The notes under the pieces are model-generated. The model saw only the letters and a program-made list of their open reading frames with translations, ran no database searches and was not told where the DNA came from. The translations under genes and the position numbers were made by a program. This document shows positions 1 to 64,000 of a stretch of 64,000 bases of DNA, one piece after another (position 1 is the first letter of the stretch; every line of letters starts with the position of its first letter). The stretch comes from Lepidurus packardi (lineage: Eukaryota > Arthropoda > Branchiopoda > Notostraca > Triopsidae): positions 1 through 64,000 of the forward strand of contig JAKZAN010000159.1 in assembly GCA_023053545.1 (NCBI GenBank). The letters run 5' to 3'.

Positions 1-267
1 CCCAACCCCAACCCCAACCCCAACCCCAACCCCAACCCCAACCCCAACCCCAACCCCAACCCCAACCCCAACCCCAACCCCAACCCCAACCCCAACCCCA
101 ACCCCAACCCCAACCCCAACCCCAACCCCAACCCCAACCCCAACCCCAACCCCAACCCCAACCCCAACCCCAACCCCAACCCCAACCCCAACCCCAACCC
201 CAACCCCAACCCCAACCCCAACCCCAACCCCAACCCCAACCCCAACCCCAACCCCAACCCCAACCCC
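1..267. repeat. Left telomere, (CCCCAA)n
   Basis: An uninterrupted run of about 44 CCCCAA units starts at base 1, C-rich strand 5'->3'. This is how the left end of a macronuclear chromosome reads. The same hexamer is known from Tetrahymena and other oligohymenophorean ciliates. The tract ends abruptly, next to a 12-bp palindrome, in unique sequence. The length given is a minimum, because the assembly may have clipped the array. Confidence 0.97.
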
Positions 268-275
268 ATATGGGG
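264..275. repeat. Palindrome at telomere junction
   Basis: CCCCATATGGGG is a perfect 12-bp inverted repeat made of the last four telomeric Cs and the first subtelomeric bases. It is followed by GGTT, so a GGGGTT unit on the opposite strand lies directly beside the array. Confidence 0.8.
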
Positions 276-498
276 GGTTGCATACCCGATCAATGTTGAT
301 CTGGTTCGCATTTTTAGAAATGTCTTGTTACTATTCCTTTATAACAAGACGTATAACCTGTTACCTGTATAGTAGGATATAGGGTTTAGTTTCTATGATA
401 TCATAACTGCTGTCCGTTTTTGTATCCTTAGGTATCCAATAACACACACAGACTGAAAGCATATTCTCATTAAGAATAAACACATAACTGTATCAAGA

Positions 499-963
499 TC
501 ATTTGCCGGTAGACACCTCAGAAGCTGTTTCAGCAGTTTTAATTGGTTCAGGGCTCGGAGTAGGTGTCGTTGTCTCGGCTACGACCAAAGTCAATATATT
601 TGTTCCAAACTCGTCTTTGCAGGTCAGCGTCCCCTTCTCGTCTTTCGTCCACTTCCGAATCCCAAAAACACTCATAACCACTTCATCCTCAGTGGGATAT
701 CCTCCGGAGGATATCCAATCGCATTTGTTTTAGGAATACAGGTAGGCCATCTTAAACTGAATGTTTCCGTCGGAAGGTTCTTCAAAGTCGAAGGAGTACT
801 AGTTGCAGTACTCATAGGACAGGGTTTTATTGAAGATAACGATGCATGGGGATCTGGCTAGGATTCTTGAATTCATTGCACTGAGAGTGTATTTGCCTTC
901 AGGTAGGGTACAGGAAGAGAGTGTGACCAGAAGAAATAGGAAGAAGACGGAATACCTGAACAT
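499..963 (-). CDS. Small secreted protein, first gene inward of the telomere
   Basis: A single exon encodes 154 residues. The N-terminus (MFRYSVFFLFLLVTLSSC) is a clear signal peptide with a Cys near the cleavage site. The mature part has several Cys residues and a low-complexity tail rich in Thr, Pro and Glu before the UGA stop. One internal TAG and one TAA are read as Glu. I do not recognise a family. A distant likeness to META-type secreted domains is only an impression. The start chosen is the ATG that opens the signal peptide, and no other in-frame Met precedes that hydrophobic stretch. The gene points towards the telomere. Confidence 0.75.
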
Positions 964-1053
964 GATGGAGTTTGGGAGCGTATAAATTCACTATAAGGTA
1001 TATAGATGAGGAGTGGTTTTCAAGGAAGAGACGGCAGTAGAGGAGGGTTTGAA

Positions 1054-1464
1054 ATGAGGAAGTAGGCCTAAACATTGGACTGTGTAAGACAACAGAAGGA
1101 CACGACCTCAGATTGCAGACTTTATAGACTTCTCACTGTAATAAAGATCTATATAGTAGGTGTCCAAAAGCGTAAAGAGTTTTATGTATACCTAGATAAT
1201 CTTAATAACAATACTGATAATGATATAATAACGATAATGGCATATACAATGTGCATTTATCCGTTTCGCCTGTATCCAGTCTCATATTCCGAAGAATGCA
1301 CTCGATATCAAAGGGTCCTTTCAGGGGTATACCTATTTCCAACTGACGAGTTCGGCAGTGTGAACTCAGGCTGCCGACCGCATTTCCCCGTGTACGATAT
1401 TATGTTTCCAAAACAGTTGATGCTAAAGACTTATGCTTAAATTATTTTTGGAGATGTTGGATGA
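1054..1464 (+). CDS. Doubtful open frame, 136 residues
   Basis: An ATG-initiated frame (MRKEAETLDCVRQQ...) runs to UGA. Because only UGA is a stop, frames this long arise by chance fairly often. There is no recognisable domain, and the composition (many Ile, Tyr and Asn) resembles noncoding AT-rich sequence. It is listed because nothing else explains this stretch. Confidence 0.22.
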
Positions 1465-1715
1465 AGGCTAACTAGTTTTTTATAATTTTTTAAGTAGTCA
1501 ATAAACTAACTAATGTGTAATGTCTTGAGAGTCAAGCAGGTATATAGATACTACCAAATAACAATACAGAGTTGACTACAATACAAAATAATCTAATGGA
1601 TAAGCCAGCCATTAAGGGGTTCTTAGTATTTATTATTTCGCTCTGTTGTAATTATGAGCCAGTCCAATAAATCACAACACAGTTTCAAGCAAATAAGGAT
1701 GATTCATTAAGTCAT

Positions 1716-2687
1716 TCAGCTTTTCATCATTTTCTTCGTCTCTACAATTTTTGCTACCTCTTTTCGACGGGCTTCTCCTATCAACTTATTCATCTGTTGG
1801 TACTCTAAGTCAGTTTTGTGCAAGTAGTCCAGCAGACCCGTCACACCATAGTTCTCCTCTTGCGCGTAGTGGTGGAAGTCGTGTCCTACTGACATGTCCA
1901 GTCCCCCGAAGCAGTAGTCAGAGTGCACAAAGCTTGACATCGTCATCACGAAAGCCAGCCAGCACACAATGGTGAAGTAGTGGGAGCCCAGGATGACGGG
2001 GCCTAAGAACTTGGTGATCACATTGTGTACGACGTGCTCTAAGGGGTGGCCATAAATTGAAGCGATGCCTATTGAGGCCTTGAATTCATGGTGGAATTTA
2101 TGGATTCTTTTGTAAAAATATGGAAGGTGCAGGAGACGATGGGAGTAGTAGACTCCCAACTCGAAGCAGAGAAGCGAAAAGAGCAAATCGCGAATGAACT
2201 CGGGCAGAGAAGGCAGAACTCGAAGATCACGAGCGACAGTGTTCTTCTGGTAGAGATGGAAAGCGTAGTAACAGATTGGGGTTTGCCAAAGGGTGTTGCC
2301 AATCACATTTTTGAAGGCTACTCGGTAATGCTTCCAATCTATGGGTCGGAAGGATTGTATGCGATGCTTGTTAAATCGTTCAGGGAAGTAGTCGAGCACG
2401 AAGTAAAAGGTGCCCCAGAAAATGTAGAGGCCGTCGAAGAACAGCAAGAAGTAGAAGAAAGGAATTTCTGCGGTAGAGGCGTAAGGGTTGATTGCTTGCC
2501 AGATGACTTGGCCGAAGAGATGGTAGAGGACAGCCGCGGTAAGGAGACCAGCGAGGATGGTATTGAGAGCCCTGGAACTGACTGGTTTGGAGACTGCTAA
2601 TACAGCATTGGCGTAAAGCTGGAGGGCTGGGAGAGGAGTATCGGTAGGAGGAATAGGCGTGGAGTTGAGGGGTTGTAGTTGGGCCAT
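1716..2687 (-). CDS. Fatty acid hydroxylase / sterol desaturase family membrane enzyme
   Basis: A 323-residue integral membrane di-iron oxygenase. It carries the three histidine clusters of the ERG25/ERG3/cholesterol-25-hydroxylase superfamily: HRLLH (around residue 184), HKFHH (around 196) and HDFHH (around 271), with further His residues in GHPLEHVVHN and HSDYC. Hydrophobic segments near residues 40-60, 75-100 and 215-250 fit an ER-membrane protein. Family members oxidise C4, C5 or C25 of sterols or long-chain lipids. The sequence does not show which substrate is used here. It is intronless, with the start at MAQLQPL. The family assignment is firm and the precise reaction is open. Confidence 0.93.
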   Translation of the reverse strand: MAQLQPLNSTPIPPTDTPLPALQLYANAVLAVSKPVSSRALNTILAGLLTAAVLYHLFGQVIWQAINPYASTAEIPFFYFLLFFDGLYIFWGTFYFVLDYFPERFNKHRIQSFRPIDWKHYRVAFKNVIGNTLWQTPICYYAFHLYQKNTVARDLRVLPSLPEFIRDLLFSLLCFELGVYYSHRLLHLPYFYKRIHKFHHEFKASIGIASIYGHPLEHVVHNVITKFLGPVILGSHYFTIVCWLAFVMTMSSFVHSDYCFGGLDMSVGHDFHHYAQEENYGVTGLLDYLHKTDLEYQQMNKLIGEARRKEVAKIVETKKMMKS

Positions 2688-3106
2688 GTAGGGAAAAAGA
2701 GTTGAAGAAATGGAAGTTGTATTGATTTAATATTTTATTTAAAAATGAGGAGATGAGAGATAGCTACTATTTATGCAAGAATGCAGAGGAGGTTGTTTAT
2801 TAATTGGAGCATAGGGATATATGCTTAAGCGTGGGCAATAAAACTAAGGAGAGCATAAGGCTGGAGTCGGAGTCTACTAAATAAAAGTATCCAGCACGTT
2901 TCCCTTCACTTATAGGTTATTAAGCATGAAATATGATAACAATAATTTGTCTATCTTATTAATCTATCATGCCCTATCGATAGCTAAAAACTGGTAGTAC
3001 CAACTTACTATCCCAAGTTTATATGTATTTATTTATTAATTAATAGCTGTAATACATTTACCTCCCCAACCACTTAGTTTTGGCAACACTATCTACTTCA
3101 TATAGA
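2688..3106. other. Intergenic, AT-rich
   Basis: The 5' flank of the hydroxylase gene and of a possible gene on the + strand. It is AT-rich with many short A/T runs. I see no RNA gene or repeat. Confidence 0.6.
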
Positions 3107-3521
3107 ATGATCAGCACCCATGTCGCATCATACTTTCAACTATCCTTGTGTGTTCCTGCCCTCCAAACTTATCCCTCTTCCCGTAAAGTGCTCTTCTTCT
3201 CATGCAGCTGTCCTCTTGTGTTCACATTGATTTGTTCCTGTATTTAGCTTCTTCATCTCTTTTCAGGATGTGGACATACATGCCCAATATAAACTCCCAA
3301 CAAAATAATAACAATAGCATAAATAACTCAATAACTATATCCCTTGCTATAAACACTACGCGATCCTTGAACTCTAACATCATCCCTCAGGGTATCAACT
3401 AATGAAGGCTACTTTTTGTTATTTTCTCAGAAACAGGAGCAATACAGCCATGTCTAACTACAAGGAAGCATCTTATGGGAACGATGTGGACAGTATGCCG
3501 GGCACTTAAGTGAGACTATGA
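3107..3521 (+). CDS. Possible small spliced gene
   Basis: Three exon-like pieces join in one frame. The first starts at ATG 3107. The second follows a pyrimidine-rich acceptor (TTTTCAG) near 3269 and reads DVDIHAQYKLPTKEEQEHKE. The third follows a ~39-nt intron beginning GTATCAACTAATG and ending TTTTCTCAG; it includes MSNYKEASYGNDVDSMPG and ends at UGA. The second intron looks genuine, while exon 1 is weak. A downstream frame at 3538-3764 could be a continuation. No domain is recognised. Confidence 0.38.
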
Positions 3522-3858
3522 GGAAGTCTCGGAAGGGATGAACCAAGTTTTGTGGCGATTTACGAGGTTTGGCAAAGGCTTAGCCAATATGGAGTATACC
3601 CGATCTAAATCAATCGTCTATAGTTCGTTTGATGCCACGAGTGTCTATCCATCATATATTGAAGAAGAGTGGCATTTCGGCTATACCAAAACGATATATA
3701 TATATATCAAATACCCGTGCTTTATTGGTATGTAGATTACTAAGTTAGTTTATGTCGGCGTGGAATGTTTCAATAAAAACCTACCATCATCAGAATAAAT
3801 GGGTGCATATATATGTATATAACTTATCCAAGAACTAATCCACCAAAAGGCCTTCCCT
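3522..3858. other. Intergenic with weak open frame
   Basis: This holds an unassigned + strand frame (MNQVLWRFTRFGKG...) and a short (TA)n run near 3700. Otherwise it is the 3' flank of the coiled-coil gene. Confidence 0.5.
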
Positions 3859-5295
3859 TCAGATCTCGATCTGGGACTTCACGGTGTTGAAGAACCCCTT
3901 GTAGAGTCGCTTGAACTACTTGTATTTCTACATCGACTTCTCGTGCTTCGACACTGTCGCTCGTAGGTTCTTTATTTCTTCTGCCGCCTCGGATAGCTGC
4001 CTAGCCAGAACCTTGCTCCCCTCATCTTTCTGCTGGTACTCTCCCTGCAGATACTCTGCTGCCCGTGTCAGCTCCTCGATTTTCTCCTTGTACTACTCCT
4101 CCATCTTCTCCATATCCTCCAGCTTTAGTTGTTTTTCTGAAGGCAAGGATTTGTAACTACCGAACATTTGTTTCATCTGATCGAGCTAATTGGTGCGCTC
4201 GTCCAACTGTACTTGTTTAAGCTCGAGGGCGTGTTCCAGTTCCTGCAACCTAGTTTGGTATGAGGCGATCTCTTGACGGTATCGCAGCAGTATCTATGCG
4301 TAACTGGCATGGGGGTCTGTCATGCCCAGTTCCACCACCAACTCGTGCTTTTAGTTTCTCACTAAGTGGATTTCTTCGTTAAGTCGCTGGTTCTCCTCAC
4401 GGATGCTGTTGTAATGGTACTCCATCTCCTTATACCGACTATCCAGGTCCTCGAAACGTTCCCGAATATGTCTGTTTTCTTGTTCCCGCATCTATAGTTC
4501 TTCCATTAACTCGGCGAACTCTCGTGTTCGTGCTGTCTTTGGTCCTTATTCCCGTGGCTTGCGATCCTAGTCGATGCTGACTTGCAGGATAGGGATACTC
4601 ATCTCGCTAACAAATACCTGATTGTTCATCCGGGCTAACCTTGGGGAACTCATGGGTTTCGCATCGACGTTCTCAGTTAAAATGTGTTAGTGTCCTATCT
4701 GCATGGATGTTCTTCCACTACGATGCATCGAACTGCAAACGCTCATGTGATTTGGATGGCTACTTGTTGTCATATTTAGGCTGCTATTCATATCTGCTAA
4801 TTCCTCAGCCCGGTCGCCATAGGCGCCTTCGGCTTCGTTTGATTAGGAATCAGCCTATTGCATGGCCAGATGCACGACTGGCATGAGCCTCTGCTGATCC
4901 TGCATATCCATTTTTAAGATGTTTATTATGACACGGCTCTGATCAATTCTCAGCGCCAGTCCAAAAACTCCTTCTAGCAGGGTGTAGAGGGCGGAGGCGG
5001 AAGTCTCAACGATGCTTTACTTGCGACATCCAAAGGGGGGTGTGAGACTGAGTTGCTATTAGTAAAATCTAGATACAAAAGCTTTAAGCTGGCGGATAGA
5101 GTGGGATTGGGATTTAGCGAGGAGAGGCTCAAAGAAGTTGTTGTCCAGCTGGATGAGGATGGCGACGCACATATTGATGCATGATTCGGGAGTATCGTCT
5201 TGGTAATGGTCGGGGGCTAACTCATTTTCGACAAAGTGAAATCCCCAGAGTCTGAGGGAGTTGGTGAGCTCTTCCATAGATGTCTGTGTACTCAT
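3859..5295 (-). CDS. Coiled-coil protein, possibly centrosomal or basal-body
   Basis: A single exon encodes 478 residues. Residues 1-90 form a compact helical region (MSTQTSMEELTNSLRLWGFH...) resembling the N-terminal module of ADIP/SSX2IP-like centriole-associated proteins; that resemblance is weak. A Ser/Met-rich linker follows. Residues from about 245 to the end are almost continuous heptad coiled coil rich in Glu, Lys, Gln and Leu (for example ELEHALELKQVQLDER). More than a dozen internal TAG/TAA codons fall at positions where Glu keeps the charged coiled-coil pattern. A structural cytoskeletal role is inferred from architecture only. The next gene upstream is Miro, on the same strand about 220 bp away. 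Confidence 0.85.
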
Positions 5296-5513
5296 AAGAA
5301 TAAGTAGGTTTGTGAACTGTAGGCGTATCAAAACTTTATTAGTTTTCGAGCTGTCATATATAAGAACAACTGGAATCGCTCACTGAAATACCCTCGTGAG
5401 ACCACCAATAGGATTGCCAAGCGGGCATATACAGTAAACAGACTCAATACAAAATAAAGGAAGTCCGAACAGGCTCTAATAGATCTGATGCTTACCAGAG
5501 TAAATATCGGTGG

Positions 5514-7319
5514 TCAATGTCCAATCAGCTTCTTGCCCATGAAAACGAGCCCCGTCAGAACTCCCATTCCTATAATCAGCTTTGACGGTTCTAGCCATTC
5601 CTTTCGGTTATGCTTCTGTAGCTCCAAAACCTGAGCCTTCAAAAATCCTTCTTCTGGGTGTTTGATGATGTGCCAAACCTTGTTGAGAAGGATTTCACGG
5701 GTTTCCTTCTTGTACACTATTGGGAAACTGTCTTTATCAAGATTCCCCAATAATTCCATCGCCTCGCTGTGAGAAATCTTTTTGCGCATCACACAATCTT
5801 GAAGTTTATGGACTATCGCGTAGTCATCGTGACGGTCTGCAGGCTTCTAGAAATAGACGACCACATCCAGCATTTTCTGAGGATAGTGTTTGATAAACTG
5901 ATCCACGTTCTGAGGCGTCAATTTAAACAAAAATATCAGTTTTGAAGAGTTAGCACTGCCGAACACGATGCTGCTGCGGAGTACTGAATGTTCTTCCACT
6001 GCAGGCATAAAAAAACTGTCTATCAACTGTTTTTCTTCATTGGACTACACGATCGCAATTGACAAGACATTACGATCGCGAATACGATTTATGTCATTTA
6101 ATGAGATCTTTTCATTGGTTATGAGGAAGGTATCCTCCAAGGAGCCTTCATATCCAATACCCAAGAGGCATTCATTACAGTGTTCGTAGTTGAGGTAGGC
6201 GAGATAGTGCCACTAGACGATGAAATCTGCGAGTTCAAAAGGGTCTTTGCGGCATAGAATTTGGTAAATTTGGGGTTTGGGATGCATCGGGTAGAATAAG
6301 ACATCGAGAAGCTCCCGAGCAGAGGTATTCTATGGTAGCTATTTTGTGAAGTAGGTGTATAACTTGGTTAGGAACTCTATCGGCTGCTCTCTTAACTCCA
6401 CAGAACTGCCGTTCTACTTTTTGATTAGTAGCTTGTTGGTAGGGCTCATGAGGCGTAGTTGATCATCGTACCCAAATTTGCGGATGATGCTCCAGCAAAT
6501 CTGAAGGTTCTTGAGCTCCACGCATTTCTTGTTGAGAGCCAGGAAACCTTTGAGTGATATGCTGCCGATGTGATACTCTTCCAACTCCACTTGTATCAGC
6601 TCCTTGATTTTGCGTGTATCTTAGACATTTAGCTCGCTCTAGAACACTCTTTATTGGAGTCCACTCAACTATTTGTCTGATAATGCTCCATCACGATCAA
6701 CGTCGAGCACCCGGAAGATACGAGTCAGTGCGCGTTTGCAGTTATCAGTTAAGTCCTTCTTGGTTATATCGTAGAGTGGCGACATGGGAAACAATACTGC
6801 CCTCTGTGCGCAACCAAGTACTGCATTCACATTACGATCGTAGTAAGCTGAGCATTCTAGTCCCATCTCTACTTGGCGGAATTTACGTACGACAGTGCGC
6901 ACGACGTCTCGGATGTTACGATACTCGACTTCATTGTATATTTCGAGTTCAACCTTATCGGTTTTGTTGCCCACGATAATTACTGGTTTCTTCTCATCGA
7001 TATCGGAGATTAGAGTAAGCCAATAGGTGCCGACTCGGTCGACGCTCGCCTGATTAGTGACGTCATAGAGTAGCAGGATGATATCGCATTGTAGAATGGA
7101 CTCGCGATAGTCCCGGTAACTAGTTTGGTCGAGTTGAGTATCTAGGAGTTCAGTATAGACTTCTTCAGAGCTCATACACATATTGGGAGGCAGGATAACG
7201 GGTTGCAGAGCTTGTCCGGGAACAACAGGAGCATCCTGCATTTCAGACACAAGGGTAGAAATGAAAGTGGTTTTTCCTACGGCTTCATCGCCGAGCACGA
7301 GGACCTTAATGGTGCGCAT
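5514..7319 (-). CDS. Miro: Miro, mitochondrial Rho-type GTPase
   Basis: A 601-residue outer-mitochondrial-membrane GTPase linking mitochondria to the cytoskeleton and to contact sites. Residues 1-175 are the N-terminal GTPase domain, with P-loop GDEAVGKTTF, G4 motif NKTD and G5 SAY. A canonical EF-hand loop DVDRDGALSDKE follows near 206-217, and its position-12 Glu is a TAG codon. A second helical EF module and the linker typical of Miro come next. The C-terminal domain keeps the Miro fold order but has lost the P-loop (see findings). The tail ends in one membrane segment (IIGMGVLTGLVFMGKKLIGH), as expected for a tail anchor. Single exon. Identification is firm. Confidence 0.95.
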
Positions 7320-7476
7320 TGTGGTTGTTGTCTACTTACTTTATGTAAGAATATGAAAGCTATGGGCTACTGCTCAGGATATAGCAGCGCTATTCCAGAA
7401 CTACTCCTAGCAGTAATAGATGGTCAGTACATAAGGTAGGCCAGGAAAATGATGGCAACAGAAGAAAAACAACAAA

Positions 7477-7743
7477 ATGGAAGGAGAAGGTCACGATAAT
7501 TCAGTGATGATTTACCTAAAAGAAATTGGAGCATATCTTGAACAGCCGGTCATTTTAATTACCTATACCCGCAAGATTCTCAGCGAAATGTATCTATTCA
7601 CTGTAGACCACGAGAATTCCAGTTAGAAGTAGCGAGACCCGGCCGCACATGATAATTGGGACGTAGAAATGACGAAGAAGAAAGCGATATCGATGAGGTA
7701 CAGATTTAACACTCAAATCAAAAATAAGGGTTATGTAGTGTGA
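7477..7743 (+). CDS. Small hypothetical protein
   Basis: An ATG-to-UGA frame of 88 residues reading MEGEGHDNSVMIYLKEIGAY, then a charged stretch (two TAG codons read as Glu) and a basic C-terminus. It lies divergently about 160 bp from the Miro start codon. Composition is protein-like, but the length is near what chance allows under this code. No family is recognised. Confidence 0.38.
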
Positions 7744-8324
7744 ACTAACCGATAATCGTGGTCTACATTAATCTACTCTAAAAAGGCAAAGAACAAAAGA
7801 ATAAGAATCCGATTTCCGTTCCCGACTGGCTCTAGCAAATTAGAAATGACGATCAATGATTTTTACAAGATATTTGTTGAACCCTGAATATTAACCCCTC
7901 GGACATGGCTGTCCCACCTCGCTCCCCTCTGGATGCAGCATCTGCTGAACCTCAATACTTACGTATAGATATATAGAAAACTATGAGGACAAATCCAAAT
8001 AAATTGTAGACCTCCACTGTGCCACTCCTGCATAAACGATATATATGTACTTCTTATTCTATTGTTACCATAATAGTCGATATCGAATTCAATTCCTTCG
8101 AGAAAGAAACAAAAGAATAAAGGAAAAATAATAAAAAATAGACATAATAGCGTAATAGAAGCTAAAACAAGCTAACAACCTACCCATTTTCCACGATTAT
8201 TCCATTCCAGCTTGCCTACACTCTTTTGTCTACCATTTCCCCTACTCTAAACTACATGACCTATTAATCGTTACCCACCAAATCAAAGGCATGCTTCCCT
8301 CTCCTCATACTATTTCTTACCCTC
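7744..8324. other. Intergenic, about 580 bp
   Basis: AT-rich spacer upstream of the membrane-protein gene. It becomes pyrimidine-rich towards the start codon, as in other 5' flanks of this window. No RNA gene is seen. Confidence 0.55.
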
Positions 8325-9818
8325 ATGAGACCCGCTTCTGCCGAAAACTCCACCCTCATCTATACTGCTCGCACGACTGCCACCATCTCGCTCCTCCTGA
8401 GTCTGCCCCACCGCTACTTGTTTGACGAACCCTATACGCCCCTCACTCTGCTGCAGTTCAGCTACTTGCTTCTCGAGACCTCCATTGATAATAATAACTT
8501 TAACTACAACTCCAATTCAACCACCATAAATAAAGAGGTTGTGACCTTCTTCGACTGGACCACCCTCGACTTCTTTTCCAACTTCATGGATCGCAAAACC
8601 CAGTATTTCCAAGTAGTAGGCAATAGGTTCAGTTACTTAATTGCTTTATGCTTTGCCCTGGGAATTACGCTCCTTATAGAACGTTTTATGCAGATGATCC
8701 GGTACCGCGACAATATCCAAGGGGCTTGGTGCATCCTTCAGGCCCTCTTCGACTGGGTCTTCGCCATCCTATCCTATTTCAGCTCGCAGTTCTTTTTTTG
8801 GTGGATTTCTACTGGCAACTATGAGTTTTCCTTCGATCACCTAGTAGCCCTCACACTCATATTCTGTTTTCTTTGCTATCTGGGCTACACCTTCCGCAAG
8901 GTGTTCGATGTCTATCGGGACAACAAGGCCGAAATATTTCGTAAGTATCTAACCAGCGCACAGGAACCCGAAGAAACTGTTAGCCAGCTCGCCAGGCCCA
9001 AGGCCAACCGCATCTCAAGAGCGAGAGCTACCAGTATTCGAAGAGTCGGACATCTCGACACTATTAAAGTCCATAATATACAAGGAGAGATCATTGAGAT
9101 CCCCAATGACCCCCAACCAAATCAAGAAAACTAAAGTGATTTCAATGAAATCATCGCTTCATTGCCTTCAGAAGAGCTTTTAGGCTGCGAAGAAACCTTG
9201 AAAGTATACAATAGGGATCGTCGGGAACTAGTATATCTCCTCAAGAGTTTTGGAGTTGCAGTACTGTCTGCACTTTATAGCTGGCTCAACAATCCCTACA
9301 CCTGCCTTATACCATGCTTCGGGCTAATTCTAACACTCGATCTGTACAGCTTGGCATGCTTGGAATAACCCGTTTGTGTACGCAAACTGACGAACCTCCT
9401 GGCAACCCTGACTGTAATCCTGGTTTCCTGTCTGAACGTGTTTCTGGGGGTGTCATTCTCTGATGTGCTTATCTATGGAGTGCTAGTGATGTTCTTGATA
9501 TCATTCAGCGTGGACATGGTGTTGCTGGTAAAACACATCAAGATAACAAGATTCAACAATAATATTGCCAATGAGCAGCCAGTTCAAAACTAGCCATTTC
9601 CCAAGAACAACCAGTAGTCGTAGCCAGTGTCTGTGTAGCCCATGTTACTCTAGTTGACAGGCCATATCTTCAACATAAGCCACGACCAAAGTGCTTTTAA
9701 GAAGAAATATCGGAAGAGACGGGACGCCGTGAACAAGGAGGAGCGACCATACACGATGCGTCGGAGCAGGGCTTCCCGCGCACTGAACATGCTGGAACTG
9801 CATGAGATAAAGTTATGA
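8325..9818 (+). CDS. Multi-pass membrane protein of unknown function
   Basis: A single exon of 497 residues. Hydrophobic segments lie around residues 105-125, 140-165, 175-195, 295-315, 320-340, 355-375 and 378-400, suggesting about seven passes. Between the two membrane halves is a basic/Ser-rich loop (KANRISRARATSIRRVGHLD). The C-terminal tail is polar, then strongly basic (FKKKYRKRRDAVNKEERPYT). Conventional translation would stop at 9134; TAA there is Glu and the frame runs on cleanly with further membrane segments. The two-block architecture recalls transporters or channels, but I see no diagnostic motif. Confidence 0.85.
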
Positions 9819-10208
9819 ATTTAAAGACCCACAACTATCCTTTTTCCTGTCGATGTATTTCCTCACTGTTCTTGTCTTATACTCTTTGCATATTCTGTCT
9901 TTGATTCTATTCCCGACTGTTTTTTGGCTTAACTATCCAAACCTATTATTCTATCTTCGATGCCGATACCCCTGCCAGAGCAACTTCTATAAGGTATTTC
10001 CCAAACTTCTACATCTACGATTAGTAGGATTTTTAAAACTGATTTTTAACTAGTTATGCTTGTTTTGTCTGGCCCTGAGAATCCACCCTATAATCCAACT
10101 TCCATACTATTTTCAATATAGACAAAAACAGTTATTAATTTTTGGTGGTTATCGATCTTTTTTGAGTAATATTACTACTTTTAGCCTTAGTAGCTTCTGA
10201 TATCTCAT
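9819..10208. other. Intergenic between convergent genes
   Basis: AT-rich 3' flanks. A hydrophobic + strand frame (9853 to about 10200) is open only because UAR is sense; its composition follows the T-rich DNA, so I do not call it a gene. Confidence 0.5.
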
Positions 10209-11199
10209 TCAGCGATTTGCTAGTTTGCGAGTACACACATTCCATAATGACCACCCCGGTTTGTCCTCCGTGTACTCTCCTCGGCTCGGAGGACCTGACA
10301 GATTATTTGAGCTCTTCTGTTCTCCTCTGGACCGGAATCCTAGATTTAGATCGGTTTTGTCCTAAAGCATGTCTCGGAATAGTGTGCTGTTCCGTTTTCG
10401 CAGTGTTGACGCTGGGGTGTTCATCGGCTTCAGTTCTTGTCTTGTCACATCAGACCTGTTCGAAACCAGCTTATCCGTGTTAGTGGCGGTGTTGGGCATC
10501 AGGGGCTCCTTCTTTTTCAGCAGCAATTACAGAATGGCTGTCATATTGCAATGGCCTAGCACCAGATCCTCGGGTTTCTTATCATCAAGACCTTTGAGGT
10601 TGATATTAGCACCACGGTCCACCAGAAATTTGATGATGTCGTAGTTGAGCTGTTTTTCAGCCTTATGCATACGTATTCCAGAAGAACATAGGAAGTGCAA
10701 TAGAGTATATCCTTTCTGCTTATCAATGAACCAGTTAAGATCTGCGCCACGAATAGCAAGGAGGTCTGCCATACGGAAGCAAATGCACCTGTTTTCGAAT
10801 GAACCAGACTACTAGATGAGGCGGTAGATTGTAGCCACGAGAGGGGTCTGGTGGAAGAGGTTAGGTTTATTGACCTCAGCCCCTGCATCGAGAAGGAGCT
10901 TGACCACTTCGTAGTTGCCACCCATGCAGGCCACGATGAGTGCGGTCTGGCGATTGTTCTTGGTTTCGAGATCAACGTCGATGAGCTTATTTTTGAGTAG
11001 CAGTTTGGCCAATTCAGTTTTACCTGTGGAGAGTGTAAGTATGTTGGGATGAGGCTCAGTTATTAAAAAAGATACGCAAAGAATCATTGATGTTATTTCT
11101 CTTCTCAGAACAAGTAAAAAAATAAAGTAGTTTTTTTCCAAATCGAACAAGGAAAATGCACACAAATCCTGATGCTCCATCTTTGATATCGGGAGACAT
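10209..11199 (-). CDS. Ankyrin-repeat protein
   Basis: Three exons joined in phase give 292 residues. Introns are 11104-11163 (60 nt) and 11024-11075 (52 nt). The start is MSPDIKDGASGF. Ankyrin repeats occupy roughly residues 20-185. Clear helices include RQTALIVACMGGNYEVVKLL followed by LDAGAEVNKP, MADLLAIRGADLNW, YTLLHFLCSSG and YDIIKFLVDRGANINLKG. The C-terminal third is Ser/Asn/Thr-rich and probably disordered. A protein-binding scaffold is all that can be said. The exact division of the first two small exons is inferred from splice signals and phase. Confidence 0.85.
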
Positions 11200-11634
11200 C
11201 TCAATTGCTGCTACTAAAACAGTGCGTTGCAATCCACTGAGCACCACTCGATTGCATCGACAGTCCAACACTACCCATACACTCGTAGCTCTATCCAATA
11301 TCTGTTCCCATCATTGTTAGCCAAAGTATTTATTTATTTGAGTGTATCGTTTTTTATTATTCCGTAAAGTAATATTACCATAATAAGCGCAGTAGATTAG
11401 TGGAGTCACTTATTCATCCAGAAATGTTAAATCTTCTACCGGTTAGAAGATGTTCAGGTCGGTCGTGGAAAGGTTGTACTCCCGCAAACCTTACACGTCG
11501 TTATTTATCAGTCTTTTGTAGATGCTTTATTTCTGTACAGTAGCTGGTTATGGGGGGCAGTTGTGCGGGGTTCGGCAAACAAAACAATGTTATTGTAAAT
11601 TTTATTAGGTTTTTCAAAATGTCCATGCCCAGAG

Positions 11635-11772
11635 TCACTGGGAGGACTGGCAACGCAGGAGAGAAGCAGAAATGGGCTGATATGAGGGTATTACCTTGGA
11701 GTCTTCATCGGTGGTGGTCATTTTGCTGATGGTCTTTTTGGGGTTGGAGTCTATGAGCTTAGCCTTGTGCAT
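11635..11772 (-). CDS. Possible micro-gene, 29 residues
   Basis: ATG at 11772 opens MHKAKLIDSNPKKTISKM, continuing TTTDEDSK up to a good GTAATA donor. A 48-nt intron (11647-11694) with a pyrimidine-rich GTTGCCAG acceptor leads to Ser-Ser-Gln and UGA. An AATAAAATT stretch follows. The splice signals are what make this worth listing; the peptide matches nothing I know. It could also be a remnant or a 5' leader. Confidence 0.32.
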   Translation of the reverse strand: MHKAKLIDSNPKKTISKMTTTDEDSKVIPSYQPISASLLRCQSSQ

Positions 11773-12283
11773 GTGTTAGTGTTTATAGTTATTCTTGGAG
11801 TATTGGAGTGATAATAATAATTATAAAATGTTAGGTAATTGTTATCGACATAGAGCCAAGGACCATACTGTTTATTGTGAATAGAAAAAACTAGTGAATA
11901 AGTGGATATTTGGAAAATGAAGGGAAATAAAATAGATGATCGTGATGTCGTGTTAGTGTTTTAAAGGTGATAGTTTTTGTTGAGGGGATTTAGAAGATCA
12001 GAGTTGTCTGATTAAGAATCGGGGGTTTTCCATCTCGAATCTGGCAAACATATTATTTTATAATATACTCAAGAACCAACAATCACTTATCGTCAGATCC
12101 TGTGATTCTGAATACAAAATAGCACAGAACCACCTACAATATGGATGATTCTTGTCGGTATCGGGTCGCCAGCTTTATTGTAGGGGTTAGGACTCAGCAA
12201 AACACACTGTTTCTACTTGGTTTCTCCCAATTCTATACATACCTCTGACGTATTTTGCCCAGAGTCTTGGAAATTCAGACACA

Positions 12284-12342
12284 TGTATATACTGCATCGG
12301 TGGTTTAGTGGCAGAATTCTAGCCTTCCAAGCTGTATATACT
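12284..12342 (+). pseudogene. 5' half of tRNA-Gly(UCC) between 10-bp direct repeats
   Basis: Bases 12294-12332 match a eukaryotic tRNA-Gly from position 1 (GCATCGGTGGTTTAGTGG) through the D arm and the anticodon loop, with anticodon TCC, and stop just 3' of the loop. No T arm or acceptor 3' strand follows. The fragment is bracketed by TGTATATACT at 12284-12293 and 12333-12342, which looks like a target-site duplication. It cannot be a functional tRNA. Confidence 0.8.
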
Positions 12343-12640
12343 CGGAAGAAGAGCATTATAAGTCCAACACTCCACAAAACAGATAAAGAAACTCAAATTA
12401 TATTTTGACTACACATCGACCAAAAGAAGGTAGTCCCTTTCTGTTGTATTCGCCTTAGAAGATAACGGAAGAGCCTATAAATATATTTTGTGTCGTCTGT
12501 CTTTATCATTACGATCTTTCACCCACAATCTATTATACCCAAAATTAATCAGGCAGCACCTATGGCCCAAAAACACAAAGAACAACACTGTCGTTTTTGA
12601 ATACTCCGTATAACTAATTTGGATCTAACTTAATCACAAT

Positions 12641-14260
12641 ATGGAGCCCGTTGCCCAGGATTTCACCATCGCTGACGATAAGGGTGGCAAACAGCTGCTC
12701 CTCAGAAGCAAGATCGGCACCTATGCTCTAGATGCCTATACTAACACTCTCCAAGATGCCCCCAATACACGTCTCTTTCCTGATCAGACCACTCATATCG
12801 TACAGTCCCGATCAGGAACTCTCCTAGTCGCAGCTTCCCAAAGAAAGGTCGTCGCTGTTGACTTGACGAACAACAGTACGGTCTACTCGGGCGATTACAC
12901 CTTCATCTACGTCGTGGCTCTCTCCCCGTGCTAGCGTTTTGTGCAGATCTTTGACAAAACAGACATGGTTCAGGGCAAAACCAAACTCTTTAATGCAACC
13001 AACTTCCAGCTTGTTGCCTCTTTCGATGAGAACGGCACGACCAACTTTATAACAAAGGAGAACTACCCACTGCTAAAGTTCACGTCCGACGACAAGTTGA
13101 TGTTCCGGTATAATAACAAGACCATAGAAGTCTACGACACCAGCGCAGCAAACCAAATCAAGCAGATCGGTACCCTCGATTCCGGTCTGATTGACTTCTT
13201 CACACTGTCCAAAGTGTCGAAGAGCGATGACTATATGCTTTCTGCTTTCCATCTAGATAAGAAGACGAAGCAGGGGAAGTTCTACCTCTACAGCCAATCA
13301 TCAATGGAAAAGCCATTCTACGTCAAGAACATTGATAAAGCCGAAGAAATCAAAGTCAAGTTCAGTCCTAGCTGTCATGACTTCCTGATTGAGCTGCAGA
13401 CTTACTTTGATCCAACTGGCAAGTCTTACTACGGATAATATGGACTTTATTTCTTCAAGGCAAAAGAAAGAAAGCTTTATCAAGTCAAAACATATGAAGG
13501 ACCTATCCATGACTTCAACTGGGACCCTGAAGGACAGCGTTTTATCGTAATCAGTGGATTCATGCCTGCAGGTGTAGTCATGTTTAACAACAAGAACGAA
13601 CCTATCTACGAGTTCGGAAAGTTGCATAAAAATACGATTTGCTGGAGTCCACAAGGAAGGTTCCTGTGTCTGGCTGGGTTCGGCAATCTGAATGGAGACG
13701 TCGATATCTGGGACACATAGATTAACAGAAAGATCGGATAGTGTAAATCTAGCTCTGCTTCTTTGATTGAATGGGCCCCCGATGGCCGGAAGGTACTTTT
13801 ACCCTTTTTATTCATACTAATTTATTTGTTTTGATTCCTGTAGTTTGTGACTGCGATCGTGACACCTCGCCTCAGAGTCGATAATCGTTACAAAGTGTTC
13901 GCCTACACGGGAACCCTGCTCAAGACTTTTGATATGAGTCATACAGAGCTGTATGAAGTACAATGGCGCAAGGACGACAACCCTAAGTATGCTGAAAAGA
14001 GAGGAATCAGTCCAAATCGAAAGCTAATTGACCTGACAAAGAATAACCAGGAAAAGAAATTCTTCAGACCCATGGGCGATAGTATCGTTTCAGAGATTCT
14101 TAAGGTTGAGCATAAGACAGAAGGCAGAGTGCTGAATAAGAATGAGACCTTCGGAGCCCCGACAAACAAACCAGTCCTAAAACCAGGCCAGCACCCAGAC
14201 GATGTGGAGAAACCTAAGAAGAAAAAGAAGAAGAAGAAGGAAGGAGAGTTTGACATTTGA
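12641..14260 (+). CDS. EIF2A: Eukaryotic translation initiation factor 2A
   Basis: A protein of 522 residues with a single 51-nt intron (13793-13843). eIF2A is a WD-type beta-propeller that can deliver initiator tRNA to 40S subunits independently of eIF2. The order of blades is characteristic: KPFYVKNIDKAEEIKVKFSP, then IHDFNWDPEGQRFIVISGFM PA-type blade, KNTICWSPQGRFLCLAGFGN, LNGDVDIWDT and EWAPDGRK, followed after the intron by TAIVTPRLRVDNRYKVF. The C-terminus ends in a poly-Lys stretch encoded by AAG repeats. Internal TAGs (for example after ALSPC) are read as Glu. Confident identification. Confidence 0.95.
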
Positions 14261-14378
14261 TCAATCAACTGAGTATCGGGATACAAAATACAAAAGACTA
14301 GTTGCGGGGAAACAAAACACATTATCCATTTTATTAGAGTCAGAACTAAAAGATGTTGGGTTCAACTGACTCTTTGTC

Positions 14379-14717
14379 TCAGGGTTGTTAGGCTTGTTTT
14401 TTTAGTTGTTCACGAGTCATGCCTTTCGGCTCATCACATCTTGCGCAAGGATTTTGGGTAAGAGGGTTCCCCGCACCACATATCTGGCATCTCCAGATAT
14501 CTTCTTCCTATTCAGAATCCTCACCAATCTTAACTCCCTTCCCTCTAGGAAAGTTATTCATGGGTTTTTCCTTCGCATCCTCTTACTTCACCTTTTGTTT
14601 TTTCTGATTTTCAGTTTTTGTCTTCTTGGCGACTATAACTTGAGTGCCCCCAGATCGGATGGCACGGGCTCCTCCTCCCCTGCCTGTATTGCCTGTTCCT
14701 TTGGGTTTGTCTTCCAT
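14379..14717 (-). CDS. RanBP2-type zinc-finger protein, small
   Basis: A 112-residue protein. After a Gly/Lys-rich N-terminus (MEDKPKGTGNTGRGGGARAI) and an acidic stretch comes one RanBP2/Npl4 zinc finger, IWRCQICGAGNPL then ten residues to CARC, with the diagnostic Trp and the C-x2-C-x10-C-x2-C spacing. These fingers bind single-stranded RNA or ubiquitin. The start at 14717 is the first good Met. The same frame is open upstream to about 14804, ending near a TATATAG acceptor, so a 5' exon could be missing. Confidence 0.8.
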
Positions 14718-14878
14718 TATTTCCTGACTAATCTGCTTTAGCTTTGGCAGACTATATAAAAAAGGTGGGACTTGGTATGAATATGGATGTACTAGCTCAT
14801 ACAATGCGTTGGGGGTTTAAAATAGATAAATAAAAAAGGGAGCTGTCTCATCATTCGTCATTCCCAGGATATCTAGGC

Positions 14879-15683
14879 TCAGTGATAGACCGGTGCATTC
14901 TCTAAACCGAATAAATACATATAGAAATAATAGATATTTGCTTAGCTTGTTACCTTGCTGTTACGTAGATTAACTATTCCTATGCTCTCGATACTCTTTA
15001 CCTTCCTGTCGATGCTCTGGAAATAGGGAAACTTCACCATTCGGTTCTTGACTCTGCGTGTTTCCTCAAATAGCTCTTCCTGTTTTTTGTGGTCGAGTGG
15101 GGAGGACTGCGTCATTATGCGCTTTACGATCCATCCATTTTGCTAGTTGATCTTGCGGTAGTGGTCCTTTTGGAGATAGTAACTGTTGTGGTGTTCCTTT
15201 TTGCGGTATTCCTAATTTCCGTAGACCATGAATTATGTGCAGATAAGAGTTGGTTAGCATGTGGGATTACTTCACTCTAGTTTTTCCTGGCAGAGATATG
15301 TACAAGTGCTTAGAATAGTTTGCCATTGCCTTCCAGGATTTATTTCTTGCGTTCTAGAGAGTCAGGACAAGCCATGTGAAGGAATTATTATGATTTTTAA
15401 TGTAATTATCGGGAGCTGGATACATTTTCGATGGAATTGCCTGTTCTTCTCCTGTCACCTGTCAAACGATAGAAATAGTGGGTATGTGCTGATTGTATAT
15501 GGTATGGATTCTTTCTACCTTAAACTAATTGAAGACGGTGGAGTAGTTCTTGTCGTTGGAGAACTCCCGCGACTTCTTGCAGGATATTTCCTTGAGACGT
15601 TCGAGGTGTTTCCTGTAGACCATTTTGCGGACTGCAAAGTCATTGATCTTGCACCCTTCGACACTGTACCTGTTGTGATTCAT
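14879..15683 (-). CDS. CFAP97-domain-like protein
   Basis: Four exons join in phase (introns 15452-15518, 15354-15423 and 15212-15270). Exon 2 is only 28 nt. The protein is about 200 residues and strongly basic: MNHNRYSVEGCKINDFAVRK, RKKEILEGNGKLFEALVHIS, EYRKKEHHNSYYLQKDHYRK, NGWIVKRIMTQSSP. The pattern of a basic helix, E-x-N-x-x-L-x-x-x-L-x-x-I, then K-I-N-x-x-N-x-x-I-x-x-R-I matches the CFAP97/Hemingway (KIAA1430) family found in ciliated cells. The C-terminal 40 residues are uncertain: another intron (GTAAAGAG...GTAACAG) may end the gene differently. Confidence 0.7.
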
Positions 15684-15895
15684 GCAGTTTGTCGGCTCTC
15701 GATTGTCGGGATTTCAGGTTCTAACTACTATTTACCCTCTAATTAGACACTAAAAAATCAATTACACCATTAGTTTCAAACTGCTTTCCCAATATTGGTT
15801 GACAGATTTTCCCTTTTTATATCTGATATTTTATGGGTTTGTTCCCGAATAAATAGAGGTATTCATTTAATATAGAAAACTAACAACTAAACACA

Positions 15896-17293
15896 ATGTT
15901 GAAAAAACCTACAAACGACAGGCGCAGGAAACTCGCCAAGTATATGAAGGCAGTCCGCAAGACAGCCACTCCTAAACGCAGGGAGCACTACGACCTTGAG
16001 GTCACCGAGTCCCGCCAAGGTGTAAAATAGTAAGGAGAACAAGAGTAGGCTCAGGATATCGAAGTCAAGTAGGAGCAGTCATAAGAGCCAGAAAATGATA
16101 ACCAGGTTTGGCATGACTCGGATGATGAAAACAATGTAGATCTTGACGCACGCAATTTCCTCAAAAAACTCAAAGATGTCAAGCACAACCCAGAAGAGCA
16201 AACCATTGATCAATCTACCTACGAGTCCAGACTAAGAGACTTCCATAGTAAAAGGCTCTCCAAGCAATTCACGTCTTGGGCAAAGGAAGGAGAAGCTGAA
16301 CCCGAGCGTGATTACGAGGACTACATCAATCAATAAGACTTGCTCGATGGAAAACAGTATAAAAGCCAACAGTTCGAACTCAACTACTTGGCTAAAAGTC
16401 AGAAAAAGCACGACTCTGTGGTCAGCCAGATCGCCTGGAAAAACAAAGTATTGTTTTCAGCAGGTCTCGATAAAACCCTCCGCATCTGGTCATTAGACGA
16501 AAATAGACCCAACTTCGACCACACCCTGATCCAAGAGAAGTCCGTGTACTTCCAGAACATGCCTCTCACCGGATGCATCAACATTGACAGGAAGCTGTAT
16601 CTCCCTACTCTCCGCAAGAACTTTGCCATTTTCGATGTGTAAAAGTGCACTTCTGAACTCATTACTTGTCCTTTCCTCAAGGACGATTACCAAAGCTACC
16701 GTAACTTGCGTGCAAATAGCAAGTATGTGGGAATCTTCTCCAAAAATAAGTTGGGGCTTCTCAATCACAACAATCAGTTTGTTGGTGAGCTTCAAGCTAA
16801 TGAGGAGATTGTTGATGCCGTTATCACTTAGGACGAAATTATGGGTATCACAAAAGAGGCTGTTTACACTTGGAGCCTCAAAAAGATGCGTGTGATTGAT
16901 GTGTCCAGACAGGGTCTCAACAATACCTGCATGCATCTGCATCGTGACTCCGGCCTTCTGGCTATTGGTACCCGTTCAGGCGTGGCCTACCTGCATAGAC
17001 ACCTCAAACCAGGACCCTTGGGTGAGGCTCAGAAAGAAGTCGACAACTTGGTGACAGCAATCACAGGTCTGTCCTCAAATCCCTCAGGCTCATTATTAGC
17101 AGTGTACTCAAAATGGAAGAGGAACGCTGTACGTCTTGTGGACACGAGTACGAACAAGGTGGTGTCAACATGGCCGAGCATGCACACGAAGCTGAACTAC
17201 GCGACAAGCGTGTAGTTCAACAGCAATGGCGAGTATCTGGGAGTGGGAGGGACACACGGAGGAGTAAGCGTGTACAAGTTCGTGGCCTGCTGA
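15896..17293 (+). CDS. UTP18: UTP18, U3 snoRNP / SSU processome WD protein
   Basis: Intronless, 465 residues. The N-terminal 120 residues are charged and disordered with many UAR=Glu codons, as in UTP18 from other eukaryotes. The WD40 propeller begins near residue 165 (WKNKVLFSAGLDKTLRIWSL), with the segment LPTLRKNFAIFDV and the late blades AITGLSSNPSGSLLAVYSKW, RLVDTSTNKVVSTWPS and SNGEYLGVGGTHGGVSVYKF. UTP18 acts in the nucleolus in early 18S rRNA processing and contacts the exosome cofactor Mtr4. The final WD repeat ending almost at the stop is also typical. Confidence 0.92.
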
Positions 17294-18579
17294 TGGATGT
17301 TGTCTATGCGCACTTTATAGTGGGGAGTCTGTTATTATTTAACTATTCGTAGTGATGAATTATTTAAGCACTAACTAACTGGGGAGGGAATATTATGATG
17401 TCCATTGGAAAGGCAAGGCAGTACCATTTTGGACTATGAATTATGTGTATTATTATATTGGGAGGAGAGCTACTCTTAAGAAGAACAATTATATGCATTA
17501 AATCAATGTCCCAGCGGACCCCAATTGTCCTTGCGAATATATATGCCATGTCTGAGAATTGTGTACAAGTGCCAAAGGTCGCTCACCCATAAATGAAAGG
17601 GAGGGAAAGAGTAAGAAGCAGCAGGAAATTAACAGGATGTCGGGTATTGCAGGGCTGGGAACCAACCAAATCGCATAAAATACTAACTTCTGGGTTGCCG
17701 AAGAATGCGGTCTAAATATCAATTTGGACCTAGTGCGGATAAGTGTATTGTATATTATAATGCGGACGATCAAAATGTTTTAGAAGCTCGAAATCAATAA
17801 TCTTTGATTGAACTAAATATCCAGATCAAAATGCGATATATATATATATAATACTGAGGTATGGACCTCTACTGACATACATACATATATATAATATATA
17901 AGACTACATCCCTTTTTGCTCTCGCCCCCAATTTCTACTTGCGCATAAGAAATAATATCGATAACTATCGTCACCAATATTGGCATTCCGTCCTATCTTT
18001 TATTCCCCTCTCTCTCCCTTCATGGTTGTTTTTGTTCTGCCCAAACAATATTTGATCTTCACGATCCTCATTCGATTTAATATTGCTACTAATTTTATCT
18101 ATAGCTATGCCACACACTCCCTAAAAAATACTCTTCTCTAAAATCCCTCTCTTTCCTCCTTGACGCCAGCGCCTCCCAGAGCCCCAGACTTAGAGGCTAG
18201 GAAACATCCTTTCAACTATATATTTTATTTTTACTATCAACTTATCGGCAGGCATCACATATTTCACCCACCCATCTCCACATTGTACCCACGCCATCGA
18301 CTCCCATACTGTCTGTGTCATGCCTGACTTTCACAGAGCCATTCTGAAAGGCACTTGCCCCCTCTCCCACTACAAACTGGTTCTGTTGCACTCTCACTCT
18401 ACATCTGGAGCCAGACTCCCTTTTGGATGAGTGCCTTGCTAGTAATTCATACTGATAGATTAACCAATGTTGTTTAAATAAAATATGAATGCCACACCTT
18501 CATATAAATTATTAAGTAATGCGTTCCGGTAAGTTCTGGCTCTTGCACGGCCTACGCCTCCGTCTCTTCGCCGTCATGT
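17294..18579. other. Spacer between convergent genes, about 1.3 kb
   Basis: AT-rich with a (TA)n run near 17835. Around 18090-18425 is a C/T-rich stretch in which all three + strand frames stay open, so no one frame can be preferred. It may hold an exon of an unrecognised small gene. No RNA gene is recognised. Confidence 0.45.
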
Positions 18580-19356
18580 TCAGTAAAAGTGATGGTACAT
18601 CTGCCTCAACATGTCGTAGTACATAGGGTTCATCCCTTGTGAGTAGTAAAAGTCCATTACTTGCTCCCTATAAAAGGGGTAATGGTATTCGGGCACCTAC
18701 GTACTAATGCTCGAACAAACCATAGGCATTGGATTGTAACTGTCGGAATAGATTGATTGTGAATGGGTTGTGCCCTCTACCATCTTGGTCTTGGCAAAGG
18801 TTTGAACCACATCTGGTTCCTGAAGGGGTGAGTGTTCAACCACAGTAGAAGACTGGGGAGAGTACCCAGCCTTCGCCAGAAGAGAGTCGAGGAATTCAAT
18901 GATTCCGTTGAAAGTGGGGCATCTCCGCTCCATCTTCTGGTGGTGACTACGGCACTGGTCAGCAGTACGAGTCTGGAGGTGGTTTGACATCTTCTTGAAG
19001 ATCTTTTCAGACTTACGCTCATTGCGCTTTTGGAAATTGCGTGGGTGGATCAACAGGAACACCTTGTACTGTGCATTCTCCTGGATCGTCCAGTGGCCGA
19101 AACGCTGGTGTTTAAATGTTTCAGCATACTTGAGCTTTCTATTTTTGTAGATGCTCATTTTGAGTTTTCCAGGACGGGCGGGGTGTCGATCCTGGGGAGA
19201 GGGAGTGGTTGAAATGCAACTCTGAGGGTGGGGACGACGGGGCTTAAGAAAAGGCTCCTCTTTTTTGAGTAGAGCAAGGGGAGACGGATCAAGAGGAGTG
19301 GTGTTGGGATGGGACACGTATAAGTTTTCTTCTTCTATTTTAGTGATTTGTTTCAT
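18580..19356 (-). CDS. Myb/SANT-domain protein (SHAQK-like)
   Basis: A single exon of 258 residues. Between about residues 85 and 145 lies one Myb/SANT repeat: FGHWTIQENAQYKVFLLI, a Lys/Arg-rich loop, IFKKMSNHLQ then TRTADQCRSHHQKMER. The last element is the third helix with the R-S-H-x-Q-K signature of single-repeat (SHAQKYF-type) Myb factors. Flanks are Pro/Ser-rich (N-terminal) and Tyr/Met-rich (C-terminal, for example GMNPMYYDMLRQMYHHFY). Likely a DNA-binding regulator in the nucleus; targets are unknown. Confidence 0.83.
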
Positions 19357-21167
19357 GGGTTTTAATTGGACTGGAAAAGCTGAGAATGTCCAATGCTTTG
19401 ATGGAGGATGGGTGGTGTTGTTTTTAATATTTAATATTTATAATAGAGGGTGTGGGTTGTCGAAGCCTTTAGAATTGGGGGTCGTGAAGGTATGGACCGT
19501 GCTTAAACACCAAGTATAAAGCTATGCCTATTGAATCTGTATTTTCGATTGCGAACATCATGGAAGAGGTTATTGTCTTTTAATTTACAAAAAATGAGGG
19601 ATGCCTCCATCCATTGTCCATAGCTAAAACACCTATTGGTTCCATCATTGACTGTTCAGTCTTTCAAGATCGGCTCTACCAAAAATACATCTCTTCCGAA
19701 AATAAACCCAATTTGTCTGATCCACGATGAGCGATGCCCCAGCGTAGTATGTCCTGATCGGGCCCCAGAACTGGAGCCTCCCCCGAACACCACCCTAGAT
19801 TTCTATCAATTATATTATCGTATCCTTCTGTGGATTCGAGTTTCCCCTAATAAATCAGTCTAATATTAACACAAATTAGAAAATAAAATCGAATTTACCG
19901 AGATAGCTTGATATTCACTACTCACAAAAATCATATAATCAAAAACACTTACTCTGGCCCACTTCGATCTGTCGAGTCACAACCTGTGGTCAGAGCCAGT
20001 AGCCAGCCTCATGTTCTACGTGCAGCCTCTAGCTCATATCGCACGAACCAATGTTCTGAGGCTCCTTTTCTCCGTGCAGGGTATGGGGTTGATTTAAGGT
20101 AATGTGTTGGATGAGGTCATTAATTGATGGAGGACTGATAAATGCCAGCACTGGCTAATTAAGCCATGCGGGCATCGTCGCGACCAAATCACCGATAACG
20201 AGAGGATGTGGGATACAAAGAAAACCGTGAAAATAGGAGTTGGGAAGTTATTAAAAAATACGTGTGTGTGTTTTTCGATGGAACAACAACACCTTAGTTT
20301 ACGTCGCCGTATGTTATCCTTTTTTAGATATGCATATCCGTATATATTTTTAATTGAATAAAGCACAAAGGAATAATGTAGTATTATAACTAAAATCCTA
20401 ACCATGGGCATCCATGCTGTTATGGAACTTATATAAAAATCATGAATATATATGCATGTAGTTAGAATATACATGGGCTTTCAATCGCGAATTCCAAATT
20501 GACTGTTTTTTGGAACAGCCCATTGTGTGTGAGATGTGATGAACATATGCATATGCATCTGCATCTGGGATCACTTTGGGAGGAACCCCGAGCACTCCAT
20601 TGGGAGGATTGGCACAGTGTATGGGATTGGATTACGAGATGGTCGGTATTCTCAGAAATCGGGGAAGGGGCCAGGCAGTGCAATATGACGATAAGAACCA
20701 TTATATGTGTGTTTTTGCATTTGGTGTATGTATTGGATAAGTCATGGGTCTCAACATTAATTAAGGAACCTAACTCTGATTTTAAATATTAGGATATGTT
20801 TTCTTATAAAATATAAATGATAATGTGTGTTCGCCAGTATGCAATGGCTCCAAATATATGTCAATTTAATCCTTTCTATTCATTTTACCCAAACCTAATC
20901 CGAATATGCTTTTGAGCCCTCCCCTGTTGCCTTTCCGTCCATAATCTTTATTCCTGTGGCCATGTTCTACTCCTCGCAGTTGCCCCGACCCAGCTCCATC
21001 TGTTTGGGCGCCAGGATTCCAGCGTGGCTCTCCAAAGATCGATGCCTAAATTTAGAAACAGTAATCTCATAATCCTTCTACGAACGTTATATTCCCACCC
21101 GAATATTGTCCACTTTTATAAATATTAAGTGGATTCCATCCAATACTCCTCCATAAGCTGTCCAAAT
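19357..21167. other. Long spacer with unassigned open frames
   Basis: About 1.8 kb between divergent genes. Protein-like fragments occur on both strands around 19727-20130: + strand TLAHFDLSSHNLWSEPVASL, and - strand PPSINDLIQHITLNQPHTLH in the overlapping bases. I could not build a spliced model for either. The Trp-rich + frame at 20499-20911 has no ATG near its start. AT-rich between 20150 and 20470 and from 20750 on. The GNAT gene may start further upstream, in this spacer. Confidence 0.4.
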
Positions 21168-22058
21168 ATGTCACAATCTTCCAACTATTAAGTCTGCACA
21201 GCCACCACCAAATAAGAGTTTGACTACTTCGAACAAGTCCAGGTCCCCCTCGGCTGGAACCCTCCCTACTATGTCTCCCCAGTCCTCCAGTCCCTCAATG
21301 CCCCTGGAACTCTCCTTGGAAAACTCCACGGCAAACCAATTGCAACTGTATTATCCATTAAATACTCTGAACACTTCGGGGTAATCGGTATCTACACCGT
21401 ATAGTAGGGGCATCGAGGAAAGGGCTATGGCGTAGAGCTTTTCGCCAAAGCAATGAAGCTTCTTTAGGGTGTTAGCCTGGTTATCATCGAGGCTGAATTT
21501 GCCCAAGTGGCAAACTACTCTAAATGGGGTTTCCGACCAATAGGTCGCACCGTCGCCAGAAGATTCTTCACTCCCCCCGACGTTGACTCTTCTCGTTCCA
21601 CTCAAATCCTGTGTGACAAGAGAGAAATTGACTTTTAATCTATTCTACGCTTTGACAAATCAGCTCTGTCCATTAATCGTGAAGTAAGCCTAAGAAAAGA
21701 GTTCTAGTTGGGCCTCCCCTTCGTGAGCGTGGATCCCCAAGACAGCAAAAAGGTAGTGGGGTTCGGCATCGTGTCTCGGAACCGGCACGGCTACGTTATA
21801 GCGCCGTTGACTGCCCTAAATGCCGAAGTAGCGGAAGACCTACTAAAGTAGATTTGCAGTTCTTTCAAAAATGGAAGAATCGGAAAGAAGCCCGAATAGC
21901 AAGTGCACATGATCAGCTTCTATGGGAACGAAGAGGGTCAGAAGCTGAGTGAGAAGTACTTTTGTGAAGACTACTACTAAATCGTGAGAATGCAAAAAGG
22001 GTCTGGGGAGTTCAATAATAAGCATATCTTTGGAATTTCCAGCCCTGAGAGATGTTGA
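21168..22058 (+). CDS. GNAT family N-acetyltransferase, two-domain
   Basis: A protein of 296 residues from MSQSSNYEVCTATTKEEFDY. The first domain is a GNAT acetyltransferase: FEQVQVPLGWNPPYYV, then IATVLSIKYSEHFGVIGIYT followed by VEEGHRGKGYG, the acetyl-CoA pyrophosphate-binding motif A (R-G-x-G-x-G type), and ANYSKWGF (motif B). The second half (FQLGLPFVSVDP..., KVVGFGIVSRNRHGYVIAPL) resembles the C-terminal YitH/Acetyltransf_18 domain found behind such GNATs in animals and protists. The substrate is unknown. The reading frame is open upstream to about 21050, so a longer N-terminus or an extra exon is possible. Confidence 0.85.
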
Positions 22059-22710
22059 TCACTAATTCAGTTTTTTGCAAAAATATGATGCAACTTATTG
22101 ATCATTTAATAAAAAACAAATCTGATTTAAATCTTAATGGGATTGGATTGAAATGGATTTGATTCAAAGGAGGGCAGAGGAAGAGAGCTAGGAAGTCAGG
22201 CTCTGTCCTGGGGGTGTTGGCGTCGCCTATGCTGATCGACCATGGCGACAGAGTAGTTGCCTTGCATTTTGGGTCAAAACCCATAGTTTTGTGGGAGGTT
22301 GCTCGCTGCCTTTAAAAAAGTATGCATATTGACTAATAAAATCCATATTAGTTCTACTAAACTAATCAACCAGAGACTGAAAAAATATAAAATAATTAAA
22401 ATATTAGGATATATTATAACTACAGAAATATTAACAATATTTAAGACGGCATGTCTATAAATTGCATAGGTCGCCATCAGAATTGATAAGTTAGCTGGCC
22501 CCCTCTGTTCTTATTGGCTGATTCCTAGTTCCTTCATTTAAATTATTATTCATAGAAGGGTTGTTTGTTGCCAGTACTGCAATGACTCCCGCATCTATCC
22601 CACTCCTATCGTCACCCCAAATACTCATCTCATTGGTTTCGACAATATTATTGAGTCACGTTTCTTATATTTCTTCCTGAACTGCTAAATACCCAACACT
22701 CACCCTCGCG
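22059..22710. other. Intergenic, about 650 bp
   Basis: AT-rich spacer between two + strand genes, with no recognisable RNA or repeat. Short - strand frames here look like chance. Confidence 0.55.
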
Positions 22711-23959
22711 ATGAGAGAGATTGTAATGGAGCTATTGCAGCAACAGAGTCTAGGGTTGCACCAACCAGCACAAGAGTTGGCAGACGGTTTAGATAGTTGT
22801 TAGACTTATAGTTGGTATAGCTTGAAGTCAACCAACAAACCCTCTCTGATTCAGAGGCTAGCTGAATAATTCATAAAGAAAGATGTATAGGAATGCGGAA
22901 ATAATAGTCAAGTACTTTCGATACTGACGACCCAAATAACAATATCCTAAATTATTTTCTAAGATCGAACCTCCTCAGTATGCAGCCAGACGATTCCTAG
23001 CAACAACTACTATATTTCGGTATTCTCCCACAATCTCTAACATCTTCCAGATGCACATACTCACCTCCTTGACTACCCTCCTACCTTGCTCCCACGAGTC
23101 CTCCAAGAAGCCACTCTCCACAACATCAAATACATAGTCAACAATGCTACCGACCTCACCCAGATACCCAAAATGAGATACCTTGCCTCTCAATACAACA
23201 CAGGTACTTTACCATACCTTTCACCCGAGCGCAGAGAAATGCCGTATTGTCCAGTGTTATGGCATCCATCCTTTCTCCGTACATCTTGTGTAAAAAGATG
23301 AGGAAGAATCCTGGCTTCAGGAGCTAACATCAGCTCTAAAGGAAGAACCAAACGTTTTGATTGGCTAGATCGGCTTAGACTTCAGAAAAGACCTGCTGGA
23401 GAAAAACCCAAAAGAATTACAGATTAAAGTGTTCGAGAAGCAGTTCGACCTTGCGCAATCCTTGAATCGACCTGTGACCATGCACTGTGTCCATGCCCAT
23501 GGAGAAATGCTCAAGTTCCTTAAAAGAATTCACAAAGCTCTACCAAATAACAAACCATAATCATCACGTCCTCCAATCATCATGCACTCCTACGGAGGGT
23601 CTAAAGAAATCACCTAGTCTATCCTCAAAATGCAGAATCTCCCAGTCTTCTTCTCCCTGTCTTTAAAACGTAGCGAAACCCTCTGTCAAGTGATTCCAGT
23701 CTAGAGGCTTCTATTGTAGACTGATGCTCCTTATCAGCTTAACAGCACCCTTGTCAAAGTTTACTTCCAGTAAGAGAACAGCCTGGGAGAGGGAGAACTG
23801 AAGCTTGAAGAGGATTCTAAAGAATAGCAAGTGAATTATGTTAAGTATATCAAAGCCTCAGTGAGACCTTTGCTGAAGTACTACCCACAGCTGACCGAAA
23901 AATCATTGCTGGACACAATTTGGAGAAACAGTCTTAAAGCATTCCGGCTTCTGGTCTGA
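22711..23959 (+). CDS. TatD: TatD-family metal-dependent deoxyribonuclease
   Basis: Four exons in phase (introns 22912-22985, 23020-23050 and 23204-23234; the last two are 31 nt each) give 370 residues. After a 67-residue extension (MREIVMELLQQQSLGLHQ...) comes the TatD TIM barrel: FDAHTHLLD (metal-binding HxH), CYGIHPF, VLIGEIGLDFRKD, VTMHCVHAHGEM, PIIMHSYGGS and LLLETDAPYQ. The Glu of GEIGLD is a metal ligand and is encoded by TAG, as is the Glu of LLLETDAPY. These two positions are the strongest evidence for UAR=Glu. TatD enzymes are 3'-5' exonucleases or endonucleases linked to DNA repair and apoptotic DNA breakdown. All metal ligands I can check are present. Confidence 0.92.
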
Positions 23960-24057
23960 ATACTGTAATATTTATGATCGCTCTTTGTTTCATAAGAATT
24001 GTATTTCCGGTTAATATACAAAATGGAGGTCGAAAAACGAACGATACTTCTATACTA

Positions 24058-25067
24058 TCATGGTTTCTTGTTTTCTACCACTTTACTCATCGGGTTATTA
24101 GTATTGCTAACATTTTTCTGACCTCCCTTCTCTGGGCTCTCCTGCCCCGAAGAAGACTATGACATATCCTGGCTTGCGTATGCTTTCGAGTCACCTGCTT
24201 GTTGACTACCTCCCAGTTCCGAGCCCATGTGTGCCTTATAGAACTACAGGTGCTTGATCTTCAGGTGCTGGGACAGGGAGCCTTCGGAGCCGTAGGATTT
24301 GGTGCATGGTTCGACAGGACATCTGAATCCACGCTATATCTCGCCCGCGGTCCTTCGATGGCGTTTCTTCTTTTCGACTTCAGTGGCATTTTCACCCTTT
24401 TCCTTTTAGAGTTTAGCGACTCGGAGGGCAAGTAGATTCTTTTCATCGATGACTGCTTTGAGCTAAGGATTAAAACATCAAATCAATAGATGAGCAGGAG
24501 GCATAAAGAGTAACTAAGAAGATCGAATAGCGAAAAATAGCGAATACATTTATACTAATAAAAGCATAGGATATCGGTTAGTCGGGTGGAGAAGAGGCAT
24601 CGTATTCTTTGATCAGAAAATCCTGAGAATATACCTGTGTTTCAAAAATATCTCGAGAACCGAAACTGCCTCATACGCAAAACCATACAGTCTTGTACTT
24701 ATGAGGGCTATTATGGCGATTGGTATTTTGCTAAAACGCTGGCATCCAACACAAAATGCTACTCGATAGGATGTTGTTGCTGCTTCTCCAATCACTTCCC
24801 TTATCCGGCACGCAACACAAAAAGCAAAGTACTATACTGAAGTTTTAGTAATACCTGGTTATGCAGCAGTAGATTGGCAACATAGAGTTTATTAGCCTCT
24901 TGGAAGTAGTAGTTTGCAGCTTCCTCGATGGTGCCGTTGAAGTTGGCTGGGGTCCTGGGAGACTCTGAAAGTGTATTGGGGTTGTTATGGTGGTTGGTAC
25001 ATTGGAAGTGGGGGTTGTTGGTGGGTTTGAGTCCCTGGGAGACGGGTACAGCTTTGGTGGGCAACAT
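24058..25067 (-). CDS. C2H2 zinc-finger protein with a ~390-nt intron
   Basis: Exon 1 (24855-25067) encodes MLPTKAVPVSQGLKPTNN... up to AANYYFQEANKLYVANLLLH, and exon 2 (24058-24462) continues in phase with LKAVIDEKNLLALRVAKLEK. Together they form an amphipathic coiled coil, then one C2H2 finger FRCPVEPCTKSYGSEGSLSQ HLKIKH (C-x4-C-x12-H-x4-H). The total is 205 residues. The intron between (24463-24854) is 392 nt, far longer than any other here. The coiled coil probably dimerises the protein. A nucleic-acid-binding role is inferred from the finger. Confidence 0.82.
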
Positions 25068-25440
25068 GCGAGTCTGCGATGGGTATTGTGGGGGTTTGGG
25101 GATGGGATGGGATGGAGTGTTTTGGTGAGTGAATGATTTTGGGTCGTGAAATATAATAATTATAAGTGTGTGGGATGGGTATTTGTTTTGTTTTTTAACA
25201 AGGCTATTCGATAAAGGGATTATTAAAATTTTAATGGTACTTTAAAATTATAATCTACGGAGGTGGGTTTTCTCGTAAATCTAATTTAAAATTTAATCGC
25301 AGGACACATCATCCGTATCCCTATTAAACCCAGCACCCATATTGCTGTCGGTATTTGGGCTTACCTATTCGTAAGAGTCATCAGAAAAATTATATACTCC
25401 ACACACATTATTAGACAGACCCGCATCCATACTCTCTCAT
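25068..25440. other. Intergenic, about 370 bp
   Basis: 5' flank of the C2H2 gene (G/T-rich on the + strand near 25070-25200) grading into AT-rich sequence. Nothing further is seen. Confidence 0.55.
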
Positions 25441-27576
25441 TCAGAAGACACTGCTTGCTTCGTCTGTCTCCTGGATCGTCCCCCGCAACTCCTGGATACG
25501 AGTGTTCAGTGCCTTACGCATGTACACCTGCGACCCAGAATGTAGTGTCGGCTTAAAAGAACAACCCTCCAACTCTCTCTCCTCCTGTCTGACTTTCTAG
25601 TTCTACATGCGCTTTTACAACAGTTTCTTTCTACGCATACCCTCATCGTATAGACTCGTCTTGCTTGCTGATTTGTTCCTGCCGGATCCCTCAGTCAACA
25701 TTCTCTTTGACTTCTTGTTGATCTCAGGCACGAAGGTATACTCGGGCCCCTGTTTATCTCTGAACCATTTCTCGGTCAGGAATTTACCCTTGGTGTTTAG
25801 ATCGGTGTTCTCAAGAAGTTTCCACATCGACCTAACAAATAAACGTTAGTCTAAAATAGCCTGGATTTCCTCGAGTTCCTTGAACAAAGGCGACATGAAA
25901 ATCAGAGTATTTGGAGTCAAGTCTTCAATCTGAATGCCTTATGCTGAGATCAGTCCATCCCTATCGGAATCGAGAGTTTAGAAAAGCTCAGCTAGTCTAT
26001 CGTTAATCATGTTTCTGTAGATAGCCTCTGAGTGCTTGTTTTTGGTGATGGCTGGTTCTGGCTGGACAGTGCCGAGGGTTGAGTGCGAAGCCGTGTTGTT
26101 GTTAGAAAGAGTGTGAGATTTACTGGCGCCCTGGCTTAAAAGATAGTCTCCAATTGGTAAATTTTACTTATTGCGATCCAGCTTGGGGGGTCTTCCGATT
26201 TTTGGAGCAAAGGAATACTCTTCATTATTTTTGCGAGCCGTAGGGGAGGCGTCCGCCTTTTTCTTTTGAACTGACTTCTCAAGACGTTCCATGAAGTTCC
26301 CCTGAACTCGAGTGCGAGAACGCTCGTTGAGGCTGGGCTGGTGGGTATATTGGGAGTGTAGCTCGGCCTCCTTACGCTTCTGGGCTTGTTTGATAGAGTC
26401 ATAATACAGCTCATCGATGCGCTGCTGCTCGTCCTTGCTGCCATTTTTGTATCTAACGATTCGTTCGCTCCTGCATACATAATCAGTACAAATACATATA
26501 AAAATGGGGTTTTTGTTACACTTTATTTATTTCAGGCTTGAAAGTGCAAGACTCGAGCTACGCATAGATCTTCTGGGCTCTGGTGTCCTTTTTCTTGGGT
26601 TTCGTATGGTCTTCGCCCACAGCCTTGCGTATTTCGACTATCTTTTCGCTGACGCTGTTGATACGCGGCTTGAATGTCAACTCCCGTTCCTATTCGTGTT
26701 CCAACTCGATCCTTTTGCGAATCCGGTTCTCTTCCAATTGCTGCTGTTGCCTTTGCCCTTTCTGGTAAAGTCGCTGACCTGCTGCCCAAGAAGCCTGTGC
26801 TGCCTGTGCTGCCTGTGCTGCCTGTGCATTCTTCTTCAAGGGAGAATGAGGTTGATCCTTCATTCGAGAGCTGTAATGGTTCTGTGATATGTTTTCATTG
26901 CGACTAGGATTATTCTCGTTGCGACTTATGTTATTTTCATTGCGGCTGGGATAGCTCTCGATACGATTTCCATCAGATATTTTGCTTGGAGTGCGATTAT
27001 GACGGAAAGGACTTCGCTGGCCGCTATCGAAAGGATACACGACAGCTTCCTCCTTGATACTACGAACCTGGCTGCTGCTTTCGGGAGGGTTACTATAGGC
27101 GGAGCTATTGCGATAGTTGTAAGAGGGAGGATCGTTGGGTTGATAAGGAGTGTATGCTTCATTCTTGCTAGGAGGATTAGGATAGTTGGTACTAGAGCTG
27201 TATTTATGGTGTCTGGGGTTCTATTTGGCGTCTTTAAGTATGACTTGCTTCACTTTGTTTTCGACGATGTCAATAGCGACATCGTTGAGATCATGTTTTT
27301 TGCAGAACTGTACAGCTAGAAGATATGGGTCATCGTTCTATCTAGGGATTATGTTCAGGGTGATAATTGTTACCTGACTTCTAAAGGATAGGTTTCGTCG
27401 TTGCCGAGTTCGATGTCGATAGTAGCAATATGCCTAGATTCCTACTACGGCATCTCTGTATATGTGGGATGCGGCCGATCCTCCTCCTCGTCTTCCTCGA
27501 AGGTGATGTCGTGTTTAAGCTTGCCAGAAGTGAGGCCTGACCTTTCGAAGAGTTTTTCCGGATCAATTTTGCTCAT
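25441..27576 (-). CDS. Large protein with F-x-P-x-I repeats and an EF-hand-like loop
   Basis: Three exons (introns 27342-27373, 32 nt, and 26471-26519, 49 nt) give 684 residues. After an acidic N-terminus comes a Ser/Asn/Tyr-rich region with repeated SRNEN units and alternating Gln-Ala-Ala repeats. The remainder is charged and helical, carrying a recurrent short motif: TFKPRINS, CTFKPEINK, SFAPKIGR, TFVPEINKKS and SFKPTLHS. This F-x-P-x-I motif recurs in ciliate and apicomplexan cytoskeletal proteins. One calcium-loop-like segment, LDSDRDGLISAEG, lacks Glu at position 12 and may not bind Ca2+. A cytoskeletal or basal-body scaffold is an inference. Confidence 0.83.
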
Positions 27577-27619
27577 ATTGGCTATGTGAGTTTTATAAGT
27601 AGTTTTTATTGTTAGGAGA

Positions 27620-28292
27620 TACTGTTAAAGATAATGCGGGCCCACCCAATATAGTAGATATCATTTTTCTGTTAAAAACAGACTCCAGTTTATTAAGGCA
27701 TAAATGATGCACCTCTCCTCTATTTACTATGCAGAAAACGACTATTTCTCCTAATTTTTATTTAGATGTCTGATGATCCTCTACGGAATCTTCTCTCGGC
27801 TAACTTATCTCTAGCCTTGAGGAGTACGGCTGGGATGGGATTTTTGGAGAAGTCTCCATGGTTTCTGGAATAAAACTGTGCTCGTTGCTTATATGAGGAT
27901 TTATATTTTTTCTCGTTCAATCGCCGAGGCGTTCAGTAAACGGTAAATACTGGGGTATCCTGGCACGATAGCCACATCTGCGATTGAGTAGATGTGCATA
28001 TAATATGATAGGGATCACGGATTGTGAGATATAATAGGGTTTTTGGTAGGCGAAGAAAGTGGCAGGCAGCCCAACCACTGGATTGTGTTTTTGTAGGGCT
28101 GTGGTACTAATGGAAATGGTATAATTTATTTGTATGGGTTGAGTATGCCGTATTCATTTTCTTCTATTTAGGACTTGGGCACAGTATTCGAGGAATGCTA
28201 TGAGCAAAAGTAGGATACTCTAAGTGAGGTTTGAGTCTTTTTTCTTCTTGCTTGCGTGAAATACCTATAATGAATTAAACAAATACCTGCAT
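27620..28292 (-). CDS. Probable spliced gene, structure unresolved
   Basis: Coding-like segments occur on the - strand but in competing frames. Near 28130-28280 there are KRLKPHLEYPTFAHSIPRIL in one frame and EENEYGILNPYKEIIPFPLV in another. Near 27790-27900 there are YKSSYKQRAQFYSRNHGDFS with VLLKARDKLAERRFRRG in one frame and SNEHSFIPETMETSPKIP in another. Good splice signals (an acceptor ATCGCAG near 28000, and a 30-nt GT...AG unit near 27920) allow at least two models starting from ATG 28292. No domain is recognised. A real gene is likely, but its exact protein is not settled. Confidence 0.4.
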
Positions 28293-28396
28293 TGTACTAA
28301 AACAACAAGCCCGTAAAATCGCAACTCCCTAATAATCATAATAACTCTAACCCACATATTCCTAGCTCCCGACTCCTCAACCACTTTCTAATATTC

Positions 28397-28600
28397 ATGG
28401 GAAACTGCGTCAGAAGCAAGCAAAACGACTACGACCTAGCACGGAAACCCTCAATCGAACTCATAGTCGACCAGCCCAGTAAAACCATGTTGGTCAACGA
28501 AGACTACATGGCGATGCGGCGCTAGAAACTCTAGGAACGCAGGAGCAGAGGGATCCCAGTGCACTAGGACCAGTAGAACCAGGTGACCCGTGCTAAATGA
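28397..28600 (+). CDS. Small candidate N-myristoylated protein, 67 residues
   Basis: The ATG-to-UGA frame begins MGNCVRSKQNDYDLARKPSI. Gly2, with a small polar residue following and Cys4, is the classical N-myristoylation plus palmitoylation context. The rest is charged (MRREKLEERRSRGIPVHEDE) with seven UAR codons read as Glu. Under standard code this gene would be invisible. It probably sits on the inner face of a membrane. No family is recognised. The CDPK 700 bp away carries the same kind of N-terminus. Confidence 0.62.
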
Positions 28601-29228
28601 GAGCAGTGGAAGACGGTGTGATGGGCATCTCTATGATTTGTTGCGCCTCAATGGTTATGAAGTGATGTATGAATAGCTTTTCCGTAGACATACTTGCGTC
28701 AACTCTTTTTCTTTTTCGTTCTTTCCTTTCTTTTTAATAACTTTTGCTTTATAGATATTCGTGACGGAAGAATTGCATCGACTAATTTTAAATCAGAAAT
28801 GAATATGTAAATCTAGATCATGAAATCGGATTTTTATTTTTTACATTTATAGCGAAAAGTGCAAACCATCGCGATGCAGGTTCCAGACGCCCGAACCATG
28901 GCTACACCAAAATATCTGTCTCCCAAGGCTGTAGGTACCTGCATTGCCCAATATAAAGTATATCGCCGATCATGATAAAACCAGCGCACCCTAATATCGG
29001 ATACACATAAATATTCGATAGTCCTCCATATCTTCTTTCTGCTGAGTTTGAAATCTAAAGAAGTTAGAGAATAATTTATTGTTGTGAGACAAGCCTAGGT
29101 AGAGGACATACAGAGACATTTGGATTCTCGAAAGTAGTTCCCGCACTTTCCTGACTTCGGTGTCCTTTTTACCCGACTTTTTATAGATTGTAACATATAA
29201 ATACTCAACAAATCTCCACTTTTCCTCT
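28601..29228. other. Intergenic between convergent genes, about 630 bp
   Basis: AT-rich 3' flanks. I see no RNA gene or repeat. Confidence 0.55.
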
Positions 29229-31337
<2,109 letters not shown>

Positions 31338-32639
31338 GGGTATTGAGATAGGGTTGAGCCGATTTATGGTGGGAGTTGGATGGTTTTTGAGATAGATGAG
31401 GATGAGTTGGGAGTAATGAGAGGTAGAGTATGTAATGTTTAAGTATTAATATTTTAAGTTAGTGATGAATGAGATTGCGTTTTCTTTCGATGGAAATTCT
31501 TACTTTATGTTTTGGAATGTCATGAGAAAATAAGAAGCACAGCGATAACCTGAGTGATTGAGATGTTGACGACACTGTTTTCTTTATTTCTTTGGCCCAT
31601 TTCTGTACGAATCTTTTCTAATGCTTTGATTTCTTTTAGTATGTCACTTCTGACTGTGCTAGTTATTGATTGGGTATGCAATATATGGATTTCTATACTT
31701 TTCTACTATTTCGTATTACGCACGTATATATTTTGTGAGTGTTTTATTTGTTGTTTCTGCCCTCAAAACAATACAATTACCATAACCCGGTTCTTATACA
31801 CGCCTAAATTATTGTGTCACCCTCTATTCCTACAAATAATGCTTCCACTCGCTTATTAATATCATACTCTCCACCATTCATATATTGCATTCTATATTAT
31901 TCAACTGGATTTGTTCACGCTATTATAATCTATTATCGATTTAATCTCAGATGTATGCTGTCAGACACCATTCTCCTTCTATAGGAATCTTCCATTCTGC
32001 TTCACAACGATTCCTGTCTGGTCTTCTAGAAAGCTCTATGCTTCTCCTCGGTGTCTGTTCACGTCCGCCCTCCATCAGACATGCCCCCATCTCTTTCTAT
32101 TTATATATCTGCATCGATGCCTATAGCCTACATCTATTGTGGTTATAGAGCAGCCTATGAGGAGTTCCGGGTAATCATAGAGCTCGCAGCAATGACAATA
32201 TAAATGCTTTCCTCTCATTGCATGCTACATTTTCCGATTAGCCAGTCCTCCTTTGCTGCTCATGCAATTCATGAAAAAGTAGATGCTTTTATAATACTCT
32301 GACTTAGCTTTTCTTTTAACCAACCAATAATTAAGGCTGCTTGTGTATTTTAACTTGATGCCAACTAACGAATAAACGTGAAAACATTTTTGGAACTGGG
32401 TTATTTAGAAAATGATTAGGCCCCTTTATAAACGAGATATTCATTACACAGTTATATGTTTTATTGAGTAGACAGCGAATAGGACTCGGGTTGCGACAGC
32501 TAGTTATTTTTTGTCCAGAATTATAAGCCCACACCCATTCCTATTTATTCTTACAATACACAACTCAGCATAACTAACTCTCTTCGTAATATCTCAATTA
32601 AACTTTAGACAAGATAAATCTCCTCCGCCACCCTAATCT
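31338..32639. other. Long spacer between divergent genes, about 1.3 kb
   Basis: AT-rich promoter-side DNA between CDPK and the reductase. A hydrophobic + strand frame (31563 to about 32200) is open only because UAR is sense; its Leu/Phe/Cys-rich composition follows the T-rich DNA, so I leave it out. No RNA gene is recognised. Confidence 0.5.
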
Positions 32640-34301
32640 ATGCAACCTGACAACGCCCATTCCGTCGGTAGAGTCGGAGTCCGTCGCGAGGATAAATCCC
32701 ATTGGGAAAGACGTGCCGTCCTCTCTCCTCCAGATATCAAATAGCTCAAACAAAACTACCCCAACCTTGAATTCTATGTCCAGCCATCCAAGCTCAGGAT
32801 CTTCAGCGACCTAGAGTACGAGGAGGCGGGGGCAGTCCTCCGAGAAGATCTGTCCAACTGCGACCTGATTCTAGGCGTCAAAGAGGTCCCGAGCAAAGCT
32901 CTGATTGCAGACAAAACATACATGTTCTTCTCGCATGTTATAAAGGTATTATTTTTTCTGATCATCTTCTGCCAAATAACCGCTAACTTCTTTCCCACGT
33001 CACAGGCCCAACCACACAACATGGAGATGCTAGACACCATCCTGGAGAAGAACATTCGCATGATTGATTACGAGAAGATCGTAGATGAAAAGAACAATCG
33101 TCTGATCGCATTCGGCGTATTTGCAGGAATAGCAGGAGCCATAGACTACCTGGCAGGGTTCGGACAGTTCTTGTTGGTTTCCGGATTCTCGACACCCTTC
33201 CTGAATATCAGCTATTCATACAAGTACTTCAGTCTGCAGGATGGCTACGAAAACCTAGGAAAAGTCGCATAGAAACTCAAAGAAAAGGGAATTGACCAGT
33301 CCTTGTGCCCATTGATCTTCGCAGTGACCGGGAGCGGCAAGACTGCTAATGGGGCTCTGAAAGTACTTCGACAATTGCCAGTTACAGAGGTGTCACCTGA
33401 CGAGATCCAAAAGCTGGTGGAGGACAAAGACAACCCGAAGCACCGCGAAACTATCTACCTGACCAACATTACGAGCAAAGATGTCATGATTTCGCGGGAC
33501 ACAGGAGTGTTCGACAAAGAGTACTACACACATCCCGAGAAATTCAAGGTAATTCATTTCTTCTAAGTCTAACCTATTAACGAAATTGTTCCAGTGTGTT
33601 TTCGCCAAAAAATATCTACCCTACATTTCGAGTCTCTTCCACTGTATCTATTGGGATAGCAAAAGCCCCAAGTACATCAAGAACAAACACTTGGCTCGGC
33701 TCGCACGTGAGGACAAGCTCAGACTCATCGGCATCTGTGATGTCTCCTGTGATGCCGACGGTTCCATCGAGTGCCTCAAGAATTTCACCTCACCAGACAA
33801 GCCTTTCTTCTTCTATGATCCTCTGACCTAGGATGAAACCTACGACTACGAATACAAGAAGAACAGGATCATCTATCTGGCCATCGACTATCTACCATCT
33901 GAACTGGCTTACGATGCAAGTACTTAAGCAGTATTTTATGCCCCCCTTAACATTTTGTAGCGACTTATTTCTCGAGCACCCTCAAGAAGTGGATTCCTAA
34001 TATCTGCTAGTCCGACAAATCAAAGCCTCTAGAAGAGCAGGGTCTGCTACCATAGCTAGCTCGTGCTGTGATCGCCCTCAACGGACAGTTAACTCCTAGC
34101 TTCAAGTATATCGACAAGCTGCGGATGGAGAAAACCGAGTCCATGCAAAAGAAAGGATCGATGGTCCAAAAGTTGGTGAATAAGAAAGCCGAAAAAGACG
34201 AAGATGACCTGATGAACTCCATGATGTACAACAAGCTAAATGCTGAGGTGGACAAGTCGAAGATCACTCCTGTGCAGCTAAACTTCGATGATGACCAGTG
34301 A
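32640..34301 (+). CDS. Lysine-ketoglutarate reductase (single-domain)
   Basis: Three introns (32946-33005, 33549-33594 and 33920-33960) give 504 residues. This is the first enzyme of the saccharopine pathway of lysine breakdown, joining lysine and 2-oxoglutarate. The sequence matches the LKR half of alpha-aminoadipic semialdehyde synthase: VGVRREDKSHWERRAVLSP, FYVQPSKLRIFSDLEYEEAG, CDLILGVKEVPSKALIADKT, YMFFSHVIKAQPHNMEMLD, RMIDYEKIVDEKNNRLIAFG and FAGIAGAIDYLAGFGQ. The nucleotide site reads VTGSGKTANGA. The protein ends soon after the LKR module, with a charged tail and no saccharopine dehydrogenase domain, so that step must be encoded elsewhere. Confidence 0.93.
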
Positions 34302-34698
34302 AAGACATCCTGTTTATTTTTTATAGATCCGAACTATTATATATATTTTTTATGATTAGGGTGATTGTCAGTGGGCAGACTTCAATTGCTGCGACAACTT
34401 GTTATAGTGTTTAGGTGGTAATCGAGGCAACAAGTAGTGACAGATGCGTGTCTGGACAATGCAGTTCTAGAACCATAAGGTCTTTAACATATCATTATCT
34501 ATCTTCTTTCTATGAGCAGCGAATAAATACGCACAGACTAAATGGATCCCCTCTATATTCTGAAAAGTATGAATGTAGATATTTCTATCTGTTAACTCCC
34601 TCCAAAACCATTCTAATGTGTAGACTAAACCATTTTAAAATCAAAATGTTCGACTCATTACTATTTCTGTAATCAATATTCTCACAAAATCTATCCTC
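34302..34698. other. Intergenic, about 400 bp
   Basis: AT-rich spacer between two + strand genes. Nothing else is seen. Confidence 0.55.
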
Positions 34699-35211
34699 AT
34701 GAAAACATCAGCACTTTTGCTACTTTCCCTCTGCCTCACCCTCTCCTACTCCCTTAAGGCTTCTCACCATTATTTACTCAGGGTTGATAGGTCTGTCTGG
34801 GATGTTGTCCAAAAAATGGAGGACAGTCATAGTCCACAGGCTGCCATCCTCAAATTAAAATAGGACACACTCGTAAAGATCTCTTATGTTACTAATGCTC
34901 AATTTTATATCAAATCTCTCTAGGTTCTCAGTCGCTAAGGGTTTATCGATGAAATCAAGGAGGAAATTCCCATAGGAGAACCTCGATATGTTCTGATCTC
35001 GAACCGGGATGCCGAAGATGGTGAGACTGAAGGCATAGCATTCCAATATTGGTGCCCTCGTAGCATTATGGATACCCAAGCATAAAGAGTTTACAGCAGT
35101 CGATGGCAATGGATAGCACGCGAATTGGGAGCAGAAATAATAGAGAAAGTCGATGACCTAGAAGAAATCGGTCTTGATGGCGTATCATGGGGCCAATTGG
35201 ATGTTTTGTGA
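34699..35211 (+). CDS. Secreted protein, unknown
   Basis: A single exon of 170 residues. It begins with a signal peptide (MKTSALLLLSLCLTLSYS). The mature protein is mixed alpha/beta in character with segments SVWDVVQKMEDSHSP, GFIDEIKEEIPIGEPRYVLI and GIAFQYWCPRSIMDT. Five UAR codons are read as Glu. Only one Cys remains after the signal peptide, so it is not a disulfide-rich toxin or effector type. No family is recognised. Confidence 0.75.
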
Positions 35212-35348
35212 AATGACAGCTCCCCGCAATCCTAATGTTACTATCTACTTTCTGTATACTGAATAAGTCTTTAAAAAGTGTCGAATATACTATATACCAC
35301 AGACATGGATGTAGCTCCACAGTTTGATCATAGATATTTAGACTAATA

Positions 35349-36002
35349 TCAGCAGCAGTTTTTCCTCTTACTCATAAAAGATGACGATGGTATCTATTGA
35401 GAAACCTGAATTTGGGATTGGTTTTTCAAATCTTCTAGTTGGCGTGACATTTTCCTGAAGGCTGCTTCCTAGACAATAGCCTTCATTGCTTCATCTACTC
35501 CTTCGCTAGTTTTGGAGGAAGTTTCGTAGTAGCTGACGTTATTCATGTTCGAAATATACTGTAGGACTGCATCGGGGGGGACCATGACCTCCAAGTCTTT
35601 CTTGCAGCCGACAAGTATCCTGGGGGTGTCTTGTGTAATAAACATCTCAGCTTCAGTAAGCCACTTATCAAGACTATCAAAGGACTTGGCATTGTTCATA
35701 TCGAAGCAAATCAGGACAGCATCGGCATCTGAATGGAGTAATGGTTATATTTAAAGGAATTTACTTTTGTAATAAGGGGCTGATATGCTCCTAAATCTCT
35801 CCTGGCCGGCTGTGTCCCAAAATTGTGCCTTGACAGGTCTGCCTTTTACCTGATAGTGCTTGATTTTGAAGTCAACGCCGATGGTACATATGTAGTTAGC
35901 GTTAAAGTCATTGTCTGCAACCCTACGAAGCAGACAGGTTTTTCCAGCATACGGATCTCCGATGAAGATGACCTTGAGAACTAGAGTTTTGGGATCGCTC
36001 AT
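35349..36002 (-). CDS. Rab: Rab-family small GTPase
   Basis: A protein of 205 residues with one 36-nt intron (35729-35764). Motifs in order: P-loop GDPYAGKTCLL, switch I ending YICTIGVDFKIK, switch II WDTAGQERFRS, VLICFDMNNAKSF, G4 GCKKD (the usual Asn of NKxD is Cys) and G5 ETSSK. The protein ends KRKNCC, a double-Cys site for geranylgeranylation, so the C-terminus is complete. It controls vesicle traffic on some membrane; I cannot assign a subclass. The G4 change resembles variants seen in some protist Rabs and need not abolish GTP binding. Confidence 0.94.
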
Positions 36003-36455
36003 GGTGTGGGTAAGAGTGAAGAGGATGGTTTTTTTATTGTAGGAAGGAGGTATCTATAATTTTTTTTAATAATTATTGGAAAAAGAGAAAAGTATCGGGT
36101 TTTTTAGTCACTAATGAAAGAGTCTGTTTGAGGTTTAGTTTTTAAATAGTTAAATCTAATGAACTCTGATACCTTTAATCAGGACGGGATTACTTTTAAA
36201 ATTATAAATTCTGAAGTGAACATGGACTGATTTCCCGAAATAAAAGGTAAGGGAGGGTTTTCTTGGTTGAGGGGTCCATGACTATATCAGTTGGCAATAT
36301 AGCCTGGGTTGCACCAACATCAATCAATACACGCTCCTTTTCTTAACTTCAGTCCTCTGATCTAATTAAAATCACCAATAAGCAACGAGGAAACAAATAA
36401 GCTTAAAATCATGGATATCTACTTTGCTATCATCTAGACCTATTTCCAGTATTTA
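36003..36455. other. Intergenic, about 450 bp
   Basis: 5' flank of the Rab gene; AT-rich, with no recognised element. Confidence 0.55.
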
Positions 36456-36776
36456 TCACTTGACTCCCACATTTATCCTCAGCTTCATGCTCTCAACATT
36501 GTATTCTCTGTGGTTGAACATCTAATTGTTCACTGGCTCATCCAATTCCGATGCATACATTCTCATGTCCTTCTATTGTGTTCGGTACTCGTACTCGTTC
36601 ACGACTGCCTTGCTGTTCGAAGAAACGATCTTGGAATTAGGTTCGGGGAGGTAGCTGTTCGAGGGAAACTTCTTGTTCGAGGCGACACTGATGTAGTCTA
36701 CACGCGGGGCGAGAGAATTATGTGATTTGGCGATCCTTGATATTTTTGGTTTTTGGGAAGACGGCGAAGCTCCCAT
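36456..36776 (-). CDS. Small candidate N-myristoylated protein, 106 residues
   Basis: The frame begins MGASPSSQKPKISRIAKSHN, with Gly2 and Ser at position 5 or 6, a good myristoylation context followed by a basic stretch. It continues VDYISVASNKKFPSNSYLPE and ends REYNVESMKLRINVGVK before UGA. The frame is open upstream, but this Met gives the signal. No family is recognised. It is the third gene within 10 kb with an MG-start lipidation motif. Its 5' end is divergent to the quinone oxidoreductase, 170 bp away. Confidence 0.65.
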
Positions 36777-36947
36777 CTTTATCTCAAATTTCCAGATGAT
36801 AACTATTAACAGTAAAGAACCATTAACACAGTATTTTATTACACTCCCTTGTATTCCAGAGAAGAACACCACCAGTTTGGTACTCTCATTTGCTAGAGTG
36901 ATTCCGGTATTAAGGTTCCTTGGGTATATATCAAAAATATACATATT

Positions 36948-38048
36948 ATGCTCACCAGATTAGTCATGCAAACCATCACTAAAACCAAGTATATAGCTTA
37001 TGTCCCTGGGGAGTCAGCCGATAAGCTCACCATCGAAACTAGAGAACTACCCCTGCCTAAGCCTGATGAATGTCTTCTCCGCATCAAAGCTATCGCTCTG
37101 AACCGTGCTGAGATCATGCATAGAAATGGCAAGTACCCGATCACCAAAGAAGAGGAGAAATACCTCGGTCTTGAAGCCTCAGGAGAACTTATTTCACAAT
37201 CAGGGTATTCCCACCGCATTCATACATAATCTTCATCCTTACTAGATAAGAGACTGGTCAAAAAGTAATGGCGCTGATGTCTGGTGGCTCATACGGGGTT
37301 GGGGTTGGGGTTGGGGTTGGGGTTGGGGTTGGGGTTGGGGTTGGGGTTGGGGTTGGGGTTGGGGTTGGGGTTGGGGTTGGGGTTGGGGTTGGGGTTGGGG
37401 TTGGGGGGTTGGGGTTGGGGTTGGGGTTGGGGTTGGGGTTGGGGTTGGGGTTGGGGTTGGGGTTGGGGTTGGGGTTGGGGTTGGGGTTGGTACTGCAGCC
37501 ATCCAACTCTGTCAGCATGTGTTCGGAGCGCGGCCCTATGTCGTGGTCAGCACAAAAGAAAAGTTAGACTATTGTCTGAAGCTTGGAGCAGCTGGAGGTG
37601 TTGCTTATAAGAACAACTAAAAATGGTCTGAAGAGCTCCTAGGTCAGCTCAAAGATAAGTCAAATTTCGACATCGTTTTGGACTGCGTCCTTGCCAGCAA
37701 CTACGAGCATACCTTAAAGCTTCTTGGTATTGACTCCAGATGGGTAATTTATGGCACGATGGGCGGGACTAAGGTAGATAGTATGAATTTTCTGCCGTTC
37801 TTAGCCAAACGAATCAACATCATCACGAGCACATTGAAGACTAGATCCAACTAGTATAAGACAGAACTAATCAGCAACTTCTCGAACGGGTGCTGCCTAA
37901 ATTCGAGGATGGATCATTGAACCCCATAATCCACCAGGTGTTGAAGGCTGATTGGGAGAAGGAGAAGCCTTAAGCTTTTATCGAGGGACAGAAGATAATG
38001 GAAAGTAACGAGACTATAGGGAAAGTTGTGATCGACTACTCTAAATGA
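36948..38048 (+). pseudogene. PIG3-like quinone oxidoreductase, interrupted
   Basis: A medium-chain dehydrogenase/reductase close to TP53I3/PIG3. Exon 1 reads ETRELPLPKPDECLLRIKAI, ALNRAEIMHRNGKYP and YLGLEASGELI. A 41-nt intron (37205-37245) is followed by SGEETGQKVMALMSGGSYG. The next 196 bp (37295-37490) are telomere repeats where about 58 residues of the family should be. Homology resumes exactly at GTAAIQLCQHVFGA, then KLGAAGGVAYKN, FDIVLDCV and WVIYGTMGG. Near 37884-37890 the frame changes by one base: upstream it ends at UGA 37918, while the expected C-terminus (VLPKFEDGSLNPIIHQVLKA to IGKVVIDYSK) is in another frame up to 38048. The deposited sequence cannot encode a working enzyme. 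Whether the cell's copy is broken is undecided. Confidence 0.88.
37295..37490 (+). repeat. Interstitial telomeric tract, (GGGGTT)n
   Basis: 196 bp containing about 32 GGGGTT units, perfect except for one GGGGGG at 37403-37408. The G-rich strand reads 5'->3' on +, which is the orientation of a right-hand chromosome end for the DNA to its left. It sits inside the quinone oxidoreductase gene. Codon phase on both sides is GGG-GTT, so only the two extra Gs break the frame. Confidence 0.97.
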
Positions 38049-38343
38049 GACTGTGTTTTAGTGAAGATTAACCTGAAAATCCAAAGGTGTAGAGATAAGT
38101 GTCGACTGAACAGGTCATGATCAGTGGGTGGATAAGGGTTTGACGAGGGTTGCAGTATCATGTTCAGTGTGCGAATATATGTACCAGTAGTTTGATAATT
38201 TCCGTGCAATACGCTAAGAATGGTTTGAACTCAATGATACAATATCTTTTTAGCTTCTAAACGTATAACTATGGATAGAAGATCGACACATGCTTTTTAT
38301 TCTTTGTACTTTGACGCAATATTACAGTATTATAGAGAATATA

Positions 38344-41300
38344 TCATGAACTTATGAAACTGTTCAGGACTCCTGTCGGTAGAAACACGATCGTCTTCAC
38401 CGCGCTGAACAACAGCACTGCACTGTTCGACAGCATCGTCACCACAGTGTTCCCCAGAAGAGGCCCGATGTTCTTCACCAGGATCTCCTTCACCAGGCTC
38501 TTCACAAATTACTTGTTGTTCTCCTCCAGGTATTTCGACAATGTCCCGTTGAAGAGGATTTCTTTGATCTCCAGGTGTTGGTTGGATATTAATGCCCATC
38601 CCACCATATCCACACTCAGAGTAGCCGAACAGGCAGGAACCAGCACCAATAATTTTAGTATCTTTTCAGACTGTTTCTCCTTTTTGGGCGACTTCAGAAT
38701 CAGTTATTCCTCATAAGCCTCTTCTTAGAGTTTCCAAACTAATTGGCTCGCCTTCTGCCAATCTTACTTCAGGAACCTAATGCGTGAAGTCAGTCCCAGG
38801 GTCCAGCCATGCATTTTGTCGAGCTTAATTTTAGCCTGTTTCTAATCCTTGACAGTCACATACAGCCTTAACACTTATTTAATCTACAAAATACTGAAAT
38901 TCGATCTTTCCAGCTATTGCAATTTGCAGTCGAACTCTTCGACTGCTGCTTTGATCTCAAATATATTGGGGGATTTAACGAGCTGTACTGATATCTTCTT
39001 TATAGATATGGTTACTTAGGTGAACTTGTCCGCATCCTGTTTCCTATGCCTGACCTTTTATTGAGTGTACGCAGTGGATCCCAAAGAGCTTATGAACTCC
39101 ATCTATTCGAGATCTTCACCAATAGAGATGCCGCTGAAGTTGGGGACTGTTGTCTTATCATCCATTCAACAATTACACCCGTAGGTAACCTCGGCACTTT
39201 CATACTTTATGGCTTGTCGACTTTGACTATTCTAAAGTCATAGTCATCACCCGGGTGTATTATCAGGCCGATTTTATTGCAATTCACATTCCTGAGAGTG
39301 AGAGAAAAAGCACAGGAGTTTGGGGGTGGCGAAAGCTGGAGCGTCTCGATATTTAAGTTACGGAAATTTTACTCGGTCGTCAGTGTTTAACTTAATAAAA
39401 CGTCTTCTTCTACATCGATGACTTCAACATCAGAAGAATCAGAGTCGTCAAGGATTAGGCTATGGCCAATGACTTTCGACGCGAGAGGTGCTGGGGCATT
39501 ACTATTTTTCTGAGGAGGGCACATGTCTTTGAGTGTTAAGATAGCGTTGCGTATATGGCTGGCAAAGAGGGCAGGAGTCAGACTACCGCACTCTGCGGTT
39601 ATTTAAGAAATGGAGCAGTCAAGGCTGACTGCTTTCGAGCCAGGACGTTAGAGCATTTCAACTTTAACAACAGGATTATAAACCTTAAAGAGTGATTTCA
39701 TGCCAAAACTATCTAACTTATCAGGAGGGAGGAAGACTGGATTGGCCAGGTCAGAAGTATCAGAAAAGAACAAGAAGAAGCACTCAACGTTTTTAATGTT
39801 CGAAATTCTGTAGACTTATTTTTTCTACAAAGGCTTCTAAAACATGTCTAGAATGAAATGCAGAGAAGGGAGCTTCAGAACTGACCTTGTGCACGACAAA
39901 GTGCGTTGAGCTTTCTGAATTACGCAGTAAGGGAACACATCTAAAATTATTTAGGAACAGGAGACATCTACTATGATATTCTAGTGCTTCTAGTCCGACT
40001 GAGAGACTGATCGCAGACGAGATGGTCCTGAGACTGAATCCTACTCAGCATCGCCAAGAAACCGAGACTCAACAGTGCTAGAAATATGCGACAAGATATT
40101 TTTGAAGTCATTAATGATTCTGAGATCCCCGATATTCATGGCCCGAAGGTAGAGACTCCTACTAACTTTGACTTCGACTCTGATGATCTTCAGACTGATT
40201 TCTGCCTGTTCTCGACATAAATTCTTCATAGATTCAGGGGAATTCTTATTTTTGCTGAATTTGAAGTCTTGGTTGTTGTGGAGATGTACTAATTTATGCT
40301 CATTGGTTTTCTTTTGCTGTTGCTGTACTTGATCTAACGTCCTCTTCACCGATGGAAATCCTCGCTTCGAGTACAGGAGAGGATGAAGATGAGGGAAGCT
40401 CAGTCGAACAAAAATAAGCTATAATTTGTTAGGCAGGCACAGCGAAGTCTTTATTTTGACCAGGAAAGAATCTACTGAGATCGAAGGTCTGAGACTTATA
40501 GCTTTTTTGATTGTAGTATTTGGTGAGTTTCTACTGCTGTCTGAGCAGTACGACATCACCAACGGAAACATAGATTGATGGCATGCTCAAGCGTAGCACT
40601 AGCTCCTGTGCAAAGATCCTGTAGTCGTAAAAGGATAGAGCAGTCTGTTTTAGGCAAACTTAGAGTAAGAAGTAATTGTTTTTTTGTTTGGGTTCTGCGA
40701 TTGGACCTGCTAGTTTGGGGTGTTATTGAGTTTGTTGCATGTTGTACTTCATTTGGGATCGTAGATGTCGTAACCGAGCTAGATTTATGATCATTTGCTC
40801 CTTGATGGTGATGATAGGAGTGAATACATCATGTGGGGAGTGACTATCGATAGTAATGTCCAGCCTTCCGCCAACCATGTCGATATGCCTTTATTCTGGA
40901 ACAAATCCAACGTCGATCTTGCTTAAACTACACCATTCTGATAGTTTGTAACCTGGCATATGAGGGCAGGCAATATAACGACAGCAAGCGATTTTCTCGA
41001 CTGAACATTTAATGTGTTAATTTTCTTGTTTTTTTAGTTCTATTTTGGCGACTGTCATGCTGGCTCCATCAACTTGTCTTTCACAGACACATGCTCTAGA
41101 TTTGTTGGATATCTTAAGCTATTCTTATTTGTTCTTATACTCGGCCACCAGAAATCTGGTGGTTTAGATGCTGATTGTAATAGTTTTTTGGGCCTTGTCT
41201 GAAGTTTATCCTTTGGCCTTTTCTGGCTTGCCTTCGCATTTTTTAGAGAGGCTCGAACTCTTATTCCTTCTAGAACTGGACTGTCGTTTGGCCTGTATTT

Positions 41301-43239
41301 CATCGTATTCGTACTTAGAAAACAGCAGGAAATTGTTGTTTTGGTTGTTCACATCATGCCTGCTCATCTAGATCTCTGATTCGTTTTTCTCGATTTCCTA
41401 CCGCTTCAGGTTCACTTCGGTCACCAGTTGCTGGAATCTATCAACAGGATATAGAATCCTTGTCAACTAGTCGAGCTGTGCCATGGTTAGGACTACGTCG
41501 AGGCTGCTCACGTTAACATCAACACCTGTTTTCATGTTCTTACGCAACGTTAAACAATTCTAAGTGACTAGTAATTTATCTGGTTTATCGAGTCCCAACA
41601 AGTTATGAACTACGGCTCTATCTGAGGATTGGATCTTGTGGTTTTTTGATGGTCCTGGAGACATGACTAGCATACATTTGATGCAATAGTGTCCACTCTT
41701 CGTTGAACTCTCAAGATCAACATCTAAGAGCCTGATCCTCGCAGTTCTTATAAATATGTTGTTCTAGGTAGCATCGATTTACCCAGAGACACGTTCCACA
41801 CTGAGCTGGAAGAAATTAGTAGGCAAAGGGGTTATGAACTCAGTGGCGGGTTCTTCCCAGATTCTGTTCACTTTCTCATCAGATTTGAGGATAAGGACCC
41901 GAAACAGATTGAGGCTGAACTTAATGGTCAGTTGTTTCTTATACTATACTTTCTGGCTTTACAGTATCTTAAACTTCACATCTTCGGGCACCGCCTTACT
42001 GAACTTGTTGATTTCCTCCTTCAGCTCCTGCTGATTCACTATCAGCTCATTGATGATGTCTTTCTGGTACTTGGAAGTTCCGAGACTGGCTGTGTTTTCT
42101 TCGAAGGTACTGTAGTACGCCAAACTCGCAAAGATGTCCTGGCTACTCATGACAGAATGGGTGCCTGAGTTTCGTTAGTCCTGATTGTTTAAATACATCC
42201 CAAAGTCCCTGCTCTGCTCAAAACACGAATCCTCCTGCATCTGAGTTTCTTTGAGTTTTGATATAGCTCGGTTGTATAGGTCTTTGAACTCTAGAATCTG
42301 ATGCACGAACAGCAACAGTATCTGAATCTGCAAAGGTTCCAATATCAGTTGAACTCTGGCGATCTGGATGTTGAGGGAAGTCTACTGTATCTTGTGCTTG
42401 ATATCCTTACCAATCTTGATGACCACATCCAAGCCTCTCGGGATGGCGAGTACAGTACTTGGGTGGCCGAGAGGTGGCAGTTGATTGTGATTCAGCGACC
42501 ATTCATCCTCTCGCAAGAGGTGAACAGATAACGCAGAAAGGAGTGTTTTGTACTTAAAGAACTATTATCCTGCTTTGCCGATCTACATGTCCTGAAAACG
42601 GCTGACTTCTACCAGTGCAAGAGTAAGCAGCACATAGAACTTCGGCTTAGTTTTGATAGGCTGTTTTAGGGCTTCGTTACGGTAACCATTCTAATCGAGG
42701 CTATTCATGTACAGTCTTATTGTCAGCCCTTCTATCCTGACTTTGATGTTACTGGCTATGTTTTTGAGGATAGCCTTAAAGAAATCCCCAATACCCTCTT
42801 ACTCACTTTCACGGCTATTTTTGGATTCTTGGTTCTTGTATTCTTCCTCACCATAGAAATGCTGATTATCCCGGAGTGTCTCTAGCTGCTGCTTGAAATT
42901 GCTTTCGAAGTGTTTATTCGGTTTAAATATCACATCTACCCCAGAGATTTCTACTTCAATACTTTAGGTTGTTATCTGGGAAATCTTAGGTAATACGATT
43001 CGTAGGCGTGTGATCACTCCCGTGTGCAAAAGGTAAGGACTCGAGGCCAGGAAGGTTTGGTTGATTTTAGTGGCAGAAAGCGACAACTTTTAAAGTTCGA
43101 GGACTCCCCCTCTGAACTCAACAGCAGGCTAGGTGTCGAGGAGGTCTTTGGAGAGCCGACGGATAAGTGTCTGGAGGAATGTTTTGACGGGACTAAAGCC
43201 AGCAACTTTATCTAAAAGGGTGGCAGCTATACACCACAT
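38344..43239 (-). CDS. Chorein-domain bridge-like lipid transfer protein (ATG2/VPS13-like)
   Basis: A protein of 1613 residues with two tiny introns (39147-39178, 32 nt, and 40419-40440, 22 nt). The N-terminus looks like a chorein domain: VKTFLQTLIRRLSKDLLDT, a region ending VLELQKLSLSATKI, ITRLRIVLPKISQ and SIEVEISGVDVIFKPN, whose last element resembles ATG2 (LEVRGLEMVFRP). The long middle has the alternating hydrophobic beta pattern expected of a lipid-carrying groove (for example IARVQLILEPLQIQILLLFV). The C-terminus ends with amphipathic helices (LVKEILVKNIGPLLGNTV, LLFSAVKTIVFLPTG). ATG2 or another VPS13 relative cannot be decided by eye. Expected at organelle contact sites. Confidence 0.78.
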
Positions 43240-43601
43240 AATGCGTAGTAGATTGAGAGGGAGAGTATAATAATTATAAGAAATAGGAGTCAGAGGGCGA
43301 GTAGTGTATTGAAACAGTCGGAAATAAGGAATTACATACAATTATTAAAGAGGGAGTATTGCTATTCGACAATAACAACTATGGTATGGGCATAGCTAAA
43401 AATCGCGGTACCAAATATGCAACAAAGGACTATTGAGCTTTTGTTTATAATGTCGGCATACATATAATCTGTTACGGTGTTCAGACCGTTTGGAGTTTCT
43501 TAATCTTTACATCCTCCATCTCAAACAACATAAACCAAAATAAAAAAATGGACGCGCAATCGGTCAAAAAATACACTAATCAATTAGAATTGGCCATCTT
43601 C
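43240..43601. other. Intergenic, about 360 bp
   Basis: 5' flank of the chorein gene and 3' flank of EB1. AT-rich; nothing recognised. Confidence 0.55.
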
Positions 43602-44654
43602 TCACTCTTCATCGCTCAGGATCCCTTCCTTCTCGTCACACGATTTCTCCTGCTCCGAACACTTCTCGTCTCCGATTAGCTCTCGGATCTCGTCGTCCAG
43701 TTGTTGTCCTTCGGGGGCTGCATCCCGAATGTTCAGCAATAGTTTCAGGTGTCGGATTTTCACGTCACTGTCTTCATCGGACTTAGCTACGATCTCCTTG
43801 ATGCGTTCGATCAAAGCCATAAAGTTGTTCTGGAAGAGCTCTGAACTAACTGATGACTTGCCATTAGCAGGGGTGACAGTAGCACCGTTAAATCTGGCTA
43901 TAGCCGTACTGCACTCGATGCGGGATGTTGATGTGTTCTGGGTAGTGTAGTTTTATTTGTTGACTGCAAACTCGATGTGGGTGCGTTTGCGATTGAGGAA
44001 TATATGGGGAACAGGAGAATTGTTGGTGCTAGCTGAAGTACTTGAGTTGTTATGGGGATTCTGGATGACGATATGGCTAGTGCTGGATATAGCGGCAGGG
44101 ATATACTCGTGGTTGGCAGAGTAGCTGTAGGCACTGGAGCCACACTCAGTTTGGAGTTCATGGATGCTGGAGGGCATATGGGTCATAGCATGGGGCTGAA
44201 ACTATTCGCGGAGTTGTTTATAAAGCCAACTAGCCAGTTCCCAGTTGTCCTGATAGCGGCATCTTGCGATTTTATCAATTTCTATGTTTTTCTTAAGTTT
44301 GAGTTTGGCAAGCCCTCCCACAAAGTGTTTAAGATTGTGTAGGTGGTCGTAGTCGGAACGAGGGTTGCGGTGGATGGCGGAATCCGGAATGGTGTTAGGG
44401 TAGTAGTGGTTGAGGAGTTGGCAGTAGACGGCGCCAGTGCCCAAGGATTCTATGCGGTGGCAGGAGACCTACGTACAATATTTAAGGGGAGAGTAGTTAA
44501 TTTGGTTGTTAATTATTTATAAAGGGGGTCAAACGAAGAGGATATTGGAAGAGAGGGGAGTGGTTACTGGGATGGTGTCGTTGACCCACTTGAGGAGTTC
44601 TGCCTTGGTGAGCATTCTGAGGGTGTGGGGATGCTACTTGCGGGAGAGGGACAT
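43602..44654 (-). CDS. EB1: EB1/MAPRE family microtubule plus-end binding protein
   Basis: A 328-residue protein with one 66-nt intron (44469-44534). The N-terminal calponin-homology domain is recognisable: LTKAELLKWVNDTIPVTTP, HRIESLGTGAVYCQLLNHYY, HNLKHFVGGLAKLKLKKNIE and IARCRYQDNWELASWLYKQL. A Ser/Thr/Asn-rich linker follows, then a C-terminal coiled coil with the EB-type helix (MALIERIKEIVAKSDEDSDV, KIRHLKLLLNIRDA) and an acidic tail EKEGILSDEE. EB1 tracks growing microtubule ends and binds SxIP partners; in ciliates it would act in cortical, spindle and ciliary microtubules. The tail lacks the EEY end seen in vertebrates. Confidence 0.93.
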
Positions 44655-45145
44655 ATTGGGTAGATAGGGAATGAGTGTTGGGATTTTAATTAACTATTGT
44701 AATGAAAGGGTTAAAAATTAAAAAAGTATATGTGTTTATACTTAAAAATGAGGAGCAGTGTGGTTTTTCGGTACAAATAATAGTTAAGAGTAGGCAGCCA
44801 TTGCTTATAGTAGAGCAGGGTTTAAATGGGGGATGATGGTTCATACTTTTCTGAGGTGGGGGTTTGGAATACAATTTGGAATTAGCGAATAGGGATTAGG
44901 CACTTTTCGTTGGAAATCGACCGAGTCTCTCTATACTTTCATCGGTATACGAATATGACTTTATCCCCAATATTTTCTAAAGGATAGCAAAACCCTTAGT
45001 ATTAACAGGGGAGTCGAAAAAGGATTGGAGATCAACTGTCAAATTTGGGTTGAACTGGTTTCTCTATATTAAATGCCGCCCATTTTTTGTATTAAATTAT
45101 CACCCATATTAGCATCCCATACTCCTCTGTAGCTATCATCGATAA
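44655..45145. other. Intergenic, about 490 bp
   Basis: AT-rich flank upstream of EB1 and downstream of the next gene. Nothing recognised. Confidence 0.55.
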
Positions 45146-46833
45146 TCAGTATTACTCTTCCTACTCATATTTTTTAGAACGACCTCCTTGTCCTCCTGGT
45201 TTGCCTTTTTGTTCATTTATGCTTCTCGCAGATGATATCGCTGACCCTTGTTTACGATTACGCAGTCGCATCTCTTGCTAGTTCTCTGAATGGCTTGAAA
45301 TGCTGGACGATGCTTTCTTTCCTCGCGATACTGCAGCCTTTGAATTTTTTGGAGATTCTTCCTCAGATTGCTAAGACTGATTCTCGCTGCTCTGCGCTTA
45401 CTCTTAATCAGAGTCCTTCCTCTTGAGATACCTAACTTTGGTTTCCTTCTAACTTTTGTCTTTCTTCAGAAACTTTGAACTACCGACCAGATTTTGCATT
45501 TTCAGGAACTTACTCCTTTCCAGATCGAGTTGGCCCTCGATATCAGCTATGTATTGGTCTAGATCAGCTTTTTGACCCAGCATTTTGGCCTTATTGGTGA
45601 ACAGCCAAAGCTGGAGCGCTGTACACGAGGCAGTGAGAATTAGCAAGGCGACAACGTAAAGATAGTACTGCCATTGGATCCCATCCAACTGACCCAGCTT
45701 TACCTATTTGGCGAAAAGAAATTCGTTGGGGAAGGCTCCTAGATACCAACTTAAGGCTCTTAATGCGGCATAAGCACCGATGAAAGCTAAAATACATGAT
45801 GATGTCAGAAGGATGAATTAGTGTTTGAGTTACATGTGCATACGATGACGAATCGCTTCCTGGAGAAAATGCTGAGTACTCCCATACCGATTCCGAGAAT
45901 GGCCATTGCGATAAACAGAGGGAGGGCAGATACGCTACTCCTTATGTGATACAGTGCGATATTGTTGAGGATGAAAGCTATGATGATGCCCATCCACATA
46001 CCCAGACAGAACGATCCAGCTTTGGGGAAATACAAAACCATGTACCCTACGAAAACAGATGTGATGAGAGTTATCACGAGGACCGAGTTGATAATGGCGT
46101 TAGGGAAGCCAGGCTGGAAGACAGTGTTTGACTCAATAATTACCAGCAGGAAGAAGGAAGCCAGCGCACCGAGCAGGAGAAGAGTAGCTTTGTACAGGTG
46201 GAAACCAAGGACCATTTAAAGCACACCTAGAATAAGAGTAGCCAGAAAGAAGGCAAATCGGTGATCATCGAAAAAGCTCCAGATCGTGCTAAGATCAATT
46301 TTGGGACAGCCAGCGTCGCCTACTGGGATCACATAAATAAACTGGTTCTCGGCAGTGGGTTGAATAACCGGAACAGTCGAATTCATGCAAGAGTAGAAGA
46401 GGTGGAGACTGTATATCTGATTGGAATGCGGAAGCATTGTGGAGGTTGAGACCAGCACTCCTGATTTGTAGTCACCCTGAACAGCATGGTTAAAAGTAGG
46501 AGTGCTATTAAAGGGAACGCAAGTGAAGGTAGAATCAGAGTGATAGATTTTAAGGATCGCCCAACCCGTGTAGTCATTGAGAGGAACAGGTTGCGCTGTA
46601 GTATTAGTTTCAGGCCAATTCGGGATTTGACAATAGTCAGATACATTTTTACAGAGGTTGTAGTTGAGAGTATAGGAAGCTGGGGAGTTAACTAGGTGAT
46701 CTGAGGCGTTACCAGAATTTAGATCAAAAGCATAGGGAGAGACTTATTCGAATTGGAAACTGTTGCAGTATTGGGAGGTGCCAATAGAGGAGAGAGTGAG
46801 GAGTAAGAGTAGAGTAAGGATGTGATTAGGCAT
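45146..46833 (-). CDS. TMEM198/TM7S3-like multi-pass membrane protein
   Basis: A protein of 546 residues with one 47-nt intron (45787-45833). A signal peptide (MPNHILTLLLLLTLSSIGTS) precedes an approximately 180-residue lumenal or extracellular domain rich in Cys and N-glycosylation sites (NVSD, NTTA, NSTV). Residues about 190-430 hold seven hydrophobic segments with the small-residue pattern of the DUF4203 (TM7S3/TMEM198-like) domain: FHLYKATLLLLGALASFFLL, GSFCLGMWMGIIIAFILN and PLFIAMAILGIGMGVLSIF. The cytosolic tail starts with a coiled coil (ADLDQYIADIEGQLDLERSK) and is then Ser/Glu/Lys-rich. TMEM198 in animals acts in Wnt signalling; the role here is unknown. Confidence 0.82.
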
Positions 46834-47160
46834 GGTATATTAGCGTAGCGATTGGCGACGAGGGCTGCACATGGGAGGCATCAAGAAAAATATGGGAGTA
46901 GCAGACCAATAACTCTGACTGTAGATGGTTTTTGAATGATTATTAAAAAGGATAGACGGAAAGTCATGTCGTAACTTAAATAAGTAAATCCAGTACTGAG
47001 AGAAGGTCATTTAAATCTAAAAAGGAGGGAAGCTTCGATTATAAAATACGAGATACTAGGTCAAAACGGGACTCGCATAGGACAAGTTGCTGTGCCTCCA
47101 AACGAGATCAAAGTATAGAGTTATACCTACATAATACTCCCAATATTATTAACATTACAC
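46834..47160. other. Divergent promoter region, about 330 bp
   Basis: Lies between two divergent membrane-protein genes, so it probably carries both promoters. No defined motif is seen. Confidence 0.5.
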
Positions 47161-48123
47161 ATGGCCTTCTTTGCTATCTCTATCCTTGATGTTGTTGCCT
47201 TCGGGTCCACCGCACTCGTCTCTGCAATCGGGCTCTTCCACTCCCGTACCCTCCAAGAAGGACGTCGTTTTTTCCTCCTTTTCTACGCAGAGATATTCAC
47301 CATCAGCATCTTGCAAGTCATTATCGGAGCTCTTAATCTTATCCACACAGGCCTCACCCGCAGCGAGACCCTCTACATTCAGCAATTAATCAACTGCTAC
47401 TCCCTCATCATCCAGGTAGCCCTCCTCCTCACCATCTCATACGGATGGCAAAAGACAGCCATGAAGCTGAGATAAGAGTACTTGGTCAACGGTAGCGTGC
47501 TGATTCGCAGACGCCACATCTACACAATCATAATAACCAGCCTGCTCGTGTGCTACAGCATCGTGACACTGGCTCTCATCGTTGACTACACAGTATTCCA
47601 TCAACTTAGCGACTTGGTAGTGTACGTGTGCGAGCTCTTCGTGTATCTATTTATGGTGGGCGGCTGCTTAGTGCAATTCCATCAGGGTAGAGGGCTGTCG
47701 AAGCTCTTAAGCCAGTACAAACGCCTCGTCGGCATCAAGATATCCAAATGCAGGGTAAGTAATATCTATTCAAACCGATAAATCTATATTTGTCTGCTAT
47801 AGTTTAACTTAGTATATCTTGTAGCATTCGCTCTGACTCTCCTGCGGTCAGTGGCTGAAATCCTCAGACTCGCCTATCTCTTGATCAGTGACTAGCAGGT
47901 AGGCCAGGCTAAGGAAGCGTTCTTGCAGAACTTGCAACTGTACTTCATTATTTATGGGGTGTTCGAAGCAATTCCGCTGGTTTGTTATCTTTTCGGCGTT
48001 CGGATCGAGAAGACAAAGGAGGAGCTGAACCAGAACTACCTTCGCGAGTCGGTATCCTCAGCAGCAACAGACAGGACGAGCAAACTTGAGACGGAGCTGG
48101 CGAACCAGAACCAGATGTATTGA
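47161..48123 (+). CDS. Polytopic membrane protein, about seven passes
   Basis: A 304-residue protein with one 48-nt intron (47755-47802). Hydrophobic segments: ISILDVVAFGSTALVSAIGL, IFTISILQVIIGALNLI, YSLIIQVALLLTISYGW, YTIIITSLLVCYSIVTLALI, LVVYVCELFVYLFMVGGCLV, LVYLVAFALTLL and YFIIYGVFEAIPLVCYLFG. The order and a short polar C-tail ending NQNQMY resemble TOM1/THH1-type (DUF1084) or other small 7TM proteins. No diagnostic motif allows a choice. Confidence 0.8.
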
Positions 48124-48402
48124 GAAAAGGCGGAGGGCGTGAGGGAGGCATTGGACCGAAATGGGAGTTCCTGTGAAACACGGCTGAAAGACAAATCCTA
48201 ATCCTAATTAATCTATAAAGAAGTACAAATCTGTGGATGCAATATGCAATTAAAATTAATGAGCCACTCCAAACTATCGTGCAAGTTTGTGTCTGAATAT
48301 TTAATGTCAACGATCCTGACCCCCTTCACTCGCCCACTACTAGCACAACTAAAATAAATATAAACCAGCTTCGTTCGATATATTAACTTTCATTTTTTAC
48401 CG

Positions 48403-50106
48403 ATGGCTGCCAAACATGCCCAGTCTTCACCCTCCAAACTGCCCCCTCTTATGATCCCTGCTGGAGACATCTACCAGGCAGTCGATAAAGGTTTCATCTC
48501 TTTCTGGAAAATATAACGCACTTACAATGCCTCCCCACCTCCCCACAAACACAACCTCCACACTTCTCTCAACCATAACAACCCCTATCATCCCGGACAT
48601 AGCAGCTCCAACCCGAAACGTATGGTTACCCAGGCACCCCTTTCAACCCCGTCTAGTCGCAGCCCTACCCATCAATTAGTTGGATCCCGATCCATCCGTA
48701 TTAAGACCGAACATCAATAACTATCTCTCGCCCTCAGTGGCAATAAAACCAAGCTAAACAAACTCCTTGAGAACATGGGTCACCAGCGGGATGTGGAGTA
48801 CGATGAATACATAAAGAACAGTTTTAGATATAACAAGCTACTACAATTGAACACCCGCCGGAGCCGACTAGCTACACTCGCTAGCAATACTAACAACAAA
48901 GTCGGTGAGATTAAGGTCAAGAACATCGTGCAGTACAAGCACGATCAACTGATGTACGAAGCTGCGATTTAAAAACCACTGGTCAAAGGGTGGAAGCCTG
49001 AGTCACGTGAGGGACAAGCTTGTATAATGTACAAAGATCAGATGATACTGACGGGAGGCCATAACAATACTCCACTCAATGTGATTTGCTCCTTCAACTT
49101 CAGGGACTTTACTTGGAGTAAACTCGCTACGGTAGAAATGAACAGAAGCTTTCATACTGCAGTTGTGTATAAATCCCACTATGTGATACTTTTTGGAGGC
49201 ATTGGGGCTCAGAACATTTACACAAAGGAACGAGAGTACCTGAACAATTCTGCACTCTATGACGCGCACACGAACTCGCACAAGTATGTTAAGATCGAAA
49301 ACGAGGAGCTGGTAGAACCCAGAAGAAATCACAGTGCCGTTGTGATTGGCAGATACATGTTCGTGTTCGGTGGTATCAACTCTAAAGGCTAGCACCTCAA
49401 AGATCTCAAGTATCTTGATTTGAAGGAGCTGAAGTGGTACGGGAAGGATTATAAGTGCTGGGATACTGAGATGGAGACCCGGTTTCTCAGTAAGGGCTTA
49501 GCCAAGCACACGATGATCACCAATTTTGAGCCCCGCAAAGCCTATCCTTTGTACTCTTCGACATACTCCTAATACGAAGGGGTATTTGTCTTCGGTGGCT
49601 GCAATCAGAATGGAGAGTCGAACGTGCTTCTACAGTTTAGGCTGAATAAGTTCGTCCCAGGGTTGTACAAGCTTGAGCCGAGCGGTATTCCGCCCTCGAG
49701 TGTGAAGCCTCTGGTCTAGAGACTCAACCAGCACATGTTTGCTGTGGTTTCAGGAGAAAGAGACAACAGGCAACTGTGTCTTTACAGAATCTTCGAGAAC
49801 GAGTTCGTGATGCTCTAGAACAGAAACAGCGTGAACAGCATGGGAGGAATCTTTAGCAGTATGGTGATGTTTCAAGACAGCCTGTACTTTTTCTTTGGGC
49901 TGTGTGAACAAGGATATGTGTCAACGGTCACTAAAGTCAAGGTGCTGGAGAAACCGAAGAATCCTCAGCATCAACTCAGGAGAGTGCTGATCGATAACGA
50001 TACTTTGGGAGTCAGTGAGTCTCCAGGCTCGCAAAGGGAGTATAGCAACTAAATCAGGGAATAAAGCAGTTTGGTTAACGAAGGAAGTGAGCCCCCGCCC
50101 TAATGA
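48403..50106 (+). CDS. Kelch-repeat protein
   Basis: A single exon of 567 residues. The N-terminal 190 residues are Pro/Ser/His-rich, then basic helices. A kelch propeller follows from about residue 205: ILTGGHNNTPLNVICSFNF, WSKLATVEMNRSFHTAVVYK, HYVILFGGIG, EPRRNHSAVVIGRYMFVFGG, VFVFGGCNQNGESNVLLQF and FEDSLYFFFGLCEQGYVSTV-type blades, each with the double Gly and distal Trp/Tyr where visible. Kelch propellers bind partners such as cullin substrates or actin; no BTB or F-box domain is present here to say which. Upstream and downstream neighbours are on the same strand at 280 and 175 bp. Confidence 0.88.
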
Positions 50107-50282
50107 TTCGTATGGGTTGCCTTTAAATTTTCATCAAGTCTATATATTATACTTCGCTTTTAGCTATGTTTTATCTATTTCTAAATACTACGTGTCTACC
50201 AACGAGTATCATTTTATTTGTCTGGACAAAGTGAGTGCCCTTTAAGATTTGTCTTAGTGAATCAAACAACATTAACCCATCT

Positions 50283-51408
50283 ATGAAGTCGGAAGCTCTT
50301 ATCAAAGAAATCAAGAAAGACAACTTGGATAAGGTCAAGTCCATCCTCGAGGAGGGAGAAGTCAATATCAACTTCCACGACAAAAAGTCCGGAGGCAGGA
50401 ATATCCTGCAGATAGCCATTGGATCTGATAATCCCCAGATCTTCAAGGAGATACTAGCCTATCCCGGCATCAACCTCAACGCTCCGAACCTAGCAGGAGA
50501 CGAGACTCCTCTTCAAACAGTAACCCTCTCCACACCAATTTTAGGCAATCACATTCGGCAATCCCAGCTTCTTTTAATAACTTCTCAATAGGCCTTGCGA
50601 TAAAAACCTCGCCAACAACCAGAATCTCACCTCTGTCCATACTGCCATCCTTGAGAACAAACCAGACTTTCTCATGCTTCTAAAAAAATATCACGCAAAC
50701 TTTAACCTAAAAACCATCCAGGGATCGCTACTCAATCTCTCGGTAGTCTCAAACTCTACAGAATGCACGGAGTGGCTTGTTCACAACATGCCTGATATAG
50801 ACTTCAACCCGAGAGACGAGTAGGGTAATACATGCCTGCACCTATCTACAGCTGCCAACAACCCAGCAGTCTGCCAACTTCTTATTGAAAGTGCCAAGAA
50901 GATCTGGATTGAAAAACAGAGTGCACTTTAAGATTTCATTAATGCACAGAATAATCAAGGAGACACAGCCTTACACTTGGCTCAGAAGGGCGACCACCAG
51001 ACAGTCCTGCAAATCATCTCGAGTAGCAAAATACCGCTGAACCTGGAATTGAAGAATCGCAAGGGCGAGACGCCAGCAGATATCGTAGCCAAAAGGAAAT
51101 AGGCAAAGTAGGTGAATGCACAAGCATTGGAAAAGGCAAAGGAACAGAAGAAACAGCGGGAGGCAGAGAAGGCTGTGATGAAGCAGAGATAAATCGAGAA
51201 AGCGATTGAAGAAGAGAAGAAGAGAAAGCAATAGATGAAAGAGCTGGAGAAGCAGATGGTTCGGCAGACGGAGGAGAAGGTGGAGACTGAACAGAAGAAG
51301 ACACGGTGGATGTTCCTGGTAGTGTTCCTGGGGGTGGTCGGGGCTGCGTACATGCTGATGAACTACATGATCGAGAGGAACAAGAGCAAACTGGTGTTCG
51401 TGGACTGA
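50283..51408 (+). CDS. Tail-anchored ankyrin-repeat protein
   Basis: A 366-residue protein with one 25-nt intron (50520-50544). Residues 1-255 hold ankyrin-type repeats (LIKEIKKDNLDKVKSILEEG, GRNILQIAIGSDNPQIFKEI, GNTCLHLSTAANNPAVCQLL, GDTALHLAQKGDHQTVLQII). Next comes a long charged coiled coil (ALEKAKEQKKQREAEKAVMK) with UAR=Glu codons, then one membrane segment (WMFLVVFLGVVGAAYMLM) and a short basic tail, NYMIERNKSKLVFVD. The topology is cytosolic domain plus C-terminal anchor in the ER or outer mitochondrial membrane. The function is unknown; the layout suggests an organelle-surface adaptor. Confidence 0.88.
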
Positions 51409-51769
51409 GGCTGATAAGCATGTAGCTATATTTCTAATCAGAACAAACCATCATGTTGGGTGTATTATCTAATGGTTATTGAAAAGAAACAAACATGAAT
51501 CTAATTTGATTATGTTTTGTATTTTTCCGGGAAACGATAGACCGATATAAGGGCAGGCACTTTTTTTACTTCGATTATTTTATTAGTAGTTTCAACAGTA
51601 CAAGGCCTTCCTTGCTCAGAATGATCCCACCCATAAGTCGAATCACTCTTCGCCATGCCACTCCTCCATCGCTAATTCGTTTTGGTATTCTAACTGCAAA
51701 ACATTACAACTAAAATAAAAAGTAGAGTCCAGAACTAGCCAACGATCATCTCGATGAACAATTCCTCCC
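51409..51769. other. Intergenic between convergent genes
   Basis: About 360 bp. A - strand frame continues past the next gene's stop in another frame (51643-51831) with an intron-like GT...TTTTGCAG unit, so the neighbouring gene could have an alternative 3' end here. Confidence 0.45.
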
Positions 51770-52629
51770 TCATTCGTATTGGTTCTACTGGGCTTCGAGT
51801 AACTACAGCAGGTTGCTCGTTGAGTCATCACGGTGGTTCCCCTCGCTCTTCTTCTTCTCTATGGCACTCACTTCTAAGTTCTCCAGCCCTTCCATCTCGA
51901 TACTCAGTTCGTGGAACATATGGCTCCTCTTCTCTCGAAGATACAAGGGTTTGTTGCCTGAACTGTTCCGACGGGGACGGGTCTGTTTGATTAGGGCTTC
52001 CTTTCTTTGAAGATAGGGATTGTTTCGCATTCGGTCGAGAAAACGATATTGTTCGCAGTCGAGGAGTTTGCGACTTTTTCGCAAGAACTCGCCATCTTTA
52101 GGAAGTTCCTTGAGGCTCGGCAAGGTAGGGTTGGTTTTAGGAGTGTTGATTTTATTCTACTCTCTCTGCTCGTCCTTAGAGTTCAAGCGAGGTTCTTTGG
52201 CGAAATCCATGGCAATCGAGGGCAGGGGGGCTAGCTTAATGGTATTTTTGAGGAAGTGGTTGACGGTCCTCGGAGCATCTGCCGGGTCAGTATCGGGTCT
52301 GGTGGATTTACTTCTATTTCTTGCTGTGAATAGCGAAAATATTTTGTTAATTGAATTCGTAAGGAAAAAGATGAGACAACACCATCAAAGAAAAGAAAGA
52401 CAATCAGCAGAGTATGTGTACTTCTAAAGGGTTCAAGCACCAGCGGAGCGATCAGAGGCGCCTGTGACGGAGGGGAGTTTCGTTTAACAAAGCTCCCTCT
52501 AATGGAGTGGAGGGCAGTGACTCTGTGATGATCTATATATGCACTTGCTGGGTTTCTGGGATCGATGTGCTGGGGTTGGTTGTAGGGGCTGGAGTTTCTA
52601 TGTTTGAGGGGGGCATGCGATTTGAGCAT
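51770..52629 (-). CDS. Hypothetical basic protein
   Basis: A 253-residue protein with one 98-nt intron (52324-52421). Exon 1 is His/Pro/Ser-rich (MLKSHAPLKHRNSSPYNQPQ). Exon 2 is charged: KELPKDGEFLRKSRKLLDCE, YRFLDRMRNNPYLQRKEALI, RNSSGNKPLYLREKRS, then HELSIEMEGLENLEVS. No domain is recognised. The intron has a strong pyrimidine tract and is longer than most here. The stop at 51770 is the first in-frame UGA. Confidence 0.72.
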
Positions 52630-52992
52630 GTGAGATAGAGGGTAAGGTGGAAGACTAGGGGAAGAAAGAAGGTATTTTTCTAATAATATGAGTAATATAA
52701 TAAGAGAGTGGCAGGATTGGCTGGGACAAATATGTAGTCCTATTAATGAGGAGAACAGCCTGCCGATACATGTACTAAGTTATAATATAGAGTCATAATT
52801 TCGCTATTTCCTGTATCATTCCTTTGAAACCATCGTGGGTCTATATAGCATGCTACACGCAGGGAATTATATCATAGACCACTTGGAATTCGACTCTTCT
52901 TTATAAAAAGATGTGATGGATTTATTCGTACACAACAATACATTCGACACAGACACAAACACTATGATACTCCATACATACTCAATAGAAAC
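52630..52992. other. Intergenic, about 360 bp
   Basis: AT-rich spacer between two - strand genes. Nothing recognised. Confidence 0.55.
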
Positions 52993-54300
52993 TCAGAAGG
53001 GTTTGAAGCTTGGCGACTCTGGCGGCAGCTCGCTACAGTTCTTCCCGCCCATCTCTCCAGCTTTAGGGTTTTCGGTGTCTTCGAATAAATTTCGGAAAGG
53101 ACTGCGACCCGGGGCGGCGACTTCTTCCTCCGGCTTCACAGTCTGCTGCTTCTCATCCTTCTTCTTCTTGAAGAACTGGTCGAGAGGGATGATGCCTGTG
53201 GGCTGCTGCGCGAATACGTTGGACTTAACCTGCTGCTCCTCCTTCGCGCTACTGTATTTCTGGATGCTGGGGGGCTCCTTGCCTCCTGCTTCCATGACTT
53301 CTGAACATTTCCTCTTGAAGACCTCGATCTTCTGGCCCAGTTGATTGACATCCAGATCAACTATATTTTCAAATATTTAGGTTTGCTGTTCGGCACGATG
53401 TTTGTACACCTCTGACTGCCTGCTGTAGTTATCCAGACAGTCTCGGATCTGCTCTTCCGATAGATTCACGATCACTCCGAGGTTTGACTCCACGTCATCA
53501 ATAATTGATTCAATTTCGCTGATATTCTAATCATTAGTTTAGGTCTCAAGGAGAGCGACTTGTAGTGTTCTGCGGGATTCGGCCTTCAACTGGCTCAGAT
53601 GCTGATTGCGCATTAAGTCTACATGTTCCTGTATGGCGTCATAGAACTCGTTGGCTACTTGAAGCTGTGAGGCGTAGTGGGCCTCGAGCTGTGAAAATGA
53701 GCGGTTGTGGTCTTTAAGCTGCTTGTCGATGCCCTTGATTCTGTCTAAAAAGTCATAGATCTACTTGACAGTCTTGTTGGCTCCCGCATTTTGGTTCATC
53801 ATAAAAATAGCAGGAGCACTTGTTTTCTTGCCACCAGTGAAGTAATTACCATTGTTATTCTGTAGAGGCTCCTTTTTACCGAAAGGGTTAGTTATTCCTT
53901 GCAGTCCCGAAGGACCAGTAACTTTTTACAACTGGAAGCCCTGGCTCGCCAGCTGTGCTGCACATTTACCACAATAGCCTCCTACTTCCTCGCCCTCAAC
54001 CATACACCTAAACTATTGGGGTCTGTTCGGGTGGTTGGCACAGAATTGAGCAGGAGCTGCTTTGGGCATTCCAGTGAAGAAGCCCGAAGGATTGTAGGAG
54101 TCTGGTTTGGTTGCAACACTGGGTTTACGTGTAGCATTGAGCTTGTTAGGGGACAGAGTACGCATAAAGTCATAGGTAGGGGCATTTTATTTATTGGTAG
54201 GACGAGCAGTCCTGATGGGACTGACAGTGCCAGGGTTACGGCCTCGGATGGGAGTGTTTCCGGAGGCAACACGCGGGTTGAGCAGCTAAATCTTCCTCAT
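52993..54300 (-). CDS. Protein with a B-box-like zinc site and coiled coil
   Basis: A single exon of 435 residues. After a basic Thr/Pro-rich N-terminus (NTPIRGRNPGTVSPIRTARP), residues about 85-120 form a compact metal site: FCANHPNRPEEFRCMVEGEE followed by VGGYCGKCAAQL, with C-x2-H, C and C-x2-C ligands as in shortened B-boxes. Residues about 180-330 are coiled coil (IYDFLDRIKGIDKQLKDHNR, LEAHYASQLQVANEFYDAIQ). The C-terminus is disordered and Lys/Glu-rich (FFKKKKDEKQQTVKPEEE). The B-box plus coiled-coil order recalls the TRIM family without RING; in ciliates such proteins are common and mostly uncharacterised. Confidence 0.83.
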
Positions 54301-54702
54301 CGTTTGTAGTTCAGAGAAGAGTAGGCGGGAGAAGGTGATAAAATGATAATATGTCGAGTATTTAACAGCTATTTTGTTAGTGAGAGGAGGGAAGATAAAT
54401 ATGATGGCAAGGAGGGAAATGCTATTGTGTTGTAGGGGCTATAATTTTAACTGATAAACCTATGTTCTATTAATAAGTCCCGAGGAACCACATATGCTCA
54501 TAAAAATCATAATATTAAAGTCAATAAACACCCTCTTATCAGATAGATGATCGTGGAAAGCCAGTAAATCCTATGACTCTACGTATGCTCGGTTATTGGT
54601 TATAGATTGGCTCCTGAAACATAGATCCCGGATTAGGTATAGGTATGTCTCCCTCGTCGTGACATCCAACCAAGGGTGTCCTTCAGAGGTTGCCATCTAT
54701 CC
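54301..54702. other. Intergenic, about 400 bp
   Basis: 5' flank of the B-box-like gene and 3' flank of the TPR gene. No feature is seen. Confidence 0.55.
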
Positions 54703-56630
54703 TCAGATCAAGGAACACACATTTGGGTCTCTATGGTTTCTGTTAAGATGTTGTTTCCGCACAAAAACCCGATCATCTTTAGCTGGATAAATCTCTGCAG
54801 GTGATCGCATCATTTATCTTGCCTCCATATTGCCAACTCTGGCTACTGCTCTGGTCTCTTCCGTCTGACCACCCAAGACCTATTTGCGCCTCAGATTATC
54901 ACCACTGGCATAGACCCGATAGCTCTTCTTACGAAACACCCGTTTCTTTTCTACGGTTTCCGGGTCGTTTTAGCTGGTCTCCGGGATTTACTCGCTGCCC
55001 ACATATCGCCCTGCATGTCTCGAGGCTTCCACTCCTGATTTCTATTTTACTGAATATTCCTGCTCAGAGAAACCACCATAGTAATCTAAATTTCGAACTG
55101 GAGCCCCCCGTAAGTTCGAGGATAAGACTCTATTGGATACATTTCTATTTGAAAGATGGCTGGGTGAGGATATTTTCCATGAAGCCAGATGTTCGTTTGG
55201 CTCGTAGTTCGGGGTCCCTGTCTACCGATCTGGGGCTTCGACTGAATAGTGATAGTTTGCTGAGTTGTGCTGACTCGTTGTGTTTTTGAAATCCTTCTAG
55301 ACAGGAAGCATTTGGAACTCGAAGTGGAGGGTCTTTTCGAGAAGATTAGGCTCGAAGTTGTACTAATTTTTCATTTAGGTGCGCAGAGGCGCATATATTC
55401 GCTTAATTTTCTCCAAGTCCTCCATTTCGTCTATCGAATAGTCCAGTTTTTCCCAATCTGCTTCCTGGCTCTCCATCAACTCATCACAGAAATGGGAATG
55501 GGCTTTCTAAAAACCTTAACCTCCTGCTTTGTAGTTCAACTTCCTGGAACTCTGCTTCGACTCCGCCTCATTCCTGGATATCGCACTATAGTTTTTCTGT
55601 CCTTGCAGAGCCTGGAGTCTGGATTGAGGATTGTTATTGTGTCTTCTGAACAAGAGAGGAGGTCTACTGATCACTATCTTTTCTGCTAGATTCAAATCAT
55701 AGTGCAGCCCTGCGAGAGTGTTCATTTGCCTATTGATTCTGGATCTGTAGGTTGTCTGAGGACTATTAACTCGGCCATCATTTTACTGGCGCAGACTCAG
55801 GAAACTGTTTTTATTGGAGCCTACTCTTCTGGATTCAAGAAGAGACGCAATCTGTTTACTCACACTGTGCCGCGGACCAACAATCTGAACGCAGAGCTCA
55901 TGTGCTTTCGTGATTAAGTTATTCAGGATCGGAGGAACTTCGATCTAATGCAGGGTCTTGACGATAAGCACGATTGAGTGACTCGTGACTTTCAGATAAT
56001 CCGCGGGTAAACTGATTAGGGAACTCTCTCTGGCTATGGTCTACAGTCTCCGGAGGCAGTTCATGGCGGATTCACAGGTCATATCTATTCTATGGGACGG
56101 TTGGGAATATTTGAAAAGGAGTGTACTTCTTAGTTGCAAGATTGATGGCAGTCTGACAAAGATATGTTCGGATTATTCCGAGATAGTTGTTGCTGTCATC
56201 CTAGGTTTCAATATGCAAAGCTTTAGACAGACACCCTTCGGCCTCATTCAAGTTTTGATTATACAGATGAAGAAGAGCAAGGTTATTGAAAGTCAGGGCT
56301 GAAAGCCATTTAGAGACGTGTTAGGCAAGAGGGAGTTTTTAGAGGAAGACTACTGCTTGATGGAGCTCACGGCTGGCCGAATCCAGATCGCCTAAAAACC
56401 AGAGTAGCCAGGAAAGTGTAAGTTTATTGATGAAATACAGAAAAATAACAGCATGCGATTAGATAGGAGGGAGTACCTTTGCTGAGGGAAGAGAGTGCGA
56501 TCTAATTGTAGGAGAGTATGAGGGCTTTGGCTGGCTGTTTTTGGACAGGAGAAGAATAGAGACTGGGTGGTTTCTGGGGCGAAGTGATGATTTTTTTGAC
56601 GATGTAGTTGGCGCTGCGATGCTTCTTCAT
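54703..56630 (-). CDS. TPR-domain protein
   Basis: A 604-residue protein from three exons (introns 56392-56476, 85 nt, and 56048-56075, 28 nt). Tetratricopeptide-type helices occupy about residues 35-230: ALILSYNEIALSSLSK, GDLDSASRELHQAVVFLEKL, WLSALTFNNLALLHLYNQNL, NEAEGCLSKALHIE, LGIIRTYLCQTAINLATKKY and ILNNLITKAHELCVQIVGPR. The second half is basic and disordered (NDGRVNSPQTTYRSRINRQM, SGDNLRRKEVLGGQTEETRA). The + strand carries long open frames through this region that are shadows. The frame is open upstream of the chosen Met, so a 5' exon may exist. Likely a scaffold; partners unknown. Confidence 0.82.
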
Positions 56631-56844
56631 GAGGTTATCAGGAGGCACGCTGTTTTTAATAGAAATCGGATGCTGGGATTACAGTATTAATCCTAAGGCG
56701 AGAAACAGAAAAAAGGAATAGTGTCAATGTCGAGTAAAGGTATTCCATTCGAGTCCGAGCACTTTATAAAGTATATTGGATTTTCCTCCTTCAACCTGGA
56801 ATAGTATAATTAAAATGGACTGACCACCTTTTTACACATCAAGA

Positions 56845-57531
56845 ATGTTGCGAATACCCGACTCCCTCCTGTCCCTCGCTGCATTATTGCTGCTTGTGTC
56901 TGCTGCCACATGCACAACCATGATCAACCCATCCCTCGAACCCCTAGCCCAGACTCTCCTCAAAAACGCCATGCGCAAAACCTAACTTGACCTCAAGTCA
57001 CCATACCATTTTCCCGTGCCCCTATAATCACCCATCGAAACCAAGTGCCCAGTCTGTTCCAAGAATTTTCGGAATACAACCTACTTACAATTCCACATTA
57101 TGTCCAAACACATCCCTGCCGACTCCCCGACCCACCAGGTTGTGTTCGCACAGACTATATGTCTTTTCGCCAGGTGCAGGAATTAAATCGGAGTCAAACT
57201 TAGAGATAAATCTAGAATGCAGTTGTGTCTTGAATTTGCAAAGGAACACCTCTAGTTGCGTAAGGATTAACTACCCAAAAACTATCCAAGCTAAGAGTCG
57301 AGGCTACGAGATACTTTGGAGTAGCTGCGTGCTTATGATCGGCTGTGCACGATTCTGATGGACGACCAGGGCTAGACAAGCCAGCTGACGAACAGCCTGA
57401 ACAAACCATTCTCAGTGTTCTTGTACTGGGTGTCTGTGATAGTATGCTTGGTGGCGGTGGTGAGTTACTACTCGGGACTCTACGATAGACTGATGCCGAA
57501 GAACAAAAACAAAAGATCGAAGTACGAATGA
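56845..57531 (+). CDS. Secretory-pathway C2H2 zinc-finger protein with membrane anchor
   Basis: A single exon of 228 residues. The N-terminal signal peptide (LLSLAALLLLVSAATC) is followed at about residue 70 by one classical C2H2 finger, CPVCSKNFRNTTYLQFHIMS KH (C-x2-C-x12-H-x4-H). After that come a helical region (CLEFAKEHLELRKDELPKNY), one membrane segment (FSVFLYWVSVIVCLVAVVSY) and a short basic cytosolic tail (RLMPKNKNKRSKYE). The finger should therefore lie in the ER lumen or outside the cell, which is unusual for C2H2. The frame is clean and UGA-terminated. The function is unknown. Confidence 0.82.
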
Positions 57532-57781
57532 TATGACTTATAGGATAGTGCAGATAGATAGATTTCCCTGAATTTATGTGGATGCCAAAATTTGAAATTT
57601 GTATTTTTGCAGGTATGCTTGTCGACCTATCTTTGGAAACAGAGTGACATATAGGATCTGAAGATAATTTGCCGAAGTTGCAATTGTTTGATGTAAGTTG
57701 CCGTCGAGCGGATGCTGCCACCATCTTCATATTTAGTAGATTCAGACTATATACATCCACGTATCAATACGTCATCTAGGT

Positions 57782-58729
57782 TCATCGTCTCGTTTCTCTC
57801 TCCAGTTCTCCCTTCAACTCGCCCCCCAGGTGCACGTCGCCGTTGTACCACACGTGTCTTTGCACCCTCTCTATCGTGTACCTCTCGTTAGGGTCTGGAT
57901 TCAGCATCTTCTCAATTAAGTCTTTAGATTCTTTATCCAGCCAATCTGCACCTGATTCCCGCCAAAATCTCTCCTTATCGTCATGCATCAGCCTCATGGC
58001 ATTTTGAACATCAGATGCCGCCTCTTCACGGCTTCCACTGCCACACCCTCCGAAGGGAAAGAGCCCTGTGAGCATGGCAAACAGGATGACGCCACATGAG
58101 AAAACATCTGCACATCGCCCATCGTAAAGCCTACCGAAGCAGTTGAGGACCTCGGGAGCTGCGTAGCCTTGTGTGCCTAGAGGCTTAGTCTGGAAGACTT
58201 AGCTACTACCAAAGCCGAAATCAGATATCTTAAGATGAAATGCCTCGTCCAGTAAGAGGTTTTCTAGTTTGAGGTCTAGATGGACCTTATTTTGGGAATG
58301 CAGGTACTGGACCCCTTAAATCAGCATGTGGAACCATGTGCGGACAACCTCTTCGCCGAGTCCTCGCTTCGAGCCAGTCCTTATGAGTTTTTGGGTGAAG
58401 TAGTTTTTCAATAGCGAAAACATAGACCCATTAGAAGCGTACTCGAGCACTAGCAACTCGTAGGATTTGGCGCTTTCGACAGGATGACAGGAGTGGGATT
58501 TAGGAGTGCTTAGGACAGCTTGGGGTCGGTAGGCAAAGGTTCTGAGGATAGAGTGATGAGAAAGGGAGTGTGTGAGAGTATGCTATTGGATAGCGTGGTG
58601 AGAGTGCTAAGGGTAGTAGAGTTTGAGTGCGTAGGAGTTATGTTAGAAGGTGGCAAGGATGACCTGAGCTGTGAGTCCTTGGCCAAGGAGAGCTTGCAGT
58701 GCAAACTAGTCAATCTGAGGAGTGATCAT
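57782..58729 (-). CDS. Ser/Thr kinase with HLDLKLEN catalytic loop
   Basis: A single exon of 315 residues, nearly all kinase domain. P-loop [13 protein letters not shown], Lys of beta3 in [44 protein letters not shown] (the usual HRD Arg is Leu), [41 protein letters not shown] and [20 protein letters not shown]. The HLDLKLEN loop is known from large ciliate-expanded kinase families related to CAMK/NEK groups. Asp of the loop, Asn and DFG are intact, so it is probably active but not regulated by an RD-type activation-loop switch. No regulatory domain is attached. Confidence 0.9.
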
Positions 58730-59381
58730 AAGAGACGGGGGATATTATTTTTATTGTTTCTGGAGAAAAGATGAGAAAAGAAAAGAAAATAATAATGGGA
58801 GTGTGTATGGGGGAGTCTTGAAGTATAATGTCAGTTTAAAATAGCAAGGGTGGTTTGCACTGTTTTTATAAATTAGTCGAAAGGCTAAAGTGAAGTGTCG
58901 AGGCTTAGCCAAATACTTGTATAAACTACACATGAAACTAAAAAGAGAATATCCTGTATAGACTTGTTTTTGCCATACTGTCGAATGCCAATATAAACAA
59001 TAAATCATAATAGCTGCTTCTTATCTTCTCATACTCTGGCGCCATCCTATATCCAAAACACTATATTCTGAATATTCCAAGATCGTCAAGCTGTCTCCCA
59101 CTCTAATAGACTTCTTCGACTGTACACCCTGTCTTCTTCCATGCTAGTTCTTCTATGAGATGCACTCGCATTTACGATTTGCGGCAGATGCATTCAACAA
59201 TAGACTGTGGCAGGCACAACGTCAACATTTGTACTCTTTTGCTTGATTTGTAGCGAATACACTACAATTAGGACTCCTTGCAGATATAAAAATTAAAGAG
59301 AGGCCAAAACACCCAGTCGGCACACCAGACTATTCTGAAAAATTAATTCATAAGGGACATTATTATTTAACCAATATCAAA
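58730..59381. other. Divergent promoter region, about 650 bp
   Basis: AT-rich DNA between the kinase and VPS13, which are transcribed away from each other. No RNA gene is recognised. Confidence 0.5.
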
Positions 59382-62300
59382 ATGTTTGAAGCTCTACTTT
59401 AACGCGTCCTCAACCAGCTACTAGGAGAGTACCTCGAAGGTTTCGACACCTCCAATCTCAAAGTCGGTCTCTGGTCTGGCGAGGTCAATATCCGCAACGT
59501 CCACATCCGCAAAAACCTCCTCCAGAAACTCAAACTCCCATTCCTAATCAAATACTCCTCCATCGGATCCCTCAAACTCAAGATCCCTTGGAAAAACCTC
59601 ACCTCAAGCAAGACTTAAGTTACTCTCGATGGTCTCTACCTCATCATCGGCGGCCTCGGCAAGCAACACGAAAATATCAATTAACAGCAGATAGTCGAGG
59701 ATCGAATACAAGAAATTAAAGAAATCAGTGCTGCTATCCTCAAGCGATTCAACGAGAGACGCGATGCCAAAAGTCAGAAAGAAGCAACGGCAGTGTCTGA
59801 GTCTGATAACAATATGGGCTACACAGAAAAACTCGTGCTAAAGATCGTGGACAACATCCAGATCGATGTGCGCAACATTCACATCAGATACGAGAATACT
59901 TAGGGCGAGGAGTTCGGGTTCGGAGCCACTCTCGAAAGCCTCAAGATCGTTACTATCAACCGTGAAGGCAAATAGTAGTATGTAGATAGGACTCTGCCTG
60001 AAAATAGGTCTGAGCCGATGCGTAAGGTACTGGAGCTCAAGAACTTCGGTGTCTACTGGGTCAATAAAATCAAACCCATCTACTCCCCTAAGTCTACCCA
60101 GGAGGATATGCAACTGAGGCTGCAAGAATGTATCGTCAAGAACCAATTGCTTTACGAGTACATTTTCATGATGAACATCCATGCGAAACTGCTCCGGAGA
60201 GATCGTACTCATGATGACACTTTTACGACCCCCGAGATAGAGCTATATCTGAACATGTCCAAGATCAAAATCAACATAGAGAACAAACAGCTCCAGCAAG
60301 CAGTCCAGTTCTCCTAAAGCGTACAGAAGTACCAGAAACTAGTCAAATAGCAAACTGCTCGCTACAGCTGTCCTCTCTAATTGGCACCTCAGCTGAAGGC
60401 CAAATTTGAGGATCTTTATACGAAGTACACTCCTGAAGATGGGTCGGGTTTCGATCCTGAGCAGATGGAGCATGGGTAGAGGCTGCTGTTAAAAAGCATC
60501 CTAGTTAAACTGGACCCATATAGATAGTTACTACCCATAATCAAGAACCGTCTGAAAGAAATCGAAAAGAAAAAGATAGTTTCGGAGAAGTCAGCTTCTA
60601 AGATTGGATGGTTTACTTATAGTCGCAAACAGCTCACTCCCGAAGAAATTGCTGGCATCGACTCTTTTCTCCAGGAAAACTTCCAAGATGCCCACACTCA
60701 TCAGGTACTCGCGAAATAGAGTACAGTGAAGCGACCTCCAAGCTATATCTATGCCGATCTGAAACTCAAACTAGAGTCTCTCCAAATCGTATTGTACACG
60801 AATGACAACCCCAAGAAATACGAAGCTGTGAGCTTCAACATCAGCAACCCATATATTGATATCGGGATGAGAGAAGCCGGACAATCCATAATCTTCAGTA
60901 TATCTGATCTGTCTGTGGATTTGCTCAACAAAACTCCAGTGGCTTCGGACCCTGAGAAAATATCTCCTGTCAATATTTTCTCGAAGTCTGAACTTTTCAA
61001 AGAGAGCAACTACTTTGATTTAAGTATCGAGACCAACCCTCATGATCTACCCGATGTAGGCCTTGATGTCCAGCTCAATGTCAAGGAAAGTATCATGATC
61101 TTTAACCCCTAAGTTATAAGAAGACTCAAACTGTTTAGCAAAATTAAGCTGGCATCTGAGAATCAAGATGCCCTTCTATAAAAATACGGTCAGATCCTCA
61201 ATGAAGCCACGTCTAACATAGTGTAAAATACTGAGAAAGGCTCCAAAAAAGTGACCAACCTCAACTTAGTGATTAATGCTCCGATTATCATCCTACCATT
61301 TGAAGCCGGTAGCAGGGGGATGTGTTGGGTGGTTGATATGGGTCTTCTCACAATCAACAGCCATGAGCAGAGACTTACCTCTGCACAACATATCTAGTTA
61401 GCACTTCAAAATCTATACCTGCGACATTTTAAGAGTGTCGGCAGTTTCTTTGAGTATAGTGCATTGCAATAAAAATCAGAGATCGTATTAGTCGATATAC
61501 CGGACAGCTGTCGAGTCATCAGCAACTTCAATATTGATTGTAAGATTACTGTTAACTCCAAGAATTCGCCTGAAGATCTACCGCTGACCTCGATAAAGGG
61601 CGTTCTACCGCGGCTAGAACTCACTCTTGATGCCTTTACCTATTCAAAGCTAAGGTAGATTTCCAACTGTTTTGAAATTCCAGCAATTTCAGACTAGAAT
61701 GATGAGTCTATCGAAATTGAGCAATCGATCAATAACGAAGAGCCTATTGTTTAAGATCCCTTGGCTTAGAAGAAGGACATTTTAGCCAACAGATAAAAGA
61801 TGGGTTTCATTTACAAGAAGAGTCCAGTGACCAGGTTATGGCAGAAGTACACCTGCATCATGAAAGACAACTACATCTACTTCTATGGGCCCTCCAGCAA
61901 ACTCAATTACGAGTTTTATCACTATATCCGCAATTCGGAAATCACGTCAGTTGAGGACCCTGAAAAAACCTATGCCTATGTTGTCAGCAATAAGGTTATC
62001 GGTGATGTGGTTCTGGGATTTGATCGCTAAGACAGCATGCAAGAGTGGAAAAAACTCATACTCTCCAAGGCGGACTAAAAACCACAAAATTTCTATACTG
62101 ATCTGGAGAGTTCCCTTACTCTGGCAGTCGTGCTCGACAAGTCTCTGACCTAAGAAGTACCAAACTATAAAAGACGTAATCTTTGCGTAAACTTTGAATT
62201 GAGCAATATCAAGATTATGGTACGTGATACATACTAAGAGCTACCCTGGCTAGACATCGAAGCCGAGCCCTTAAGTATGTCCATCAACAAGAGCGAATAG

Positions 62301-64000
62301 AAACTGTAAATCTCTCTACTGTTACGTGAAATCAGAATCGTCGACTCTGTGTAGAACTATTTACATAAACAGTTCCAGTATCTGGTGAAGTCAGAAAATT
62401 AGGGCAAAAACACAAGCCTAGTTGATATTCGGATCACCCAACTCGGAAGCAAGCATCCAGACTACCTGGAAATTGACAATCAGATAGAACTGAGGTTTGG
62501 AGTCCTGAGGGTCAACTTCAAACCCAAAACTGTCAACAAGATACTCACATTCTTCGAAGCGAGCCCCCCAGAGCCCCCTGAACAAGTAATCGCGTTGAAA
62601 ATAGTAAACTAATTCTTCAGCGACAATGACACCAACCATATTATGGATAGCACGAACTCTCTTCGAGACAATTTAGGGTCAAGTACAAGTATCAAGAAAC
62701 CTACAGCAGACATCACAAACCTGAAGTTGGAGCTCCATTTTGAGTAGATCAGTATATACATGATAAACATGAATACTAAGGTGAGGATGGCATCTCTGGT
62801 GTTTGAGAAGTTCTACTTACTTTTCAATGACAGTGTGTTTGCGACAAGAATATAAGCACACCTGTAGGATATAAAGGTCAGCGACAACAGCAACTATCCG
62901 AACACAATTCTTACCTAGATTGAGTATGTCGAAAAGTAGTTCTATCTGGTTCAGGTGAACCCTTAAAAGCTGTCAACCCACCAAAAGGTTCTGTAGATTA
63001 GTGTCAAAATCAAAAAGGAAGTCGATGTAGGTGACAAAATCAAGTTAGTGTACGTCAACATCAAAGACTTGAAGTTTTAGTTTATAAAGGAACCTTTTAT
63101 CAGAACTATCGATTTCGTCCTGGAGCAGGCAATTCCGTCATTTTAAGTGACGACTAGATAAACATCGTCTAAGATCCAACCACCTAAAGAGGAAAAGAAA
63201 GGAGTATTGCCTCCTGAGTACACAACCCTTGATCTGCGAATCCAGGCAACGGACAGCAGCATTACCCTGAGGACCCACTAAAACCAGAACGAGTATATAA
63301 AGCTTGTGGTTGAAAGTGTGATAGTGAGCAACAAAAACAACGATCGACCTTACACAACAGACCCTGAAAAGACTGTGCTTGTGGAGACTACAGAGATAGT
63401 GGCTCACAATATTCAGATATCTACGCACGTTGGAGAGATTACCAATAAAACCAGTTTCAGTATTGGTATCGACTCGATCCAAGAACCATTGTTCTACAAA
63501 AGAGTACTGGGACCAGATGTTTTTAAGGAGGGACAGCGTATTAATATCCATTTCGCTCCCCTGCTGATTCGCCTCAACAACTCAGACTTCAACACAATCA
63601 TGAAGGTCCTCAATTGGAATGTTCTGTATAACGATAACTGTCAGAGTGTTCTCTTTCCTGAAAGAAAACCCAAGACCAAGGAGAAGCAAGAGGAGGATTC
63701 AGCCCCTGAGTATATTAATATTGCAGTTGACATGATGGGACTTGTGCTGACTGAGGAAGTCGTACCTGTCCCTATCTGCAGTCTGAATTTCAACCGAGTG
63801 GCAGTCGGCATGGTTTCTGCCCAGCGTACCTTCCAGCTCGATGCGAAGGCTACAGACATTGCCGGTTCCTACTTTAGCACAAACTAAGATACTTTCGAGG
63901 AACGAGGCATGATACAGTACTCATCCCAGACTATTAAAGTCCACAATAGAGAAAGACTGTGCCAAATTGACAGACTGGTATAACTTTTTAGCGGGGTCGT
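59382..64000 (+). CDS. VPS13: VPS13, bridge-like lipid transfer protein (partial, runs off window)
   Basis: At least 1539 residues without an intron; the 3' end lies outside. The start is the chorein N-terminus of VPS13: MFEALLERVLNQLLGEYLEG, LKVGLWSGEVNIRNVHIRKN, LKLPFLIKYSSIGSLKLKIP, WKNLTSSKTEVTLDGLYLII and VRNIHIRYEN. Long beta-rich repeats of the lipid groove follow. Around residues 806-898 a PH domain is inserted (MGFIYKKSPVTRLWQKYTC, IMKDNYIYFYGP, VVLGFDREDSMQEWKKLIL, with the terminal Trp). VPS13 moves phospholipids at organelle contact sites. Many UAR codons are read as Glu; with standard code the gene would appear as over a dozen fragments. Confidence 0.95.

Follow-up and report, generated by a model that had tools for sequence, protein, structure and literature searches.

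A telomere-repeat tract in place of the middle of a PIG3-type gene: probable overwriting during assembly

We find that a gene for a PIG3-type quinone oxidoreductase is split by 196 bp of (GGGGTT)n telomere repeat, and that this repeat stands in place of coding sequence from the middle of the gene. With a probability of about 0.89, we regard the tract as genuine telomere DNA from shortened copies of the chromosome, misplaced into the gene by an assembly artefact; the gene itself is probably intact in the cell. The observed base of this reading consists of many tracts in one orientation, with telomere-like edges and lengths, and of the loss of the middle of a gene at two loci.

The tract and the gene that it divides

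The stretch of DNA analysed (the window) comprises bases 1–64,000 of contig C148 (79,835 bp), which belongs to an assembly of 108.56 Mb in 344 contigs. The left terminal telomere of C148 occupies positions 1–268, with its G-strand on the minus strand; it reads (CCCCAA)n on the plus strand and its first bases are CCCAACCCC. The right end of the contig carries about 228 bp of G-strand repeat. Since telomere repeat is present at both ends, C148 looks like a complete small chromosome. Its genes are read with a code in which TAA and TAG encode glutamine (code table 6), and this reading, together with the type of telomere repeat, points to a ciliate as the source.

The assembly as a whole appears mixed. 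Contig C1 measures 14.05 Mb, C2, C3 and C4 have matches several megabases inside the contig, and the telomere-capped contigs that we examined are about 40–143 kb long, as against the megabase scale of C1–C4. A tubulin match on C321 passes one TAG and six TAA codons, whereas the best tubulin matches on C2 pass none. The large contigs C1–C4 may come from another organism. Contigs C78, C193 and C198 have round sizes (110,000, 62,500 and 65,000 bases), as if they had been cut after assembly on a 2500-base grid.

Tandem Repeats Finder places the interior tract at 37295–37490 of the plus strand (period 6, 32.3 copies), exactly where the initial annotation had put 196 bp of (GGGGTT)n. It is composed of 31 perfect units and one 8-base unit, GGGGGGTT, and its last bases are ...GGGGTTGG. 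Elsewhere in the window, on both strands, runs of at least three perfect units occur only in the left telomere (1–268), and the tract is therefore not a chance repeat. The repeat sets in abruptly within unique sequence. Read 5′ to 3′, its G-strand leads off from the left-hand gene part, which is the orientation of a right-hand chromosome end and the one expected at an alternative telomere addition site.

The N-terminal part of the gene (MQTITKT... to ...MSGGSY) was assigned by homology and reading frames to 36966–37294 of the plus strand, with a 41-nt GT-AG intron inferred from the frames at 37205–37245. The C-terminal part (GTAAIQL... to ...VVIDYSK) follows at 37489–38048 of the same strand and closes with a TGA stop at 38046–38048. 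The frame before the tract ends in ...VMALMSGGSY, the frame after it begins with GTAAIQL..., and between the two there is repeat alone. Both flanks match PIG3-type quinone oxidoreductases, the best relative being from Ichthyophthirius. A break of one base in the frame of the C-terminal part, at about 37879–37889, is separate from the tract and looks like a consensus error.

The length of the missing segment can be read from relatives of the protein. We found 29, tried 24 and aligned 22 to both halves; the halves are separated by 55 residues in 19 of the 22 and by 57 and 54 in two others, and the remaining one lacks the N-terminus, so that its gap value is meaningless. If the 55 are extended by the Ala position and by the Gly-Val pair under the tract, the missing span amounts to 58 residues (174 nt), whereas the sequence standing in the gap, from 'tac' to 'ggt act', measures 194 nt. 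This spacing bears out the earlier estimate of about 58 missing residues, as well as the view that the gene has been replaced in its middle and not simply interrupted: coding sequence is lost between two halves of the same gene.

The edges agree less well with what had been proposed. The initial annotation gave the repeat a GGG-GTT phase on both sides, but the reading frames on the left and the right are 2 nt apart, and the tract therefore does not form an in-frame Gly-Val linker. Microhomology between gene and repeat had been suggested for each edge. On the left it can be dismissed beyond about 1 nt, since relatives carry Tyr-Ala at this place; on the right, where the gene's own bases are hidden, it is possible and could be longer, since a conserved Gly-Val-Gly falls there.

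The initial annotation had proposed to look in the same assembly for an intact version of the missing exon. None was found there, and this counts against an artefact. The left flank of the tract matches only itself. A query of nine kilobases around the tract likewise returned itself from the assembly, plus two short weak matches of 51 bp on C4 and 119 bp on C299, both to parts of the query away from the tract. The Ichthyophthirius PIG3 protein recovered both halves on C148 and a distant, stop-free match on C3 that spans the lost segment (residues 91–207 of the query). At 34% identity and on a large contig, the C3 match was set aside as the missing exon, and we take it as a candidate gene of another organism or a distant paralogue.

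Strand, edges and losses at tracts across the assembly

We searched the assembly for G-strand tracts that leave into sequence with A or C. The G-strand repeat runs into other sequence at 56 places on the contig plus strand (60 rows, four places being matched twice) and at one place on the minus strand (seven rows), which has three units. The tract on C148 is thus one among dozens. The search pattern overlooks tracts with ragged exits, such as one on C74, and 56 is therefore neither the full count nor the number of all long tracts. Sequence was inspected at 49 of the 56 places, 43 of which have long tracts; six were left out as short, degenerate or within an interrupted terminal telomere (L035, L036, L052, L074, L077 and L081). 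Together with one extra tract within L079, which the pattern search had not listed, the 43 make up a set of 44 long interior tracts of at least eight units. None of the interior tracts from the pattern search lies on a contig numbered below C78.

The strand bias is pronounced, with p = 8e-16 for 56 of 57 places and p = 1e-13 for 44 of 44 long tracts. Among the matches listed (100 of 1012 rows), all 12 C-strand places fall inside the first 243 bases of their contigs. Since the orientation of a contig is arbitrary, a process in the cell should not yield 56 places against one; a step for which left and right are not equivalent could do so. The bias is one relative to contig direction, as an artefact predicts.

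Some tracts are clustered, with three within 2.6 kb on C300 (16386–18966; L079) and a pair within 0.8 kb on C226 (41860–42684; L067); such clusters are possibly hot zones of chromosome ending. Loci L052 (C169) and L074 (C265) carry short, degenerate telomere-like repeats that are broken by other bases, unlike the clean tracts, and may be true genomic sequence.

The 44 long tracts measure 122–331 bp (median 188 bp), compared with 136–274 bp for six ends of C118, C233, C246, C285 and C148 and about 100 bp for the left end of C73. At their right edge, 23 of the 44 stop after GGG and 37 stop after GG, GGG or GGGG, where about 0.17 (about one in six) is expected by chance for each phase. Of six contig right ends, five, that of C148 among them, stop after GGG, and that of C73 stops after GGGG. 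The left ends of C148 and C73 start in the same phase with CCCAACCCC, as do the left ends of eight of 14 contigs in all, a figure derived from match coordinates among the matches listed. The 21 of 44 right edges that lie outside the GGG phase count against an artefact.

At the left edge, 24 of the 44 interior tracts start with GGGG, compared with 13 of 24 end junctions in a hand count among the matches listed (12 of the 24 are right-hand junctions, eight of those being presumed terminal). A single T precedes the GGGG in three of 44 interior tracts and in seven of 24 ends among the matches listed (Fisher p = 0.03); this difference in left-edge phases also counts against an artefact. Taken as a whole, an interior tract is something like a span from a start that resembles a telomere addition junction to a finish that resembles the end of a molecule. 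Inspection by eye of the 12 bases on either side of the tracts revealed no common motif.

We scanned 30 flanking reading frames from 18 loci against Pfam, with both flanks covered at 12 of these. A codon-usage scan of the frames gave a signal too weak to fix them. Apart from the genes described here, the scans found no domain or no split domain, and a Pfam domain is split by the tract at one locus, L070 on C244. There, the first transmembrane part of an ion channel lies to the left of the tract (22.5 bits; Pfam cut-off 25), and the pore and the cyclic-nucleotide-binding domain of the same channel lie to the right. Seventeen relatives of the channel were found, 15 of them measurable on both sides. 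The nearest measurable one (P0034) has 46 residues (138 nt) between the two parts, where 175 nt now stand, and the gap expected over all 15 ranges from 105 to 249 nt. At both C148 and L070, the match in length (174 versus 194 nt and 138 versus 175 nt) is rough and may conceal introns.

At L066 (C225), the frame of a short-chain dehydrogenase remains open into the tract, with a nearly complete Pfam domain (to position 189 of 195); a reading of the left flank by eye, in which no continuation was seen, weakly suggests that a C-terminus has been lost. At L078 (C289), a Myb-like gene is split by the tract and little of its domain is evidently missing. This locus fits an insertion equally well; it decides nothing, and it counts against an artefact.

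Overwriting by capped reads and the rival explanations

The events behind such a tract can be pictured as follows. Some copies of the chromosome in the polyploid macronucleus would end near 37294 and receive a new (GGGGTT)n telomere from telomerase, while other copies would run past this point. Long reads of the capped copies would agree with the contig as far as 37294, after which about 196 bp of telomere would fill the remainder of the molecule. If the contig is built in one direction, such a read could be retained to its last base; a full-length read would then take over roughly as far along the chromosome as the capped read had reached, so that about 174 nt of true coding sequence would be replaced on paper. 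Clusters of tracts would mark zones in which copies frequently end. Since the same gene continues past the tract on both C148 and C244, sequence has been replaced there and not joined to something unrelated. The initial annotation had listed an assembler or polisher that writes telomere reads over a real segment as one option, and the orientation, the edge phases and the lost segments at two loci strongly support it. Healing by telomerase, another of its options, is supported for a fraction of molecules only, given a left edge like an addition junction; this support does not extend to a chromosome that continues past the healed end.

The tract could instead be a true interstitial telomere, formed when a break was healed by telomerase and then joined to the far side with loss of sequence, so that the chromosome itself reads gene, telomere, gene. 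A left edge like an addition junction, a right edge like the end of a molecule and the resumption of the gene beyond the tract all suit this account, and a 1992 title speaks of 'interstitial telomeres' in the macronucleus of Paramecium primaurelia. Such telomeres should, however, occur alike on both contig strands, which is not what we see, and dozens of events would be needed with the same locus rejoined every time; we therefore consider this history improbable. The initial annotation's suggestion that a break was repaired with telomere repeats while the chromosome stayed continuous is not supported either, for it carries the same expectation of equal strands. It is very improbable, in our estimate, that the tracts are real and directional, with telomeres replacing short gene segments through telomerase healing and rejoining and with the one-sidedness reflecting a chromosome-wide polarity that the contigs share.

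Chimaeric reads, in which telomere ends became ligated to other DNA when the library was made and were then built into the contig, would explain why right edges show the phase in which molecules end. The partner of such a ligation should be random, whereas on C148 and C244 the same gene simply carries on, and the strand bias is not predicted; we give this explanation very little credence. Hardly any remains for a germline-type insertion, that is, an internally eliminated sequence that escaped removal or a mobile element carrying a telomere, of which (GGGGTT)n alone is visible. Telomere-bearing elements of the Oxytricha germline are named in PMC9942806, and the division of the Myb-like gene at L078 is compatible with an insertion, but repeat alone lies between the halves of the C148 gene, coding sequence is missing beyond mere interruption, the tract lengths are spread from 122 to 331 bp and the 12 flanking bases share no motif by eye. 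The strand bias is also left unexplained.

If overwriting by capped reads is the correct reading, known biology, namely the addition of telomeres at internal sites of a ciliate macronuclear genome, is being viewed through an assembly fault. At least 44 places in this assembly are then probably without their true sequence, some of them inside genes, and the same places are candidates for mapping the points at which copies of a chromosome end. A practical test for telomere-rich ciliate assemblies would be to count how many interior tracts lie on each strand and in which phase they end; a surplus on one strand would indicate overwritten sequence. Among the matches listed in the literature, titles and the beginnings of abstracts held no description of such an overwriting artefact.

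Comparison with known systems

Interstitial telomeres have reportedly been described in the macronucleus of Paramecium primaurelia (Katinka and Bourgain, 1992, known by title); as far as the title goes, these are telomere repeats within ciliate macronuclear DNA, as here. Alternative telomere addition provides a further parallel. Paramecium bursaria has many internal telomere addition sites, about 30% of them in coding regions (PMC7702705), Blepharisma stoltei has 46,705 potential telomere addition sites (PMC9942806), and telomeres are added at internal sites in Paramecium tetraurelia (PMC4535620). As here, the sites in these species are internal to a polyploid macronuclear genome and include genes, and the telomere repeat given for P. 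bursaria, C4A2/T2G4, is the repeat found here (PMC7702705). At those sites, the telomere terminates the molecule and is visible in reads, whereas here it is embedded in a contig, on one strand, and the gene carries on past it. Oxytricha trifallax and Stylonychia lemnae also have macronuclear contigs with internal telomeric repeats (39 and 36 cases, respectively; PMC7285179). Like the present tracts, they are telomere motifs located away from the ends of contigs with two telomeres; they are defined by a minimum of two repeats and occur on gene-sized chromosomes, whereas the tracts reported here are 122–331 bp long and lie almost without exception on the contig plus strand (PMC7285179).
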